A stretch of DNA of 64,000 bases from NCBI RefSeq assembly GCF_000024765.1, contig NC_013422.1, positions 763,501-827,500 on the forward strand. Direction: 5' to 3'. The stretch is from Halothiobacillus neapolitanus c2 (GTDB taxonomy: Bacteria > Pseudomonadota > Gammaproteobacteria > Halothiobacillales > Halothiobacillaceae). A program made the position numbers and the translations under genes. This document shows positions 1 to 64,000 of the stretch, one piece after another (position 1 is the first letter of the stretch; each line of letters opens with the position of its first letter). A model generated the notes under the pieces. It saw nothing but the letters and a program-made list of their open reading frames with translations. It was not told the DNA's origin and ran no database searches.

Positions 1-1692
1 TTATAACGAGCTACGGACTTGATTTTCCACTTCCTTAGTTGCCGAAGGAGGCCGCTGAGATTGCGGATTGCAGATGGTATTGATGTGGGCCAGCTCGGGA
101 TTTCGTTCGGGGAAATCGCGGGTGAAGTGCAAGCCGCGACTTTCGCGGCGGGCGAGGGCTGATTTGACGATCAGATCGGCGACTTCGACCAGGTTGCGCA
201 GTTCGATCAAATTATTGCTGACACGGAAGTGGGCGTAGTAATCCTGAATTTCACGGCGGAGCAACGCAATGCGGTGCGCGGCGCGTTCCAGCCGCTTGGT
301 GGTGCGAACGATACCGACGTAATCCCACATGGCGCGGCGCAATTCATCCCAGTTGTGGCTGACGATGACGGCTTCGTCGGGGTCGGTTACCTGACTGTCA
401 TCCCAATCGGGAATGACGGGAAACGGCTGGGTTTTTGATTTGTCTGTCTCGTGCCGCTGGGCGATATCTGCCGCCGCCGCTTCACCGTAGACCAGGCACT
501 CCAATAGCGAATTGCTGGCGAGACGGTTGGCGCCATGCAGGCCGGTGTGACTTGTTTCACCGATGGCGTAGAGGCCGGCGATGTCCGTGCATCCGTGTTC
601 ATCGACCACAATGCCGCCGCAGGTATAGTGCGCCGCTGGCACCACGGGCAGGGGCTGACGGGTCATGTCGTAGCCGTATTGCAGGCAGCGGGCATGAATC
701 ATGGGGAAATGCTGTTCTATGAAGGCCTTGCCCTTGAAGCTGATGTCCAGATAAACGCAGTCGGCCCCGGTACGTTTCATTTCCGAGTCGATCGCGCGGG
801 CAACCACATCGCGCGGCGCCAGCTCGGCATCTGGGTGGTAGCCGGGCATGAACCGTGTGCCATCGGGCAGCAGCAAAACCCCGCCTTCACCACGGACGGC
901 CTCGGATATCAGGAACGATTTGGCCCGTGGCTCGAATAGGCAGGTGGGGTGGAACTGCATGAATTCCATGTTGGCTACCCGACATCCTGCGCGCCAACCC
1001 ATGGCAATGCCATCGCCCGTCGAGCTGTCCGGATTGGTGGTGTACAGGTATGCCTTGGCGGCGCCGCCCGTGGCGAGAATGACGTGACCCGCACGCAAGG
1101 TATGCACATGATCCGATTTCAGATCAAGCACATAGGCGCCGACGCATCGGTTGGGTTGGTCGTTCAGCCCCAAGCGATGAGTGGTGATGAGATCAACAGC
1201 CAGTTGATGTTCCAGCAATGTAATGTTCGGTCGGGTGTACACCGTTTCGAGCAAGGTCTCCACGAGGGTACGACCGGTATGATCGGCCGCGTGGGCGACC
1301 CGCCGGGTGCCGTGGCCGCCCTCGCGCGTGAGGTGAAGCTGTTCGGTTCCGGTTTCTCCGGGTGCGTCTTCGCTGGAAAAGGGCATGCCGAGGGACCGGA
1401 GCCAGTCGATCTGTCGAGCGCCCGATGCGACGACGCGGCGCACAACCGTGACATCCGGCAGATCACTTCCGGCTCGACACGTATCGTGAACATGCTGTTC
1501 GACATCCTCGATACCACCCAGCGCCGCCGCGATGCCCCCTTGCGCCCACGGTGTGCTGCCCGAATTGATGGCCCCTTTGCTGAGCAACGTGACCTTCAAG
1601 TGGGTCGGTAGGCGCAACGCCGCTGTCAGCCCCGCGGCCCCCGAACCGATGATAAGAACGTCTACAGCTGGGGTTTCAGTCATTATGGGCAT
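1..1692 (-). CDS. nadB: L-aspartate oxidase NadB
   Basis: Flavoenzyme that oxidises L-aspartate to iminoaspartate, the first step of de novo NAD synthesis, in the cytoplasm. The 563-residue product opens with a dinucleotide-binding GSGAAG motif (about residues 16-21), has the family block REGGHGTRR near residue 125, and ends in the helical C-terminal domain of the succinate dehydrogenase/NadB flavoprotein family. Length is normal to slightly long. The stop codon is the first three bases of the window, so the gene is complete. Two in-frame ATGs (1692 and 1683) could start it, and neither has a strong ribosome site. It is divergent from rpoE, as in enteric bacteria and pseudomonads, which supports both calls. 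Confidence 0.95.
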   Translation of the reverse strand: MPIMTETPAVDVLIIGSGAAGLTAALRLPTHLKVTLLSKGAINSGSTPWAQGGIAAALGGIEDVEQHVHDTCRAGSDLPDVTVVRRVVASGARQIDWLRSLGMPFSSEDAPGETGTEQLHLTREGGHGTRRVAHAADHTGRTLVETLLETVYTRPNITLLEHQLAVDLITTHRLGLNDQPNRCVGAYVLDLKSDHVHTLRAGHVILATGGAAKAYLYTTNPDSSTGDGIAMGWRAGCRVANMEFMQFHPTCLFEPRAKSFLISEAVRGEGGVLLLPDGTRFMPGYHPDAELAPRDVVARAIDSEMKRTGADCVYLDISFKGKAFIEQHFPMIHARCLQYGYDMTRQPLPVVPAAHYTCGGIVVDEHGCTDIAGLYAIGETSHTGLHGANRLASNSLLECLVYGEAAAADIAQRHETDKSKTQPFPVIPDWDDSQVTDPDEAVIVSHNWDELRRAMWDYVGIVRTTKRLERAAHRIALLRREIQDYYAHFRVSNNLIELRNLVEVADLIVKSALARRESRGLHFTRDFPERNPELAHINTICNPQSQRPPSATKEVENQVRSSL

Positions 1693-1856
1693 TGCTTCGG
1701 CTTGTCGATTGAACGTGAATGATGCGAGTATACTAGGCTGCTTCGACCTTTGGGTCGTCGTTGTTGATGCGCGTCTGTCGATGCCGCGGTACTAAAGCGG
1801 CAACAGTGGGCATTTTTAATTTGAACGGGCCATGAGGCTCGCCGGTACGAGGCTTT

Positions 1857-2483
1857 ATGGCCACAGATACGACCCCATCGGTCACAGAACAAGCCACGGA
1901 TCAACCCACGGATCAACAATTGGTGTTGCGCGCGCAACAGGGTGATCGCCGTGCGTTCGATTTATTGGTGCTCAAATACCAGCATCGCGTTCTGCGACTG
2001 GTTGGGCGCTTCGTTCGCGATCAGGATCAAGCCTTTGATCTGGCACAGGAAGCGTTCATCAAAGCCTATCGCGCACTCGGGAATTTCCGAGGTGAAAGTG
2101 CGTTCTACACTTGGTTGTATCGAATTGCGGTCAATACGGCCAAGATCCAGTTGGTCGCAGATGCACGAGGTGGTTATTCCGTTTCACTGAACTCTGGCGG
2201 CGGAGATGAGTCTGATGAAGCATTACCCGAGCCGGAAGCTCTTCGTGATCACGCCAGTCCAGAGGATATGGCCGCTACCCAGGAGTTGGAAGCTGAGATT
2301 CGAGCCGCTATCAGGGCGCTGCCCGAGGATTTGCGAACGGCCTTGACCCTGCGAGAGATGGAAGGCCTGAGTTATGAAGAAATCGCGGTCGTGATGAACT
2401 GCCCGATCGGTACGGTGCGATCCCGGATTTTCCGGGCGCGTGAATCGGTCGAAGAGCGCATCAAGCCGTTGTTGGATTCCTGA
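1857..2483 (+). CDS. rpoE: RNA polymerase sigma factor RpoE (sigma24, AlgU type)
   Basis: Extracytoplasmic-function sigma factor for envelope stress. The 208-residue protein has a region 2 with the typical RFVRDQDQAFDLAQEAF stretch and a C-terminal region 4 helix-turn-helix (LREMEGLSYEEIA), with no region 3, as in ECF factors. An ACGAGG ribosome site lies just before the ATG. The upstream gap (1693-1856) has a TATACT hexamer at 1729-1734 but no well-spaced -35, so I do not call a promoter. It heads rpoE-rseA-rseB-rseC, which means its activity is held by the anti-sigma factor encoded directly downstream. Confidence 0.96.
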   Translation: MATDTTPSVTEQATDQPTDQQLVLRAQQGDRRAFDLLVLKYQHRVLRLVGRFVRDQDQAFDLAQEAFIKAYRALGNFRGESAFYTWLYRIAVNTAKIQLVADARGGYSVSLNSGGGDESDEALPEPEALRDHASPEDMAATQELEAEIRAAIRALPEDLRTALTLREMEGLSYEEIAVVMNCPIGTVRSRIFRARESVEERIKPLLDS

Positions 2484-2547
2484 GCCGGGATGAGTTTTAA
2501 ATCGTGCTTAATCTGTTTGACACAACCCTTCTATCTGGGGGAAATCG

Positions 2548-3210
2548 ATGAATACCCAACATAATGCCCACATGCCACTGCCTTCGACGCCCGAGGAGGC
2601 CATTTCAGCCTGGTGGGACGATGAGTGCATGCCCCATCAAACGGATCGTCTGATGTCTTTGGCAGAAAATGACGTACGTCAAAGCCTGCGATGCTATTCG
2701 CTGATCGGGGCTGCCTTGCGTTTGGAGCAACTGGATAAGCGAGACGTTTCGGCCCTGATTTCGGCGCGTCTTGCTCAAGACGAAGGTCAGGCTCAGCAAC
2801 TTGCGCAGCATCTGGCTTCAACGAGTGGCGGGCGGGTGCTGCCGTTCCCGCAATCTCAGGTTCGTCGTTCGATGAATCGCTGGCGCGGTGCGATTGCCGC
2901 TTCATTCGTCGCCGGTTTGGTTGGGGTGGGTATCTGGATGATGCCGCAGAACGCGCCGGAAAATGCGTTGATTCAACAGGCTCGGAATGTTCCGGCGAGC
3001 CTGCAGCAGTCCGCAAACGGAAATAATGCCGCTCAGGCTTTACCGGTGGTGGCCCGCGTCACACCAGACACGATTTTGCCCGGCTGGGCCCAGGGATCTG
3101 CACGCAAGGCGCCAATGGATCCTTACCTGATGACTCATTTTGAGTCTGTTTCTCCGGATCTGTCCGAAGTGATGCCCTCGTTACGCATGACCAGCTTTCA
3201 AACGGAGTAG
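2548..3210 (+). CDS. rseA: Anti-sigma-E factor RseA (MucA type)
   Basis: Membrane anti-sigma factor that binds RpoE in the cytoplasm and is destroyed by regulated proteolysis on envelope damage. The 220-residue product has an N-terminal sigma-binding domain (about residues 10-75, beginning EEAISAWWDDEC), one membrane span at about residues 110-130 (IAASFVAGLVGVGIWMM) and a periplasmic tail that would contact RseB. A GGGGGAAA ribosome site precedes the ATG. It sits between rpoE and rseB, with 3 bp to the next start. Function follows from family and position; sequence conservation in RseA proteins is low outside the N-terminal domain. Confidence 0.9.
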   Translation: MNTQHNAHMPLPSTPEEAISAWWDDECMPHQTDRLMSLAENDVRQSLRCYSLIGAALRLEQLDKRDVSALISARLAQDEGQAQQLAQHLASTSGGRVLPFPQSQVRRSMNRWRGAIAASFVAGLVGVGIWMMPQNAPENALIQQARNVPASLQQSANGNNAAQALPVVARVTPDTILPGWAQGSARKAPMDPYLMTHFESVSPDLSEVMPSLRMTSFQTE

Positions 3211-3213
3211 TGG

Positions 3214-4337
3214 ATGATTCGAGGCATTTCCATCGGCCTTCTCTGTTCGCTGGCTGTTATTGGTTCGGTTGAAGCGAATACAGTCGAATCTGGGACTTTC
3301 CAGGCGCATGTGCTTCTTGTCGCCGATTCATCCGCTCAGCCGGCTTCGGAAGCCGGGGCCATTCAGTTGCTGAATGAAATGACGCAGGCGATGGAGAAAA
3401 CCGACTATGCCGGTACCTACGTTCATTTGCGTGGGGATCAGATCGATACCACGAAACTATGGCATCGCGCGACCGCCGATGTCAGCAGGAGCGTCTGCAA
3501 ACCATGAGTGGCGAGCCGCGTGAAGTCATCCGGCACGGCAATCACTGCGAATGTGCATGGCCTTTGCGAAAGGAAGTGGTCTTCGGTGATTTCCCAGGCG
3601 TGCGTTCTCGGCTATCTGGCGAGCGTTTTGAACACCCCGAAACGCTGAACGCCAATTATCACATCGTCAATCTGGGCAGCTCTCGCGTAGCCGATCATGC
3701 CTGTCAACTGGTTGGACTGGTACCGCGCGATCAGTTTCGTTACGGCTACAAATTGTGTATTGGCAATGAGTCCCACCTACTGTTGCGCATGAGCATCTAC
3801 AGTGATCAGGGGCGGCCGATCGAACATGATTTCTTCACCGAACTGCATTTCCGGCCGCAGGGTGATACCACGCCTACAGAAGCTTGGCCGGACATCCCGA
3901 TGGACACGCCGCAAACCATTCCGCCCGGCTACAAGGTTGTCGAGCGAGGACAGGCACAGCCAGCCGAGCCGTTGACTCCTGAGCAGGGTTGGATCGTGTC
4001 TCCCGAATTGCCAGGGTATTCAACCAAAAGTCGAGTGTGGCGCACCAACCCCGTTACCGGTCATCGATTCGAACACATGATTGTGTCCGATGGCCTGTCA
4101 ACGGCATCGGTCTTTGTGGAGGACATGCCCCAACCCAAGGCGCTTAATCCCGATGCTGCCAAATACGGCATGAACATCACTGTGCGACAGGTTGGCCCGG
4201 TGCGGCTGACCGTCATCGGTGATTTGCCCATGGCGGCAGTCGAGCAGATTTGCAAACACACCGTGCCCGCCAAAGATGCCAACACCGAGCGCGGCGAACG
4301 AAACCCGATGCTGTCCCCAAGTCAGGAAGCGCGCTAA
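3214..4337 (+). pseudogene. rseB: RseB/MucB periplasmic sensor, frameshifted
   Basis: RseB protects RseA from proteolysis in the periplasm and senses stray lipopolysaccharide. Here the reading frame is split. Codons from 3214 give a signal peptide and the MucB N-terminus up to LWHRATAD, then stop at 3505-3507. The rest (QQERLQTMSGEPREVI onward to the stop at 4337) continues in the next frame from about 3483. The family pattern there is HR…DG…RERL…LDG, so adding a single G (GATGTC to GATGGTC, at 3480-3482) restores one ORF of about 374 codons. Everything else, including the C-terminal MucB domain (GWIVSPELPGY…), looks intact. It may be a real mutation or a sequencing error. The second part has no credible start of its own. 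Confidence 0.88.
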
Positions 4338-4888
4338 TGAATCGTCAACCCCATGATCCCTCGCGCCTGAAACAACCAGCCATCGGTTCCGTTCCTTATG
4401 CAGAACATCGTCTGGCTGGTTTGGAATCGAGCAAATCAGATACCGCCGATATTCAGGAAGAGGGTGTTGTCGTTGCTGTTGCCGCAGATGGCGTATGGAT
4501 TGAAACTCAGCGCCAAAGCGGCTGCCAGTCTTGTTCTTCCCGTGGTGGATGCGGCGTGGGCATCATGCAGAAAGCGCTGAATCGTCGGCAGCACAGGGTG
4601 CGTGTACACACTGATTTACCAGTGAAGGTTGGCGATCATGTTCAATTGCTGTTGCCCGCGGCGGCCTTGGTTCAGGCTTCTGTACTCATGTATTTGCTTC
4701 CACTACTGGGGTTGATTGTCGGCGCGATGATAGGCCAATCCCTTTTGGCTACCGATGCTGGCGCCATCGGCGGCGCAGTGGTGGGTTTCGCTGCTGTCTT
4801 GCTGTTGATTGCGCGGCAGCAGAACGGACTTTCTCGCAACGGTCGTTATGCACCGCGCATTGAACGGGTTTTGTTCAAGTCCGCTTAG
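4337..4888 (+). CDS. rseC: RseC/MucC family membrane protein
   Basis: Small inner-membrane protein of the RseC_MucC family, which includes positive modulators of sigma-E and a SoxR-reducing system subunit. The 183-residue product has the conserved cysteine cluster GCQSCSSRGGCG near its N-terminus and two hydrophobic spans (LVQASVLMYLLPLLGLIVGAMIG and GAIGGAVVGFAAVLLLIA). I start it at the ATG overlapping the rseB stop (TAATG at 4335-4339), which is a translational-coupling arrangement. An upstream in-frame ATG at 4250 lies inside rseB and is not needed. It is the last gene of the rpoE operon. Confidence 0.9.
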   Translation: MNRQPHDPSRLKQPAIGSVPYAEHRLAGLESSKSDTADIQEEGVVVAVAADGVWIETQRQSGCQSCSSRGGCGVGIMQKALNRRQHRVRVHTDLPVKVGDHVQLLLPAAALVQASVLMYLLPLLGLIVGAMIGQSLLATDAGAIGGAVVGFAAVLLLIARQQNGLSRNGRYAPRIERVLFKSA

Positions 4889-4955
4889 ATATGTCTAGTG
4901 TTCTTTTCCCTCGATGCGGGCCTGGCATCCCGATTTTTCTCTAATCTCATCTTTC

Positions 4956-4971
4956 TGGCATGACTCGTGCT
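4956..4971 (+). promoter_or_regulatory. Candidate sigma54 (RpoN) promoter ahead of the diguanylate cyclase
   Basis: The sequence TGGCATGACTCGTGCT matches the -24/-12 pattern TGGCAC-R-N4-TTGCW at all but two positions. The essential GG and GC are present and separated by exactly 10 bases. It lies 41 bp upstream of the next ATG, leaving a short leader. RpoN itself is encoded at 46795-48303. Flagellar gene sets in polar flagellates commonly use sigma54, which fits the location at the head of the flagellar region. No activator site was identified. Confidence 0.6.
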
Positions 4972-5012
4972 TATTGACTATCAGGTTTGATTAAAGTCAG
5001 TGAGGGCACACC

Positions 5013-5948
5013 ATGGCCGCATACCGAACAACGATCCGCGATACCTCCGATATGACTTCTTATCGTTTGCCTTCAATGGTCGGCGTAGCGAAGGGGCGCG
5101 GCCATTTGCCCGAAGAAACAGGGGCCTTCCATATTGACCTGATGCTTGCAGCACAGCGTTGCATGGACCCGCTCAGCTTGCTCAACGAGTTGTATGAGCG
5201 TGTCAGCCAATACTTGCCGATCGAAGGTTTTCTGTGGCGTCAAGAACATGACGAAGTATCTACGCCCTTTTTTCAGGGGGAATCAAACGGTCAATGTGTC
5301 CTGCATAATCTGGAGTTGAAACAAGCGGATGTGCGTCTCGGTAAGCTTGCTGTGTGTGCCGAGCGTTCGCTGAGCGAAGAAGAGTCTGCCTGGATGTTAC
5401 GCGTGGCTCAATCCATCGCGTTTGCCCTGCGAAATACTTTTTTATTCCAGAAGGCTTTGTTCGAGGCGAATCAGGATCCATTGACCGGTTTGAAAAACCG
5501 TAGGGTTTTCGATACGGAAATCGCCCGTGAGCAGGCTCGATTCGTGCGTTATAACATCAAATCGAGCTTAGTGGTGATGGACCTCAATGGCCTCAAGTCA
5601 ATCAACGACACTTGGGGGCATGATGTAGGCGATCGGGCCATTCGGTTATTCTCCAATGGCCTTCAGCAGGTGCTGCGTGATACCGACCAAGCCTTCCGAT
5701 TTGGTGGCGATGAATTTTGCGCCATTTTGCCGGCAACGAATCTTTACGGCGCCAAAAAAATGGCGGAGCGTATGTCAGCATGGCTTGACGCTCACGAACT
5801 TAGCTTGCCCTCCGGCGAACTGATTAACGTACGTACGTCCTTCGGTCTGGCAGAAGCGGAAAAAAATAGCGATGAAAAGGAGTGGTTTCGTCGCGCGGAT
5901 CAATCTTTGTACCATAACAAACACAAATTTAAGCAGACAGCTGCCTAG
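5013..5948 (+). CDS. GGDEF diguanylate cyclase
   Basis: Makes cyclic di-GMP from two GTP. The 311-residue protein has an N-terminal domain of about 140 residues that looks GAF-like (weak call), followed by a GGDEF domain beginning DPLTGLKNRR. The catalytic signature RFGGDEF is intact. The inhibitory I-site RxxD (RDTD) stands five residues before it, so product inhibition is expected. No membrane span or signal peptide is visible, so it is probably cytoplasmic. It follows a sigma54-type promoter and precedes fliL by 87 bp, so it may adjust c-di-GMP during flagellar assembly. That role is inference from position. Confidence 0.88.
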   Translation: MAAYRTTIRDTSDMTSYRLPSMVGVAKGRGHLPEETGAFHIDLMLAAQRCMDPLSLLNELYERVSQYLPIEGFLWRQEHDEVSTPFFQGESNGQCVLHNLELKQADVRLGKLAVCAERSLSEEESAWMLRVAQSIAFALRNTFLFQKALFEANQDPLTGLKNRRVFDTEIAREQARFVRYNIKSSLVVMDLNGLKSINDTWGHDVGDRAIRLFSNGLQQVLRDTDQAFRFGGDEFCAILPATNLYGAKKMAERMSAWLDAHELSLPSGELINVRTSFGLAEAEKNSDEKEWFRRADQSLYHNKHKFKQTAA

Positions 5949-6035
5949 AACGGTTTTATTGGCTTTTGGTGAAAAAACGCAAGGCTACGGTTAAGCTACG
6001 CGGGAATTTATTTTCATTGATCAAGGGGAATGGAC

Positions 6036-6593
6036 ATGGCTAAGGCGGAAGAAGCGGCAGACGAAGCGCCCAAGGCGAAAGGCGGCAGTAAGCTGATGCT
6101 GATTTTGATGATTGTGATCATCGTGTTATTGCTGGCGGCTGTTGGTGTGGGCGCGATGCTGCTCCTGAAGAAACCGGCTGCCGAATCAGCTAACGCTGCA
6201 GCCACCACAGAGCAAACCACAGAAGGACACGCTAACGGCGATCAGAAGGCCGGTGACAGTGAGAAGCACGGTGCACCGATCACGGTCTCTCTGGGACAGC
6301 CGATCACGGTGAATCTTGCTGAACCCAACGACGCCAAGCTGCTTCAGGTCGAGCTCGATCTGATTACCTATGATCCTGATGCTGAAGCGATGGTTAAAAC
6401 CAATCGTGCCGAAATCATCAACAACATCATGCTGGTGTTGAGCGACGTGAACGCAGCAAAACTACGTACTCGTCAAGGAAAAGAAGACTTGCAGAAACAG
6501 CTCAAGGAGGCGGTCAATGCCGTGCTCGAGAAGCGCTCCGGCAAGAAGGATGAGATTGATGATGTCTACTTCACCAAACTGCTGATGCAGTAG
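6036..6593 (+). CDS. fliL: Flagellar basal body-associated protein FliL
   Basis: Inner-membrane protein that surrounds the stator and supports torque. The 185-residue product has a charged N-terminus, one span (LMLILMIVIIVLLLAAVGVGAMLL, about residues 19-42), an Ala/Glu-rich linker and a C-terminal periplasmic FliL domain (LLQVELDLITYD…AEIINNIMLVLS). I choose the ATG at 6036 because AAGGGG at 6023-6028 is correctly spaced from it and almost touches the other in-frame ATG at 6030. It heads the fliLMNOPQR run. Confidence 0.93.
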   Translation: MAKAEEAADEAPKAKGGSKLMLILMIVIIVLLLAAVGVGAMLLLKKPAAESANAAATTEQTTEGHANGDQKAGDSEKHGAPITVSLGQPITVNLAEPNDAKLLQVELDLITYDPDAEAMVKTNRAEIINNIMLVLSDVNAAKLRTRQGKEDLQKQLKEAVNAVLEKRSGKKDEIDDVYFTKLLMQ

Positions 6594-6602
6594 GGAGCAC
6601 GC

Positions 6603-7646
6603 GTGAGTAGTGTGGATGTGCTTTCGCAGGATGAAATCGACGCGCTGCTCAACGGCGTGGACGAAGGCGATGTGGCCACTGAGGAAGGGGTCGGTGACCC
6701 GAGTGAGGCCCGATCCTACGATTTGACCACGCAGGAACGCATTGTTCGCGGTCGGCTACCTACCCTGGAAATGCTGAACGAACGATTCGCCCGAAACTTC
6801 CGTATTCGTCTTGTCTCCATGTTGCGGCGCACGGTCGATATCTCCATTGAAGGCGTGCGGATGATGAAGTACTCGGAGTACTCTCATGCGCTTTATGTCC
6901 CCACTTCCCTGACGCTTGTGCATGTCCGCCCCCTGAAGGGTACCGGGCTGTTCATGATGGAGTCGCAACTCGTATTCAAGCTCGTGGATAATTTCTTCGG
7001 CGGATTCGGAATGCACGCCAAAATCGAGGGGCGCGATTTTACCCCGACCGAATTGCGCGTCATTACCCGCGTATTGGAACAGGCGATCGACGAAGTTCAG
7101 CGATCATGGACTCCTGTTTATCCGGTGAATATCCAGACCGTCAGCCATGAAATGAATCCGCAATTGGCGAATATCGTCTCCGGTACCGAGGTCGTTGTGG
7201 TGAACAGCTTCCGGATCGAGGTCGAAGGCGGAGGCGGCAAGTTCGACATCGTATTGCCGTACTCGATGATCGAACCGATCAGGGATTTGCTGGATGGCGG
7301 CATGCAAGGTGATCGTCTTGAAGTCGATGAACGTTGGACCCAAGCGCTCAAGCGGGAACTGGGCCGGGCAGATATCGAACTGGTTGCCCAGTTGGGTGAA
7401 ATGCGCATGTCCCTCGCCGATATCGCACACATGGAAGTTGGCGATGTACTGCCTTTCGAGATGCCCGAGCAGGTTGTTCTTACGGCCCAGGGGCTGCCGT
7501 TGTATCAAGGAAAACTGGGCGTTCATCGGGGCAATAAATCCGTTCGGATTCAATCGCCTGTCAAGGAACGCCTTGAGCGCAACGTCCGGCCGAATGAATT
7601 GCTCCGTAACAAGCACAAAGACAAGAGTGACGAATCTACCGATTGA
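6603..7646 (+). CDS. fliM: Flagellar motor switch protein FliM
   Basis: C-ring protein that binds phosphorylated CheY and sets rotation direction. The 347-residue product starts at a GTG 9 bp after fliL. It has the N-terminal CheY-binding peptide (VLSQDEIDALLNG, residues 5-17), the middle domain with the GGxG-type segment (FFGGFGMHAKIEGRDFT), and a C-terminal SpoA domain (about residues 255-325) that pairs with FliN. Length is typical. Partner genes fliL and fliN flank it. Confidence 0.96.
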   Translation: MSSVDVLSQDEIDALLNGVDEGDVATEEGVGDPSEARSYDLTTQERIVRGRLPTLEMLNERFARNFRIRLVSMLRRTVDISIEGVRMMKYSEYSHALYVPTSLTLVHVRPLKGTGLFMMESQLVFKLVDNFFGGFGMHAKIEGRDFTPTELRVITRVLEQAIDEVQRSWTPVYPVNIQTVSHEMNPQLANIVSGTEVVVVNSFRIEVEGGGGKFDIVLPYSMIEPIRDLLDGGMQGDRLEVDERWTQALKRELGRADIELVAQLGEMRMSLADIAHMEVGDVLPFEMPEQVVLTAQGLPLYQGKLGVHRGNKSVRIQSPVKERLERNVRPNELLRNKHKDKSDESTD

Positions 7647-7686
7647 TCGCGTCGTGAGCGCGTGACATAACGTTAAGGATAGAAAC

Positions 7687-8106
7687 ATGGCAGAAAATAC
7701 CGAACAAACTGACGATTCCATGGACGATTGGGCTGCGGCGATGGCTGAACAGGCCGAGGTGGAATCTGGCCAAACCAAGTCTGGGGGCACGGTTCCCCCG
7801 CTGGATCAGTTCGAGTCGGCCGGCAAATCGAACGGCACAGAAAACCCCATTAATCTAGAAGTGTTGATGGATGTGCCGGTCACGCTTTCCATGGAAATCG
7901 GCCGCACCAGTCTGAATATCAGGAGTCTGCTTCAACTCAATCAGGGCTCGATCGTGGAACTTGATCGGTTGGCGGGCGAACCGCTGGATGTGCTCGTCAA
8001 CGGCACCCTCATCGCCCGAGGTGAGGTGGTGGTAATAAACGAGAAGTTCGGCATACGCCTGACCGATGTCATCAGTCCCGCCGAGCGTCTGAGAAAGCTG
8101 CGTTGA
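7687..8106 (+). CDS. fliN: Flagellar motor switch protein FliN
   Basis: Forms the base of the flagellar C-ring and docks the export apparatus. The 139-residue product has an acidic, poorly conserved N-terminus of about 55 residues and a C-terminal SpoA/FliN domain (LMDVPVTLSMEIGRTSLNIRSLL, then LDVLVNGTLIARGEVVVINEKFGIRLTDV). An AAGGATAG ribosome site precedes the ATG. Its last bases overlap a possible TTG start of fliO. Confidence 0.96.
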   Translation: MAENTEQTDDSMDDWAAAMAEQAEVESGQTKSGGTVPPLDQFESAGKSNGTENPINLEVLMDVPVTLSMEIGRTSLNIRSLLQLNQGSIVELDRLAGEPLDVLVNGTLIARGEVVVINEKFGIRLTDVISPAERLRKLR

Positions 8107-8111
8107 GTCGG

Positions 8112-8747
8112 ATGTATGAGTTCTGCCTGCAGCGGGCTGGCTTGATGCGTGACGATTCCTTCGCTGGGTGGTTGCGTCATTATTTCCATGCTAAATGGCG
8201 ATTGCCTCTGCCCATGATCTTTCTTGGCTTGGCCTTGGTGTTCGGCAATCCCAGTGCCGCGTTGGCCGCCGACGTGGCATCCGCAACACCGGCACAAACC
8301 CATGCGGCTGAATCAGTAGCCAGCCCCACCAGCCCTAAACCCGAGTTATTCGATCCCTTAAGTTCCGGCTATCTGTTGAAGCTTGTTTTCAGTTTGGTGA
8401 TCGTGCTCGCCCTGATGTTTGTCGTCGTCTGGTTGCTCAAGCGGACGGGACGTTTCAATGGACGCGCCGGCAGTTACCCGTTGCATGTCCTCGCGCAAAT
8501 GCCAGTGGGCACTCGTGAGCGCGTCCTGCTGATTGCGGTTGGTGACCGACAGATGCTGCTGGGCGTCTCGCAAGGCCACATCGAACCGCTGGGTTGGGTC
8601 GATCCGCCTTTGTCGCCGGATACGATTTCAAAATCCAACCCGCTCGAAGGGGCTTTCGCGCAACTGATGAAAAATAATATGTCTCAGCGCCCGCCATCGG
8701 GTGGAACGGTGGATACTTCCGACGTAAAACGGGAAAGCAGCCAATGA
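8112..8747 (+). CDS. fliO: Flagellar export protein FliO
   Basis: Accessory membrane protein that helps assemble the FliP/Q/R export gate. The product of about 211 residues has an N-terminal hydrophobic segment ([13 protein letters not shown]…ALAA, possibly a signal anchor) and a second span ([24 protein letters not shown]) followed by the short cytoplasmic FliO domain ([29 protein letters not shown]). It is longer than many FliO proteins because of the N-terminal extension. The start is uncertain: TTG at 8103 overlaps the fliN stop, and ATGs at 8112 and 8145 are in frame. I use 8112. Confidence 0.88.
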
Positions 8748-8757
8748 GAAATGCCCG

Positions 8758-9582
8758 ATGAGCAACGAAAAGATGAGCCGACTACCTGCATCGCGTTTCG
8801 GGTGGCTCTTGTTGTTGATTGCAGGATTATTTCTCTGCACCACCCATCTGGCACACGCCGCGCCTGCGGTGACTCAGGCGATGGCCGCACCGGGTTTGCC
8901 GGCGGTCACGCTGACGACAGACGGCGCTCAAACCCAGTACAGCCTGACTTTGCAGATTCTGGCGTTGATGACGGTGCTGACTTTGCTGCCGTCGTTGCTG
9001 CTGCTGATGACTTCGTTTACTCGGATCATTATCGTGTTATCCCTGATGCGCCAAGCGTTGGGGCTGACACAAACACCATCGAACCAGATTCTGATCGGCC
9101 TCGCGCTTTTTTTGACGCTGTTCATCATGGCGCCGGTGTTTCAGAAATCGTATGACGAGGGCATCAAGCCCTATATGGATCAGAAAATTACGGCAAATGT
9201 TGCCATCGAAAAAGCGGCGGAACCTCTGCGAACATTCATGCTCAACCAGACCCGCCAGTCGGATATCGCATTGTTCCAGAACATTGGTCATTACCCGGCC
9301 TTTGAGACGCCAAAGGATGTGCCGTACACCGTACTGATGGCTGCGTTCATCACGTCGGAACTGAAAACTGCATTCGAGATTGGTTTTTTGATTTTCATTC
9401 CCTTTTTGATCATCGATCTTGTCGTGGCGTCGGTCCTGATGTCGATGGGGATGATGATGCTTTCACCCATGATCGTGTCCTTGCCCTTCAAGCTCATGCT
9501 ATTCGTCCTAGTGGATGGCTGGACGCTGATCATGGGCACACTGGCGTCGAGCTTTTATATGGGTGCACCTCTTGGCAGTTAG
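8758..9582 (+). CDS. fliP: Flagellar export gate protein FliP
   Basis: Core subunit of the type III flagellar export gate in the inner membrane. The 274-residue product has a signal-peptide-like N-terminus ([19 protein letters not shown]), as FliP proteins do, then the conserved FliP block with [22 protein letters not shown] and further spans. The segment near the C-terminus ([20 protein letters not shown]) is diagnostic of the family. It starts 10 bp after fliO. Confidence 0.96.
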
Positions 9583-9624
9583 GGAACCTGCCTTCACTGC
9601 AACAACTGGTTTTAGGAGAGATAG

Positions 9625-9894
9625 ATGAGCCCGGATACCGTTCTCGATCTTACCCGTCAGGCGATGGTCATCATCCTGTTGCTGTCCATGCCGATTCTGT
9701 TGACCGCGCTGGCGGTGGGGTTGTTGGTCGGTATGTTTCAGGCGGCGACGCAAATCAACGAGATGACCTTGAGCTTCATCCCGAAGCTGTTCGCGGTGGT
9801 TCTGGCCATATTGCTGGCAGGTCCGTGGATGCTGCACCTGCTGGTTGATTTCACCACCGACCTGTTCCATCGAATTCCCGGGCTGATCGGCTGA
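9625..9894 (+). CDS. fliQ: Flagellar export gate protein FliQ
   Basis: Small two-span subunit of the flagellar export gate. The 89-residue length is exactly what the family shows. It begins MSPDTVLDLTRQAMVI and carries LLVGMFQAATQINEMTLSFIPK, a characteristic FliQ segment. An AGGAGAGA ribosome site precedes the ATG. It lies between fliP and fliR, and fliR starts 4 bp downstream. Confidence 0.96.
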   Translation: MSPDTVLDLTRQAMVIILLLSMPILLTALAVGLLVGMFQAATQINEMTLSFIPKLFAVVLAILLAGPWMLHLLVDFTTDLFHRIPGLIG

Positions 9895-9898
9895 TGCC

Positions 9899-10675
9899 AT
9901 GATACTTTCCTTAGCGGAAGTCATGGGATGGGTGGGGAGCTATGTCTGGGTCCTTGTCCGGGTGGCTGCATTGCTGATGGTGGTGCCGATATTCGGCGCG
10001 CGGGGTGTGCCCAAGCGCTGGCGCATTCTCGCCGCCCTGGTGTTCAGCCTCATCATTGCGCCGACGCTACCCCCCGTCCCTACGATCGACCCATTATCAG
10101 TAGCCGGTATATTGCTGGTGGCGCAGCAGATCATCATCGGCGTCACCATGGGATTTGTCCTGGGGTTGATCGTGAGTTCATTTGTGGTCGCCGGTGAATC
10201 CATGGCATTGGGCATGGGGCTTGGCTTCGCGCAAACGGTCGATCCGCAAAACGGCGTCAGCGTGCCGATTGTGTCCCAGTTCCTCACGGTGGTGGCCACC
10301 TTGCTGTTTATCTCGCTCGATGGCCCGGCATTGATCGTCAAAATGCTGGCGGATTCGTTCGTCTGGCTGCCGATTGCGCCGGTGGGGCTTTCGCCAGAAA
10401 CGTTCTGGCGTGTCGTCGGTTTCGGGCAATCCATGTTTATCAACGCCATTTTGATTGCCTTGCCGGTCATTATCAGCCTGTTGATGGTCAATCTGGCGAT
10501 GGGCGTAATCACGCGCGCCGCACCGCAGCTCAACATTTTTTCGATCGGTTTTCCTGCCACTTTGCTTATCGGCTTCTTCCTGATTCTGGTTTCAAGCCCG
10601 ACCTGGGTGCCAATTCTGGAACACTTCCTGCAACAGACACTGCAATTCATTAGTGATCTGTTGAGGCAACCTTAG
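9899..10675 (+). CDS. fliR: Flagellar export gate protein FliR
   Basis: Multi-span membrane subunit that completes the FliP/Q/R gate. The 258-residue product contains about six hydrophobic segments and family features such as LRVAALLMVVPIFGARGVPKRWRI-like N-terminal spans (here VRVAALLMVVPIFG) and LMVNLAMGVITRAAPQLNIF in the second half. Its stop codon overlaps the GTG start of flhB by one base (TAGTG), which indicates coupled translation. Confidence 0.95.
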   Translation: MILSLAEVMGWVGSYVWVLVRVAALLMVVPIFGARGVPKRWRILAALVFSLIIAPTLPPVPTIDPLSVAGILLVAQQIIIGVTMGFVLGLIVSSFVVAGESMALGMGLGFAQTVDPQNGVSVPIVSQFLTVVATLLFISLDGPALIVKMLADSFVWLPIAPVGLSPETFWRVVGFGQSMFINAILIALPVIISLLMVNLAMGVITRAAPQLNIFSIGFPATLLIGFFLILVSSPTWVPILEHFLQQTLQFISDLLRQP

Positions 10676-11814
10676 TGGCTGAGAACGAGAACGGTCAGGA
10701 AAAAACCGAAGAACCCAGTGAAAAACGCCTACGCGAAGCACGAGAGAAAGGGCAGGTAGCTCGCTCTCGTGAGCTGGGTTCTCTGGCGTTGACGGCAGGT
10801 TCTGCGATTGTTTTTCTGGTGATGGGCGGGCATATGCTTTCCCGTCTTGAACAAATGTTCCGCCATGCCTTCACGCTAAGCCGTGCCGAGATCATGGACC
10901 CGGCGACGATGTTTCATCGTCTCGCCTTGAGTTTCTCCGAAGGCTTTCTTGCCCTGTTGCCCTTCTTTCTGGCTGCCGTCGTGCTGGCTGTTTCTTCGAC
11001 GCTTTTGGTCGGCGGCTGGAATTTTTCCACTCAGGCTCTGGCGCCCCAATTCAATCGTCTGAATCCGCTATCTGGATTCAAGCGCATGTTTTCCATGAAG
11101 TCATTGGTTGAGTTGCTCAAAACCTTGGCCAAGTTTTTCCTGATTGCAGCAATCGCGATCGGCCTGTTCGAAGCAATGGAAAAGGACTTTGTCGGCTTGG
11201 GTTTGATGGGGTTGGAAGCCGGTCTGGCGCGCGCCGGCACGTTGTTGAGTTGGTCATTTCTTGGTTTGTCCCTGGGGTTGCTTGTTGTCGCGATGATCGA
11301 CGTGCCGTTCCAGATGTACGAATACAAAAAGGGGCTGCGGATGACCCGCCAGGAAATGATCGATGAATACAAGGAAGTGGAAGGCAAGCCGGAGGTTAAG
11401 CAGAAGATTCGGCAGTTACAGCGACAAATGGCTCAACGCCGCATGATGGAAGCCGTGCCGACCGCCGATGTCATCATTACCAACCCGACGCACTTCTCGG
11501 TGGCATTGAAGTATCAGCCGAATTCAGATGCTGCCCCGATGGTTGTCGCCAAAGGGGCGGATGAGATGGCCATGACGATCCGAAAAATCGCCAATGCCAA
11601 TCATGTTCCGCTCTTTGAGTCGCCTCAATTGGCACGATCCTTGTTTGCTCATGTGGAAGTGGGTGACGCAATCCCTTCGGGCCTGTATGTCGCCGTCGCC
11701 CAAGTACTGGCCTATGTGTTCCAGATGAAGGGCGCATCGGCACCGCCGGAACGACCGGATCCATCGGTTCCGGATGAATTCCGCGCTGGGCCGGATGGTC
11801 GCCCAAGCGTTTAA
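10675..11814 (+). CDS. flhB: Flagellar export switch protein FlhB
   Basis: Controls the switch from hook to filament export. The 379-residue product starts at a GTG overlapping fliR. It has the charged N-terminus (EKTEEPSEKRLREAREKGQVARS), four hydrophobic spans and a C-terminal cytoplasmic domain with the self-cleavage motif NPTH (TNPTHFSVALKY, about residue 270). The Pro-rich tail after residue 350 is typical. Ordered between fliR and flhA as in pseudomonads. Confidence 0.96.
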   Translation: MAENENGQEKTEEPSEKRLREAREKGQVARSRELGSLALTAGSAIVFLVMGGHMLSRLEQMFRHAFTLSRAEIMDPATMFHRLALSFSEGFLALLPFFLAAVVLAVSSTLLVGGWNFSTQALAPQFNRLNPLSGFKRMFSMKSLVELLKTLAKFFLIAAIAIGLFEAMEKDFVGLGLMGLEAGLARAGTLLSWSFLGLSLGLLVVAMIDVPFQMYEYKKGLRMTRQEMIDEYKEVEGKPEVKQKIRQLQRQMAQRRMMEAVPTADVIITNPTHFSVALKYQPNSDAAPMVVAKGADEMAMTIRKIANANHVPLFESPQLARSLFAHVEVGDAIPSGLYVAVAQVLAYVFQMKGASAPPERPDPSVPDEFRAGPDGRPSV

Positions 11815-11847
11815 GCCACAGAGATTTTGGCCAAATAAGGATAAGAA

Positions 11848-13976
11848 ATGAAGGCATTACTGGCATCACTGGACTGGCGCTCGGCGGGGCAGGGTATCCG
11901 CAGCTATCGCGGTCAGGGCATCGGCCCGCCGCTGATTATCGTCATGCTGTTGGCCATGGTGGTCGTTCCTCTGCCGCCACTGGCCCTCGATGCGCTATTC
12001 ACCTTCAATATCACGCTGTCCATCGTGATCCTGATGGTCACCATCTATGTGATGCGGCCGCTGGATTTCGCTGTATTCCCAACCGTCATCCTCATGGCGA
12101 CCTTATTGCGACTAGCCTTGAACGTCGCCTCCACACGCGTTGTGCTCCTGCACGGCCAGAATGGCCCGGATGCAGCCGGTCACGTCATCAGTTCGTTCGG
12201 TGAGTTTGTCATCGGCGGCAACTACGCGGGGTCGGTATCGTCGTGTTTATCATCCTGATGCTGATCAACTTCGTGGTGGTCACGAAGGGTGCCGGCCGGG
12301 TTTCCGAAGTAACCGCGCGATTCACCTTGGATGCCTTGCCCGGTAAGCAAATGGCGATTGATGCGGATCTGAACGCAGGCATCATCAATCAGGAACAGGC
12401 AAAACTCCGGCGTGAAGAAGTCGCCTCCGAAGCCGACTTCTACGGTTCGATGGATGGTGCCAGCAAGTTCGTACGCGGGGATGCGGTCGCGGGGATTTTG
12501 ATCGTCTTCATCAACGTATTCGGTGGTCTGCTTATTGGCGTACTGCAACACGGGATGCCGTTTGGGCAGGCCGCACAAACCTATGTTCTGCTGACCATCG
12601 GTGACGGTCTGGTCGCAACCATTCCCTCACTTTTGATCTCGACTGCCACCGCCATTATCGTGACGCGAGTGGCTTCATCGCAGGACATGGGCAAGCAGGT
12701 TCAAACCCAGATGTTTTCCGATCCGCGCGTGTTGGGTGTGGCGGCCGGGCTGATGGCGGGTTTGGGTGTTATTCCCGGTATGCCAAATGTCGCTTTTTTG
12801 ACGCTAGCCGCGCTCGCTGGCTTTGGTGCCTACCTGATTGCCCGCAAAAAGCAGGAAAAGATTCAGCTAGAAGCCCAGCAGCAGGTGGTTCCAGATAAAA
12901 AACCGGAACTGAAAGAATTGACCTGGGAAGATGTGCCGCCGGTGGATGTGATCGGGCTTGAAGTGGGTTACGGCCTGATCCCCTTGGTCGATCGCAATCA
13001 GGGCGGGCAACTGATGCCGCGGATCAAGGGCGTGCGCAAGAAAATATCGCAGGATCTGGGGTTTCTGGTTTCTGCCGTGCATATTCGAGACAACCTCGAT
13101 CTGAAACCGGGTGAATACCGAATCAGCATCAACGGGGTGCCGATGGGCGTGGCAGAAATCTATGCAGACCGGGATATGGCCATCAATCCAGGTCAGGTTT
13201 CCGGTCCGATCGCGGGCATCAAGACCATCGACCCGGCCTTTGGGCTCGAAGCGTACTGGATTGAGCGCAATACCAAGGAACATGCGCAAGCCATGGGCTA
13301 CACCGTGGTTGACCCCGCCACCGTCATCGCCACGCATTTGTCGCAGATTCTCACGGAGAACGCCGCCGATCTGTTCGGCTATGAAGAAGCGCAACAGTTG
13401 ATTGATACCCTGAAAGAAGGCGCGCCCAAGCTGGTCGAGGATCTGGTGCCGAAAACGCTCGGCATGACCATGATCGTTCAGGTGCTGCGTAACCTGCTGG
13501 AAGAACGGTTGCCGATTCGCGACATTCGAACCATTGCCGAAACGTTGGCCCGTCACGGGCAGCACACGCAAGATGTTTCCCAATTAACTGAAGTTGTGCG
13601 AATCGCGCTAGGGCGGATGATTGTTCAGCACATCAACGGCCTAACGCCCAATCTGCCGGTCATCACGCTCGATCCGCAGCTTGAACAGCTTTTGCTCAAC
13701 TCGACTCAGCGGCCCAATGGTGCTCAGGACGGCACGCCGGGTATCGAGCCGGGTCTGGCCGAGCGCCTGCATCAATCCCTGCGTGAAGCGGCAGAAAAGC
13801 AGGAACAGGTAGGGCAGCCTTCAATTTTGTTGGTGGCACCGCAAATTCGTAGCTGGTTGGCACGAATGGTGCGTTACTCCATTCGACAGTTACATGTATT
13901 GAGTTACAACGAAATACCGGACAACAAAGATATCAAGGTCGTGGCCAGTGTCGGAAACCAGCGAGCGGTCGCTTAA
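11848..13976 (+). pseudogene. flhA: Flagellar export gate protein FlhA, frameshifted
   Basis: FlhA forms the nonameric export gate; homologues are near 690-700 residues. The N-terminal part (from ATG 11848, about 127 residues to GEFVIGGNYA) and the C-terminal part (GIVVFIILMLINFVV onward, to 13976) are in different frames. The first frame would end at TGA 12256-12258. The break is at the G-run 12228-12231. Homologues read N-[FY]-x-x-G-I-V-V-F there, so one more G (or two fewer) rejoins the frames. The large cytoplasmic domain, including the FHIPEP block (TLDALPGKQMAIDADLNAG), is intact. Downstream flagellar genes are all open, so a homopolymer error or a very recent mutation is likely. The second frame has no true start; GTG 12243 is inside the gene. 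Confidence 0.9.
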
Positions 13977-14029
13977 CGGTGAGCGCAGCAGTTTCACGGC
14001 GTTGGCAGCAAACGAGAGGGAGCTAGGGT

Positions 14030-15487
14030 ATGAAGATCAAGCGAATTATTGCAGGCGATATGCGGGAGGCCATGCGGCAGGTTCGTCAATTATTTGGCGA
14101 CGACGCGGTGATCCTGTCCAATCGCCCCTGCCCGGAGGGTGTGGAGTTGGTTGCGGCCATCGATTTTGATGAGCAAGCCATTCGCCGTGATGCGGGTCGA
14201 CAGGCGCCATATCGGGTGGCAGGCAGTTCTCCGGTTGATTTGGCGCCGCTTTCACGGTTTCCTTTGGAAAAATCCGCCGTTGCAACTGAACCCAATCAAG
14301 TGACCGCCGATTTATTGGCAGCCCGTCAGCGGCGGCAAATGCAAGAACAGCTTTCGGTGGCGGAACAAGCGGTCGCGCAAGTGCCCGCCGGTCCATCTTC
14401 GGCGGCAGAACCGATTCAGGATCCGTTTGCCGAGGCCTTGGCCGAGTTCAATGACTCAAAGCAAGTCAACTCTTCCAGCAAGGCACAATCCTCAGCGGCA
14501 CGAGCCGAGCCGCGAGATTTGCGTGGTCATTGGCGCGAAACTTCCGATACCAAGTCGCCCGAAGCCCTCAACGAGCTCAAGGCCGAAGTGGGTCAGTTGC
14601 GTGCGCTGTTCGAGCGCCAGCTCGACGTGCTGGAATGGCACCGGTACAGTGCCGCTCACCCGGCAGAACTGGAAACCTGCGAGCGGCTGGAAACGCTGGG
14701 TATCCCCAAAGGATTGGCCAAGAAATTGGCGCAGGATGCCGCACGACAGGAGCCGGATCGAGCTTTATCCGCCGCGCTCAAATCACTGGGGGAAAACATC
14801 AGCGCACCGGCGCAAAGTGCCTTCATGCAAGGCGGTATGTTTGCATTCATCGGGCCGACCGGTGTGGGCAAGACCACCACACTGGCCAAAATTGCGGCGC
14901 AGGCGGTCCTTGCCCACGGGCGGGATTCTGTTGCACTGATCACCACGGATCGGTTCCGAATCGGTGCCCAGGAGCAATTGCGTAACTACGCGCGTATCTT
15001 GAATATCCCCCTGCATGTTGCTCGCGACGAGCAGCATCTGGCGGAATTGTTGCCCGCGGTTTCGTCCAAGCGTTTGGTATTGATCGACACGGCGGGCATG
15101 TCCCCGCGTGACATGCACATGATGGATGCCCTGAAGAAACTGCCGGTCATCAATGAGCGGCTGAACGTGTTGCTGGTCTTGTCGGCTCAGGCGCAGTACA
15201 GCGCAATGACCGATGCGATTAACCGTTTTCAAGTATTGCCGCTTGCGGGTATGATTTTGACGAAGCTCGATGAGACTATCTTGCTCGGTAGCGCGTTGGC
15301 CGCTTTGATTCACGGCAGGTTGCCGTTGGTTTGCACCGGTGTCGGTCAGCGGGTGCCGGAAGACTTGTGGTATCCGTCCACGGCCGATCTGATCAAGCAG
15401 GCCATCGAACTGGGTCAGGGCGAACGGGCACGCGCCGATTCGGAGTATTCCGCCAGCCAACCCGCTTCCTGGTCAGTCGGGGCGTAA
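14030..15487 (+). CDS. flhF: Flagellar placement GTPase FlhF
   Basis: SRP-type GTPase that marks the pole for flagellum assembly. The 485-residue product has the N-terminal B domain (MKIKRIIAGDMREAMRQVRQ), a long variable linker, then the NG domain with P-loop GPTGVGKTTTLAKIA near residue 275, a TTDRFRIGAQEQL segment and a DTAG motif. The TKLDE specificity motif is near residue 410. It begins at an ATG with GAGAGGGAGC upstream and is followed by fleN, its functional antagonist. Confidence 0.95.
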   Translation: MKIKRIIAGDMREAMRQVRQLFGDDAVILSNRPCPEGVELVAAIDFDEQAIRRDAGRQAPYRVAGSSPVDLAPLSRFPLEKSAVATEPNQVTADLLAARQRRQMQEQLSVAEQAVAQVPAGPSSAAEPIQDPFAEALAEFNDSKQVNSSSKAQSSAARAEPRDLRGHWRETSDTKSPEALNELKAEVGQLRALFERQLDVLEWHRYSAAHPAELETCERLETLGIPKGLAKKLAQDAARQEPDRALSAALKSLGENISAPAQSAFMQGGMFAFIGPTGVGKTTTLAKIAAQAVLAHGRDSVALITTDRFRIGAQEQLRNYARILNIPLHVARDEQHLAELLPAVSSKRLVLIDTAGMSPRDMHMMDALKKLPVINERLNVLLVLSAQAQYSAMTDAINRFQVLPLAGMILTKLDETILLGSALAALIHGRLPLVCTGVGQRVPEDLWYPSTADLIKQAIELGQGERARADSEYSASQPASWSVGA

Positions 15488-15495
15488 TTTTTCGC

Positions 15496-15519
15496 GTCAG
15501 GTTCTCGATGAGACCTGAC
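15496..15519. other. Hairpin between flhF and fleN
   Basis: GTCAGGT at 15496-15502 pairs with ACCTGAC at 15513-15519, and CTC/GAG extends the stem inside a one-base bulge around a short GAT loop. No U-run follows, so I do not call it a terminator. It may stabilise or separate parts of the transcript between flhF and fleN. Confidence 0.4.
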
Positions 15520-15541
15520 CATCATTTTCAGGCAGAGATTC

Positions 15542-16372
15542 ATGCAAAACCAACCTGTACGCGTGATCGCGGTGACCAGCGGCAAAGGCGGCGTCGGGAA
15601 AACCAATGTGTCGGTCAATCTCTCTGTTGCTCTGGCTCGCCGAGGGCATCGGGTACTTTTGATGGATGCCGATTTGGGGTTGGGCAACGTGGACGTGTTG
15701 CTGGGACTGAAATCCAATCAAAATCTCAGCCACGTGCTTTCTGGCGAGGCTTCGCTCGACGATATTCTGCTGGAAGGGCCGCAAGGCATTGGTGTCTTGC
15801 CCGCATCCAGTGGAATCAAGCACATGGCGGAGTTGTCCGCTGCCGAAAATACCGGTTTGATCCATGCTTTTGCTGGTCTGCAAAGACCGACCGACATCAT
15901 GGTGGTTGACACTGCAGCCGGCATTGCCGATTCTGTGATTCGTTTTGCGCAAGCCGCGAACGATGTGGTCGTCGTTGTCTGCGATGAACCAGCATCGATC
16001 ACCGATGCCTATGCCATGATCAAAGTGTTGTCGCGCGATCATGGGGTTCAACGGTTTCAGGTCGTGGCTAACATGGTTCGTGATACGACTGAGGGGCGAC
16101 GTTTGTTTGAAAAGCTTAATGCGGCGGCGAGTCGTTTCCTGGATGTGACCCTGATCCACTTAGGTTCAGTGCCCTTCGACGAGTATCTTCGTCGTGCAAT
16201 TCAGCGTCAGAAGCCAGTCATTGAAGTTTTTGGTGGTGCGCGGTCGTCTCGTGCTTTCGTCGAAATGGCTGATCAGATCGGCCGCTGGCCCGAGCCGCAT
16301 GGCGTGCAGGGACATCTTCAATTTTTCATTGAACGACTGATTCAGTCTGAGCTGGATATGGAAGCCCTCTAA
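15542..16372 (+). CDS. fleN: Flagellar number regulator FleN (FlhG), MinD family ATPase
   Basis: ParA/MinD-type ATPase that limits flagellar number and opposes FlhF. The 276-residue product has the deviant Walker A motif TSGKGGVGKTNVSVNLS at about residues 11-27, the DADLGLGNVDVLLGL segment, and a typical MinD-like C-terminus that ends in an amphipathic stretch (LQFFIERLIQSEL). It is preceded by flhF, and its stop overlaps the fliA start (TAATG). This order is the standard polar-flagellum arrangement. Confidence 0.95.
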   Translation: MQNQPVRVIAVTSGKGGVGKTNVSVNLSVALARRGHRVLLMDADLGLGNVDVLLGLKSNQNLSHVLSGEASLDDILLEGPQGIGVLPASSGIKHMAELSAAENTGLIHAFAGLQRPTDIMVVDTAAGIADSVIRFAQAANDVVVVVCDEPASITDAYAMIKVLSRDHGVQRFQVVANMVRDTTEGRRLFEKLNAAASRFLDVTLIHLGSVPFDEYLRRAIQRQKPVIEVFGGARSSRAFVEMADQIGRWPEPHGVQGHLQFFIERLIQSELDMEAL

Positions 16373-17091
16373 TGAATGTGCGAGCCATGTACACCGATGT
16401 GCAGCGTGGTGGTGCCGAAGCAGTGGTTGCCGAACACGCAGGGTTGGTTAAACGTATCGCATTCCATTTGATGAACCGGCTACCCGACCATATTCAGGCG
16501 GAAGACTTGATTCAGGCGGGTATGATCGGTCTGCTCGAGGCATCTAACCATTACGATGCCGCTCAAGGTGCATCATTTGAAACTTATGCCGGCATCCGCA
16601 TTCGTGGCGCCATGCTTGATGAAGTGCGTCGCAACGACTGGGCACCCCGCTCGGTCCATCGGCGTCATCGGGAAATCTCTCAGGCCGTGCACGAAATCGA
16701 AACGCGCACAGGTTGCGAGGCCAAGGATGCCGATGTGTGCGCACTCCTGGGTATCAGCCTCGATGATTATTACGAAGCACTGAACGACTCGGTTCAGGTG
16801 CGCCTTGCTCCACTCGACGCCGGGGGAGAAGATCACAACGAAACCATCGATGTTGCCGATCACCGGGATCAACCGGATCAATATCTGAGCCATGAGCGTT
16901 TCCATGAAGACCTTGCTGAGCACATCTCAGCATTGCCTGAACGCGAGCGACTGGTGATGTCGCTCTACTACGTCGATGAGTTGAATCAAAAGGAAATCGG
17001 TGCGGTACTCGGGGTGTCTGAATCACGCGTTTGCCAGATTCAAAACAAGGCTATCTTGCGTTTAAAATCTTCACTGAAAGATTGGCGTTAA
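16372..17091 (+). CDS. fliA: Flagellar sigma factor FliA (sigma28)
   Basis: Directs RNA polymerase to late flagellar and chemotaxis genes. The 239-residue product has region 2 (AGLVKRIAFHLMNRLPDHIQ-type, then DLIQAGMIGLLEA), region 3 (GCEAKDADVCALLGISLDDYYE) and region 4 with a helix-turn-helix near the end (NQKEIGAVLGVSESRVCQIQ). The length is normal. Translation is probably coupled to fleN. A matching sigma28 promoter lies 225 bp downstream, ahead of cheY. Confidence 0.96.
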   Translation: MNVRAMYTDVQRGGAEAVVAEHAGLVKRIAFHLMNRLPDHIQAEDLIQAGMIGLLEASNHYDAAQGASFETYAGIRIRGAMLDEVRRNDWAPRSVHRRHREISQAVHEIETRTGCEAKDADVCALLGISLDDYYEALNDSVQVRLAPLDAGGEDHNETIDVADHRDQPDQYLSHERFHEDLAEHISALPERERLVMSLYYVDELNQKEIGAVLGVSESRVCQIQNKAILRLKSSLKDWR

Positions 17092-17107
17092 TCCGGCCTT
17101 AAAATTT

Positions 17108-17313
17108 GGGTACCTCGAAAAACCGTCACGGGCTGACGCCAGCTCCGCGTTAGCATGTTCGAGTGCAAGAAGCCGCGGGCTTGCGCCAGCGAGGCGTCCA
17201 GTGAGCAACGAGACATATCAAGTAGATAGGCGAGGCGCGGGCTGCCGCCAGCTGCGCGTTAACGAGCACGCGACGCAGCAATCGGACAGCGCAGTAGGTT
17301 TTTCAAGGTACCC
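17108..17313. repeat. Palindrome-bounded repeat element between fliA and cheY
   Basis: About 206 bp bounded by 17-bp inverted ends: GGGTACCTCGAAAAACC at 17108-17124 and GGTTTTTCAAGGTACCC at 17297-17313, with one mismatch. Inside are three partial direct repeats sharing CGGGCTxxCGCCAGC (starting near 17130, 17177 and 17238); the first and last continue as CGCGTTA. No convincing ORF is present. The ends resemble those of the element at 24636-24732. It fills most of the 295-bp gap before cheY. Confidence 0.75.
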
Positions 17314-17315
17314 AT

Positions 17316-17342
17316 TAAACAATTGGCGTATTTTGCCGACAA
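17316..17342 (+). promoter_or_regulatory. Sigma28 (FliA) promoter for the chemotaxis operon
   Basis: TAAA at 17316-17319, then exactly 15 bases, then GCCGACAA at 17335-17342. The consensus is TAAA-N15-GCCGATAA, so the -35 core and spacing are exact and the -10 differs at one position. It sits 44 bp upstream of the cheY ATG, on the correct strand, and begins 3 bp after the repeat element ends. Class III che genes are known FliA targets. Confidence 0.8.
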
Positions 17343-17386
17343 CACGCATGATTCACCAAAATCCTGATGACATAGAGGCCATATAA

Positions 17387-17773
17387 ATGGATCTGAATAT
17401 GAAAATCCTCGTGGTGGATGACTTCTCCACCATGCGGCGCATTATTAAAAATCTGCTGAAAGAGCTTGGATTCAGCAACATTGAAGAAGCCGACGATGGC
17501 ACGACAGCATTACCCATGCTCAAGCAGGGAAAGTTCGATTTCCTTGTGACTGACTGGAACATGCCGGGTATGACAGGCATTGATTTGCTCAAAGCCGTAC
17601 GCGCCGACCCCGCGCTGGTCAACCTGCCCGTTTTGATGGTGACGGCAGAAGCCAAGCGCGAACAGATCATCATGGCAGCGCAAGCCGGGGTGAATGGCTA
17701 TGTCGTCAAACCATTCAATGGCCCGACCCTGAAAGAAAAGATCGACAAGATTTTCGAACGGGTCCAGAGCTGA
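17387..17773 (+). CDS. cheY: Chemotaxis response regulator CheY
   Basis: Single-domain receiver that, when phosphorylated by CheA, binds FliM and switches motor rotation. The 128-residue product has the acidic pocket D11-D12, phosphoacceptor D56 (TDWNMPG), T86 and K108 (VVKPF). There is no output domain. ATGs at 17387 and 17399 are both possible starts; GAGG upstream favours the first only weakly. First gene of the operon behind the sigma28-type promoter, with cheZ next. Confidence 0.96.
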
Positions 17774-17882
17774 CCCATTCGAATTTTTTCGCTTCGGACG
17801 GTAAACACGGCCTTGTCATGTTTAACCCTACCCGCTGATATCGCAAGTTTGGAAGAGCGGAGTTTGTTCAGGAATGCATCTA

Positions 17883-18629
17883 ATGGATGAAGAAGAAAAA
17901 CGGGTCCGTCTGAATCAGGCTCGGGCGTTGCTTGCCGCGGTCGAGTCGGGCGACGAGGCCGATTTCGAACATCAACTGACCGCCCTGACCGCAGGTCAGC
18001 GCCAGCCGGTGTTCGAGCAGGTGGGGCAGATGACGCGTGAAGTCCATGAAGCGTTGATGGCGTTTGCATTGGATGAGCGTCTGGACCGCATGGCTGAGGC
18101 TGAGATGCCCGATGCCCGGGATCGGTTACGGTATGTGATTTCCCTGACTGAGCAAGCGGCAACACGCACACTGGCTTTGGTTGAAGAAGCGTTTCCGTTG
18201 ACAGAACGGCTTGTCGAGCGATCCGAACGGTTGCACCAACAATTGGCTCAAGTTGCAGAAAAGGAGGCCGATAACCGAAGACTGGTTGAAGTGATTCATA
18301 CCATTACAGACTATCTTGATTCGGTCTTGGGTAGCGGCAATGCGCTAAAAAGCCGATTGACGGAAGTCATGATGGCGCAGGAGTTTCAGGACTTGTCTGG
18401 CCAGTTGTTGATGAGAGTCATCAATCTGCTGGAACAACTTGAATCAAAAATGGTGAGTTTGCTGCATCTCACCAGCCCTGAGATTACTTCAGGCGATAGG
18501 CAGAAAAAAGGTGGTGATTCATCTGAAGATCTGCAAAAAGGCACGGGGCCTGCTTTGCCCAAAGAGTCATCAGACGTGGTGAAAAGCCAGGATGACGTGG
18601 ATGATCTCCTGGCCAGTCTGGGGTTTTGA
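17883..18629 (+). CDS. cheZ: CheY phosphatase CheZ
   Basis: Removes phosphate from CheY and so ends the motor signal. The product of about 248 residues is largely helical and has the family core around MVAMEFQDLSGQ-type sequence (here MMAQEFQDLSGQLLMRVINLL), where Asp and Gln of the QDLSGQ segment are catalytic in known CheZ. The C-terminus ends DDVDDLLASLGF, the CheY-docking peptide. AGGA at 17870-17873 favours the ATG at 17883 over the one at 17874. Confidence 0.94.
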   Translation: MDEEEKRVRLNQARALLAAVESGDEADFEHQLTALTAGQRQPVFEQVGQMTREVHEALMAFALDERLDRMAEAEMPDARDRLRYVISLTEQAATRTLALVEEAFPLTERLVERSERLHQQLAQVAEKEADNRRLVEVIHTITDYLDSVLGSGNALKSRLTEVMMAQEFQDLSGQLLMRVINLLEQLESKMVSLLHLTSPEITSGDRQKKGGDSSEDLQKGTGPALPKESSDVVKSQDDVDDLLASLGF

Positions 18630-18670
18630 CCGAGTTTTAGCGTTAGCGCAGCGCACAGAGGATTTAGGCG

Positions 18671-20830
18671 ATGGCATTCGATGCAGACAATGAACTGTTG
18701 CAGGACTTTCTGATTGAAGCAGGTGAGTTGCTGGACGCACTGGACACCCAATTGGTGGGCCTGGAGCAGATGCCGGACGATAAGGATCTGCTCAATGCCA
18801 TTTTCCGTGCTTTTCATACCATCAAGGGCGGCGCCGGCTTTCTTGAAGTAACACCGTTGGTTGAGGTGTGCCACCGAGCCGAGGATATCTTCAACCTGTT
18901 GCGCAACGGCGAACTCAAAGTAACACCCGCCATCATGGATGTGATGTTACGGGTGCTCGACGCGCTCAACACCATGTTTGCCAACCTGCGCGCAGGTAAG
19001 TTTCCCGATTCGGTCGGAGCGGCCTTTCTAAAGGAAATCGAGGCACTTTCCAGTTCACAGAAACCCTCGTTGGCCCCATCCCGGGTAAATACTGTTTCAG
19101 CCGCTCCGCCAGCCCAGGTGAAGCCCGAACCCGTCGCGCAACCGAATATCTCTCAGCCTCCGGTCGCTTCGGTCGTCGATTCCGAATTCGATCAGATGTT
19201 GCGTGATCTCGAATCGGCAGAGCAAACTCAGGTTCAGGCTCAGACAGATTCTTCGGCCGCCGACGATTTGATTACCGATGAAGAATTTGAAGCACTGCTC
19301 GATCGTTTGCATGGTGAGGGTCAGTTTTCTCCCCAAGCGGTAGTTGAAGAGCAAAAGTCGGCGGTAGAAGCATCGTCTGCGAGCGATGAGATTACCGATG
19401 AAGAATTCGAGCGTGTGCTGGATTCCTTGTACGGAAAAGGGCAGGGGCCGACCAGCGTGCCTGTGACGCAAGCCGAGGCAGCCCCGGCGAATAAAACAGT
19501 CGAAAAGGCGCTCGAATCTGCACCCGTTGACGTGGCGTCTGCCCAACCCATTTCAACAGCCGCGACTGTCGACAAGGCCAAACCGGCGCCGGAAAAAGAC
19601 AAGCCGCAACAAGTGGCAGAAGCGCCCAAACAGGAAACCACCGTGCGCGTGGATACGGAACGGTTGGATTTCATCATGAATCTGGTCGGCGAGCTGGTGT
19701 TGGTTCGCAATCGGATGAATACGCTCAAGCTCAGTTTCGAAAACGAAGAAGTGACCCAGGTTATCGCCACCTTGGATATGGTGACTTCGGACCTGCAAGG
19801 CGCGGTCATGAAAACCCGCATGCAGCCGGTCAAGAAGGTGTTCGGTCGTTTTCCCCGCGTGGTGCGCGATACGGCACGGGTGCTCGGCAAACAGGTCGAG
19901 TTGGTGCTGATCGGCGAAGAGACGGATCTGGACAAGAATCTGGTCGAGGCGCTGGCCGACCCGTTGATTCACCTTGTGCGTAATTCGGTGGATCACGGCA
20001 TCGAAATGCCTGACGTTCGGGAAGCTCAGGGAAAACCGGCTCAAGGAACCGTCACGCTCTCCGCCGCTCAGGAAGGTGACCATATCCGTCTGTCGATCAG
20101 CGATGACGGCGCCGGTATGAATGCCGAAGTGCTGCGTCGCAAAGCCGTTGAAAAAGGCCTGATGACTCAAGATGCCGCTTCACGGTTATCCGAGCAGGAG
20201 TGCTTCGAGTTGATTCTTCTGCCCGGTTTTTCGACCAAGGATCAAATCTCGGATATTTCCGGCCGTGGTGTGGGTATGGATGTGGTCAAGACAGCCATCA
20301 CGCGCCTGTCGGGTTTGATCAGTATTGACTCGGAACAGGGCGTGGGCACGACCATCAATATCAAGGTGCCCCTCACGTTGGCCATTCTGCCCACCTTGAT
20401 GGTGGTTGTCAGCGGGCGTAAATACGCGATTCCTCTGGGTATCGTGTCCGAGATCTTCGAAATGGCCGATAAAGAGATCAATGTGGTCGATGGTCAGGCC
20501 ACCATCATCGTGCGCGATCGTGCTTTGCCGCTGTATCGTTTGAATCATTGGCTGGCGCTCCGTGGCGAAACCTTAACCGGCCGTGATGCCAGCGATCTGG
20601 TGGTGATGGTCCAGGTCGGTGCTCAGTTAATCGCACTCGTGGTGGATTCCGTCATCGGTCAGGAAGAAGTGGTGATCAAACCGCTCGGCGAGTTGCTGCA
20701 TAACGTGGGTGGCTTTGCCGGAGCGACGATCACGGGCGATGGCCACATTGCCCTCATCCTTGATTTGCCGGGCTTGATGCGTCGCCATATTCCGGCACGG
20801 TCGAAACCCAAGCTCAAGGTAGTGGCCTAG
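18671..20830 (+). CDS. cheA: Chemotaxis histidine kinase CheA
   Basis: Autophosphorylating kinase that passes phosphate to CheY and CheB. Domains in the 719-residue product: P1 with phosphorylated His49 (AFHTIKGGAGF), a long linker, P3 dimerisation (about 325-385), P4 kinase with N box (LVRNSVDHGIE) and G boxes (DDGAGM, GRGVGMDVVK), and a CheW-like P5 to the end. No recognisable P2 domain. The linker holds two clear copies of ITDEEFExxLDxLxGxGQ (about residues 200 and 240) and a degenerate third near 169. This linker could be the segment that binds ParC/ParP, which are encoded just downstream. Confidence 0.95.
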   Translation: MAFDADNELLQDFLIEAGELLDALDTQLVGLEQMPDDKDLLNAIFRAFHTIKGGAGFLEVTPLVEVCHRAEDIFNLLRNGELKVTPAIMDVMLRVLDALNTMFANLRAGKFPDSVGAAFLKEIEALSSSQKPSLAPSRVNTVSAAPPAQVKPEPVAQPNISQPPVASVVDSEFDQMLRDLESAEQTQVQAQTDSSAADDLITDEEFEALLDRLHGEGQFSPQAVVEEQKSAVEASSASDEITDEEFERVLDSLYGKGQGPTSVPVTQAEAAPANKTVEKALESAPVDVASAQPISTAATVDKAKPAPEKDKPQQVAEAPKQETTVRVDTERLDFIMNLVGELVLVRNRMNTLKLSFENEEVTQVIATLDMVTSDLQGAVMKTRMQPVKKVFGRFPRVVRDTARVLGKQVELVLIGEETDLDKNLVEALADPLIHLVRNSVDHGIEMPDVREAQGKPAQGTVTLSAAQEGDHIRLSISDDGAGMNAEVLRRKAVEKGLMTQDAASRLSEQECFELILLPGFSTKDQISDISGRGVGMDVVKTAITRLSGLISIDSEQGVGTTINIKVPLTLAILPTLMVVVSGRKYAIPLGIVSEIFEMADKEINVVDGQATIIVRDRALPLYRLNHWLALRGETLTGRDASDLVVMVQVGAQLIALVVDSVIGQEEVVIKPLGELLHNVGGFAGATITGDGHIALILDLPGLMRRHIPARSKPKLKVVA

Positions 20831-20834
20831 AATC

Positions 20835-21887
20835 ATGGCTTTCGGCGTTCTGATTGTTGATGATTCGGTCTTCTTTCGCCGTGCGTTGCGGGAATTAATT
20901 TTGGCAGATGATCGCTTGACCGTTGTTGGTGAGGCCGCCAATGGTCGCGAAGCAATTCTCAAAGCCTGCCAGCTCAAACCCGACATCATCACGATGGATG
21001 TGGAAATGCCGATCATGGATGGTATTTCTGCCGTCCGGGAGATTATGAATCGCTGCCCTACGCCGATCATGATGCTCTCTTCGCTGACCCAAGCCGGTGC
21101 CGTGGCAACGCTGGAGGCTTTGGATGCCGGTGCCATCGATTTCTATCCCAAAAGCTCGAGCGATGCCAAGGAAGCTCTGGGCGAGGGTGCCCGTCTGCTC
21201 ACTACCCGGCTGCGTCTTTTGGCGGCGCGTAAACAGCGCCAAGCGATTGTGGCCGAATCGGCTGCGCGTGGGTCCGCCACTGTTGCTCCACGTCATGCGG
21301 AACAAGGCGTTATCGGTCGTCGTGGGCTCGTTGTGATCGGATCTTCTACCGGCGGCCCGGCCGCTTTGCAGACCGTGCTGCAAGAGATCCCGGCCAATTT
21401 CCCCGTGCCCATTGTGATTGCCCAGCACATGCCCGCTTCATTTACCGGCCCGTTTGCGAGTCGTTTGAATAGCAGCATGGCATTGAATGTCGTTGAAGCT
21501 AAAGATGGAGCGCCACTGGTCGCTGGGACGGCCTACATCGTCCCCGGAGGAAAGCATGGTGAGGTTCATCTGCGCTCGGGCACGTTGGTTTTTTCTGAAC
21601 GGGAACCTGCCGCTGGCGAGAATTTTCGCCCCAGCGTCAACTTTTTGTTTCAATCGGCTGCTCAGGCGGCCGGATCGGATGTGTTGGCCGTTGTGCTCAC
21701 CGGTATGGGCGATGATGGCACCGAGGGTGCGCGCGCGATCCGAGCAGCCAGCGGCCATGTCTGGGCGCAGGATCAGGCCAGCAGCGTGATTTATGGCATG
21801 CCCGCCGCCGTGGCCAAGGCCGGTTTGACCGAGGCTGTGTTGCCGCTCAAAGAAGTGGGTGCGGCCATCTTGAGGAGTGTGCGATGA
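20835..21887 (+). CDS. cheB: Chemotaxis protein-glutamate methylesterase CheB
   Basis: Removes methyl groups from chemoreceptors to reset adaptation. The 350-residue protein has an N-terminal receiver (acidic pocket DD, phosphoacceptor in ITMDVEMPIMDG) and a C-terminal methylesterase domain with the catalytic segments GSSTGGP (serine), AQHMP (histidine) and LTGMGDDG (aspartate). It starts 4 bp after cheA and overlaps the next gene by 4 bp (ATGA). cheR, which does the reverse reaction, is not in the window. Confidence 0.95.
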   Translation: MAFGVLIVDDSVFFRRALRELILADDRLTVVGEAANGREAILKACQLKPDIITMDVEMPIMDGISAVREIMNRCPTPIMMLSSLTQAGAVATLEALDAGAIDFYPKSSSDAKEALGEGARLLTTRLRLLAARKQRQAIVAESAARGSATVAPRHAEQGVIGRRGLVVIGSSTGGPAALQTVLQEIPANFPVPIVIAQHMPASFTGPFASRLNSSMALNVVEAKDGAPLVAGTAYIVPGGKHGEVHLRSGTLVFSEREPAAGENFRPSVNFLFQSAAQAAGSDVLAVVLTGMGDDGTEGARAIRAASGHVWAQDQASSVIYGMPAAVAKAGLTEAVLPLKEVGAAILRSVR

Positions 21888-22738
21888 ATATCTGGGCCGT
21901 AGCGAATCAAAAAGGGGGTGTCGGCAAAACCACAACCAGTGTTTCTCTGGCAGGTTTGCTCGCACAGCGTGGACAAAGAGTGCTGCTGATTGACATCGAC
22001 CCACACGGTTCGATGACCACCTATTTCGGCATGGAGCCGGATGCGCCCGGGGCGAGTGTGTACTCGTTGTTCAAGGCCGCGGCAGAAGGCACCGTGCTCA
22101 ACCCGCTTCGCGTGATTCATCCCACCGCATTTGAGAACATCAGCCTCATGCCTGCGGCTACCGCCTTGGCGACGCTGGATCGTCAATTGGGTAAACAAGA
22201 AGGCATGGGATTGGTGATCAAGCGTGCTCTGGATACTCTGAGCGATCAGTTTGATGCCGTGATTATCGACTGCCCGCCGATCCTGGGTGTAACGATGGTC
22301 AATGCGCTCGCTGCCGCCCAGTTTCTGTTGATTCCCGTGCAGACTGAATTTCTTGCTCTCAAGGGATTGGAGCGGATGCTAAAGACCCTTGGTATGGTGC
22401 AGCGTTCACGCAAAATCCGTCTGGACTATCTAATCATCCCAACCATGTACGATCAGCGTACGCGTGCTTCTCGCGACACATTGCAGGTTTTGCAGGATCG
22501 ATACCACGGGTCGGTTTGGTCTGAATTTGTTCCCATCGACACGCTGTTCCGTGAAGCCAGTCGTCTTGGTAAGCCTTTGTCCTATTTGCAACCGGAAAGT
22601 CGCGGCAGCCTGGCTTATGCCAATTTGTTGGCACTTTTGCTCAAATCCAACCCTGCATCAAGCAAGGCAGCAGCGCGGCCCGGGTCGGACAACATTCCTG
22701 TCGCCGCGAATGCTCTGGCGGAAGGGATGCTGCCATGA
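21884..22738 (+). CDS. parC: ParA-family ATPase ParC, chemotaxis array positioning
   Basis: MinD/ParA-type ATPase. The 284-residue product has a Walker A motif (NQKGGVGKTTTSVSLA) at residues 8-23, DIDPHGSMT, and the IIDCPP Walker B-type segment. No partition centre or parB is nearby; instead it sits between cheB and a CheW-like gene. That position is where polar flagellates encode ParC, which places chemotaxis arrays at the pole. A chromosome or plasmid partition role is therefore unlikely. Both ends overlap neighbours by 4 bp. The symbol should not be confused with topoisomerase IV. Confidence 0.82.
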   Translation: MNIWAVANQKGGVGKTTTSVSLAGLLAQRGQRVLLIDIDPHGSMTTYFGMEPDAPGASVYSLFKAAAEGTVLNPLRVIHPTAFENISLMPAATALATLDRQLGKQEGMGLVIKRALDTLSDQFDAVIIDCPPILGVTMVNALAAAQFLLIPVQTEFLALKGLERMLKTLGMVQRSRKIRLDYLIIPTMYDQRTRASRDTLQVLQDRYHGSVWSEFVPIDTLFREASRLGKPLSYLQPESRGSLAYANLLALLLKSNPASSKAAARPGSDNIPVAANALAEGMLP

Positions 22739-23604
22739 AAACTCATCACACAGGCGTTCATTCAAGCTCTCATTCCGGGCATGAACAATTTACCGGGCTT
22801 GCAGATCAGGATGCCGCGATTGATGCCTATCTCGACGGATTGCTCCGGGATCCCGAGAGCGAGCCGTATTGGTCAACCGATGCCACGGATGTGGTTGATC
22901 ATTACGACGACGGTTTGTCTGATGACGCCATGGGTGATTTCGAGCAGATCAAGCGTCCGGTTGGCCTGTCGCTCGTTGATCTATCCAAATATAAAACAGT
23001 TGTGATTGATGAGCAGGTGGCAGCACAACAGACATCGAGCTTGCCACAACCAGAAGAACCGTCTTCTGATGCGCTGTCGCTGGAAATGGTGGCCCAAGAA
23101 TCTATTGAATTGGCCGAAGAAGACGAGGCGCCTGTTTCTGCTTCTCTTGCTGAAGCTTCCGAAGAAGTTGTCAGTGCAGCCGTGCCAAAGCTCGAATCAG
23201 GCTGGCAAGTGTTTGCCCTTGGGCATCTCAAGGTAGCGCTGCCGAGTACAGAAATTTTCGACATTATTGACGGTGCATCCTTGCGCCCGATTCCGGGAGC
23301 GCCCGCCAATGTGGCCGGTGCCGTTCGGTTTCAGGATCGATCACGAATGATTCTGTCGCTTGATGCCTGGCTGCCGAAAGTGACGGGTGATTCGCGAGTC
23401 GTTCTGCTGGGTGCGCAGGGGTTATGGGGTGTTCGAGTAGGCGCTGAGATAGTCGACTTGACATGGGATGAGGCTGGGACGAGTTGGCGCGATGCAAGTG
23501 AACGTGATGCCGGACGCCCCTGGTTAGCGGGTGTCAATCGTGCTGCGGGCGTGGCATTTCTTGCCGTCGAGTCCCTGCGATCTGCGTTGAATGCCTCGCG
23601 TTGA
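22735..23604 (+). CDS. parP: CheW-domain protein, ParP-like
   Basis: The 289-residue product has a long acidic, Pro/Glu/Ser-rich N-terminal half (to about 155) and a CheW-like domain at the C-terminus (GWQVFALGHLKVALPSTEIFDII…IPGAPANVAGAVRF). That architecture, directly after parC, matches ParP, which links ParC to the CheA array in Vibrio and Pseudomonas relatives. A plain second adaptor CheW is the alternative, but the N-terminal extension argues against it. Start is coupled to parC by a 4-bp overlap. Confidence 0.78.
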   Translation: MKTHHTGVHSSSHSGHEQFTGLADQDAAIDAYLDGLLRDPESEPYWSTDATDVVDHYDDGLSDDAMGDFEQIKRPVGLSLVDLSKYKTVVIDEQVAAQQTSSLPQPEEPSSDALSLEMVAQESIELAEEDEAPVSASLAEASEEVVSAAVPKLESGWQVFALGHLKVALPSTEIFDIIDGASLRPIPGAPANVAGAVRFQDRSRMILSLDAWLPKVTGDSRVVLLGAQGLWGVRVGAEIVDLTWDEAGTSWRDASERDAGRPWLAGVNRAAGVAFLAVESLRSALNASR

Positions 23605-23624
23605 ACCTATAGGAAGAGTGAATC

Positions 23625-24140
23625 ATGAGCCAGAACGATTACAGCAGAATGGAAGACCATCTGGATGACATGGGGTTGGAGCAGGGCCCGACCGTGGTCA
23701 CGCGCTGGGTTTCTTTTACCGTGGCCGATGAAACCTATGCATTGAATGTACTCGATGTGCAGGAAGTCTTGCGTGCCGCAGAAATCACCCCGATCCCGGG
23801 CGCTCATCCGGCCATTCGGGGGATCATCAACCTTCGCGGTAATGTCGTGACGATTCTGGATGCGCGCATTTTCTTTTCTTTGCCTGAAAAGCCGTTTGAC
23901 GATGACAGCCGCATCATGGTCGCTGAGTTGCGTTCCGGTGAAGTGGCGGGGATTGTCGTCGATAGCGTGGCCGAAGTAATCGCACTGGACGAGGAGCTCG
24001 TAAAAGAGGCCAAACGCTCCAGTAGTGACGAGGGTTCGTCACACATTCTTGGTGTGGTGACTCAGCAATCCGAGAAAGGTAACGACAAATTGATTATCCT
24101 TGTCGATCTCAAAGGATTATCGGATCTCGGTGAAAAATGA
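23625..24140 (+). CDS. cheW: Chemotaxis coupling protein CheW
   Basis: Adaptor that joins chemoreceptors to CheA. The 171-residue product has a short charged leader and a complete CheW domain: RWVSFTVADETYALNVLDV, the conserved IPGAHPAIRGIINLRG segment, and a LIILVDL C-terminal strand. An AGGAAGAG site precedes the ATG at 23625. It overlaps the next gene by 4 bp. Confidence 0.95.
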   Translation: MSQNDYSRMEDHLDDMGLEQGPTVVTRWVSFTVADETYALNVLDVQEVLRAAEITPIPGAHPAIRGIINLRGNVVTILDARIFFSLPEKPFDDDSRIMVAELRSGEVAGIVVDSVAEVIALDEELVKEAKRSSSDEGSSHILGVVTQQSEKGNDKLIILVDLKGLSDLGEK

Positions 24141-24571
24141 ATCAATACTGGTTGATCGGTTTGGCCGCCGCCGCTCTGGTTCTGGCTCTGGTTTCTCTGA
24201 TTGCAATTGCACGTATTCAGTCCGTGCTCAAGGCGCAAACCAGCAACGCCCGTTGGTTACAGGCCCGGATGGAGCGAATCGAGAACGAACAAGGTTCGAT
24301 TGAATCTGCACTGGCCGGTTTGGGGCGGCACATGGATGGTTTCGACCAAAAACTTGTCCAGCAGGCCAAACGGTTGGAGCATGTAGAAACGCGTTTTGAA
24401 AGTGTTGCCACCGGTGATTCAACCGAACGCGGTTTCGACCATGCCTTGCGTCTCAGTGCGCAAGGCCGGGTGACGTTGCAGGAACTCATCAACGATTTTG
24501 GTCTATCCGAAAGCGAAGCGCAGTTGCTTTTGCGTATTAATCAACCCAATGCCGGTACAAGGGCAGGTTGA
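24137..24571 (+). CDS. DUF2802 family protein at end of chemotaxis operon
   Basis: A 144-residue protein with one N-terminal membrane span (LIGLAAAALVLALVSLIAI), a coiled-coil stretch (about residues 45-90) and a conserved C-terminal segment (YDHALRL-like, here FDHALRLSAQGRVTLQELINDFGLSESEAQLLLRINQ) typical of DUF2802. Such genes regularly close the che operon in pseudomonads and relatives. The last part resembles a small helix-turn-helix. No biochemical function is known to me. It is coupled to cheW by a 4-bp overlap. Confidence 0.8.
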   Translation: MNQYWLIGLAAAALVLALVSLIAIARIQSVLKAQTSNARWLQARMERIENEQGSIESALAGLGRHMDGFDQKLVQQAKRLEHVETRFESVATGDSTERGFDHALRLSAQGRVTLQELINDFGLSESEAQLLLRINQPNAGTRAG

Positions 24572-24635
24572 GGCCTTGGCGGGCTCGCGGAGTCCTCTTG
24601 ATAAGCTAATCCTAGCTGCACAGCCTGTAGGGCCC

Positions 24636-24732
24636 CTCGAAATAACCGTGATTCGTCGTTCCCGCGAAAGCGGGAACCCAGAAAATCAAGGCGCTGGATT
24701 CCTGCCTACGCGGGAATGACGGGTTTTTCGAG
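24636..24732. repeat. REP-like double palindrome with CTCGAAA-type ends
   Basis: Outer ends CTCGAAATAACC (24636-24647) and GGGTTTTTCGAG (24721-24732) form an imperfect inverted repeat similar to the ends of the element at 17108-17313. Inside are two inverted copies of a REP-like unit. The first is the perfect hairpin GTTCCCGC-GAAA-GCGGGAAC at 24658-24677. The second, at about 24698-24717, is ATTCCTGC…GCGGGAAT. It lies between convergent genes and may help end transcription, but there is no U-run typical of a terminator. Confidence 0.75.
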
Positions 24733-24743
24733 CTTCCCCGCAA

Positions 24744-26750
24744 TCAATTTCTTTTCCGTCCCTGAAACACGTTCTCCCGCCATCGCAACCACTTAAGCTG
24801 TGTGCTCAGGTTTTGTGCCGTTTTTTCGGCTAGGGCTTGGCTGCGTTTGCTGAAGCGGGGGGCGTATCGCCATTGAGAAATCAACTGCTGGGTCTGTCTG
24901 ATTGCTGCCGCGTGATTGGGCAAGGACTGTTCCGCCCGCCGGCAGTAGGCTTGCAGGGTTTCTCCCGGTTGACGCGTAATGCCTAATCGGGAAAGCGCGG
25001 TCGCGACGGCGAACCACGCGCGATCAACGGGCGGCATGTGTTTTTCCGGTCGGCTAAGATGCCGCCAGAAGCCGAAGATCAGGATCCATGCGATTGCGAC
25101 GATAATAAAAGCAAATCCAAACCTTCCCCACTGGCTGATTTTTTCTAGACCAAACCATTGCAGCAGGTCGGTTTGAGTGCTGCCGCTGTACCCAAGAACG
25201 TACTGATTCCAGTCGTTTTCAACCCGATCGCCCAGTAACGACCATTGACGGGCCAGGCTGTCATCACGGCGCAGCGAGGCGGGCAAAGCGGCATCTTGTT
25301 GTGCGGCTTGTGCGATGCCGTCAGTAATGCGTTCCGGGGCAACTGTTTGGGTTGGATCGACGCGTATCCACCCCTCGCCTTTGACCCATATTTCGCTCCA
25401 GGCATGGGCATCGGCTTGACGCACCAGCAGATAATCGCCGTTGACTTCGCCCCCTTGATAACCCGTCACGATCCTGGCGGGAACACCGGCGGCACGCATC
25501 AGCAAGGTGAAGGCACTGGCGTAATGTTCGCAATAACCGCGTTTGGTATCGAACAAAAAGGTGTCCATTCGGTTTTGCTCGGGCAGTTTGCCCGGCGTGA
25601 GGGTGTAGCTGAATCCTTGCGAGCGAAAGTAATTCAACGCCCGGTCACGAATTTCGAGCGGGGCAAGCCCCTTCCATTGGGCTGCCAGTGCCTTGAGTTT
25701 GGGGTCACCTGTGGGCAAGGCCAGGTTGCGTTCGCGGGTGTCGGCTGATAATCGGCGTTCATCGAGGTGGTAACGTATCGCCGAGGTAACGGTGTAACGA
25801 TAACGATCGTTCAGTGGGCGAAGCGAAAACAGACTGCCGGTATCACTCAGAACGGATTGCCGCGGCAGTACCGTCGCCATGGCCAACGTGGGCAAAAACC
25901 GGCGATCTGACGGTTCCAGTGTGACGGTGTATTCAACGGCACTGGTCGGGTCAACGCGCACATTTGGCGCACGCACGGGGCGGAAAATATTGGGGATATC
26001 CGCATGCCAAGTGTTGTTTGTCTCATCGCTCATGACCAACACCCGCCAATAGCGCTCAGGAGGCGGAATCATTGCGCCATTAACGTGGACACGAAATGCC
26101 GGTGTTGGATCGGTGGATAGTCGCTCAAATTCGCCTGCGGTGAGCTGATCAGACAACCCTGTTCGGGCCTGTGCCGTCGTCGGTTGTTTGGTGCCCCATA
26201 AGGCACCGGGCGGACGAGGAAAAAGCAAAAAAAGCAGAAGGGCAATCGGCAAACCGGCCAGCATCAAGCCCGAAGCCGCTTTGATACGTGGCTTAATCAG
26301 GCGGATATTCGGGTTGCTTATACCAATCCAGGCTGTGACTAGGCCTGCGAACAAACCAAGGGAAATCAAGGCGGTGAATATGCCTTGGTCAAAGAGCAGC
26401 AGACTGACGATCAGGAAGAACCCCAACAGCAGCAGAGCGAACTGATCCCGCAGTTGCCGGGTTTCGAGGAGTTTGAGCAGGGCACCGAGCGTGAGCATTG
26501 TGACGCCGGGATCCCGCCCCCAAAGGCTCTGGTAGGTAAACAGCACCAGCAAGCTGAAAACGATGGCCAGCAAAATGAGCAGGGGTTGAGTCGGTAAGGG
26601 CCAGCCGCGCCATTCATGTTGGAAACGCCAGACCAGCCCGAGCAACACTAGAGGTATGGCCCATATGGGCATATGGGGCAGATGATCGGCGATGGCGAGC
26701 GCAATCACAATACCCAGGGGACGATCCAGTGGCTGCATCTTGCTGTTCAT
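24744..26750 (-). CDS. tgpA: TgpA-type transglutaminase-like membrane protein
   Basis: Large inner-membrane protein with a periplasmic transglutaminase-like domain. The 668-residue product has about five spans in the first 180 residues, a long periplasmic region with a transglutaminase core (GYCEHYASAFTLLMRAAGVPAR, then the His of QADAHAWSEIW and the Asp of WIRVDPT), one more span near residue 545 and a cytoplasmic DUF4129-like tail. Cys, His and Asp of the catalytic triad are present. I start at ATG 26750, overlapping the DUF58 gene stop (ATGA); an earlier in-frame ATG at 26804 lies inside that gene. Substrate unknown. Confidence 0.85.
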   Translation of the reverse strand: MNSKMQPLDRPLGIVIALAIADHLPHMPIWAIPLVLLGLVWRFQHEWRGWPLPTQPLLILLAIVFSLLVLFTYQSLWGRDPGVTMLTLGALLKLLETRQLRDQFALLLLGFFLIVSLLLFDQGIFTALISLGLFAGLVTAWIGISNPNIRLIKPRIKAASGLMLAGLPIALLLFLLFPRPPGALWGTKQPTTAQARTGLSDQLTAGEFERLSTDPTPAFRVHVNGAMIPPPERYWRVLVMSDETNNTWHADIPNIFRPVRAPNVRVDPTSAVEYTVTLEPSDRRFLPTLAMATVLPRQSVLSDTGSLFSLRPLNDRYRYTVTSAIRYHLDERRLSADTRERNLALPTGDPKLKALAAQWKGLAPLEIRDRALNYFRSQGFSYTLTPGKLPEQNRMDTFLFDTKRGYCEHYASAFTLLMRAAGVPARIVTGYQGGEVNGDYLLVRQADAHAWSEIWVKGEGWIRVDPTQTVAPERITDGIAQAAQQDAALPASLRRDDSLARQWSLLGDRVENDWNQYVLGYSGSTQTDLLQWFGLEKISQWGRFGFAFIIVAIAWILIFGFWRHLSRPEKHMPPVDRAWFAVATALSRLGITRQPGETLQAYCRRAEQSLPNHAAAIRQTQQLISQWRYAPRFSKRSQALAEKTAQNLSTQLKWLRWRENVFQGRKRN

Positions 26751-27658
26751 GACGGGTGGCGTGGGTTGTGCGCGGGGGAAAACAGGGTCAGGGCTTCGAG
26801 ACAATGCGTGACATGGGTTGAGTCCGCGCCTTGTCGATCCGCAATGCCAGGAAGTTTAAGTGTGAACGAACGGTGGTCTGCGGCAAGCGACAAAATCCAG
26901 CGTGTCAATTGTTGTAGTCGCATTTCCGTACTGCCGGACAACTGACTGTAATCAAGGATGATCTCGTCGTGTATGGCTTCGCTGGACTGCCAGTGCTGGG
27001 TAACCATTTGCCCCGATCGGGCGTAGTGCTTGAACGCGATCCGGCTCAAGGCATCGCCAGACACATAGGCTCGGAGGTGGTCGAACTGATCGTCACCGGA
27101 TTGCAGCGATACGTCTGGATCCTCTGCATGGGCAGGCAGCAAGTTGGTGGGCAGAGGCGCTTCGCCCACAGGTTTGGGATAAATCCACTGCCAGTGCGGT
27201 AATGAAACCCAGCGGGTTTCAGCGGTCCACAAACCAATGGGGTAGCGGGTGGAGAGGATGACGTCCGGGGCCGCATAGCGGCCACGAGGCATTGGGCGTA
27301 GGGCGAGTTCGACCAGCTCCGTGCGGCCAGCGCTCAGGTTTAGCGTGAGGGGCTCAGCTTCACCGGCCCGAGCCAGAATCGACGGGTTGTTGATACTGCT
27401 TTCAATTTGAACCGGCAACATGCCGATTTCGCCATCAAAACGCGCGGGTGGGTTAAGTAGCTGGATTTGGCAGCTTTTGAGGTGGCGGCGGGTTTGCCAT
27501 GCGCTGTTGCCCATCAGGGCCAGAAGCAGAAAGCTGATGAAGAAGACCAGATTATTGCCATAGTTGATCGCAGCGAGCAGCATGGCGATTGACAGGGCGA
27601 TAAACCCAAAGCCGATCTTGTTGGGTCTTAAGCGGATTTTCGCAGTGCTCGCCATCAA
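26747..27658 (-). CDS. DUF58 domain protein
   Basis: The 303-residue product has two N-terminal spans (about residues 15-50) and a DUF58 region, including the conserved FDHLRAYVSGDALSRIAFKHYARSGQM-type segment in which Arg and Asp residues recur. Its stop overlaps the tgpA start, so the two are co-translated. In many bacteria this pair is preceded by a MoxR AAA+ ATPase; here the upstream gene is the divergent perM, so the ATPase is absent locally. The function is not established. Confidence 0.8.
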   Translation of the reverse strand: MMASTAKIRLRPNKIGFGFIALSIAMLLAAINYGNNLVFFISFLLLALMGNSAWQTRRHLKSCQIQLLNPPARFDGEIGMLPVQIESSINNPSILARAGEAEPLTLNLSAGRTELVELALRPMPRGRYAAPDVILSTRYPIGLWTAETRWVSLPHWQWIYPKPVGEAPLPTNLLPAHAEDPDVSLQSGDDQFDHLRAYVSGDALSRIAFKHYARSGQMVTQHWQSSEAIHDEIILDYSQLSGSTEMRLQQLTRWILSLAADHRSFTLKLPGIADRQGADSTHVTHCLEALTLFSPAHNPRHPS

Positions 27659-27867
27659 ATAATCCTTGCGGTTCCTTAATTCGATGCCACAGAGTCGATT
27701 TATTGGTCAATCTGGTTGTAGTCTAGCCGACTGGTGTTATTTGATGGGCTTACTTCATGCCGATGTCATCATGGTTTGCTGTTAAAATCTGGGTTCAACA
27801 CCAGTTGGGATGAGCGATCGTTCATGCTGAACAGATCAGCTAACGGGTTTAAGGAAGGAGTCAGCAC

Positions 27868-28959
27868 ATGCGTTGGATTGTAATTGTTGGTCTGGCGTTG
27901 GCAATGTACATCGTGTACCTGTTGTCGCCTATTCTGACCCCGTTTCTGGCCGGTGTGGTGTTGGCTTATCTGTTCGACCCGCTGGTTACACGGATGGTCG
28001 GCTGGAAAATTAACCGTACATTGGGCACCACGGTGGTCTTTTTCGTCATTCTGCTGGTGATGATATTGGCGGGACTGGCATTGGTGCCCGTGGTAATCAA
28101 TCAGGCCGTCAAACTGATTTCCGTATTTCCAAAACTGCTTGCGATGCTTCAGGATCAACTGGTTCCCTACATCAACGCTAAATTGGGCCTCGATATCAAT
28201 CTGAATTCGATGACGCAGCTCACGGTTCAGCACGCGCAGGAAATCGGCAGTGTGCTGGCGAAAAGCGCTACCGTTGTTTTCGGCAATGGGAGCGCTGTTG
28301 TCCTCTCCATGATGAATCTGATCCTGATTCCCGTGATCGGCTTTTACCTGTTGCGTGACTGGCCGCATTTACTTCAGAGGATACAAGAACTGATGCCGCG
28401 CAGACAGGAACCGCAATGGGTGGCGCTGGCGCAGGAATCCAACCAAATGCTCGGCGGGTTTTTGCGTGGACAATTGGCTGTCATGCTCGCGAACGGGATT
28501 ACCTATGCCATCGGCCTGACAATTGTGGGCTTGGAAACTGGCGTGGTCATTGGCATGGCGGCGGGGATGCTCAGCTTCGTGCCCTATCTGGGCAATGTCA
28601 TCGGCATCACGACCGCTTTGATCGCGATGTACATCCAGACGGGCGAGTTCACGCCATTACTTTGGGTGCTGTTGGTCTTCGGTATCGGGCAAACACTGGA
28701 GAGTATCCTCTGGCAGCCGCGTTTCGTGGGCGAACGCATCGGTTTGCATCCGGTAGCGGTCATTTTTGCAGTGATGGCGGGCGGCGTGTTGTTCGGGTTT
28801 TTTGGTGTGCTGCTGGCGCTACCCGTCTCGGCCATTCTTGTCGTGCTCGGTCGCCATGCGTTGAAACGGTACCGCGAAAGCCCGTTCTATGAGGACGCGG
28901 ATAAGGTCAAGGTGTTGTTGGCCCCATCGAAGGATACCTGGGCAGAAAAATCAGAGTGA
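27868..28959 (+). CDS. PerM/AI-2E family transporter-like permease
   Basis: The 363-residue product has the UPF0118 (AI-2E transporter/PerM) layout: paired spans at the N-terminus, a central soluble region (about residues 80-150), and a cluster of six or so spans to the C-terminus, with the family segment IGLHPVAVIFAVMAGGVLFGFFGVLLALPVSAI. An AAGGAAGGAG ribosome site lies before the ATG. It precedes hda, as in pseudomonads. Substrate is unproven; members have been linked to autoinducer or ion export. Confidence 0.85.
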   Translation: MRWIVIVGLALAMYIVYLLSPILTPFLAGVVLAYLFDPLVTRMVGWKINRTLGTTVVFFVILLVMILAGLALVPVVINQAVKLISVFPKLLAMLQDQLVPYINAKLGLDINLNSMTQLTVQHAQEIGSVLAKSATVVFGNGSAVVLSMMNLILIPVIGFYLLRDWPHLLQRIQELMPRRQEPQWVALAQESNQMLGGFLRGQLAVMLANGITYAIGLTIVGLETGVVIGMAAGMLSFVPYLGNVIGITTALIAMYIQTGEFTPLLWVLLVFGIGQTLESILWQPRFVGERIGLHPVAVIFAVMAGGVLFGFFGVLLALPVSAILVVLGRHALKRYRESPFYEDADKVKVLLAPSKDTWAEKSE

Positions 28960-28999
28960 TCCCCTTGTCTATTCAGGAAAACGCTTCTGAGCGTCCCCT

Positions 29000-29701
29000 A
29001 TGAACACTTCCGGCAAGATGCAGCAGATACCGTTGGATCTGGCGCTGAATGCACCGCATTCGCTTGACGGGTTCATCGGTGTCGAAAACCTGCTTTTGCG
29101 CGCCTTGATCACTCAGCTTGCGCTCGGGCGGGGGGAAGCACAACTATTCATTCATGGTGCGCAGAACTGTGGCAAGACTCATTTGGCTCAAGCCGCTTGC
29201 TTCTATGCGGGCCAGCAGGGGCGATCAGCCGCTTACATCGACGTGAAGAAAAACCCATCTCAACTCGATCATATGAATCTGTCTCATATCGATCTACTGG
29301 TTCTGGATGACGTAGATGCGCTGGCTGGCGATGATCAGGGCGAGTTTCTGTTGTTCGATCTCATCAACCGCTTGCGTGAGCAGGAAATCCCCTTGTTGAT
29401 GACGGCCAGCCTGCCGCCTGCCGCCTGCGGGTTCCAGTTGCCTGATTTGTTGTCGCGTCTGGGCTGGGGTATCACGATGCTGATTCACGCGCCCAATGAG
29501 GCGGAAAAAATCGAGCTATTGCGGCGCAAGGCCCAGGAACGGGGATTCGATTTGCCATTCGAAAGCGCGGTCTATTTGCTTCAGCGCAGCCCGAGGGATC
29601 TGGGTAGCTTGCTAAAAATCATTCAGGATCTCGATCACGCCTCATTGAGTGCACAGCGGAAATTGACGATTCCGTTTGTTCGCTCGGTACTTTTTCCCTG
29701 A
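29000..29701 (+). CDS. hda: DnaA regulatory inactivator Hda
   Basis: AAA+ protein that, bound to the sliding clamp, stimulates ATP hydrolysis by DnaA and so prevents re-initiation of replication. The 233-residue product is close to the DnaA domain III fold. It has an N-terminal clamp-binding-like hexapeptide (QIPLDL, residues 9-14), a P-loop variant GAQNCGKTHLAQ, a Walker B (DLLVLDDVDAL) and a sensor segment (LLSRLGWGITMLIHAPN). It lacks a DNA-binding domain IV, which separates it from DnaA. Confidence 0.92.
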   Translation: MNTSGKMQQIPLDLALNAPHSLDGFIGVENLLLRALITQLALGRGEAQLFIHGAQNCGKTHLAQAACFYAGQQGRSAAYIDVKKNPSQLDHMNLSHIDLLVLDDVDALAGDDQGEFLLFDLINRLREQEIPLLMTASLPPAACGFQLPDLLSRLGWGITMLIHAPNEAEKIELLRRKAQERGFDLPFESAVYLLQRSPRDLGSLLKIIQDLDHASLSAQRKLTIPFVRSVLFP

Positions 29702-29713
29702 GTTCAATTCAGC

Positions 29714-30295
29714 TCACTTGAGTTGCTCTTCATCATAAGACTTCCGCAAACGGGCCAAGCCCTTTGTGTAGGCTTCGGCATCGCCATAATCGAAGAATTC
29801 GGGATAGCGGTCGTGAGCAGAACGAATCCGTCGGGCATATTTGATCGGACACCAGTATTGTTCCGTACGAGCAGCGACCTCGCGTGCGTAGGCAACAACG
29901 CCATTGCCGTAAGAGCAATACAGGCAATTGAATTTTTCAATCAGATTCAGGTAGGGCAAGTCTTCGCGCCCGAAGACAAGGTACGCCGAGCGGCGTGCCT
30001 TGGGGATGCCGTAAACCGGGAAACAGATGGCCTGATAAAGCGTCACGAATAAATCAAGAAGGAAGAAAGGAATCCAGCCAAGATAGATCACCGGTGCGGT
30101 GAGTAACGTCAGGGGTTTTGTCTTGATAATAAATTGCAGTAGCCCCATTTTGTAACGCTTCTGTTGCTGCTGAAACTCCTCTGCCAGATGGGCGCGTCTT
30201 TCCTCGAACGCTTCGATGGATTTGAGGTATTCAGCTTCGAGCTCTTCTTGCAGGCCGCGAATACGCGCGCGAATTTCGTCGACATTTTTTTCCAT
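29714..30295 (-). CDS. Conserved coiled-coil membrane protein with CxxC
   Basis: Not recognised by name. From ATG 30295 it gives 193 residues: an N-terminal coiled coil (about 1-50, rich in Glu/Arg/Gln), a hydrophobic double span (about 62-98, with PVIYLGWIPFFLLDLFVTLY), then a hydrophilic C-terminal region with Cys124-x2-Cys127 (NCLYCSYGNG), a third Cys149 (WCPIK) and many aromatic residues. A longer TTG start at 30406 adds an unsupported leader. It is convergent with hda and precedes nothing functionally telling; the CZB protein lies upstream on the same strand. The cysteines could bind metal. Confidence 0.7.
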   Translation of the reverse strand: MEKNVDEIRARIRGLQEELEAEYLKSIEAFEERRAHLAEEFQQQQKRYKMGLLQFIIKTKPLTLLTAPVIYLGWIPFFLLDLFVTLYQAICFPVYGIPKARRSAYLVFGREDLPYLNLIEKFNCLYCSYGNGVVAYAREVAARTEQYWCPIKYARRIRSAHDRYPEFFDYGDAEAYTKGLARLRKSYDEEQLK

Positions 30296-30434
30296 GAAGG
30301 TCTGGCTCGCTAACGTGCCGGACCTACTTATGGTGGTCTTGCGGCGGTCAAAAAAAGCCAGTTGATCTGGCGTTCGAGAATCGGTTGACAGCAGGCTGAA
30401 CGTCAACCATCAAGGGATGAAATAAGTGACGACA

Positions 30435-30836
30435 TTACGATTGCTTGGCAAATCGTGTAATGGCCACACGGAGAAGCGCATTGCAGGCAGCCGCAAACAG
30501 GCTTTGCAGTTCGGAGAATTCCTGGAAGATTTCCTCTTCGACTTCCTTGCTGTCATTACGGCTTGCAATTAAAGCGCTCGCAGATTCGTGCATCTGCTTG
30601 TGCAAGTTGCGTACCGCATCGAATTCAGTTTTGAGCTCTGGAGGAATTTCCGTGCGGTCCAGAAATTGCCCAAATTTGCAGTCGTGATGGCCTTGAATGT
30701 GCTTACTTTGGTCAAAAAGCAGGGCCGCCATGATCTGGCTGTACCAGGCAAAATGCCAATAGGTGACCTCCTCGAATTCATTAATGAATTGATCGTAGTC
30801 AAAGGTCTTGGCTTTTGTCGAATGGCTTGCAGTCAT
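30435..30836 (-). CDS. Stand-alone CZB (chemoreceptor zinc-binding) domain protein
   Basis: The 133-residue product is nearly all CZB domain. The four expected zinc ligands are visible: His28 (YWHFAWY), Cys53 (HHDCKFGQF), His79 and His83 (LHKQMH). CZB domains usually sit at the end of chemoreceptors or in front of GGDEF domains, where they sense zinc or oxidants such as hypochlorous acid. Here no partner domain is attached. It may act in trans on a receptor or cyclase, or simply hold zinc. No signal peptide or span. Confidence 0.78.
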   Translation of the reverse strand: MTASHSTKAKTFDYDQFINEFEEVTYWHFAWYSQIMAALLFDQSKHIQGHHDCKFGQFLDRTEIPPELKTEFDAVRNLHKQMHESASALIASRNDSKEVEEEIFQEFSELQSLFAAACNALLRVAITRFAKQS

Positions 30837-30914
30837 AGTGTCCCCAATTGTGACGTTCCAGCAGGAGTGTAACCGTGAAACCTGTGCTTGTCAGTGTGGT
30901 ATTTAACGTGATCT

Positions 30915-31673
30915 TCAGACTGCCTGAGCAAGGCTGTGCAAATAAGCGCAATCAACATAACCGGATTTGGGTCCCGAACCCGTGCGGACGGCAACCGGTT
31001 GCCCCGGCTCGCCCAGATCACTGAGCACGGCAAGGGCGCCATTGAATTCATCCGCTTGCGTGTAAGCGTTGTCGGTGACCAGAACAGGTACGCCCGCGTC
31101 CCGTGCCGAGAGGACGCCGTTGGCAGAATCTTCAACAGCCAGACACTCCTCGGGACGAAGGTTCATTGCCTCGAGGGCGTAGACATAAATATCACCCGCC
31201 GGTTTCTTCTTCGGCACGATGTCGCCTGCGGCGATGACTTCAAACCAGTCCAGAGATTCCTTGCCCAGCGTGGCTTCGAGTAGTCCGGTTACATTTTCGG
31301 GTGTGGTTGTCGTGGAGATGGCCAGACGCAATCCTTGAGCACGCGCTTCGTCGAGCAGGCGTCGTACACCGGGACGCAGCGGAATCGCGCCTTGAGCCAG
31401 TAGTTCGAGATAATGCTTGGTCTTCGCTTTGTGCAAACCTGCGATCCAGGCCGCTTCATCGGATTGAGCGGGGTACTCGGGTTGATGCTCATCAATGAAA
31501 AAACGAATTCGCTCCTTGCCACCGGTTACGGTCAGCAGTTCGCCATACAGCGCCTCACCCCAGTTCCAGTCCAGTCCGGCATCGGCAAAAGCACGGTTGA
31601 AGGCAACCCTGTGACCATCGCGTTCCGTTTCCGCCAGTGTGCCGTCTACATCGAATAATATTGCCTTGAACAT
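30915..31673 (-). CDS. cbbY: HAD family phosphatase, CbbY type
   Basis: The 252-residue HAD hydrolase has motif I DVDGTLAETE (residues 8-17), the cap segment VTGGKERIRFFIDEH, motif II in AISTTTTPENV, and motif IV VEDSANGVLSARDAG. These details, especially TGGKERI after the GLDWNWGEALY stretch, are those of CbbY, which dephosphorylates xylulose-1,5-bisphosphate, an inhibitor of RuBisCO. No Calvin-cycle operon is adjacent, so the role in carbon fixation rests on family resemblance. Transcription runs alone, with about 78 bp to the CZB gene. Confidence 0.85.
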   Translation of the reverse strand: MFKAILFDVDGTLAETERDGHRVAFNRAFADAGLDWNWGEALYGELLTVTGGKERIRFFIDEHQPEYPAQSDEAAWIAGLHKAKTKHYLELLAQGAIPLRPGVRRLLDEARAQGLRLAISTTTTPENVTGLLEATLGKESLDWFEVIAAGDIVPKKKPAGDIYVYALEAMNLRPEECLAVEDSANGVLSARDAGVPVLVTDNAYTQADEFNGALAVLSDLGEPGQPVAVRTGSGPKSGYVDCAYLHSLAQAV

Positions 31674-31787
31674 AAATAAACCTGAATTGAAGCTGCATTA
31701 AAGTGAGGCGATTAGGCTATCCTAGCCGCACTTGCTTGCCAAATTTTTTGGTACGGGCGCTGACAACAATAGAACAGGTGAGGACAT

Positions 31788-32630
31788 ATGCGACGTGTGC
31801 ATGCGGGCCGTGGATGGCAGTGGATCAAGGAAGCGTGGCGTTTAATCAGACCGAGATTCGGCCTTGTCCTCGGGACTGTGCTGCTGATGTACGTGCTGTT
31901 GTTCGTTGCCAGCATGATCCCGATGATTGGAAACATTATCGCGCCAATATTGGCCCCGTTTCTGGCCGGTGGCGTGTATGTGATCTTGCGGCGTGTTCGT
32001 GAAATCGAACAGCGATCACGTATCGAACCGTTGGCGAGCGAACAGCCGATTTCCTTTGATTTGCTCTTCTCGGTGTTCAAGGACCCGGCCCCGAGAAAGG
32101 CGCTGCTTTGGTTGGGTTTTGTTTCCATCGCATTTTCATTGGCGTTGTTGCTGGTTGTGGCCACCTTCGTAACCGTCAAGTTATCGGGTGTCGATCATTC
32201 GATGCTGACCGATCCATCCGCGAATGACGAGCAGCGGATACGATTCTTGATCCCTTATCTGATGGATCCGGATGCCTGGGCGCTTTGGATCGGGATTTTG
32301 ATTGCATCGGTGGCGTACAGCATGGCTACTTTTTTTGCCGTGCCGTTGATCGTGCTGCGTGGCGAGACGTTGCGTTCGGCTTTCTCGCAAAGCTTCAGTG
32401 CCGTAGGCCGTAATTGGTCGGCCTTTCTGGTTTATGCGTTGGTGCTGTTCGTTCTGTTTTTGACCGTACCAATCACGCTGATGTTGAGTCTCATCCTGCT
32501 GTTACCGTTGATAGTTACCAGTGTGTTTGTCGCTTTTGAGGATATCTGGAACGATAGTCCTGTTGGCGGTGATGCCGACAGGCAGGATCAGGGCCGGGTG
32601 TTGCAGGAGCGTACTTCCACAGTCATGTGA
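31788..32630 (+). CDS. BPSS1780-family membrane protein
   Basis: The 280-residue product has a short cytoplasmic N-terminus (GWQWIKEAWRLIRPRFG) and about six membrane spans arranged as pairs, characteristic of the BPSS1780 family. No catalytic motif is visible, and the function is unknown. It is transcribed alone, ending at the strong hairpin at 32691-32721. Confidence 0.75.
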   Translation: MRRVHAGRGWQWIKEAWRLIRPRFGLVLGTVLLMYVLLFVASMIPMIGNIIAPILAPFLAGGVYVILRRVREIEQRSRIEPLASEQPISFDLLFSVFKDPAPRKALLWLGFVSIAFSLALLLVVATFVTVKLSGVDHSMLTDPSANDEQRIRFLIPYLMDPDAWALWIGILIASVAYSMATFFAVPLIVLRGETLRSAFSQSFSAVGRNWSAFLVYALVLFVLFLTVPITLMLSLILLLPLIVTSVFVAFEDIWNDSPVGGDADRQDQGRVLQERTSTVM

Positions 32631-32690
32631 TTCGAGTTGAGCGATCGATGTGCGTGTTCGCTCAGACTACATTGAGCGAAACGAACGCAT

Positions 32691-32721
32691 AAAAAACCCC
32701 GGAGTAGGTCCGGGGTTTTTT
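32691..32721. terminator. Bidirectional intrinsic terminator
   Basis: AAAAAACCCCGGA (32691-32703) and TCCGGGGTTTTTT (32709-32721) form a perfect 13-bp stem around a 5-base loop, with T-runs on either strand. It lies between the convergent BPSS1780-family gene and slyD and should stop both transcripts. Confidence 0.93.
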
Positions 32722-32752
32722 GTTGCGATTGCAAACGAGCGTGTGGACAGAC

Positions 32753-33238
32753 TCAGTGGTGGTGGTGTCCGTCCGGACCGTGTGCGTGGCCGTGTTCGAT
32801 TTCTTCAGCCGTGGCATCGCGAATATCCTTGACAACGACATCGAAGTGCAGGGTTTCGCCCGCCAGTTCGTGATTGGCATCCAGGTGAACCTGATCGCCT
32901 TTCACGTCGATAACTGTCACTACGTTGACGCCATGTTCGGCTTCGGCATGGAATTTCATGCCTGGTTGAATTTCATCAACACCCTGAAACAGATGGCGAG
33001 GCACGACCTGAGTCATGTTTTCGTCGCGAAGACCGTATGCTTCTTCCGGGGGGATCTCGACGGAGAACGCATCACCGACGCTTTTCCCGGCCAGTGCATT
33101 TTCCAGCCCGGAAATGATGTTGTGGTGGCCATGTAAGTAGGCCAGCGGATCATTGCCTACGGAGCTGTCCAGCACCTCGCCTTGATTGTTTTTCAGTGTG
33201 TATTCGATCGATACGATTTTGTTCTCAGCTACTTGCAT
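32753..33238 (-). CDS. slyD: FKBP-type peptidyl-prolyl isomerase SlyD
   Basis: Cytoplasmic prolyl isomerase and chaperone, also a nickel-binding protein. The 161-residue product has the split FKBP domain with an inserted flap domain (IEIPPEEAYGLRDENMTQVVPR), the start VEYTLKN-type strand (here IEYTLKNNQGEVLDSS), and a His-rich C-terminus (HGHAHGPDGHHHH) for metal binding. The tail is shorter than in E. coli SlyD. It ends at a bidirectional terminator. Confidence 0.93.
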   Translation of the reverse strand: MQVAENKIVSIEYTLKNNQGEVLDSSVGNDPLAYLHGHHNIISGLENALAGKSVGDAFSVEIPPEEAYGLRDENMTQVVPRHLFQGVDEIQPGMKFHAEAEHGVNVVTVIDVKGDQVHLDANHELAGETLHFDVVVKDIRDATAEEIEHGHAHGPDGHHHH

Positions 33239-33268
33239 TCGTTAGCGCCCTCAGGATAAATGCCGGTT

Positions 33269-34090
33269 TTAACGACGGCTCAGATGGTAAAAATGGTTGG
33301 TTGCAGCCACAAAACCCGAGGGGCTGCCGCAGTCAAAACGTTGCCCCTTGAACTTATAAGCAACGACTTTGCCTTGTTCTGCCTGGGTGCGCAAGGCATC
33401 GGTGAGCTGGATTTCACCGCCGGCCCCTGCCTTGGTCGCTTCGAGAATATCGAAAATATCGGGTGTAAGGATGTAGCGACCGATGATGGCGAGATTGCTC
33501 GGTGCCTGATCCGCGGCCGGTTTTTCGATCATCTGGCTCACCTGAAGCGTGTCCTCGTCAATTGGTGTGCCCGCGATAACGCCATATTTGTGCACTTCAG
33601 TCATGGGTACTTCTTCAACGGCCACTACGCTGCACTTGTGACGCTCATATATTTCGACCATCTGGCTCAGTACGCCTTTCGGACTGCCTACACAAAGGTC
33701 ATCGGCCAGCACAACAGCGAAGGGTTCTTTACCGATCAGCGGCTCGCCGGTGAGGATGGCGTGGCCCAAACCCAGCATGGCGATCTGGCGGGTGTATGAA
33801 AAAGTGCAGTTTTCGATAAGTTTATCGATGCTGGTGAGCAGGCTTGCCTTGGATGTGCCGCGTATTTGATGCTCGAGTTCGTAGTTCACATCGAAATGAT
33901 CTTCCAACGCCCGCTTGCCCCGGCCGGTGACAATGGCCATGTTCTTGATGCCCGCTTCCATGGCTTCCTCGACCCCGTACTGAATCAATGGCCGGTCGAG
34001 AATCGGTAACATTTCCTTGGGCATGACCTTGGTCGCCGGTAGAAAACGAGTACCGTAGCCGGCGGCGGGAAACAGGCATTTGCGAATCAT
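33269..34090 (-). CDS. galU: UTP-glucose-1-phosphate uridylyltransferase GalU
   Basis: Makes UDP-glucose from UTP and glucose-1-phosphate for surface polysaccharides and glycogen-type metabolism. The 273-residue product begins with the nucleotide-binding signature FPAAGYGTRFLPATKVMPKE and includes LPILDRPLIQYGVEEA and the catalytic-region segment FAVVLADDLC. The length is typical. It follows the DUF2069 and wrbA genes on the same strand with a 92-bp gap, so it may have its own promoter. Confidence 0.95.
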   Translation of the reverse strand: MIRKCLFPAAGYGTRFLPATKVMPKEMLPILDRPLIQYGVEEAMEAGIKNMAIVTGRGKRALEDHFDVNYELEHQIRGTSKASLLTSIDKLIENCTFSYTRQIAMLGLGHAILTGEPLIGKEPFAVVLADDLCVGSPKGVLSQMVEIYERHKCSVVAVEEVPMTEVHKYGVIAGTPIDEDTLQVSQMIEKPAADQAPSNLAIIGRYILTPDIFDILEATKAGAGGEIQLTDALRTQAEQGKVVAYKFKGQRFDCGSPSGFVAATNHFYHLSRR

Positions 34091-34182
34091 GGGGTGGTTT
34101 CCTTTGTTTCGGGTGTGTAAGGTTCTGCTGAGCTCATCTTAAACAATATTTGAGATGATTTGCTTGGCTTTTGGCCGGTGGG

Positions 34183-34551
34183 CTATCTGGTTTGTCGTTT
34201 GGACTGTCGACGCAAAACGATTCCCTGAATCCAAGCAGCGATGAAACCCGTGAGTGAAAACACAACAATGGCAAGATTGAACCTTCGGTCGTGCGGGCTG
34301 CTCCAAGCATCTGTCGTGGCGATCATCAGGTAGAACAAGTCAAACAGTGCCGCCCAGACAAATGCGCGGTATCGACCCAACCACATCCCAGGTAACGAGA
34401 GTAATGCGGGCAGGATGAGCACGATGAGCCACGCGCCTTGTGGCCGAGCCATTCCGATTCCCCAGAAGGCCATGCCGACGTAGGAAAGTACGATCAATGG
34501 TTGCGCGGCGATAATGAGGCCGCGCAGCAGCCGAAGACGTTCGGGAGCCAC
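34183..34551 (-). CDS. DUF2069 family membrane protein
   Basis: A 122-residue hydrophobic protein with four predicted spans and a basic C-terminus (RRQSKRQTR), as in DUF2069. It starts at a GTG immediately after the wrbA stop (TAAG-TG), so the two are read together. DUF2069 genes often accompany wrbA in gammaproteobacteria. Function unknown. Confidence 0.78.
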   Translation of the reverse strand: MAPERLRLLRGLIIAAQPLIVLSYVGMAFWGIGMARPQGAWLIVLILPALLSLPGMWLGRYRAFVWAALFDLFYLMIATTDAWSSPHDRRFNLAIVVFSLTGFIAAWIQGIVLRRQSKRQTR

Positions 34552-35145
34552 TTAAGACTTCGATGCCACGAGCGATTTCGCCACTTCAGCCACGCGTTGA
34601 CCGAGTGCCTGAGTGAGATGGCGTTCTTCCTGGCTCAGGGGGCGATTATTGCCTGCGGTATGACTGGCACCATACGGTGTGCCGCCGGTCTGGGTATGCG
34701 CCAGTGCTTGTTCGGCATAGGGAATCCCGACGATGAGCATGCCGTGGTGCAACAGCGGAACAATCATCGAAAGCAAAACGGTCTCCTGCCCACCGTGCAT
34801 GGAACCGGTTGATGTGAACACGCCCGCAGGCTTGCCGGTCAGTGTTCCTTTGAACCATTGGCGACTGGTGTCGTCAATCATGTGTTTGACAGGTGCCGCC
34901 ATGCCGCCGAAATAGGTAGGGCTGCCTAGCAGCAAACCGGCGCATTCCTCGAAGTCCTGTGGCGTGACAATCGGCGGTTCGTCGGCTGCAAGTTCTGGTG
35001 TGTTGCCGCTTGCATCCGCTATCGCCGGGATGCGACGGATTCGGGCCTGCATGCCATCCACTTGTTCGATTCCTCGAGCGGCCTGGTGGGCGAGACGTGC
35101 CGTTGCGCCGTAACGGCTATAATAAAGTACGAGGATGTCGGTCAT
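34552..35145 (-). CDS. wrbA: NAD(P)H:quinone oxidoreductase WrbA
   Basis: FMN-dependent quinone reductase of the flavodoxin-like fold, protective against quinone stress. The product from ATG 35145 is 197 residues, very near the E. coli length, and begins ILVLYYSRYGATARLA, the FMN phosphate-binding loop. Further family segments are SPTYFGGMAAPVKHMID and VFTSTGSMHGGQETVLLSM. An upstream in-frame start at 35289 would add 48 unconserved residues and is rejected. Confidence 0.94.
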   Translation of the reverse strand: MTDILVLYYSRYGATARLAHQAARGIEQVDGMQARIRRIPAIADASGNTPELAADEPPIVTPQDFEECAGLLLGSPTYFGGMAAPVKHMIDDTSRQWFKGTLTGKPAGVFTSTGSMHGGQETVLLSMIVPLLHHGMLIVGIPYAEQALAHTQTGGTPYGASHTAGNNRPLSQEERHLTQALGQRVAEVAKSLVASKS

Positions 35146-35398
35146 GCTTGACGGATGTTCCTGAAATTGAGATTGGGGAAACTTGGTAACATTACTTCCC
35201 AGGCAGCTTGCCGAGCTGGGCGAATTTGCATGTGTTGCGGTCAAAAGGCCCAATATAATAGACAATTTGGCGCCAGTTGCCGATCTCATACGGAAAACAT
35301 TTTTATCGAGTGACAGGGAGTCCGATTCGCTTTCTCACCAATCGATGGCTTGCAAAGAGCAAAGCTACCCAGACAACACACAAATTTGAGAGAAAAAT

Positions 35399-35911
35399 AT
35401 GCGCCCAAGTCCCCGATTCACGATAGCGATTCTGCATACATCAGTCTGGCGACATGTACTGAGTGGTTTGTTGCTTTTGATGCTGGCATCACCCGTATTT
35501 TCCGCGCCTTTCGAGTTTTCAGCCCAGGATGTCAACGGCAAGACGCACACACTGAGTAACGAGCGTGGGAACTGGGTTGTCATCAATATATGGGCCACCT
35601 GGTGTCCGCCCTGCCGCAAGGAATTACCCGAGCTGGCCGCATTTGACAAAGAACACGCTAAGGATCACATCAAAGTGTGGGGTTTGAGTGTTGATATGGC
35701 GGCTTCGCCCGATGAACTATCGATGTTTGCCCAGGAACATCAGATCGGCTACCCCATTTTCAAGATGAATCCACAGAAACTCTCTGTTTTTGGCAATATC
35801 CCCGGGATTCCGACGACTTTTCTGATCAATCCTCAGGGTGAACTGGTAGCACGACACGTTGGTGCCATAACGGCGCAACAGCTGATGCAGATGATCAAGA
35901 ACAATTCCTGA
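35399..35911 (+). CDS. TlpA/ResA-type periplasmic thioredoxin
   Basis: The 170-residue product has a signal or anchor sequence (VLSGLLLLMLASPVFSA, cleavage likely after about residue 36) and a thioredoxin fold with the active site WCPPC (Cys69, Cys72) and the cis-proline segment IPGIPTTFLINPQG. Such proteins reduce disulfides in periplasmic cytochromes or metal-binding proteins. An exact TATAAT at 35254-35259 lies upstream, but I see no matching -35. A second periplasmic thioredoxin follows 54 bp later. Confidence 0.87.
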   Translation: MRPSPRFTIAILHTSVWRHVLSGLLLLMLASPVFSAPFEFSAQDVNGKTHTLSNERGNWVVINIWATWCPPCRKELPELAAFDKEHAKDHIKVWGLSVDMAASPDELSMFAQEHQIGYPIFKMNPQKLSVFGNIPGIPTTFLINPQGELVARHVGAITAQQLMQMIKNNS

Positions 35912-35965
35912 AAGAAACAAACCCGGCGTCAGATCGGGATCAATTGAAAGACGAGGAGCATGCGT

Positions 35966-36559
35966 ATGAACAGTACGTTCGAAGGAACCGGTCAACCCGC
36001 AATCAATGTGTCGAATGGTTTTGCAAACATCGGTCGTCGATTGATGGCGGCTCTGGTGTTGAGCCTGAGTTTTCTCGGTTCGGCTTTTTGGCTGCCGGTG
36101 GCTCATGCCGATGGTTTCTGGGACGACTCTTTCTACGATATGCCCGCCGATCTCAAACAGGCCAAGGCAGATGGCAAAACGGGCGTGTTTTTGTTTTTTC
36201 AGATGGCCGATTGCCCCTTCTGCCATCGAATGGAAACAACCGTATTCACCGATCCCGACGTCAAAGCCTTTATGAAAAAGCATTTCATCACTGCATCGAT
36301 CGATATCGAAGGCGACGTGATGATGACGGATTTCCAAGGTAAATCGATTTCGCAAAAAGAGTTTGCCTTCAAGCAGTTTCGTGTTCGTGCCACACCGGTC
36401 ATGGCTTTCATCGATACGGATGGCAAGGTGGCGACCTTGTTCACCGGCCCGACCCGCTCGGCAGAGGAGTTTCTGACTCTGGCTAAATTTGTGACCAGCG
36501 GTGCGTACAAACAACCAGGCATGAACTTCTTCAAATACCGCAAGGAGCACAGCGAGTAA
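35966..36559 (+). CDS. SoxW-like periplasmic thioredoxin
   Basis: The 197-residue product has an uncleaved or long signal (LMAALVLSLSFLGSAFWLPVAHA) and a thioredoxin-like domain with active site Cys83-Pro-Phe-Cys86 (ADCPFCHRM) and the cis-Pro segment VRATPVMAFID. The pattern resembles SoxW and related DUF255-free thioredoxins that keep thiosulfate-oxidising proteins reduced. No sox genes are in the window, so the name is tentative. GAGGAG at 35953-35958 fits the ATG at 35966, not the one at 35960. Confidence 0.8.
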   Translation: MNSTFEGTGQPAINVSNGFANIGRRLMAALVLSLSFLGSAFWLPVAHADGFWDDSFYDMPADLKQAKADGKTGVFLFFQMADCPFCHRMETTVFTDPDVKAFMKKHFITASIDIEGDVMMTDFQGKSISQKEFAFKQFRVRATPVMAFIDTDGKVATLFTGPTRSAEEFLTLAKFVTSGAYKQPGMNFFKYRKEHSE

Positions 36560-36621
36560 CGCTCTCCGTCTCGATGACTGTCACTGGACCGATTAAGCGT
36601 TAAATGTAAGGACGGATTTCT

Positions 36622-37959
36622 ATGATTTTTCGACCCGCTAAAGTGATTTGGGCGGTAGTTTGCTTGGTTGTGATGAGTGGTCGTGGCGTACAGGCGGACG
36701 ATGGGGCCGCATCGCCCCTGACTTTGCAGGCCGCCTTGAGTGTTCCATTGCAGCAGCAATATGGCGTGATGGGTGCCGAGGCCGATGTGCTCGGTGCCAA
36801 GGCAGACCAACAAGAAGTGCAAAGTTGGTACGACCCGACCATCTCGGTTGAAGGGCGGTTGCGTTACATTCAGCCCAGCAATGCGGCAACCGATCAAAAT
36901 GTAAAATACGACAACGCACTGGGCATCAGTGCCCGCCAGCGCCTGTATGATTTCGGTCGTCAGTCCCTGCGAGCCGACGCAGCCAAATCAGGCGTCACCG
37001 GTGCACAGTTGCAACGCTTTAATGTCGAGCAGGCCCAGCGCCTCGCCATTCTCAAAGCGTTCTTCGGCGTATTGCTGGCCGACCAAACCTACACGGTTGC
37101 CAATGAGCGCATGGCGATCGTGTATGTACGCTTTGACAAGGCCAAGGATCGAAAAGAGCTGGGTATGGCGTCCGATTACGATCTGGCAGGCTTGCAGCGG
37201 GAATATGAGGACGTCCTCCTCGCGCGCGCCAAAGCCGACGCGGAGCGTCGAATCAGCCGCAGGAAACTGGCTGAACTCATGGGTACGCCGCAGCAGATTC
37301 CCTCCAAACTGGTGGCGCCAAAATTGACGGCCCTGTTCGCACGTACGCCCCCCGCCTTGGATGAGGCAATGAAACGGGCTCTGGCCGATGATCCCGGGCT
37401 TCAGGCGTTGCATGCTCGTTACGATGCTGCTGAACAATCACTGCGGGCCGCACGAGACCACAATGCACCCACCATCTATGCCCAAGTCAATGGTGATTAC
37501 TACCAGCGGGAACTGGGCTCGCGCGACCCCTTCCGAGCGGGGGTGTATATCGATTTTCCACTATACGACGGGCGTCTGCGTGATTCGAAAATCGGTAAAG
37601 CACAGGCCGACAGAATGCGACTTGCCGCGCAGATTGCGACGCGTGAGGCCGATCTGCGTGATCAGGTGACCAATGTGCTTGAAATGATCGACGTATACCG
37701 CAAGGCTGCCATCAGTCGCGTTAAGGCGTTGGAGAATTATTCCGATCTCAACTTCACCCGCAAACAAACCTTGTACCAGATGGAAAAAGCCACCGATCTC
37801 GGCGATGCGATGGTTGAAGAATCAGCCGCGCAGTTGGAACGGATGCGAACAACCTTTGCACTGGCCACGTACTGGGCTGAGCTGGCAAGTATGCAAGGGC
37901 AACCCATCGATTCGATTTTAACTTCGTCGCCATCTGCCTCAGCGGAGCCAAAAAAATGA
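36622..37959 (+). CDS. TolC family outer-membrane efflux protein
   Basis: The 445-residue product has a signal peptide (KVIWAVVCLVVMSGRGVQA) and two outer-membrane-factor repeats with long alpha-helical, Ala/Gln/Arg-rich stretches and YDPTISVEGRLRYI/RDPFRAGVYIDFPLYDG-type beta segments. It would form a trimeric exit duct across the outer membrane. Its stop overlaps the start of the adaptor gene (ATGA). No inner-membrane pump is beside it. Confidence 0.87.
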   Translation: MIFRPAKVIWAVVCLVVMSGRGVQADDGAASPLTLQAALSVPLQQQYGVMGAEADVLGAKADQQEVQSWYDPTISVEGRLRYIQPSNAATDQNVKYDNALGISARQRLYDFGRQSLRADAAKSGVTGAQLQRFNVEQAQRLAILKAFFGVLLADQTYTVANERMAIVYVRFDKAKDRKELGMASDYDLAGLQREYEDVLLARAKADAERRISRRKLAELMGTPQQIPSKLVAPKLTALFARTPPALDEAMKRALADDPGLQALHARYDAAEQSLRAARDHNAPTIYAQVNGDYYQRELGSRDPFRAGVYIDFPLYDGRLRDSKIGKAQADRMRLAAQIATREADLRDQVTNVLEMIDVYRKAAISRVKALENYSDLNFTRKQTLYQMEKATDLGDAMVEESAAQLERMRTTFALATYWAELASMQGQPIDSILTSSPSASAEPKK

Positions 37960-38828
37960 ACTTGAATTTAACGACGCGCGAAACAACCGGTCGAGCCGGG
38001 GTGAAAGCAAACCTTTCCCTGATTCTAGTGCCCCTGATTTTGTCACTTGTCGGAGCTGTTAGCCCCGCTTTTGCTGCAGATGAATCGCAAACCTTGGATG
38101 GACATCTAGCGTGGGCCGAGGTAACTCGGCTTTCGACTCCGGTATCCGGCGTAGTGACCCAAATCCCGGTTCAACCGGGGCAACAGGTCAAACAGGGTGC
38201 CGTATTACTCCGACTGGATCGTAAACCGCTCGCAGACAGGATGGCCGCCGCCGTGGCGATAAGATCAGGCTTGGTGCGCGCAGCGGCCGAGGCCAAGCGC
38301 GACGCGGAGCGAACTCAGCAACTTTACGACCGCACCGTGGCTTCGGAATCCGAGCGTCAGGAAGCACTGATCAAGCAGGAACAGGCCGAGGCCAGCTTGA
38401 ATGAAGCCCGCGCCAGAGCCGATTTGCGGCAGTGGGAATTGGGCAGCTCGACACTGACGGCTCCCTATCCCGCTCGGATTTTGAGTGTTGATACGGCGGT
38501 GGGTGAAACAGTTTCCAGCGAACTGAATGCACCTGTCCTGCTGCGCATTGCCCGATCGGATGAAATGTTGGCCGTCGCCAATGCGTCTGCCGATGTGGCA
38601 TCACACCTGTCACTCGGGCAGAAAATGAATGTATTGGTCGGGCAGGCCAGTGCTCAGACCAAGGTTGAGGCCAAGGTTCAGGCCAAGGTTGAGGGAAGGC
38701 TGGTTGGGATCGTCAGCGAACCGCAGAGCAATCAGGACGAAGTTATGAATTACCGACTGGAAGTGATGATCAAACCGGAGCAGGGCTGGATCGCGGGATT
38801 GCCAGCCAAGATCGAATTGTCGGACTGA
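37956..38828 (+). CDS. HlyD/RND-type periplasmic adaptor protein
   Basis: The 290-residue product has a signal or anchor near residues 20-45, a lipoyl-like half-motif (LSTPVSGVVTQIPVQPGQQVKQGAVLLRLD), a coiled-coil hairpin (about 85-155) and the returning lipoyl half (LTAPYPARILSVDTAVGETV), followed by a beta-barrel domain. It bridges a TolC-type duct and an inner-membrane pump, but the next gene is unrelated and on the opposite strand, so the pump must be elsewhere. Three 12-bp tandem repeats encode KVEAKVQAKVEG in the second half. Confidence 0.85.
   Translation: MNLNLTTRETTGRAGVKANLSLILVPLILSLVGAVSPAFAADESQTLDGHLAWAEVTRLSTPVSGVVTQIPVQPGQQVKQGAVLLRLDRKPLADRMAAAVAIRSGLVRAAAEAKRDAERTQQLYDRTVASESERQEALIKQEQAEASLNEARARADLRQWELGSSTLTAPYPARILSVDTAVGETVSSELNAPVLLRIARSDEMLAVANASADVASHLSLGQKMNVLVGQASAQTKVEAKVQAKVEGRLVGIVSEPQSNQDEVMNYRLEVMIKPEQGWIAGLPAKIELSD
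38659..38694. repeat. Three tandem 12-bp repeats inside the adaptor gene
   Basis: Three units of CCAAGGTTSAGG follow each other without a gap (38659-38670, 38671-38682, 38683-38694), one with C in place of G. Each unit codes four residues (KVEA/KVQA/KVEG type), so gain or loss keeps the frame. Slipped-strand length change is possible. Confidence 0.75.
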
Positions 38829-38843
38829 TTCCCCACTTCGGCG

Positions 38844-40622
38844 TTAAATCCCGTTCTGCTGCAACCACAGTTCAAACACTGCCAGATGCCAGAGTTTTGC
38901 ACCTTGTAAACGGGTGAAATGCCGGTCGGGCTCGGCCAGTAATCGGTTCACGTAAGTGGGCTCAAATAGCCCCCGGGCCTGTGCCGTGGGCGAGCTTAAA
39001 ATCTCGCGCATGAACTCAAGAAACGGGCCGCGAACAAATTTGAGGGCAGGCACCGGAAAATAGCCCTTGGGTCGGTCGATGACCGCATCCGGGATACGGC
39101 CACGCGCGATGCGTTTGAGCATGCCTTTCCCATCCAGATCAAGCTTGTATGCTGCCGGCATCTGCATGGCGAGTTCAACCAGTTCGTGGTCGAGAAACGG
39201 CACGCGGGCCTCCAGCCCCCAGGCCATCGTCATGTTATCCACGCGTTTGACCGGGTCATCGACAATCAGTGTGCTGACATCGAGTCCGAGGACGCGATTG
39301 ATGTAGTTGCTCCCGCGAATGCGCGACAGTTCATCGCGGATTCGGCGGCTGGTATGGTCTTCGCCACGGAAGGGCGCGGTGATCATCGACATGAGTTCGT
39401 TGTGATCGCGATCAAAATAGTAGGGCGCGAATCGGGATAAATCGTCACCGACGGCGGCATTCATCTGCGGATACCAGAAATAGCCGCCGAACACTTCATC
39501 GGCGCCTTGGCCGCTCAAGACGACTTTTACTTCGCGGGAAACTTGTTCCGACAGCAGATAAAACGCCACTGCATCCTGCGCGAACATCGGCTCGCTCATC
39601 TGCGCAACCGCTTCGGGCAGACGTTCCAGTACCTGACTGTTGGGAATGTGAAAACGGTGGTGTTTGGTTTGGTAGCGTTCGGCGACTGGGTCTGAGAACT
39701 CAAATTCGCTGCCTTTTTCTTCCGGCTGATCCTCAAAACCGATGGTGAACGTTTGCGGCGCGATGCCCGCTTCGTGCGCCAAGGCCACGATCAGGGATGA
39801 ATCCAAGCCGCCGGAGAGCAGCACACCCACCGGGACATCGCTGATGTCCAGTCGTCGCTTCACGGCCTTGAGCAAGCCCGCGTGAATCTGTTCCTGCCAT
39901 TGCTGCGCGTCCAGATCGTGGCGCTCGGTCGCGTCGATTTGCCAGTACCGCGTCAGCGTTTTTTTGCCCGCCGCATCGATCAGCAGGCTATGGCCGGGGG
40001 CCAGTTTGCGCACACCCTTGAATATCGTATGTGGCGCGGGTACCGACCCGTGCAGGGTGAATTGATGGTGCAGCGCGATCGGGTCGAATTCGGTATTAAC
40101 CGAACCGCCCGCGAGCAGGGCGGGCAGGCTGGAAGCAAAGCGCAGCGGGGCCATGGGGTTGGCCGGGTCTTCGGTGTAATACAGCGGTTTGATGCCCAGG
40201 CGGTCGCGCGCCAGAAACAGGGCGCCGGTCTTCAGATTCCAGATGGCGAAGGCGAACATGCCGGTCAGATGGCCGACGCAATCGGTGCCCCATTGGGCAA
40301 ATGCCTTGAGAATGACCTCCGTATCGCCAGTGGAGGTAAAGCGATGCCCCAATGCACGCAGTTCCTGACGCAACTCGGGATGGTTGTAGATGGTGCCGTT
40401 AAACGCCAAAGCCAGCCCGTTTTCCCGGTCGATCATGGGTTGCGCGCCGTGAAAGCTCAAATCCAGAATCGATAAGCGGCGATGTCCCAGCGCCAGCGGG
40501 CCATCGGAAAAACTACCCTCGTGGTCGGGGCCACGTCGCTCCAGTCGATCCATCATGCGCCGCACAGCTCCAAGATCGGGGCGCGAGCCGGGCGCGGCCA
40601 GCCAGCCACAGATTCCGCACAT
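38844..40622 (-). CDS. Asparagine synthetase-like amidotransferase (NAGGN amidotransferase type)
   Basis: Class II glutamine amidotransferase joined to an asparagine-synthetase ATP domain. The 592-residue product begins with catalytic Cys2 (MCGICGWLA), has the PP-loop LSGGLDSSLIV (about residue 268) and the block VDDPVKRVDNMTMAWGLEARVPFLDHELVELA. The ATP domain, including YFDRDHNE and GYFPVPALKFVRGP, looks closer to N-acetylglutaminylglutamine amidotransferase, which makes an osmolyte, than to housekeeping AsnB. The dedicated synthetase partner is not adjacent, so plain asparagine synthesis remains possible. Confidence 0.8.
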   Translation of the reverse strand: MCGICGWLAAPGSRPDLGAVRRMMDRLERRGPDHEGSFSDGPLALGHRRLSILDLSFHGAQPMIDRENGLALAFNGTIYNHPELRQELRALGHRFTSTGDTEVILKAFAQWGTDCVGHLTGMFAFAIWNLKTGALFLARDRLGIKPLYYTEDPANPMAPLRFASSLPALLAGGSVNTEFDPIALHHQFTLHGSVPAPHTIFKGVRKLAPGHSLLIDAAGKKTLTRYWQIDATERHDLDAQQWQEQIHAGLLKAVKRRLDISDVPVGVLLSGGLDSSLIVALAHEAGIAPQTFTIGFEDQPEEKGSEFEFSDPVAERYQTKHHRFHIPNSQVLERLPEAVAQMSEPMFAQDAVAFYLLSEQVSREVKVVLSGQGADEVFGGYFWYPQMNAAVGDDLSRFAPYYFDRDHNELMSMITAPFRGEDHTSRRIRDELSRIRGSNYINRVLGLDVSTLIVDDPVKRVDNMTMAWGLEARVPFLDHELVELAMQMPAAYKLDLDGKGMLKRIARGRIPDAVIDRPKGYFPVPALKFVRGPFLEFMREILSSPTAQARGLFEPTYVNRLLAEPDRHFTRLQGAKLWHLAVFELWLQQNGI

Positions 40623-40778
40623 GCGTTTATCCTTCGGTTAATCTAACCAGAGTCATTTAAGATGGGGCGAATTTTAGCAGCCCGGTCAGGTTCTGTTCTG
40701 TTGTTTGGCCCAATATCTGGCTTTTTTGATCTTGCTATCGGGCGTTCGAATGCACAACCCGCTGTTTGGTTTGATTTT

Positions 40779-42668
40779 ATGACGATTTCTCCCTGCGCGA
40801 TTTCATGGGCCGACGTGCAATGGCGCAGCGATGGCAGTCCGTACTCGCCCGATTATGGCGATATCTATTACTCGGCGGCGGGTGGTCTGGCGGAGAAGAA
40901 GGCCGTGTTTCTGGAAGGATGCGCCTTGCCCGCGCGATTTGCAGCCGGAACGCCCGCGCATGTACTTGAACTGGGTTTCGGTACGGGTTTGAGTTTTCTG
41001 ACGACTTGGGCTTCCTTTCTGCAACACGCACCGGAACCCAATCCGACCCATGGGTTAAAGCCAGATTTGTTGTTCTATTCGATCGAAAAGCATCCGTGGT
41101 CACGTGGCGATTTCCTCAAGTTGGCCACGCGATGGCCCGAATTGGCGCCGCTCGTGGTCGAGCTGGCAGAACAATGGCCTGATCCCGTGACGGGATTTCA
41201 CCGCCGATTCCTTTCCGGTGGTCGGGTTGTGCTGACACTGGTGTTCGGTGATGTCGAGTGGGCGTTAAGGCAACTCGATGCGCCGTTTCATGCCTTTTAT
41301 CTGGATGGATTCAGCCCGCGCCTGAACGACGCCATGTGGTCGCCGCACATATTCCGTGCCTTGGCTCGACTGGCCGCGGATGAGGCCAGAGTTGCCACCT
41401 ATTCATCGGCCAATGCCGTGGCCCAAGGGCTCACCGCCGCAGGCTTTCTTGTTGAAAAAGTGCCCGGATTCGGCCTCAAAAAGCACCGTCTGGTGGCCGT
41501 ACGGCGGCACATGATGCGCAGTCGCAAACCTCGTCAGGAAAAACCGCCGACATCGGTTGTGGTGATCGGCGCGGGGATTGCGGGCTTGACCACGGCGTAT
41601 GCCCTAGCCCGAAGGCAGGTTGACGTAACCGTAATCGATGCCGCGGCCACGCTCGGCGATGGTGCTTCAGGCAACCCGGCGGGTGTGCTGTCGCCCTTGT
41701 TGAGCCGGGATTGCCATGCGGCCACTTTGCTGACCCAAATGGGTTTGGGATTCGCGCGGGAACAGATCAAACAGTTGCAGCAGGCGGAATTCAGCGTGCC
41801 CGCCGCCTTTGATGGCGTTGTGCAGCTTGCCCGTGACACCATTCATGCCCAGCGGCAACAGCAAATCGCCGACGAGCAAAGCTACGCGCCGGAATTTGCG
41901 CAATGGCTCGATTCGTCGGTCTTGTCCGGTAAGGTGGGGATAGAGGTCACGGAACCGGGATGGCTTTTCCCTTCCGCCGGATGGGTGTCGCCACGCGACT
42001 GGCTAGCGGCCTTGCAGGCACACCCTGGGATTTCCCTTCGTAAGAACACGGACGTTGCCGATCTGCGCTTCGAGGATGGCCTCTGGTGTGGTTATTCGGT
42101 TTCGGGCGAGGAGTTGTTTTCGTCGTCTTGTGTCGTGTTGGCGAATGCGGGGGCCGTTGCGACTCTTTTGCCGGAATTCGAATCCGTGCTTACGGCCTGT
42201 CGGGGGCAGGTAGATTGGATTGACAGAAGCGATCACCTTGGGCTTGAGCTTGCTCAAATGCCGCTAATGCGCGAGGGTTACATGCTGGATTTGCCGGATG
42301 GTCGGCGGCTTTTCGGCGCCAGCTTCAAGCCGGGTGATCAGGACTTGTCGTGGCGTTTTGATGAGCGAATGGAAAATCAGGAGCGACTGGCTGCACTGTC
42401 CGCGGATCTGGTTACGCCAACAATTCAAGATGATGCAGAACATCAGGGGCGCGTTTCGCTTCGTGCAACAAGCCGGGATCGCTTGCCGATTGTCGGCGAG
42501 ATGCCCGGTCAATCCGGATTGATGGTCAATACCGGTCACGGATCAAGGGGCTTGACCTGGTGCCCTCTGCTGGCGGAAGTGTTGGCGGCTTCGTGTTGCG
42601 GTGAGCCAAATCCCGTGCCGCGATCTTTACAACTGGCTTTGCGACCAGAAAGGTTGATTCAGGAATAG
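40779..42668 (+). CDS. mnmC: Bifunctional tRNA modification protein MnmC
   Basis: Completes mnm5s2U34 in tRNA anticodons: the C-terminal FAD oxidase removes the carboxymethyl group and the N-terminal methyltransferase adds a methyl. The product is about 629 residues. The methyltransferase has HVLELGFGTGLSFLTTW and DGFSPRLNDAMW; the oxidase begins at about residue 260 with VVVIGAGIAGLTTAYALA and has a C-terminal GLMVNTGHGSRGLTW segment. I start at ATG 40779 because family similarity begins a few residues later (WADVQWRSDGSPYS). An upstream in-frame ATG at 40662 adds unrelated residues. Convergent with ptsH, only 2 bp apart. Confidence 0.93.
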   Translation: MTISPCAISWADVQWRSDGSPYSPDYGDIYYSAAGGLAEKKAVFLEGCALPARFAAGTPAHVLELGFGTGLSFLTTWASFLQHAPEPNPTHGLKPDLLFYSIEKHPWSRGDFLKLATRWPELAPLVVELAEQWPDPVTGFHRRFLSGGRVVLTLVFGDVEWALRQLDAPFHAFYLDGFSPRLNDAMWSPHIFRALARLAADEARVATYSSANAVAQGLTAAGFLVEKVPGFGLKKHRLVAVRRHMMRSRKPRQEKPPTSVVVIGAGIAGLTTAYALARRQVDVTVIDAAATLGDGASGNPAGVLSPLLSRDCHAATLLTQMGLGFAREQIKQLQQAEFSVPAAFDGVVQLARDTIHAQRQQQIADEQSYAPEFAQWLDSSVLSGKVGIEVTEPGWLFPSAGWVSPRDWLAALQAHPGISLRKNTDVADLRFEDGLWCGYSVSGEELFSSSCVVLANAGAVATLLPEFESVLTACRGQVDWIDRSDHLGLELAQMPLMREGYMLDLPDGRRLFGASFKPGDQDLSWRFDERMENQERLAALSADLVTPTIQDDAEHQGRVSLRATSRDRLPIVGEMPGQSGLMVNTGHGSRGLTWCPLLAEVLAASCCGEPNPVPRSLQLALRPERLIQE

Positions 42669-42670
42669 CT

Positions 42671-42940
42671 TTATTCAGGTTCACCGAAACGTTGGGCGAT
42701 CAGTTGATTCAGTGCCGCCATGGCGGCCTGTTCGTCGTCACCATCGGTGCTGATCGTGATGGTCGTGCCGCGGGCGGCGGCCAGCATCATCAGCCCCATG
42801 ATGGACTTGCCATTGACGGTTCTGCCCAGATGTTCCACCTGAATTGTGCATTCAAACTGTGAGGCGAGCGTGGAGAATTTGGCCGCTGCGCGTGCATGCA
42901 GACCGAGTTTGTTGATGATTTCTATCGATTCGGTATGCAT
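42671..42940 (-). CDS. ptsH: Phosphocarrier protein HPr
   Basis: Small phosphate carrier of the PTS. The 89-residue product has the phosphorylated His15 (KLGLHARAAAKF) and the regulatory Ser46 (VNGKSIMGL), which is the target of HPr kinase. Both are intact, which fits with hprK two genes upstream. It overlaps the EIIA gene by one base (TGATG). Enzyme I (ptsI), often next in this order, does not follow: the convergent mnmC ends 2 bp away. A sugar permease is not in the window, so a regulatory PTS is likely. Confidence 0.94.
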   Translation of the reverse strand: MHTESIEIINKLGLHARAAAKFSTLASQFECTIQVEHLGRTVNGKSIMGLMMLAAARGTTITISTDGDDEQAAMAALNQLIAQRFGEPE

Positions 42941-43332
42941 CAGACTGCATCGCCTTCAATAATCCCCTCGCGTCCGCCGGAGGCGACACGCTCGGTCATG
43001 TCGGCCAGATTTAGTTGGGGATAGTTCATCGCGCGAACGACCATCGGCAGATTGACGCCGGATATGACATGAACGCGATTTTTTTCCTTGAGGCGATGGG
43101 CAATGTTGGACGGTGTGGAACCATACATATCGGTCAGTACCAATACACCATCGCCTTGATCAAGATCAGCCAACCTTTTGCGCGCTCGGCTCAGTAATTC
43201 GATGGGGTCATCATCCTGCAAAACACTCAGGTTGCCTGCCGGGATGGGTGCTACTTCCATCATGTCCGTCGCTGTCTCCAGCAGTTGCGCGCCGATATGG
43301 TTATGGCAGATCAATAAAATTCCAACGGTCAT
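42940..43332 (-). CDS. PTS EIIA component, mannose family
   Basis: The 130-residue protein is a single EIIA-Man domain with the phosphorylated His10 in LLICHNHIGAQLL and the segments LVLTDMYGSTPSNIA and VISGVNLPMVVRAM of the ManX family. There are no attached EIIB or EIIC domains, and no permease nearby, so it is a regulatory or orphan EIIA. GGAGC just before the ATG is a good ribosome site. The upstream leader holds the hairpin array. Confidence 0.92.
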   Translation of the reverse strand: MTVGILLICHNHIGAQLLETATDMMEVAPIPAGNLSVLQDDDPIELLSRARKRLADLDQGDGVLVLTDMYGSTPSNIAHRLKEKNRVHVISGVNLPMVVRAMNYPQLNLADMTERVASGGREGIIEGDAV

Positions 43333-43354
43333 TTTCGCTCCGATTCAATTGGAT

Positions 43355-43497
43355 GCTGAAAAATCCATCCATAGATTTTCCAGCTCGGCTTGTTGCGGTG
43401 CACATCCGCAACAATTTTCGCGAATCAACGATTTACATCGTTGTTCGCGTTGGGGCATCCTGCCCCAAACGGTGAATGCTGACATTCAGCGTTCACC
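43355..43497. repeat. Array of five adjacent hairpins in the EIIA leader
   Basis: Five stem-loops follow one another in 143 bp: 43355-43384 (11-bp stem, one mismatch), 43390-43414 (9 bp, TTGTTGCGG/CCGCAACAA), 43419-43449 (13 bp with one bulge), 43450-43468 (8 bp, TTGGGGCA/TGCCCCAA) and 43471-43497 (GGTGAA…TTCACC and GCTGA/TCAGC with a CAT loop). Gaps are 0-5 bases, and most loops contain CAT or CATC. No ORF. It fills the stretch between the EIIA start and the mobile element. Confidence 0.8.
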
Positions 43498-43499
43498 TA

Positions 43500-43774
43500 G
43501 GGGAACCTCTGATTGAATCCCTCGTGAGCCGAGTTGCTGATCCAAAAGCCGCAAAACGAGGCAAAGGCCGAAGGTCGTAGTTTACGCTACGATGCCAAGG
43601 CCGATAACGAAGTGTTGCGGCTTTTGGGCGGCAACCCGCATGGGACGGGCTTTTGAGGGCGATTCGCTGTGTTGCGCCGCTTACGAATGGAATAACCATT
43701 CGTTTCGCGACGCGCCTTGCGACTCATCCCTCAAAAGCTCGTCTCGGCCACGAAGGATTCAATCAGAGGTTCCC
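43500..43774. mobile_element. Miniature inverted-repeat element (MITE) with TA flanks
   Basis: A 275-bp element with long inverted ends: GGGAACCTCTGATTGAATCC near 43501 and its complement ending at 43774. The match continues to about 32 bp with one mismatch and one indel. TA lies directly outside each end (43498-43499 and 43775-43776), as expected for a TA target duplication. Inside is another perfect 13-bp pair (CCAAAAGCCGCAA near 43541 and TTGCGGCTTTTGG ending near 43627). It has no transposase ORF and so would need one in trans. It overlaps the 3' end of rapZ. Confidence 0.85.
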
Positions 43775-44626
43775 TAAATCACGATGGCGGATAATGAGGT
43801 GATCAAAGCGCGGGCGCAAGTCGTCGAACAATTGTTCAACCAGATAGACTGAACGATGTTTGCCGCCTGTGCAGCCGATCGAGCAGGTAACGTAGCTGCG
43901 ATCGGTGCGCACCAGTTCGCTGAGCGTATTGCTTAAAAAGTCTCTGAGGTATCCGCGGGTTTTGTGGGTGATTGGGTGCTGTTCGAGGTAATCGATCACC
44001 ACGCGGTCATTGCCGTTAAAGGGTCGTAGTACGGGTACCCAGTGTGGATTTGGCAGGTATCGGATATCAAATAGAAAATCGCTGTCTAGCGGGATGCCGT
44101 GCTTGAACCCGAACGATTGCAGCATAATGCTCGGACCGGACGAATCACGCCCGATCACACGTCGGGAAATATCTTCCCGGATTTGGTGGATGGTCGTGTG
44201 ACTGGTATCGATGATCAGATCGGCCTGTGCACGCATGGGGAGCAGCAGTTCCGTTTCCTGATTAATGGCTTCGACCAGGTTTTCAATGCGGTTGGAGAGC
44301 GGATGGCGTCGTCGGGTTTCGCTGAAACGGGCGACAATACGGGCTTCGCTGGCCTCAAGAAACAGGCTTTGAATTGCCAGTTGCGGATAATCTGTTTTCA
44401 GTTTCTCGATTCGTTTCGGTAGATCGCGCAAGGCCGGTTCTGGAGAGCGCGCATCAATGCTGATGGCAATGCCCTGGGCTTGAATATCCCCTTGTTGATA
44501 AATTTGCAGCAGGTTGTCTAGCAGTTCAGGCGGCAAGTTATCGATGCAGTAAAAGCCCGCATCTTCGAGCGCAGCCAGAGCGACAGATTTACCTGACCCC
44601 GATTGGCCGGTCACGATGAACACCAT
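43763..44626 (-). CDS. rapZ: RNase adapter/nucleotide-binding protein RapZ
   Basis: P-loop protein that, in enterics, guides RNase E to the sRNA GlmZ and so controls glucosamine-6-phosphate synthase. The 287-residue product starts at ATG 44626 (MVFIVTGQSGSGKS, matching the family N-terminus); a TTG at 44674 is possible but less likely. Other family segments are AGFYCIDNLPPELLDNLL, FGFKHGIPLDSD and CSIGCTGGKHRSV. The last codons (LGNL and stop) come from the inverted end of the mobile element at 43500-43774, so the natural C-terminus was altered by the insertion. Confidence 0.94.
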   Translation of the reverse strand: MVFIVTGQSGSGKSVALAALEDAGFYCIDNLPPELLDNLLQIYQQGDIQAQGIAISIDARSPEPALRDLPKRIEKLKTDYPQLAIQSLFLEASEARIVARFSETRRRHPLSNRIENLVEAINQETELLLPMRAQADLIIDTSHTTIHQIREDISRRVIGRDSSGPSIMLQSFGFKHGIPLDSDFLFDIRYLPNPHWVPVLRPFNGNDRVVIDYLEQHPITHKTRGYLRDFLSNTLSELVRTDRSYVTCSIGCTGGKHRSVYLVEQLFDDLRPRFDHLIIRHRDLGNL

Positions 44627-44725
44627 GGCCGATTGATTCGGCTTTCGTAGTTTGTTCGTTACCAAGGCGCTCAAGCCGAGATCTCGCGGGTCGTTTTAAT
44701 TGTGAAGTTCATGGTGCTCCGGGGG

Positions 44726-45586
44726 CTACGCTATGGGGATTCGGCCCGGACTGGTTGAATCGTTGCCGGTACGTTCCAGATTATGCTGCCGCACAACCGT
44801 TTCGACAAATACGGCGATGTTTCTACCGGGTGCAACCGGCAATCGAAAGAGCGGAATCATTTCTTGGCAGATCATGATTTGGCCTCGCTCACCGCGCAGA
44901 CGGTCGTCGGCATGGATGTTTTTATGATCGGCAGCATAGAGTTCGATCAGCAGACGCAGATTTTTGTGGGGTTTGAGTGCGTTGTCGCCAAAGAGTGAGC
45001 GGACGTTGATGATGCCAAGGCCGCGAACTTCCAGCAGGTCTTTAATGTTATCCGGACAATGACCCTCGATGCCCTGATGCCCACGGATGAAGTAAGGGGC
45101 ATCGTCAGCAATCAGCCGATGTCCACGCGATAACAGCTCGAGTGCCAGCTCGCTTTTGCCGATTCCCGACGCACCCGTGATCAGTACGCCGGAGCCAGCC
45201 ACTTCCATGAAAACGCCGTGCTGCCATTGCCGATTTTGCTGACTCCGTTCGGCAAAGAGCCAAGCTGTCACGGCTGCGGCATTTTCAATGGTATGCAGAA
45301 AAGTCGAGTTGGACGTGGTTTGTTGTCGAACCCACTCAGTCGCTTCCTCAGCCGTACAGTCCGTCAGAATGTACGTGAGTGGTTGATTCGTTAAGGGTTC
45401 CTTTCGAGCCGTGATGGCGGCGCGAAGTGATTTATCCAGCAGGCCGATGGGCTGCGGCTCCAACGGGTTGAAGCGAGCAAACCGGAATTCGGGATTGAAC
45501 AATCGCTCGTACACCGGATGGTTGCGTACTCCGGTCGCTTCGAATTCAAGCGGGAGAATTTGAGGTTGGGGCATCGGGATGGACAT
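44726..45586 (-). CDS. hprK: HPr kinase/phosphorylase
   Basis: Phosphorylates and dephosphorylates Ser46 of HPr. The 286-residue product has a diverged N-terminal domain (to about residue 125), a P-loop GASGIGKSEL in the C-terminal domain, and the HPrK signature EVRGLGIINVRSLFG. The tail after VETVVRQHNLE is short and probably disordered. HPr with an intact Ser46 is encoded two genes downstream. In proteobacteria such loci are a regulatory, non-transporting PTS. Confidence 0.92.
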   Translation of the reverse strand: MSIPMPQPQILPLEFEATGVRNHPVYERLFNPEFRFARFNPLEPQPIGLLDKSLRAAITARKEPLTNQPLTYILTDCTAEEATEWVRQQTTSNSTFLHTIENAAAVTAWLFAERSQQNRQWQHGVFMEVAGSGVLITGASGIGKSELALELLSRGHRLIADDAPYFIRGHQGIEGHCPDNIKDLLEVRGLGIINVRSLFGDNALKPHKNLRLLIELYAADHKNIHADDRLRGERGQIMICQEMIPLFRLPVAPGRNIAVFVETVVRQHNLERTGNDSTSPGRIPIA

Positions 45587-45610
45587 CCGGCGCGTCTTCG
45601 TGAGGGTCGA

Positions 45611-46090
45611 TTATTCGTCAGGCGTGGTGAGCGGGCTGAGCCATTCGATCAGAAGGCCTCGGATCCGTTCGGGGCTTTGCGCCTGCATCATGGCTTCAAG
45701 GTCGCCTTCATTGGACAAATGCTCAGCAAGAACGCCGAGAATCGCGAGATGATTTTCGGGACATTCGGCAGGTACGATCAGCCCGATGATCAAACGAACG
45801 GGTTGGTTATCCATCGCACCGAAATCAATGCCTTCGGTCAGACGGATGACGGCGCCGCGAGGACGCAGAGTAGACGCGTCCCTGCCATGTGGAATGGCGA
45901 TGCCCTTGCCGATGGCCGTGCAGCCCAGCCGTTCGCGTTCAATCAGGATTTCGTAAATTCGTGTGGACTCCTGTCCGCCGAGTTGGTCATCCGCCAACAA
46001 TCCGGCAAGAACTTCCAGTACTCGTTTGCGACTTTGATAGACCTCGTCAATCAAAATGCGCTGTAATGGAAACATATCAGCGATAATCAT
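45611..46090 (-). CDS. ptsN: PTS nitrogen-regulatory EIIA (PtsN)
   Basis: The 159-residue EIIA of the PTS-Ntr branch, which in other bacteria tunes potassium uptake and nitrogen and carbon balance. His68 in GIAIPHGR is the phosphorylation site; the AVIRLTEGIDFGAMDNQPVRLIIGLIVP stretch is typical of PtsN. It lies in the rpoN-hpf-ptsN-rapZ order seen across gammaproteobacteria, with hprK inserted after it. About 400 bp of mostly non-coding sequence separates it from hpf. Confidence 0.94.
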   Translation of the reverse strand: MIIADMFPLQRILIDEVYQSRKRVLEVLAGLLADDQLGGQESTRIYEILIERERLGCTAIGKGIAIPHGRDASTLRPRGAVIRLTEGIDFGAMDNQPVRLIIGLIVPAECPENHLAILGVLAEHLSNEGDLEAMMQAQSPERIRGLLIEWLSPLTTPDE

Positions 46091-46266
46091 GAATCACCTG
46101 TGATCGGAGCTTTTCTCAATAAGCGAGCATTCAAGCCTATGAGTTGGTTTGTGTAAAACAAGCGGCAGAGGATACGCCTAAAACAAAGCACTGGCATCCT
46201 TAATTTCCGGTATTTCATACGTTTAATCTGAATCAGGGCATCGAAAACGCGATGAGTGTGCGTTAA

Positions 46267-46431
46267 CTCTTAGTTCAAGGCGTTTTATCGGGCCACATCT
46301 TCACCCATGCTGTTTATGGCCCGATCATGGTTCTGGTCGATGAGAATCTGACCAACGCCAAGCCCAACTTCGGTCAGCGCGAATTTATCTTCCAGCAAGA
46401 AAAATGGGCCAGCAATCACATCTACTTGTAG
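46267..46431 (+). pseudogene. Possible C-terminal coding remnant between hpf and ptsN
   Basis: The 395-bp gap 46091-46485 has no complete gene on the minus strand. On the plus strand, 54 codons run open after a stop at 46264 to TAG 46429-46431, giving a protein-like peptide with HAVYGPIMVLVDENLT and QREFIFQQEKWASNHIYL. It has no start codon except an internal ATG at 46327, and no ribosome site. I cannot name the parent protein. It could be a leftover of a gene that once stood here, or chance. A small CCTGCC-AC-GGCAGG hairpin follows at about 46460-46473. Confidence 0.35.
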
Positions 46432-46485
46432 TAAATGGATTGCCGCCCAGTAGGTTTACCTGCCACGGCAGGCCCATTAGCAATG

Positions 46486-46779
46486 TTAACGGTGATCGGT
46501 CATTTTTTCTTTGTGTTTCATGATCTGGCGATCGAGTTTGTCGATCAGTGTGTCAATTGATGCGTACATGTCTTCGGATTCAGCTTCTGCGTGCACATCA
46601 TTTCCGCTCATATGCAGAGTGGCTTCCGCTTTTTGTACTTTCTTTTCAACGGTAAGGATGACGTGAACATTGATCACCTTGTCGAAATGGCGCTTGAGCT
46701 TATCGAATTTGGTTTGGCAATAATCGCGCAGCGCGTCAGTGATATCGACGTGATGGCCGGTGATTTCAATTTGCATCAT
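46486..46779 (-). CDS. hpf: Ribosome hibernation promoting factor HPF
   Basis: Short-form HPF that stabilises idle 100S ribosomes in stationary phase. The 97-residue product has the family start QIEITGHHVDITDALRDYCQTKF, a central strand VHVILTVEKKVQKAEATLHM and the C-terminal DMYASIDTLIDKLDRQI helix. The length is right for the short form. It lies 15 bp downstream of rpoN on the same strand, as in most gammaproteobacteria. Confidence 0.95.
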   Translation of the reverse strand: MMQIEITGHHVDITDALRDYCQTKFDKLKRHFDKVINVHVILTVEKKVQKAEATLHMSGNDVHAEAESEDMYASIDTLIDKLDRQIMKHKEKMTDHR

Positions 46780-46794
46780 TTACTCCTTTCGCCT

Positions 46795-48303
46795 TCAGAT
46801 CAGGCGCTTACGGTCGGTGGACGAGGCAATGCCCATTGCCTCGCGGTACTTGGCTATCGTCCGTCTTGCGACATCGATGCCTTGTTCGATGAGCATGTCG
46901 GCAATTTTGGCATCCGACAAGGGTTTGCGAGGATTTTCCTCGCTCACCAGTTTTTTGATCATGGCGCGAATGGCTGTAGCCGAGCATTCGCCACCATCGC
47001 TGGTGCCCACGTGGCTCGAAAAGAAATATTTGAATTCGAAGGTACCACGCGGGGTCAGCATGTATTTTTGAGTGGTCACCCGGCTGACCGTGGATTCGTG
47101 CAGGGAGAGCTCTTCTGCAATCTCCCGCAGAACCAGCGGCTTCATACCGGTTTCGCCTTGTTCGAAAAAGGCGGTTTGTCGCGCGACGATGGCCCTCGCG
47201 ACGTTGAGTAGTGTTTCGTTGCGACTGCGCAGGCTCTTGATGAACCAGCGCGCTTCCTGCAGATGGCTGCGAATGTAGCTGGCATCTTCACCGCGGGAAC
47301 TGCGGTTGATCATCCGTGCATAGGTCTGGTTGACGCGCAACTTGGGGGCGATTTCCGGATTGAGATCCACGTGCCAGACATTGTTGCGCAGCGTTACCAT
47401 CACATCGGGAATGAGGTAGTCGGCTGCTTCTGCACCCACATCCGCACCTGGCCGCGGGTTCAGGCCCTGTAAAAGGAGCAGAGCGCCTTCCAGTGCGGCC
47501 TGGTCGATGCCGAGTGTTCGTTGTACCTTGGTGTACTCGCGTTGCGCGATGGCCTCGATCAGGTCCCGTTCGCAAATTTGAAGAGCGATATCCAGATAAG
47601 GCGTGTCGACGGGTTTTTGACGTAGTTGCAGACTCAGCGATTCGTTCAGGTCGCGAGCACCCACGCCGACCGGATCGAGTGATTGCACCAGATGGAGGAT
47701 GGTGCCGATCTCTTCGAGGTCGATGTCCGGCCAGTCTTCACTGAGCATGGCTTGGATGTCTTCAAGTGAATCGGCCAGGTAACCGGTCGGGTCGATCGCT
47801 TCGATGATGGCGGTGGCGACGGCAGTATCGCGGGGTGTCAGGTGCGTCAGGTGAATCTGGCTCAAGAGATGATCGCGCAGGGATTCCACACCGTTTGACG
47901 TGGTGGCATACGGGTCGTAGTCGTCAAAGTTTTGTTCGGATGCACTAAATGAGGTGCTGCCATCGGCCTCGTAATAGTCTTCCCACTGGGTATCCAGCGT
48001 GAAAGGGTCGTCCGGTGTCAGTTCGTTGTTCGGTGCCAGCAGCGCCTCGCCTGCGACCGCATTGGGATCTTCCTGAAAATCAGCTTCGGGGGTTGAACCC
48101 GCTTCACCGGTTTCATTGAAGGCCTCGCCACTTTCACCAAACTCGTCGGTTTCGGCGATTTCCAACAAAGGATTGGTATCAACGGCTTGCTGGATTTCCA
48201 GTGACAGTTCGAGCGTCGAGAGTTGCAGCAAGCGGATGGACTGCTGCAACTGAGGTGTCATTGCCAGGCTTTGCCCGAGGCGAAGTTCCAGTCCCGGTTT
48301 CAT
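46795..48303 (-). CDS. rpoN: RNA polymerase sigma54 factor RpoN
   Basis: Alternative sigma factor for promoters of the -24/-12 type, activated by enhancer-binding ATPases. The 502-residue product has region I with the Gln/Leu-rich start (LRLGQSLAMTPQLQQSIRLLQLSTLEL), an acidic region II, and region III ending with the RpoN box ARRTIAKYRE. A plausible target promoter is at 4956-4971. It follows lptB, the common order. Confidence 0.96.
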   Translation of the reverse strand: MKPGLELRLGQSLAMTPQLQQSIRLLQLSTLELSLEIQQAVDTNPLLEIAETDEFGESGEAFNETGEAGSTPEADFQEDPNAVAGEALLAPNNELTPDDPFTLDTQWEDYYEADGSTSFSASEQNFDDYDPYATTSNGVESLRDHLLSQIHLTHLTPRDTAVATAIIEAIDPTGYLADSLEDIQAMLSEDWPDIDLEEIGTILHLVQSLDPVGVGARDLNESLSLQLRQKPVDTPYLDIALQICERDLIEAIAQREYTKVQRTLGIDQAALEGALLLLQGLNPRPGADVGAEAADYLIPDVMVTLRNNVWHVDLNPEIAPKLRVNQTYARMINRSSRGEDASYIRSHLQEARWFIKSLRSRNETLLNVARAIVARQTAFFEQGETGMKPLVLREIAEELSLHESTVSRVTTQKYMLTPRGTFEFKYFFSSHVGTSDGGECSATAIRAMIKKLVSEENPRKPLSDAKIADMLIEQGIDVARRTIAKYREAMGIASSTDRKRLI

Positions 48304-48465
48304 CGGTGACCCCCGATCAATCCGGGCGCACGCAACCGCCGCACCGGTACAAAAGAACGGGCGGATAAAACGGGTTGCAAGCAGTCAGAAATAGTCATGA
48401 ACATGTCATGCAGTTTAACTGAAATCGTCCCAGCGCCACCAGTCTGCGTGTGGCTTTTGCACCGT

Positions 48466-49209
48466 TCATAGTGTGAAGTGTTCGCCTAGGTACACGGCGC
48501 GTACCTGTGGATTGTCCAGAATGTCCTGTGGGCTGCCTTCGGCGAGGATTTTACCGTCGGATACGATGTATGCCCGTTCACATACGCCCAATGTTTCCCG
48601 CACATTGTGATCGGTGATCAGAACGGCGATGCCACGCGCTTTCAGGTGATGGATGATGCGCTGAATGTCGATGACCGAGATCGGGTCGACACCGGCGAAC
48701 GGTTCATCAAGCAAGATCACGCGTGGGTTGGCGGCCAGGGCACGTGCAATTTCAACTCGTCGTCGCTCACCGCCTGAAAGTGACTGGCCGGAACTACGTC
48801 GGATCGCACGGATATGCAGTTCCTGCAGCAGCCCTTCCAGTTCGTCGCGTTGTTGTGCCCGGGTCAGGTCACGCCGTAACTCCAGTACGCCCAGAATATT
48901 CTGCTCTACGGTGAGTTTACGGAAAACAGATGCCTCCTGCGGCAGATAGCCAAGTCCCATTTGTGCGCGCTGGTTGACGGGCATTAAGGTGATGTCTCGG
49001 CCGTTCAGCCAGATTTGCCCCTGATCGGCCGCCACGAGTCCGACAATCATATAGAAGCTGGTGGTTTTGCCCGCACCGTTCGGCCCCAGTAGTCCGACGA
49101 TTTCACCCGCATTGACTTCAAGCGACACGCCCTGAACCACGGCACGAGCGCCATAGTGCTTGACAAGCGACTCGGCAACCAGAATCGGCTTGGTGGTGCG
49201 CGTGCTCAT
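48466..49209 (-). CDS. lptB: Lipopolysaccharide export ATPase LptB
   Basis: ATPase of the LptB2FGC complex that extracts lipopolysaccharide from the inner membrane. The 247-residue ABC domain has Walker [12 protein letters not shown], the signature [16 protein letters not shown], Walker [14 protein letters not shown] and the switch His of [11 protein letters not shown]. It overlaps lptA by 4 bp. About 160 bp without a gene separates it from rpoN. Confidence 0.96.
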
Positions 49210-49790
49210 GGTTTGGCAGATGGTGTTGTAGCCGCAGGTTTGCCGTCTTGTGGTTGATCTGCATTTTTACTGCGTGGTTGAATCACAACATGGACACGCT
49301 CTCCGCCGGTCTTCCCGCCCGCTTTGACGACTTCGGCATTCATGTCGTAGGTGATCTGTTGTGAACTGAGCGTGTCGCCCTGACGGTCGAGCTTGGCATT
49401 GCCGGTCAGGATGATTTTTTGTTGTTGGGCAAGGTAATTGGCATCGTTCGCGCTGCCCTTGACCAGCTGGCCCTTGTCATCCAGTTCCTGGAATGTGGCC
49501 GGTTTGCCCTCAAGTACAGCGCGGACGAGTTCGCCTTTTTCTACGTACAAGGTCGCCTTGTCGCCAGTGGCGTGCAGACTGCCCTGATTGATGACCACAT
49601 TGCCGGTGTAAATGCTGGTGCCTTGCTTGTAGTCGGTAACCTTTTCATTCGCGGTTACATCGATCGGCTGGTTGCGGTCGGCTTTGGCGGCAAAAACAGT
49701 CGGTGTCATGAGTCCGGCGATGATTCCAAGAATGAGCAAGGCGGAAGTCCATCCAGTCGAACAAATGTTAGCGGTGTTAGATTGGTGCAT
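49206..49790 (-). CDS. lptA: Lipopolysaccharide transport periplasmic protein LptA
   Basis: Forms the periplasmic bridge that carries lipopolysaccharide to the outer membrane. The 194-residue product has a signal peptide ([18 protein letters not shown]) and the OstA-like domain with repeated strand motifs ([20 protein letters not shown], then [24 protein letters not shown]). The C-terminus is a Pro/Ser/Lys tail. Overlaps lptC by one base and lptB by four, so the three are translated together. Confidence 0.94.
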
Positions 49791-50419
49791 CAGGGCTGTG
49801 CTCCTTGGCTTGTGTCTGACTTAACTTTGGCGGAAACGGGGCGATTGAAGTGATCGTGAACCTTGGATTGTTGGAAAACCTGGTTGTTGTAGTTCAGATT
49901 GAATGCAGATGAGTTGCTGGTCCAGCGCGGCTGGCCATCGGTATTCATTTCGGCAAGGCGCGTCGGGTCCGTGCTGGCGGCTTTTTGTTCCTGTGGCTGG
50001 ATCGTCATGGTTTGAGTGCTGAAAACCAACGCTCCCTGATTCCCACTGGCGGCACGATGTCCTTCAACGCCGCCGGTCAGTTCCACCGAAGTCAAGCGCT
50101 CGTCAGCCGATCCTGTCGGGGCGGATAGCCGCCACGGCGGTGCATTATTTTCTTTGCTCTCAAGCAGGCACTCGACCTGGTTGAAGCGGTAGCCCTTGTC
50201 GTCGGTCAGGTGATTGAGTTGGCTGCCGCTGACCGTCCAATCGAGCGCGCCCTTCCGGTTGAATTGCCGCGCGGTAAAGTCGCTGAATCGTTGGTCGAAT
50301 GCGGCGGGTGTTGTAGCCACTTCCTGCTTTGGCGCAATATAGTTTTTCCACACTAGGATTCCCAGCAGGGCGAACAGCGCTGCGGCGATAAAGAATTGTC
50401 CGACTTGCTGAAACGACAT
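49790..50419 (-). CDS. lptC: Lipopolysaccharide export protein LptC
   Basis: Bitopic membrane protein that passes lipopolysaccharide from LptB2FG to LptA. From ATG 50419 the product is 209 residues, with an N-terminal span (FFIAAALFALLGILVWKNYI) and a periplasmic beta-jellyroll (DWTVSGSQLNHLTDDKGYRF…). An upstream in-frame start at 50464 lies within kdsC and lacks support. The neighbours kdsC and lptA confirm the call, since LptC sequences vary widely. Confidence 0.88.
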   Translation of the reverse strand: MSFQQVGQFFIAAALFALLGILVWKNYIAPKQEVATTPAAFDQRFSDFTARQFNRKGALDWTVSGSQLNHLTDDKGYRFNQVECLLESKENNAPPWRLSAPTGSADERLTSVELTGGVEGHRAASGNQGALVFSTQTMTIQPQEQKAASTDPTRLAEMNTDGQPRWTSNSSAFNLNYNNQVFQQSKVHDHFNRPVSAKVKSDTSQGAQP

Positions 50420-50429
50420 AATGATAGCG

Positions 50430-50957
50430 TTACTGGTAATCGGCCAACACGGTCGGCCAGGCATCCCGTGCGTCGATCAACAGATCAATGAGTTCACGTA
50501 CGGCGCCTTGCCCACCGCCGAGATGGGTGACCCAGTCAACCCTGGATTGGATCAGGCGCGGTGCGTCCGCCACGGTCACACTGACACCGGCGCGGTTGAG
50601 CATGGGCAGGTCGATCACGTCATCGCCCATCACGGCGCACTCTTCAGGGCGAATGCCCAGTGTTGCCGCTAATGTTTCGATTGCCGCTCCCTTGTCGCGA
50701 ACACCGATCAGGCAATGAGTAATGCCCAGATTATCTGCGCGGTGCCTTAGGGCTGGCGAAGCACGCCCGGAAATGATCGCGACTTCGATGCCGATTTTCT
50801 GCGCCATCTTGATGCCATGACCGTCTCGGGAATGGAATACCTTGTGTTCCTCGCCGTGCTCGGTGAAGTGCAGTCGACCATCGGTCAGCACGCCATCGAC
50901 ATCCAGAATCAGAGCGCGGACTGCCCGCAGGCGGCTCAGTAAATCAGGTTTTTTCAT
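50430..50957 (-). CDS. kdsC: KDO-8-phosphate phosphatase KdsC
   Basis: HAD phosphatase that frees KDO for lipopolysaccharide core assembly. The product from ATG 50957 is 175 residues, matching the C0 cap-less family: motif I ILDVDGVLTDG, motif II IISGRAS and motif IV AVMGDDVIDLPM. An in-frame start at 51023 would overlap kdsD and add residues not seen in the family. The following gene, lptC, starts 10 bp on. Confidence 0.94.
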   Translation of the reverse strand: MKKPDLLSRLRAVRALILDVDGVLTDGRLHFTEHGEEHKVFHSRDGHGIKMAQKIGIEVAIISGRASPALRHRADNLGITHCLIGVRDKGAAIETLAATLGIRPEECAVMGDDVIDLPMLNRAGVSVTVADAPRLIQSRVDWVTHLGGGQGAVRELIDLLIDARDAWPTVLADYQ

Positions 50958-50994
50958 CGTGTTCTGCCCAGTGTTTCGCTGTTGGTTTAATGGC

Positions 50995-51966
50995 CTATGC
51001 CACGCCCGCGCGAAGAAGATCATGCATATTGAGTGCGCCGATCACGTGGGATTGATTATCGGTCACAATCAGGCCGTTGATCTTGTCCCGCTCCATGATG
51101 GCAAGCGCTTCGGCCGCCAGTTTATCCGCTGTGCAGGTGCGCGGGTTGCGAATCATCACGCGTTCGATCGGTTGGTTCAGATCGTACTCTTCCTGATCGA
51201 GAATCCGGCGCAGATCACCATCGGTAAACAGACCCAGCAGTTTTTGCTGTTCGTCCACGATGGTCGTCATGCCAAGCCCACCGGATGAAATCACGATCAG
51301 CGCCTGCTTGATGGTCTGGTTGTGCATGACCCTCGGTATCCGGTCTCCGGTATGCATGACATCCTGAACCCGAAGCAGGAGCCTGCGACCCAGCGTACCG
51401 CCGGGATGTGAGAGCGCAAAATCTTCCGGCTGGAAGGCGCGCGCGTCGAGCAGGGCGACAGCCAGGGCATCCCCCATGACCAGTGCCGCCGTGGTGCTGG
51501 CGGTTGGTGCGAGATTGAGCGGGCAGGCTTCGCGTTCAACGGATACATCCAAATGTGCTTCTGCCGCCTTGGCGAGCGTGGATTGTGGCCGACCGGTCAG
51601 TGCCACCAAGGGCGTACCCAAGCGTTTGATTACGGGCAGGATGGCCAGCATTTCTGCGGTTTCGCCCGAGTTGGACAAGGCGAGCACGACATCGCGCCGC
51701 GTGATCATGCCCAAATCGCCGTGGCTGGCTTCACCGGGGTGAACGAAGAAGGCCGGTGTGCCCGTGCTGGCGAGCGTCGCCGCGATTTTTCCGCCGATGT
51801 GACCCGACTTGCCCATGCCGATGACAATCACTCGACCATCGCACTTGAGCATCAACTCGCAGGCGGTGATGAATTGGTGATCGAGTCGAGCGCTCAAGGC
51901 TTGGCAGGCTTGCGCTTCAATGTCGATGACCTGTTTTGCCATCGCAAGAAGATTATTAGGATTCAT
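50995..51966 (-). CDS. kdsD: Arabinose-5-phosphate isomerase KdsD
   Basis: Converts ribulose-5-phosphate to arabinose-5-phosphate, the first step of KDO synthesis. The 323-residue product has an N-terminal SIS domain (VIVIGMGKSGHIGGKIAATLASTGTPAFFVHPGEASHGD) and two C-terminal CBS repeats (from about residue 210). It is the first gene of the kdsD-kdsC-lptCAB-rpoN run. In E. coli the exchanger gene yrbG precedes kdsD; here it is missing, and the divergent gene is an FGE-like protein. Confidence 0.95.
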   Translation of the reverse strand: MNPNNLLAMAKQVIDIEAQACQALSARLDHQFITACELMLKCDGRVIVIGMGKSGHIGGKIAATLASTGTPAFFVHPGEASHGDLGMITRRDVVLALSNSGETAEMLAILPVIKRLGTPLVALTGRPQSTLAKAAEAHLDVSVEREACPLNLAPTASTTAALVMGDALAVALLDARAFQPEDFALSHPGGTLGRRLLLRVQDVMHTGDRIPRVMHNQTIKQALIVISSGGLGMTTIVDEQQKLLGLFTDGDLRRILDQEEYDLNQPIERVMIRNPRTCTADKLAAEALAIMERDKINGLIVTDNQSHVIGALNMHDLLRAGVA

Positions 51967-52289
51967 AGATATTCGTTATGATGTCGCCTTCAAAGGACTC
52001 GGGAGTATATCAGGGACGTTGATGTGCTGCCCCGGTCCCTCGCTTGCTTGATGATCTATATTTAATTTAACTAGGCTGTTCGTATATTGGTGGTCAGGTT
52101 AATAATTTGCCTGCTAACCTTATAGCGATCTGAGTTTCGTAAGGGCGGTGGCGCAGCAAGCGACGGATCAATGCCGGGTAAAATAAGAACAGCGTTCATG
52201 ATCCAACTCATTCATGGTTTACGCCCTGTTCTTTGCCCAACTTTCTTGCTGTTCCTTGCCATGTCTGAATTTTACGGGGGTATTTTGCG
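51967..52289. promoter_or_regulatory. Divergent intergenic region, kdsD and FGE-like gene
   Basis: This 323-bp A/T-richer gap should hold the promoters for both large operons. I see no promoter clear enough to place. AAGAACAG (52185-52192) and CTGTTCTT (52226-52233) form an inverted pair, extended by CGT/ACG with a two-base bulge, which might be an operator or a leader hairpin ahead of the plus-strand operon. No ORF of note. Confidence 0.4.
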
Positions 52290-53153
52290 GTGAATTCTGC
52301 GGTGTTGAGTTCTGAGATACTGACCTCTTCAGTTGGTGCTTCTGCCCAGCAGGTTCAGGCTGCCGAGGCGCTCAACCGGGATGTTTTCTTTCACGATACC
52401 CTGGCCGATGGCTCGCCAGCGCCCGAGCTCGCGATTATTCCGGCGGGCGAATTCATGATGGGCGCCAAGGAATCCGAGTATCAAGCGCAAAAATCTGAAC
52501 AGCCACGGCATGAAGTCAGTTTTCCTCGTCATTTTGCGTTGACCCGAGGCACGATACGCCGCCGCGAATACAATCAGTTTCTATTGGCGAGCGATCACCG
52601 GCGGCCACGTCCTTATTCCTGGAATGATCTGGACTTCCCCGTGTACAACGTGTCCATAAAGGATGCTGCGGCCTATGCCGCTTGGCTATCAGAGCAGACG
52701 CGGCAACATTATCGCCTGCCTACCGAAGCGGAGTGGGAATACGCAGCGCGGGCGGGCACCACGACCATGTTCAGCTTCGGCGATAAAATTCGTCGAGAAG
52801 AGGTGAACTGTTCCGGCGGTTTGCATTGCACCCGTGGGCTGTTTATTTGTGGCATCGGGCGTCCGGTGCAAGTCGGCACCTTGCCGCCCAACGCTTGGGG
52901 CCTGTTTGAAATGCACGGCAATATGCAGGAATTCACGCTGGATCATTGGCGTGACAGCTATCGCTCCACCCCTCGCGTCGGCGACATGCCCTTTCGCAGC
53001 CCGGATGCCCGCCATCGCCATTTTCATGTGGTGCGTGGCGGTTCTTGGTTCGATGGTCCGGGGGCTTGCCGAAGCGCGTCACGGACCCTGCGCCATGAAA
53101 ACGAGATCGACTTGAATCTCGGCTTTCGTCTCCTGCGTGAGATTTATTCATGA
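52290..53153 (+). CDS. Formylglycine-generating enzyme (SUMF1)-fold protein
   Basis: The 287-residue product is mostly an FGE-sulfatase domain: IPAGEFMMGAKESE (about 50-63), RLPTEAEWEYAARAG (142-156), NAWGLFEMHGNMQEF (201-215) and VVRGGSWFDG (248-257). In true FGE two copper-binding cysteines lie at W+2 and W+7 of GGSW; here W+2 is Asp255 and only W+7 (Cys260) is kept, so oxidase activity is doubtful. Cys174, Cys180 and Cys187 form an unusual cluster before the PPNAWG block. The start is GTG 52290 with ACGGGGG upstream. No signal peptide. Coupled to the next gene by a 4-bp overlap, at the head of the mla operon. Confidence 0.8.
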   Translation: MNSAVLSSEILTSSVGASAQQVQAAEALNRDVFFHDTLADGSPAPELAIIPAGEFMMGAKESEYQAQKSEQPRHEVSFPRHFALTRGTIRRREYNQFLLASDHRRPRPYSWNDLDFPVYNVSIKDAAAYAAWLSEQTRQHYRLPTEAEWEYAARAGTTTMFSFGDKIRREEVNCSGGLHCTRGLFICGIGRPVQVGTLPPNAWGLFEMHGNMQEFTLDHWRDSYRSTPRVGDMPFRSPDARHRHFHVVRGGSWFDGPGACRSASRTLRHENEIDLNLGFRLLREIYS

Positions 53154-53689
53154 CGATAACGCGTTCAATTGAAGTGGTGCCAAATACAAAGATCAGCACG
53201 GATATTCACTTGGGCATCCGCCATCGGCGGGCGGCCTCCCTGATCCAGGAATTTTACCCGGATGGGATGCCGGAAGACTGGCGTCACAGTTATCTTGCCA
53301 TGATGACGCAGGTAATCTGGGTCGAGGATGGTGATGATGATCTCGCCGAGATGCTTGCGGCCATCGTCGATGCGCCAAAACCGGTGCTGACCGTCTGGGT
53401 GGCTGAAGACTCGGCACAAGCCAATCTCTGGCAGGCGGCTCATCCTGAACAGCAACTCATTATTATGACGCCCAGCACACCGGTATGGACTCCTCAGGCA
53501 GAGGGGGGCGGCGGTGCACGCGTGGCACTTATGCCGGGTAGTGATCAGCCCGCGCAGATCAGGGCTTGGCTCGAGCAATTCGTACAGCAGGCACCCGCCG
53601 GGCCTTGTGCGCTGTTTGTCGACGGTGAGTCGCCCTCGGTGCCGACCCTTGACCGCTTGCAAACCTTGATCGAGCTGATGGGGTTGTGA
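53150..53689 (+). CDS. Unknown protein in the mla operon
   Basis: A 179-residue soluble protein that I cannot assign. The N-terminal region has HRRAASLIQEFYPDGMPEDWRH, which faintly recalls the first part of DUF72-type proteins, and the second half carries alternating hydrophobic strands and a Gly-rich turn (EGGGGARVAL). There is no span, signal peptide or cysteine-metal motif. It overlaps the FGE-like gene and mlaF by 4 bp each, so it is made in step with them. Role unknown. Confidence 0.7.
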   Translation: MTITRSIEVVPNTKISTDIHLGIRHRRAASLIQEFYPDGMPEDWRHSYLAMMTQVIWVEDGDDDLAEMLAAIVDAPKPVLTVWVAEDSAQANLWQAAHPEQQLIIMTPSTPVWTPQAEGGGGARVALMPGSDQPAQIRAWLEQFVQQAPAGPCALFVDGESPSVPTLDRLQTLIELMGL

Positions 53690-54558
53690 TGACCAGCGAT
53701 TCCTACATCACCTTTGAAAACGTGCGTTTTTCCCGTGGTCGAAAATGTATTTTTGATGGCGTAAACATCGCTATTCCGCGGGGAAAGATCACCGCGATCA
53801 TGGGGCCATCGGGAACCGGGAAAACCACCTTGCTGCGACTGATTGGTGGCCAGATCAAACCCGATTCGGGCACTGTGCGGGTTGATGGGCTGGACGTGGC
53901 GCGCGCATCGTCCAAGTCCCTGTTGGCGATGCGTCGGCGTTTGGGGATGTTGTTTCAGAACGGCGCCCTGTTTACCGATCTTACCGCCGCAGAGAATGTG
54001 GCTTTCCCGCTGCGGGAGCATAGCCGTCTTCCCGAGCCGATGATCCAGCGCATGGTGACGTTGAAATTGCAGGCGGTCGGGTTGTTGGAGGCTGCCGGGC
54101 AAATGCCGGCGGCTCTGTCCGGCGGGATGGCGCGTCGTGTGGCGCTGGCGCGTGCACTGGCGCTCGATCCCGAATTGATGTTGTACGACGAGCCCTTTAC
54201 GGGGCAGGACCCGATTAACGTGGGCGTGCTTCTGCGACTGATCGCCTCGCTGAATCAGGCCTTGGGCTTGACCAGCGTACTCGTATCCCATGATGTGACT
54301 GAAGCCCTATCGATTGCTGACCACGTTGTGGTCATCAATCAGGCGCGGATCGTGGCCTCCGGCTCGCCGGACGCGTTGCGTGCCGAAATGCCGGGCAATC
54401 CGTTTTTACGGCAGTTCCTCGAAGGGGCCCCAGACGACGATCAGTCCGAGCTCGGCCAGCGCTCGGCCAGAACCTTCGCCGAGGCATTGGGCTTGCTGCC
54501 TCGTCCGGATAAATCGGACGCTGCGGCGGCAGCGAGTCGGCACAGGAACGTAGGATGA
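53686..54558 (+). CDS. mlaF: Phospholipid transport ATPase MlaF
   Basis: ATPase of the MlaFEDB complex, which moves phospholipid between the membranes to keep the outer leaflet clean. The 290-residue product has Walker A GPSGTGKTTLLRL, signature ALSGGMARRVALARAL, Walker B LMLYDEPFTGQDPI and the switch His VSHDVTEAL. The C-terminal tail beyond residue 245 is basic and longer than usual. Overlaps on both sides. Confidence 0.94.
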   Translation: MMTSDSYITFENVRFSRGRKCIFDGVNIAIPRGKITAIMGPSGTGKTTLLRLIGGQIKPDSGTVRVDGLDVARASSKSLLAMRRRLGMLFQNGALFTDLTAAENVAFPLREHSRLPEPMIQRMVTLKLQAVGLLEAAGQMPAALSGGMARRVALARALALDPELMLYDEPFTGQDPINVGVLLRLIASLNQALGLTSVLVSHDVTEALSIADHVVVINQARIVASGSPDALRAEMPGNPFLRQFLEGAPDDDQSELGQRSARTFAEALGLLPRPDKSDAAAAASRHRNVG

Positions 54559-55355
54559 ACGGATACCGAAACGCATTTTTCAACGGCTTGGCACTGCTCG
54601 GGCAGGGCGCGCTGGCCGCGGTGGCGCATGCCGGGCAAATGATCCTGTTCACCGGGCAATTACTGTGGCGTTTGTTGCCGGCTTGGACGCGTCCACGATT
54701 GATCGTTCAGGAGTTGTACGCGATTGGTGTGCTTTCGTTGGTCATTATTCTGATTTCCGGTGGATTTGTCGGTCTGGTGCTGGGTTTGCAGGGCTACAAT
54801 ATTCTCTCCAAGTTCAATGCGACCGAATCGCTGGGCGTGATGGTTGCCTTATCGCTGGTTCGGGAGCTCGGTCCGGTCGTGACGGCTTTGCTGTTTGCCG
54901 GTCGTGCCGGATCAGCCGTGACTGCGGAGATCGCCTTGATGAAAACCACCGAGCAGCTTTCTGCCATGGAAATGATGGCGGTCGATCCACTGCGTCGGGT
55001 CGTGGCCCCACGGTTTTGGGGTGCGGTGTTCTCCATGCCTTTGCTTGCCGGGTTGTTCTCTCTGGTGGGTATTGCCGGTGGCTATTTCATCGGTGTGGTC
55101 GTGCTGGGTGTCGACCCTGCCTCGTACTGGGGGCAAATCCAGCAGCAGATGCAACCCGTGGACGATGTGCTCAATGGCGTGATCAAGAGCTTGGTTTTTG
55201 GTGCCGTGGTTGGTTTGATTGCCGTTTTTGAAGGTTTTAATGCAGAACCGACGTCGCTGGGGATCTCCCGCGCGACCACGCGAACCGTGGTGCTGAGCTC
55301 GCTCTGTGTGCTGGGACTGGATTTTATTTTGACCGCCTGGATGTTTGGGGCCTGA
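54555..55355 (+). CDS. mlaE: Phospholipid transport permease MlaE
   Basis: Membrane subunit of the Mla transporter. The 266-residue product has five or six spans and the MlaE family segments: FVGLVLGLQGYNILSKF, LVRELGPVVTALLFAGRAGSAVTAEIALMKTTEQL and a C-terminal TTRTVVLSSLCVLGLDFILTAWMF. Starts within the mlaF stop and is followed directly by mlaD. Confidence 0.95.
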   Translation: MNGYRNAFFNGLALLGQGALAAVAHAGQMILFTGQLLWRLLPAWTRPRLIVQELYAIGVLSLVIILISGGFVGLVLGLQGYNILSKFNATESLGVMVALSLVRELGPVVTALLFAGRAGSAVTAEIALMKTTEQLSAMEMMAVDPLRRVVAPRFWGAVFSMPLLAGLFSLVGIAGGYFIGVVVLGVDPASYWGQIQQQMQPVDDVLNGVIKSLVFGAVVGLIAVFEGFNAEPTSLGISRATTRTVVLSSLCVLGLDFILTAWMFGA

Positions 55356-55820
55356 ATGATGAATGCACAACGTGGAATTGAAATGGTGGTTGGCGCCTTC
55401 GTGCTGGCCGGGATTGCGGCTTTGCTCGTGTTGACACTCAAATGGAGTGATTTCGGTACCAGCTCGGTTTCGGGTTATACCTTGACGGCTGAATTCGACA
55501 ATATCGGCGGTTTGACCGACCGCTCGCCGATCAAGATGGCGGGTGTCACAATCGGGCGGGTCTCTAATATACAGATCGATCCAAACACCTTCGAGGCCGT
55601 GGTGACAATGGTCATCAGTTCGCAATACGATAATCTGCCTAAAGACTCGTTCGCAAGCATCTATACTGCTGGGCTGTTGGGTGCCCAGTACATCGAAATC
55701 TCGCCCGGTGGCGATACGAAAGTGCTGAAAAACGGCGATAAAATCACGATGACACAATCAGCCGTCATTCTGGAAAAAGTTATCTCTAAATTTTTATTCA
55801 ACAAGGCAGCAGCGCAATGA
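55356..55820 (+). CDS. mlaD: MCE protein MlaD
   Basis: Membrane-anchored substrate-binding subunit; its hexamer forms the lipid channel in the periplasm. The 154-residue product has one N-terminal span (GAFVLAGIAALLVLTL) and an MCE domain (LTAEFDNIGGLTDRSPIKMAGVTIGRVSNI, then FASIYTAGLLGAQYIEISPGG). ATG 55356 follows the mlaE stop without a gap. The next gene is not mlaC but a TolC-like gene, with a 4-bp overlap. Confidence 0.95.
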   Translation: MMNAQRGIEMVVGAFVLAGIAALLVLTLKWSDFGTSSVSGYTLTAEFDNIGGLTDRSPIKMAGVTIGRVSNIQIDPNTFEAVVTMVISSQYDNLPKDSFASIYTAGLLGAQYIEISPGGDTKVLKNGDKITMTQSAVILEKVISKFLFNKAAAQ

Positions 55821-57178
55821 GAAAAACGCACCTGATATTTTTGGCATTGGCCGCGTTCAGCGGCATGGCACAGGCGCAGACCGTCAACCTCGAGCAGGCC
55901 ACCCAAATGGCCCTGAATGCCGATCCACGCATTGAAGAGCAGCGCGCGAACGTGGCTGCTGCCCAGGCTTTGATTCAAAAGGTGGAAGGCGAGGGCGGAA
56001 TTCGCGCCAGCGTCAATTTGTACGCCGCTCTGGCACCCAGAGCCAGCAATGGTTTGTTCACGAATGGTACCAACAGCTGCCCGGCGGGCGGATGTACGCT
56101 GCGCGACGATGGCAATACCATCAATGATGGCATCACGGTGACTTCGGGTATTACCGCTTCGATCATCAAGCCGTTGTACACCTTCGGCAAGTTGTCGAAT
56201 TACATGACGGCGGCAAAATACAACAAAGATCTCAAATCCGATGAGGTCGCGCTGGCCAAGGGACAGACCTGGCTTACGGTTCGACGCGCCTATTATGGTT
56301 ACCTGACTGCCCGTGACACCCGGAGATTGCTGATTGGCGTGCGTCATCAGCTCGCCGATGCCGAGGCGCCACTCAAGAAAAAAGCGGATTCAGGTAACGG
56401 TTCGATGCGGGACGTCTACGCATTGGAAAACGGCCTGGGCTTGCTAGATAAATACATCGCGGAGGCTACCGGCGTCGAGCAGATTGCGTTGGCTGGACTC
56501 AAAACCATTATCGGCGTGCCGATCGATGATCCGCTGACCGTAGCCGATACCCACATCACACCGGTCTCGATGCCTGATGGCAGCTTGAAGCAGTTTTCCA
56601 ACGAAGCGCTGGCTAATCGCCCAGAAATGCATATGGCCGAATCCGGTCTGGCTGCCTTGCGGTCCTATGTTCAGGCGCGCAAGGCAGAGCGCTATCCGAA
56701 CCTTTACGCTGGTGTTATGGCGCAAGCTCAATACACGCCAGGTCGTGATCGGCTGGATAACCCCTATATTTACGATCCGCTCAACTCGGCGTTTGCCACG
56801 CCGGTTATCGGCATCAAATGGGATTTCAATCCCGGTGTGCTCAATGCCAATGTGAGTAGCGCTGAGGCCGAGTTGCGCGGTGCCGTTGCAAAAGCGCAAC
56901 TGGCTCAGGTCGGGATTCCCTATCAGGTGACGGAAGCCTATCGCAATGTGTCGTCGTTACATGCTCAGATTGAAGCGCTCGAGAAAGCGCGTGTTGCCTC
57001 CAAACGTTGGATGATCAGCAGTTTCCTCGATTTTCAGGCTGGTTTGGTTGATGGGGGCATATTGGGTATGGCCGTGGCCGGGAATACATCCACACAGGTC
57101 GATTACTTCAAAGCCGTCAATGATTTCAATATGCAAGTGGCCCAGCTTCGGGTTGCTACAGGAGATTATCCCCAATGA
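55817..57178 (+). CDS. TolC family outer-membrane protein inside the mla operon
   Basis: The 453-residue product has a signal peptide (IFLALAAFSGMAQA) and the outer-membrane-factor fold: two halves with long helices (NLEQATQMALNADPRIEEQRA, then NEALANRPEMHMAESGLAALRS) and beta-barrel segments. Such proteins are trimeric exit ducts for pumps. Its ATG overlaps the mlaD stop and its stop overlaps the mlaC start, so it belongs to the operon as a translated unit. The usual enteric operon has no such gene here. It may give the Mla complex an outer-membrane partner in this lineage. Not the same gene as the one at 36622. Confidence 0.86.
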   Translation: MRKTHLIFLALAAFSGMAQAQTVNLEQATQMALNADPRIEEQRANVAAAQALIQKVEGEGGIRASVNLYAALAPRASNGLFTNGTNSCPAGGCTLRDDGNTINDGITVTSGITASIIKPLYTFGKLSNYMTAAKYNKDLKSDEVALAKGQTWLTVRRAYYGYLTARDTRRLLIGVRHQLADAEAPLKKKADSGNGSMRDVYALENGLGLLDKYIAEATGVEQIALAGLKTIIGVPIDDPLTVADTHITPVSMPDGSLKQFSNEALANRPEMHMAESGLAALRSYVQARKAERYPNLYAGVMAQAQYTPGRDRLDNPYIYDPLNSAFATPVIGIKWDFNPGVLNANVSSAEAELRGAVAKAQLAQVGIPYQVTEAYRNVSSLHAQIEALEKARVASKRWMISSFLDFQAGLVDGGILGMAVAGNTSTQVDYFKAVNDFNMQVAQLRVATGDYPQ

Positions 57179-57816
57179 ATACGATGAACTGGCGTCGTCG
57201 CCTTTTTTTGAATGCGATCCTGCTTGGTGGTCTGGGACTTTCCGGTTTAGTTCCGGTCTCTGCCTTTGCGGGCAACCTGACCAACGAAGCGGCCATGAAC
57301 CTTGTGCAGAGCACGGCTGATCAGGTCATCCATGAAATTGCAAAAAATCAGGCGGAGGTTGAGAAGGACCCGAGCGTGTTACTTGATATCGTGGACAAAA
57401 CCTTGCTGCCCGAAGTTGATTCGGAACGCATGAGTCGACTGGTTCTGGGACGCTACTGGCGTACGGCTTCTGCCAGCCAGAAGGCCGCATTTACCGAGCA
57501 ATTCAAGCGTCTGCTTGTTCGCACCTATGCCGGCCCCTTGTCCAAACTGGGAAACCAGACGATTAAAGTAACAGGAACCAAACCGGGCGCAGACAAAGAT
57601 GAAATTGAAGTTTTGTCCGTTGTTTCCGGTGGCGATATGGGTCCGGTGCCGGTCGACTATCGTTTGGCTGCCGTCGATGGGAACTGGAAAGCCTACGATG
57701 TGGTGATCGATGGTATCAGCCTGATTAACAATTATCGCAGCAGCTTCGCTCAGGTTGTGCAGCAAAAGGGCCTTGATAGTCTGATTTCCACGCTGAAAAC
57801 GCAGAACAATGGCTGA
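57175..57816 (+). CDS. mlaC: Periplasmic phospholipid-binding protein MlaC
   Basis: Shuttles phospholipid across the periplasm between the outer-membrane partner and MlaFEDB. The 213-residue product has a signal peptide (LFLNAILLGGLGLSGLVPVSAFAG) and the ABC_transp_aux/Ttg2 domain: LLPEVDSERMSRLVLGRYWRTASASQKAAFTEQFKRLL-type core (here about residues 83-115) and YDVVIDGISLINNYRSSF near the end. The start is coupled to the TolC-like gene. Confidence 0.94.
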   Translation: MNTMNWRRRLFLNAILLGGLGLSGLVPVSAFAGNLTNEAAMNLVQSTADQVIHEIAKNQAEVEKDPSVLLDIVDKTLLPEVDSERMSRLVLGRYWRTASASQKAAFTEQFKRLLVRTYAGPLSKLGNQTIKVTGTKPGADKDEIEVLSVVSGGDMGPVPVDYRLAAVDGNWKAYDVVIDGISLINNYRSSFAQVVQQKGLDSLISTLKTQNNG

Positions 57817-58162
57817 TTCGAGTGCCTCAGAATCGTCCGCGGTTCAGGCAGAAGCCTTGCGCTTCGTGCGTGAGGCCGGGCGGGTCCGTGTACAGGGTGA
57901 TCTGCTTCGTTCCTCCATTGAATCGCTGAGTGATCTCAGTTTGCCCATGCCAGACGGGCAAACACCCGGTACGCGGCTTGAAATTGCCCTGGGTTCCGTG
58001 GGGCGTATCGATACCGCAGGGGTTGCGTTTTTGCTGGGGTGGCAGGCCGAGGCCGCAGCGCAATCGGTCACAGTGCGATACACTCACCCGCCCAAGGCCA
58101 TGCGAGCCATGATGCGGGTATATGATCTGGACGATTGGATGGTCGTCGAAGGGGTTTCATAG
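57809..58162 (+). CDS. mlaB: STAS-domain protein MlaB
   Basis: Small cytoplasmic regulator that binds MlaF. The 117-residue product has the STAS core LEIALGSVGRIDTAGVAFLLGWQAEA with a Thr-rich turn and an amphipathic helix. It overlaps mlaC by 8 bp. In E. coli ibaG lies between mlaB and murA; there is no such gene here. Confidence 0.88.
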   Translation: MADSSASESSAVQAEALRFVREAGRVRVQGDLLRSSIESLSDLSLPMPDGQTPGTRLEIALGSVGRIDTAGVAFLLGWQAEAAAQSVTVRYTHPPKAMRAMMRVYDLDDWMVVEGVS

Positions 58163-58226
58163 AACGTCTACGCCCGCCTTGGTGCTCAATCGTTCTTAAG
58201 CCCGATAATGGTATAAAGTTAATTAA

Positions 58227-59486
<1,260 letters not shown>

Positions 59487-59517
59487 CCCATTGGAATAAA
59501 CGAGTGACCAGAGTCGT

Positions 59518-60168
59518 ATGAGTCAGCAAAACATTATCATCGCGCTTTCCAAGGGCCGTATTTTCAAGGATACCCTGCCCCTGTTGGCGCACGTAGGTAT
59601 TACGCCGAAGGATGACCCGGAAACCACACGCAAACTCATTCTGGATACCAACCATGCGCATATCAAGCTGTTGATTCTGCGTGCATCCGATGTGCCTACC
59701 TACGTTCAGTACGGTGCGGCGGATCTGGGCGTGGCCGGTAAGGATGTGCTCATGGAGCACGGTGGCGAGGGGTTGTTTGAATTGCTTGACCTCAATATTG
59801 CCCGTTGCAAGTTGATGGTGGCAGGCAAGCCCGGCTCCACCGACCAGCCAGGTCGGCTGCGTGTGGCGACCAAGTACACGCATTCGGCGGAATGCTACTT
59901 CGCCGAACAAGGGCGGCAGATCGAGTTGATCAAGCTCTACGGGTCGATGGAACTCGCCCCGCTGGTGGATTTGTCCGATTGCATCGTCGATGTGGTCGAT
60001 ACCGGAAATACCTTGCGTGCAAATGGTCTTGAGCCCTTGCTGCACATTGCCGACATTTCATCCCGGCTGATTGTCAATCGGGCGGCCCAGAAATTGAAGC
60101 ATCGTGAAATAGCCGATCTGGTCCGTCAACTCGATGAATACCTCGCAGCGGAGGCGGCTACGGCATGA
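59518..60168 (+). CDS. hisG: ATP phosphoribosyltransferase HisG, short form
   Basis: Catalytic subunit of the first step of histidine synthesis. The 216-residue length marks the short form, which lacks the C-terminal regulatory domain and needs HisZ for activity and feedback; hisZ is not in the window. Family segments include [16 protein letters not shown] and the PRPP-binding stretch [18 protein letters not shown]. The stop overlaps the hisD start (ATGATG). Confidence 0.96.
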
Positions 60169-61466
60169 TGAAGCGATTAGATGCGTTAGCCCCTGATTTT
60201 TCTGCCAACCTACAGAAATTGCTCGATTGGTCGAGTGTTGCCGATGCCTCCGTACAGACCACGGTTGATGAAATCATCCATGCGATTCGTGATGAAGGCG
60301 ACACCGCTCTGTTGCGTTACACCGCCAAGTTCGATCGGCTCGACCTGTCTTCGGCAGACGCTTTGGCCTTTACCCGTGAAGAAATCGATGCATCGGTCGC
60401 TCGCACATCGCCCGAACTGTTGGCAGCCTTGACTCAGGCGGCGGCGCGTATTCGTGCCTATGCCGAACATCAAAAGATGACTTCATGGCAGTTCACCGAA
60501 GCAGACGGAACGGTCCTCGGGCAGCAAGTCAGTCCCCTGGATCGAGCGGGCCTGTACGTGCCCGGCGGCAAGGCGGCGTATCCCTCATCGGTCTTGATGA
60601 ATGCGATTCCGGCCAAGGTTGCCGGTGTCCGCGAACTGATCATGGTGGTGCCGACTCCGGACGGGATCATCAACGACACGGTGCTTGCGGCTGCACATGT
60701 CGCCGGTGTCGACCGTATTTTCCGCATCGGTGGGGCACAGGCCGTCGCTGCGCTGGCCTACGGCACCGCAACCGTACCTGCCGTCGACAAGATTGTCGGC
60801 CCAGGTAATATCTATGTCGCAGCCGCGAAGCGCGCTGTGTTTGGCAAGGTGGGCATCGACATGATCGCCGGACCATCGGAAATTCTGATTCTCTGTGATG
60901 GCAAGACCGATCCGGACTGGATCGCGATGGACTTGTTCTCGCAGGCGGAGCACGACGAGCAGGCCCAATCCATCCTGATTTCTCCCGATGCTCAATTTCT
61001 CGACAAGGTGACCGCCTCGATTGAAAAATTGCTGGCAGATCAACCTCGCGCAGCCATCATCCGGACCGCGTTGACCAACCGAGGTGCGTTGATTCACGTG
61101 CCGGACATGGACGCGGCCATTGAGTTGGCGAACCGTATTGCACCGGAGCACCTTGAGCTTTCGTTTGAAGGCGCCGAGCAACGCCTACCGGAGATCCGCC
61201 ACGCCGGTGCGATTTTCGTCGGTAAATATACCGCCGAGGCCTTGGGCGATTACTGTGCTGGCCCGAATCACGTGCTGCCGACTTCCGGCACCGCACGATT
61301 CTCTTCGCCATTGGGGGTGTACGACTTCCAGAAGCGTTCGAGTATTATCCAGTGCTCGGCAGAGGGCAGTGCGGTACTCGGTGCGTTGGCCGAAGTTCTG
61401 GCCGAATCCGAAGGGCTGTACGCCCACGGTGCCTCGGCTCGTTACCGTGTCAAGGATCACCGTTAA
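60165..61466 (+). CDS. hisD: Histidinol dehydrogenase HisD
   Basis: Last two oxidation steps of histidine synthesis, zinc- and NAD-dependent. The 433-residue product has the family pattern [23 protein letters not shown] (about residue 128), [17 protein letters not shown] and the [10 protein letters not shown] segment with zinc and catalytic residues. It follows hisG with a short overlap, and hisC lies 74 bp later. Confidence 0.97.
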
Positions 61467-61540
61467 GGCACAACGTTGATGAATCCAACGAAATTGAAGT
61501 TTGGTGTAGGGCCGGGCAGCGTGGGGAAGAGGAGTCGGAT

Positions 61541-62650
61541 ATGAGTTCACCGTTCTGGTCGCGACTGGTTGGCGGGTTGACCCCCTATGTTCCTGGTGAA
61601 CAGCCCAAAGGTGCTGGACCGGATGGCCGGCGCCTGATCAAGCTCAACACCAACGAAAATCCATATGGCCCGTCGCCCAAGGTCATTACGGCGATTGAAT
61701 CTGTTTTGAACGAGAGTTTGCGCCTTTATCCCGATCCGACGGCGCACGACCTGCGCGAAACGATCGCCGAATACTACCGTTTAACACCCGATCATGTGTT
61801 CGTCGGCAACGGTTCGGATGAGGTTCTGGCCTTTGTTTTTCAGGCCCTGCTCGCGCACGAAAAGCCCATCCTCTTTCCCGACATCAGTTACAGCTTCTAT
61901 CCGGTTTACTGCGCGCTGTACGGTATTGATTATCGATTGATTCCGCTTGATGAGGATCTGGCTATTCGGGTGGAAGATTATGCCCAGGCTGAGCAACCAT
62001 CGATTGGTGGCATTATCTTTCCCAACCCGAACGCACCGACTGGGCGCTTACTTTCTTTGGTGGAAATTGAACGGATTGTTGCGGGGCAACCGGATGTGGT
62101 CGTGGTGATCGACGAGGCATATATTGATTTTGGTGGCGAGTCGGCGGTTGCCCTGATCGATCGCTTTCCCAATGTTCTGGTGACGCAATCACTGTCCAAA
62201 TCCCGTTCTTTGGCGGGTTTGCGCGTCGGATTGGCGCTGGGTCAGCCTGCTTTGATCGAGGCACTGGTGCGCGTCAAAGACAGTTTCAACTCCTATCCAC
62301 TGGACCGTCTGGCCTTGGCGGGTGCGAAGGCAGCCTTCGAGGATGGAGCCTACTTTGCACAAACCTGCACACGCATTATCGATGCGAGGGAAGCACTGAC
62401 CAAGGCGCTTGTATCGCGCGGTTTCACTGTGCTGCCATCCGGTGCCAATTTCGTTTTTGCACGCCATCCCAAGCAAGGTGGTGAGCAACTTTATCTTGGA
62501 TTGCGCCAGCAGGGTGTGATGGTTCGTCACTTCAACAAGCCCCGAATTGCCGAATTTCTGCGGATCACGGTTGGAACGCCCGAAGAAAACCAGTGTCTTC
62601 TCGCCGCACTTGATGTGGTGATGGGCATTGCGATGAGCGCGACTAATTGA
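61541..62650 (+). CDS. hisC: Histidinol-phosphate aminotransferase HisC
   Basis: PLP enzyme that makes histidinol phosphate. From ATG 61541 the product is 369 residues, with [14 protein letters not shown], the [10 protein letters not shown] aspartate-binding region, and the PLP lysine in [14 protein letters not shown]. An earlier in-frame start at 61352, inside hisD, would add 63 residues that do not look like the family. GAGGAGTCGG precedes the chosen ATG. Confidence 0.95.
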
Positions 62651-62694
62651 GTTTTCGGTTTGTGTGGACGATGGTCTCCGCGCCCTTGGCGTGT

Positions 62695-62700
62695 TATGAT
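62695..62700 (+). promoter_or_regulatory. Probable -10 element of the SRP RNA gene
   Basis: TATGAT at 62695-62700 is preceded by TGT, giving an extended -10 (TGTTATGAT). The -35 (TGGTCT, 17 bases upstream) is weak. It would start transcription about 30 bp ahead of the mature RNA, which fits a processed 5' leader. Confidence 0.5.
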
Positions 62701-62735
62701 CGCGTTCCATTTTTCGAACAGAAGATGGTTTCTAT

Positions 62736-62850
62736 GGTGTTCCGTATTCGTCCCTTCGCGACAATGCGCCGTGAACCCCGCCAGGCCCGGAAGGGAGCAA
62801 CGGTAACGGTTGCCTTGGGTGCCGGAGATCGGCGGGTGCGGGATGCCACC
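62736..62850 (+). ncRNA. ffs: Signal recognition particle 4.5S RNA
   Basis: The invariant SRP domain IV is present: CCAGGCCCGGAAGGGAGCAA (62781-62800), with the GGAAGGGAGCA core that binds Ffh. The flanks pair: GGTGTTCCG at the 5' end with the region up to GCCACC at the 3' end, and CCCCGCC with GGCGGGTG, giving a single long hairpin of about 115 nt. The exact ends are estimated from pairing. It lies 38 bp upstream of dnaX, a location known in several gammaproteobacteria. Confidence 0.9.
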
Positions 62851-62888
62851 TTCCCAAAATTCATTTCATTCAATTCGGCTGTTGCGCT

Positions 62889-64000
62889 ATGAGCTACCTC
62901 GTGCTGGCGCGCAAATGGCGTCCCAAAAGCTTTGCCGAAATGGTTGGCCAAGGCCATGTCCTGCAAGCACTGACGAATGCGCTGGACCAAAGCCGTTTGC
63001 ACCATGCTTACCTGTTCACCGGCACTCGAGGCGTGGGCAAGACCACCGTCGCGCGAATTTTTGCCAAAGCGTTGAATTGCGAGCACGGCATATCCAGTAC
63101 GCCCTGTGGTGTATGCAGTGCCTGCGTTGAAATTGATCAGGGCCGCTTTGTCGATTTGATTGAAGTCGATGCCGCTTCGCGCACCGGTGTCGACGACACC
63201 CGTGACTTGCTTGAGAACGTGGCCTACGCGCCGGTGCGCGGTCGGTTCAAGATCTATCTGATCGACGAAGTGCATATGTTCTCGAAATCGAGCTTCAATG
63301 CGCTTTTGAAGACGCTTGAAGAACCGCCCGAACACGTCAAGTTCTTGTTGGCAACCACCGATCCGCAAAAACTACCTGTCACGGTGCTCTCCCGGTGCTT
63401 GCAGTTCAATTTGCGCGCCTTGCCGCTTTCTCAGATTCAGCAGCATCTGGCCGATGTTTTGCAAAAGGAAAACATTGCTTTTGAGCCGGCTGCCCTGCAC
63501 TTGATCGCTGAAGCGGCCAATGGCTCGATGCGGGACGCCTTGAGTCTGCTCGACCAGGCCATCGCATTCACCGGCGGCAAGCTCGATACGGTTCAGGTGA
63601 GCCAGATTTTGGGTTTGAGTGATCATCAAATCATCTGGGACATGATCGACGCGCTCTATCAGCAGTCGGCGGACCGGCTGTTTGCTCTGGTCGACGAAGC
63701 ACTGGATCGCGCGGTAGAGCCGGCGATTCTTCTGGCGCAGTTCATCGAGTCCATTCATCAGTTGGCGATGGGGCAGTGGATTCAATCCATGTCTGCTGCG
63801 GCCAACCCGCCCCCGGACGAATTGAAATCCATCGATCCCCAACTGCTGCAGTTGTGGTACCAAATCGCCACGACGGGCCGACGCGATATGGCCTGGTCGC
63901 CCAATGCACGGATCGGTCTTGAGATGACTTTGCTTCGTATGCTGGCATTTCAGCCGGGAGGCGAGGCTTCAAACGGCGCAGTTAAAGCGACAGAACCTGC
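62889..64000 (+). CDS. dnaX: DNA polymerase III subunits gamma/tau DnaX (partial)
   Basis: ATPase of the clamp loader. The gene starts at ATG 62889 (MSYLVLARKWRPKSFAEMVG) and runs out of the window, so about 370 codons are visible. Domain I has the P-loop GTRGVGKTT, a zinc-binding Cys set (NCEHGISSTPCGVCSAC), Walker B LIDEVHMFS and the SRC sensor (LSRCLQFNLRALP). Domain III begins at about residue 225 with QILGLSDHQIIWDM. The tau-specific C-terminal region and any frameshift signal lie beyond the window. Confidence 0.95.
   Translation, partial: MSYLVLARKWRPKSFAEMVGQGHVLQALTNALDQSRLHHAYLFTGTRGVGKTTVARIFAKALNCEHGISSTPCGVCSACVEIDQGRFVDLIEVDAASRTGVDDTRDLLENVAYAPVRGRFKIYLIDEVHMFSKSSFNALLKTLEEPPEHVKFLLATTDPQKLPVTVLSRCLQFNLRALPLSQIQQHLADVLQKENIAFEPAALHLIAEAANGSMRDALSLLDQAIAFTGGKLDTVQVSQILGLSDHQIIWDMIDALYQQSADRLFALVDEALDRAVEPAILLAQFIESIHQLAMGQWIQSMSAAANPPPDELKSIDPQLLQLWYQIATTGRRDMAWSPNARIGLEMTLLRMLAFQPGGEASNGAVKATEP

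Follow-up and report, generated by a model that had tools for sequence, protein, structure and literature searches.

The window, the whole 64,000-nucleotide stretch of the Halothiobacillus neapolitanus c2 genome that was analysed, carries rapZ, EIIA and HPr in the same direction on the minus strand, with a block of five stem-loops just upstream of EIIA and a second, unrelated MITE between that block and rapZ. Hairpins were numbered h1 to h5 from 5' to 3' on the minus strand, i.e. in the sense of rapZ, EIIA and HPr. The features of the locus are as follows.

42940 to 43332, minus strand: EIIA, the downstream gene (PF03610, EIIA-man)
43355 to 43499, minus strand (EIIA sense): five-hairpin mobile element, subfamily A, copy E1, a full-length match to covariance models R1 and R2, fold z of -9
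43471 to 43497, minus strand: hairpin 1, outer arm forming the 5' terminal inverted repeat (GGTGAACGCTGAATG)
43450 to 43468, minus strand: hairpin 2, sense loop CAGGATG, an A(N)GGA form without the N, of CsrA-site form (PMC4005645)
43419 to 43449, minus strand: hairpin 3, sense loop GTAA, of GNRA type
43390 to 43414, minus strand: hairpin 4, sense loop GGATGTGCACC, containing the palindromic GTGCAC
43355 to 43384, minus strand: hairpin 5, sense loop TATGGATGGA, of ANGGA form, outer arm forming the 3' terminal inverted repeat
43502 to 43773, no strand assigned: second MITE, unrelated, approximately 272 bp, terminal inverted repeat GGAACCTCTGATTGAATCC, inserted at the edge of the five-hairpin element
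43763 to 44674, minus strand: rapZ, the upstream gene, in the same direction (PF03668 and PF22740)

All five adjacent stem-loops are present as the first-pass annotation of this DNA had described them, filling 43355-43497, and the ATG of EIIA lies 22 nt past the end of the element, which is oriented in the sense of that gene. The folding energy of 43330-43520 is -86.7 kcal/mol, compared with -48.1 ± 4.3 kcal/mol for 200 dinucleotide-shuffled sequences, none of which was as stable (z = -9.0), so the hairpin block is not a product of chance. The loops originally recorded as CAT or CATC are GGATG-type loops when read on the transcribed strand, and the description of a repeating fold with non-repeating sequence is correct for the hairpins of the block compared with one another, but the whole block recurs elsewhere in the genome. 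Neither a sigma-70 promoter nor a terminator was found in the block, and no known Rfam leader or riboswitch covariance model matched the window. The second MITE is one long palindrome with a YTAR-like duplication and at least eight copies in the genome, and it supplies the stop codon of rapZ. Elsewhere in the window, 62745-62841 is an ordinary bacterial small SRP RNA (RF00169).

A DNA search of the same genome identified further copies of the window element at 77-84% identity, along with a copy (L005) whose stems are wholly different from those of the window copy, yet which has the same five-hairpin fold. Covariance model R1, built from these copies, gave 21 matches in this genome, 104, 64, 29 and 15 in four congeners and 0-2 in the other congeners, mostly at full length, these counts taking in some antisense or weak matches. 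The five-hairpin copies sort into subfamilies A to F. A second model, R2, made from 29 diverse copies, had matches in each of the four genera making up the order. Of 369 genomes sampled across the class, 67 gave full-length matches, representing 53 of 272 genera, and so did 41 genomes from other classes of the same phylum; copy numbers in the class and phylum scans are lower bounds, as 7-8 candidates were scored per genome. The exact hairpin-2 sequence occurs in named records including Microbulbifer, Halomonas, Sedimenticola, Pseudohongiella and Thiotrichales, while plasmid and phage records queried with the class B element gave no match. The block in the window is thus one copy of a large, dispersed, non-autonomous MITE family of approximately 145 bp and not a leader specific to EIIA-HPr. 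A covariance search for other copies in the genome, which the first-pass annotation had proposed, was what revealed the family; the assignment of the hairpins to EIIA-HPr is not supported, given copies at many other genome places and an empty site in congener G008.

Copies are flanked by 4-bp target duplications of YTAR type (CTAG, TTAG, ATAG, CAAG, CTAA, TTAA, GTAG and TCAG), which were also seen at far copies, the duplication of the window copy being eroded. The rapZ-EIIA junction of G008 is an empty site, in which ...GATTTAG is followed directly by AACCGGAGCG (also written ...GATTTAG followed by AACCGGAGCGATAATG). Two loci in G009 (L097 and L100) hold head-to-tail tandem copies with one common TTAG, each the result of an element inserting into its own target duplication. 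This genome contains two IS5-family insertion sequences of approximately 1.28 kb (L167 and L170, at ~506006 and ~2078035) with the end GGGCACCTCGAAAAACC, which is the subfamily C end, and an IS5-family insertion sequence in G005 has the end GGAAGGTCTGATCAATT and TTAA duplications, like subfamilies A and F, the ends of which resemble those of insertion sequence L169. The transposases of both this genome and G005 pass the NCBIfam IS5 model NF033581. Since the element ends match the ends of IS5-family insertion sequences, the outer arms of h1 and h5 are identified as the transposition ends. A full-length autonomous partner was not found for subfamilies A and B, and no convincing autonomous insertion sequence with class B ends was present in the far loci examined. 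Based on matching terminal inverted repeats, 4-bp YTAR duplications and the empty site in a relative, the family consists of IS5-type MITEs, and its past mobility is well supported; the shared ends further suggest that IS5-family transposases mobilise it in trans. Two minimal elements of approximately 27 bp, L087 (G000, ~166086) and L076 (~241359), comprise two transposon ends back to back and so amount to hairpin 1 alone, with CTAA or TTAA-like duplications on either side.

At the rapZ-EIIA junction the element is present in three close species, namely this genome, G005 and G009, and was not seen in the other congeners read. The G005 copy has a decayed h1 with h2-h5 remaining, and the G009 copy (L011, 1339-1478) has lost h1 by deletion, with a shortened hairpin, GGTCAGGATGACC, still presenting the CAGGATG loop. 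Related genomes lacking the hairpins, which had been named at the outset as an observation that would speak against the proposed leader, therefore do exist at this locus, e.g. G008.

The comparison for compensatory base changes that had been proposed as a check revealed strong double-sided changes, which supports a structured RNA lying in sense just upstream of EIIA. In an alignment of 29 copies, which was fitted to the structure and is thus biased toward it, 49 of 55 pairs show changes in both partners and 91% of cells are paired, a result approached by none of 500 shuffles and by no slide of the alignment. Subfamilies differ in stem sequence while the fold stays the same. A strand-neutral stem finder, accepting Watson-Crick pairs only and with copies more than 80% identical collapsed, recovered 60 distinct G-U mismatch events compared with 16 A-C events (p = 2e-7), and the excess was also seen in h2-h4, which are not transposition ends (34 compared with 7). 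Under more conservative clustering, 12 clusters had a G-U excess and two the opposite (p = 0.006; bootstrap G-U fraction 0.67-0.88), the sign test being conservative because single linkage at 75% joins most of the copies together. Inside individual subfamilies the excess was modest (88 compared with 61 states), the six copies from outside the class showed equal numbers (3:3), and a MITE unrelated to the family gave 2:8 on an arbitrary strand and from few independent events. Upkeep of palindromes at the DNA level predicts equal numbers of G-U and A-C, so a G-U excess on one strand indicates selection on the RNA of the EIIA-sense strand, and an RNA-level constraint on this strand of the element is accordingly well supported.

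Placement was assessed for 149 copies with readable neighbours, genes being assigned from ORFs by a simple rule. In 91 cases the gene upstream has the same direction as the element and in 58 the opposite one (p = 0.009), and convergent gaps outnumber divergent gaps by 42 to 16 (p = 0.0009), while copies between co-directional genes are balanced (49 sense, 42 antisense). Elements avoid promoters and tend to occupy positions that allow sense read-through from a gene, and they are not preferentially 5' leaders.

The loops of the predicted RNA are specific to particular hairpins. An A(N)GGA loop is present in h2 in 103 of 110 copies and in h5 in 107 of 110, compared with 4 of 330 for h1, h3 and h4 together; by cluster, the values are 22 of 23 for h2 and 21 of 23 for h5. 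The loops take the form CA(N)GGAxG, in which any of the four bases occurs at N and T predominates at x, with the strict form CANGGAXG in 75 of 110 copies for h2 and 78 of 110 for h5, and both loops are more constant between subfamilies than are the stems. The form matches the high-affinity CsrA/RsmE site, which NMR work resolved as a stem that ends in a C-G pair immediately below an ANGGAX hexaloop, whose N and X are looped out and variable (PMC4005645). The h2 loop of the window copy is without the N base, an absence that lowers affinity according to the same study (PMC4005645). The genome encodes csrA, which was detected in 61 of 67 element-positive genomes and 252 of 302 others (313 of 369 overall), a gene too common to discriminate; the six element-positive assemblies in which it was undetected include four that are at most 90% complete. 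Shine-Dalgarno mimicry by the loops was considered and rejected, as the base after GGA is mostly T and not G, which fits CsrA better. Together, motif and fold suggest that the element RNA binds CsrA, and two GGA hairpins per element would suit the CsrA dimer. The first-pass annotation had offered a regulatory RNA or a protein-binding array, possibly involving RapZ; a protein-binding array appears probable, with two CsrA-type loops as the candidate sites, while nothing beyond the adjacency of rapZ points to RapZ as the partner. Separately, in many copies the 7-nt loop of h4 is self-complementary (GTGCAC, GCATGC, ACATGT or, with wobbles, GTGTAC), e.g. at window 43390-43414, and such loops would allow kissing dimers between copies.

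From the computed family, past mobility, fold, strand and motif, we infer CsrA binding and its consequences, and consider it moderately probable that the element is a mobile RNA that binds CsrA via two hairpins, mobilised by IS5-family transposases and inserted here in sense between rapZ and EIIA. The main rival to this reading is the same RNA with another partner, in which the hairpins of a MITE are kept at the RNA level for transcript protection, processing by RNase III or RNase E, or insulation of neighbouring genes, and the GGA loops serve some other factor. The indicated RNA-level constraint, the enrichment downstream of genes and the avoidance of divergent promoter regions (42 convergent compared with 16 divergent) are consistent with such a role, and structured MITE RNAs such as ERIC and NEMIS are known to be processed by RNases in other groups; however, this would leave unexplained why CA(N)GGAxG with its free N occurs only in loops 2 and 5, on stems of unrelated sequence, and we regard it as unlikely. 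CsrA binding in turn leaves unexplained what an element transposed as DNA would gain from a property of its RNA, which counts against it, as do the missing N base in h2 of the window copy, the near balance of sense and antisense copies between co-directional genes, the modest G-U excess inside subfamilies and the lack of an autonomous partner for subfamilies A and B.

Two further explanations appear less probable again. Palindromes maintained purely as DNA, with arms kept alike by template switching, by inverted-repeat gene conversion or as transposition cruciforms, would need no RNA role, and this is in keeping with the function of the outer arms of h1 and h5 as transposition ends and with quasipalindrome correction, which would give double changes without selection. 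However, the one-strand tolerance of G-U over A-C (60:16; 12 of 14 clusters), the greater constancy of the h2 and h5 loops than of the stems between subfamilies, and the fact that h2-h4 are not ends all argue against this explanation, which is disfavoured and in our estimation improbable. Least probable, to the point of being very doubtful, is the idea that the element was recruited at this locus as a riboregulatory leader for EIIA-HPr and is now under host selection, possibly via RapZ or CsrA. Its position in sense, 22 nt ahead of the ATG of EIIA, and its retention in three species, including h2-h5 in G005 and the shortened h2 with its CAGGATG loop in G009, would fit such recruitment, but the element is not seen at the locus in the other congeners read, h1 decays in two of the three carriers, three close species are a small sample, other copies sit in many other places, and there is no RapZ link.

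Under the CsrA-binding reading, IS5-family transposases would mobilise the element in trans, using the outer arms of h1 and h5 as terminal inverted repeats, while selection would keep the RNA of one strand, in which h2 and h5 present the predicted CsrA/RsmA/RsmE recognition motif CA(N)GGAxG and h3 and h4 may act as spacers or scaffold. Transcription of a neighbouring gene that continues through a copy in sense, whether the copy lies in a 3' UTR or separates two co-directional genes, would then yield RNA that binds a CsrA dimer via both loops. The effect would be either to titrate CsrA or to change how stable the host mRNA is or how well it is translated. The window copy, within a rapZ-EIIA-HPr transcript, could put EIIA-HPr under Csr influence. 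More tentatively, and at somewhat less than an even chance, the family may represent a transposable element that spans several proteobacterial classes with a CsrA-binding RNA cargo, sprinkling Csr/Rsm sites into transcripts and, given tens of copies, perhaps serving as a dispersed sponge for CsrA and so rewiring the global post-transcriptional network of its hosts. Should the loops bind CsrA, mobile DNA would contribute both post-transcriptional regulatory wiring and CsrA titration, where MITEs are commonly viewed as passive scraps of insertion sequences. Ends and stems change while the five hairpins and two recognition loops persist across many proteobacterial families, indicating selection on the RNA of an element that transposes as DNA, and the family also provides a large, ready covariation set for a structured RNA absent from Rfam.

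Among known systems, the element shares with IS5-family MITEs its short length, the absence of an ORF, IS5-like terminal inverted repeats, 4-bp YTAR-type duplications, high copy number and, by inference, mobilisation in trans, but differs from them in a body that is a conserved five-hairpin RNA, common to subfamilies with different ends and stems and spanning several classes. It resembles the sponge sRNAs CsrB, CsrC, RsmY and RsmZ in having GGA motifs in hairpin loops, of the form CA(N)GGAxG, whereas it has only two GGA hairpins per unit, is mobile and multicopy, shows no promoter or terminator of its own and has no Rfam match: the Rfam Csr/Rsm families matched neither the window at gathering score nor seven element loci at E-values up to 5. 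REP/BIME arrays are likewise dispersed, palindromic and intergenic, but membership was rejected given that the five stems differ in sequence and are not repeats of one palindrome, and given the target duplications and DDE-type ends. ERIC and NEMIS are structured bacterial MITEs that, like the element, take on an RNA fold inside the transcripts of their hosts; they are mainly one long hairpin, and neither is known to carry paired protein-binding loops on stems that show compensatory change between classes. Literature linking MITEs with CsrA was not found among the papers searched, individual subfamilies may already be listed as MITEs in ISfinder or in subscription journals, and papers on a Thiomargarita MITE (PMC4853749) and on Alcanivorax CsrR1/CsrR2 (PMC9788540) describe something else. 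The element may thus be a mobile carrier of CsrA-binding RNA, one that the sources searched do not describe. The IS5-type MITE is a kind of element already known, and what is new is its conserved RNA cargo with paired CsrA-type loops, together with the range over which that cargo is found.
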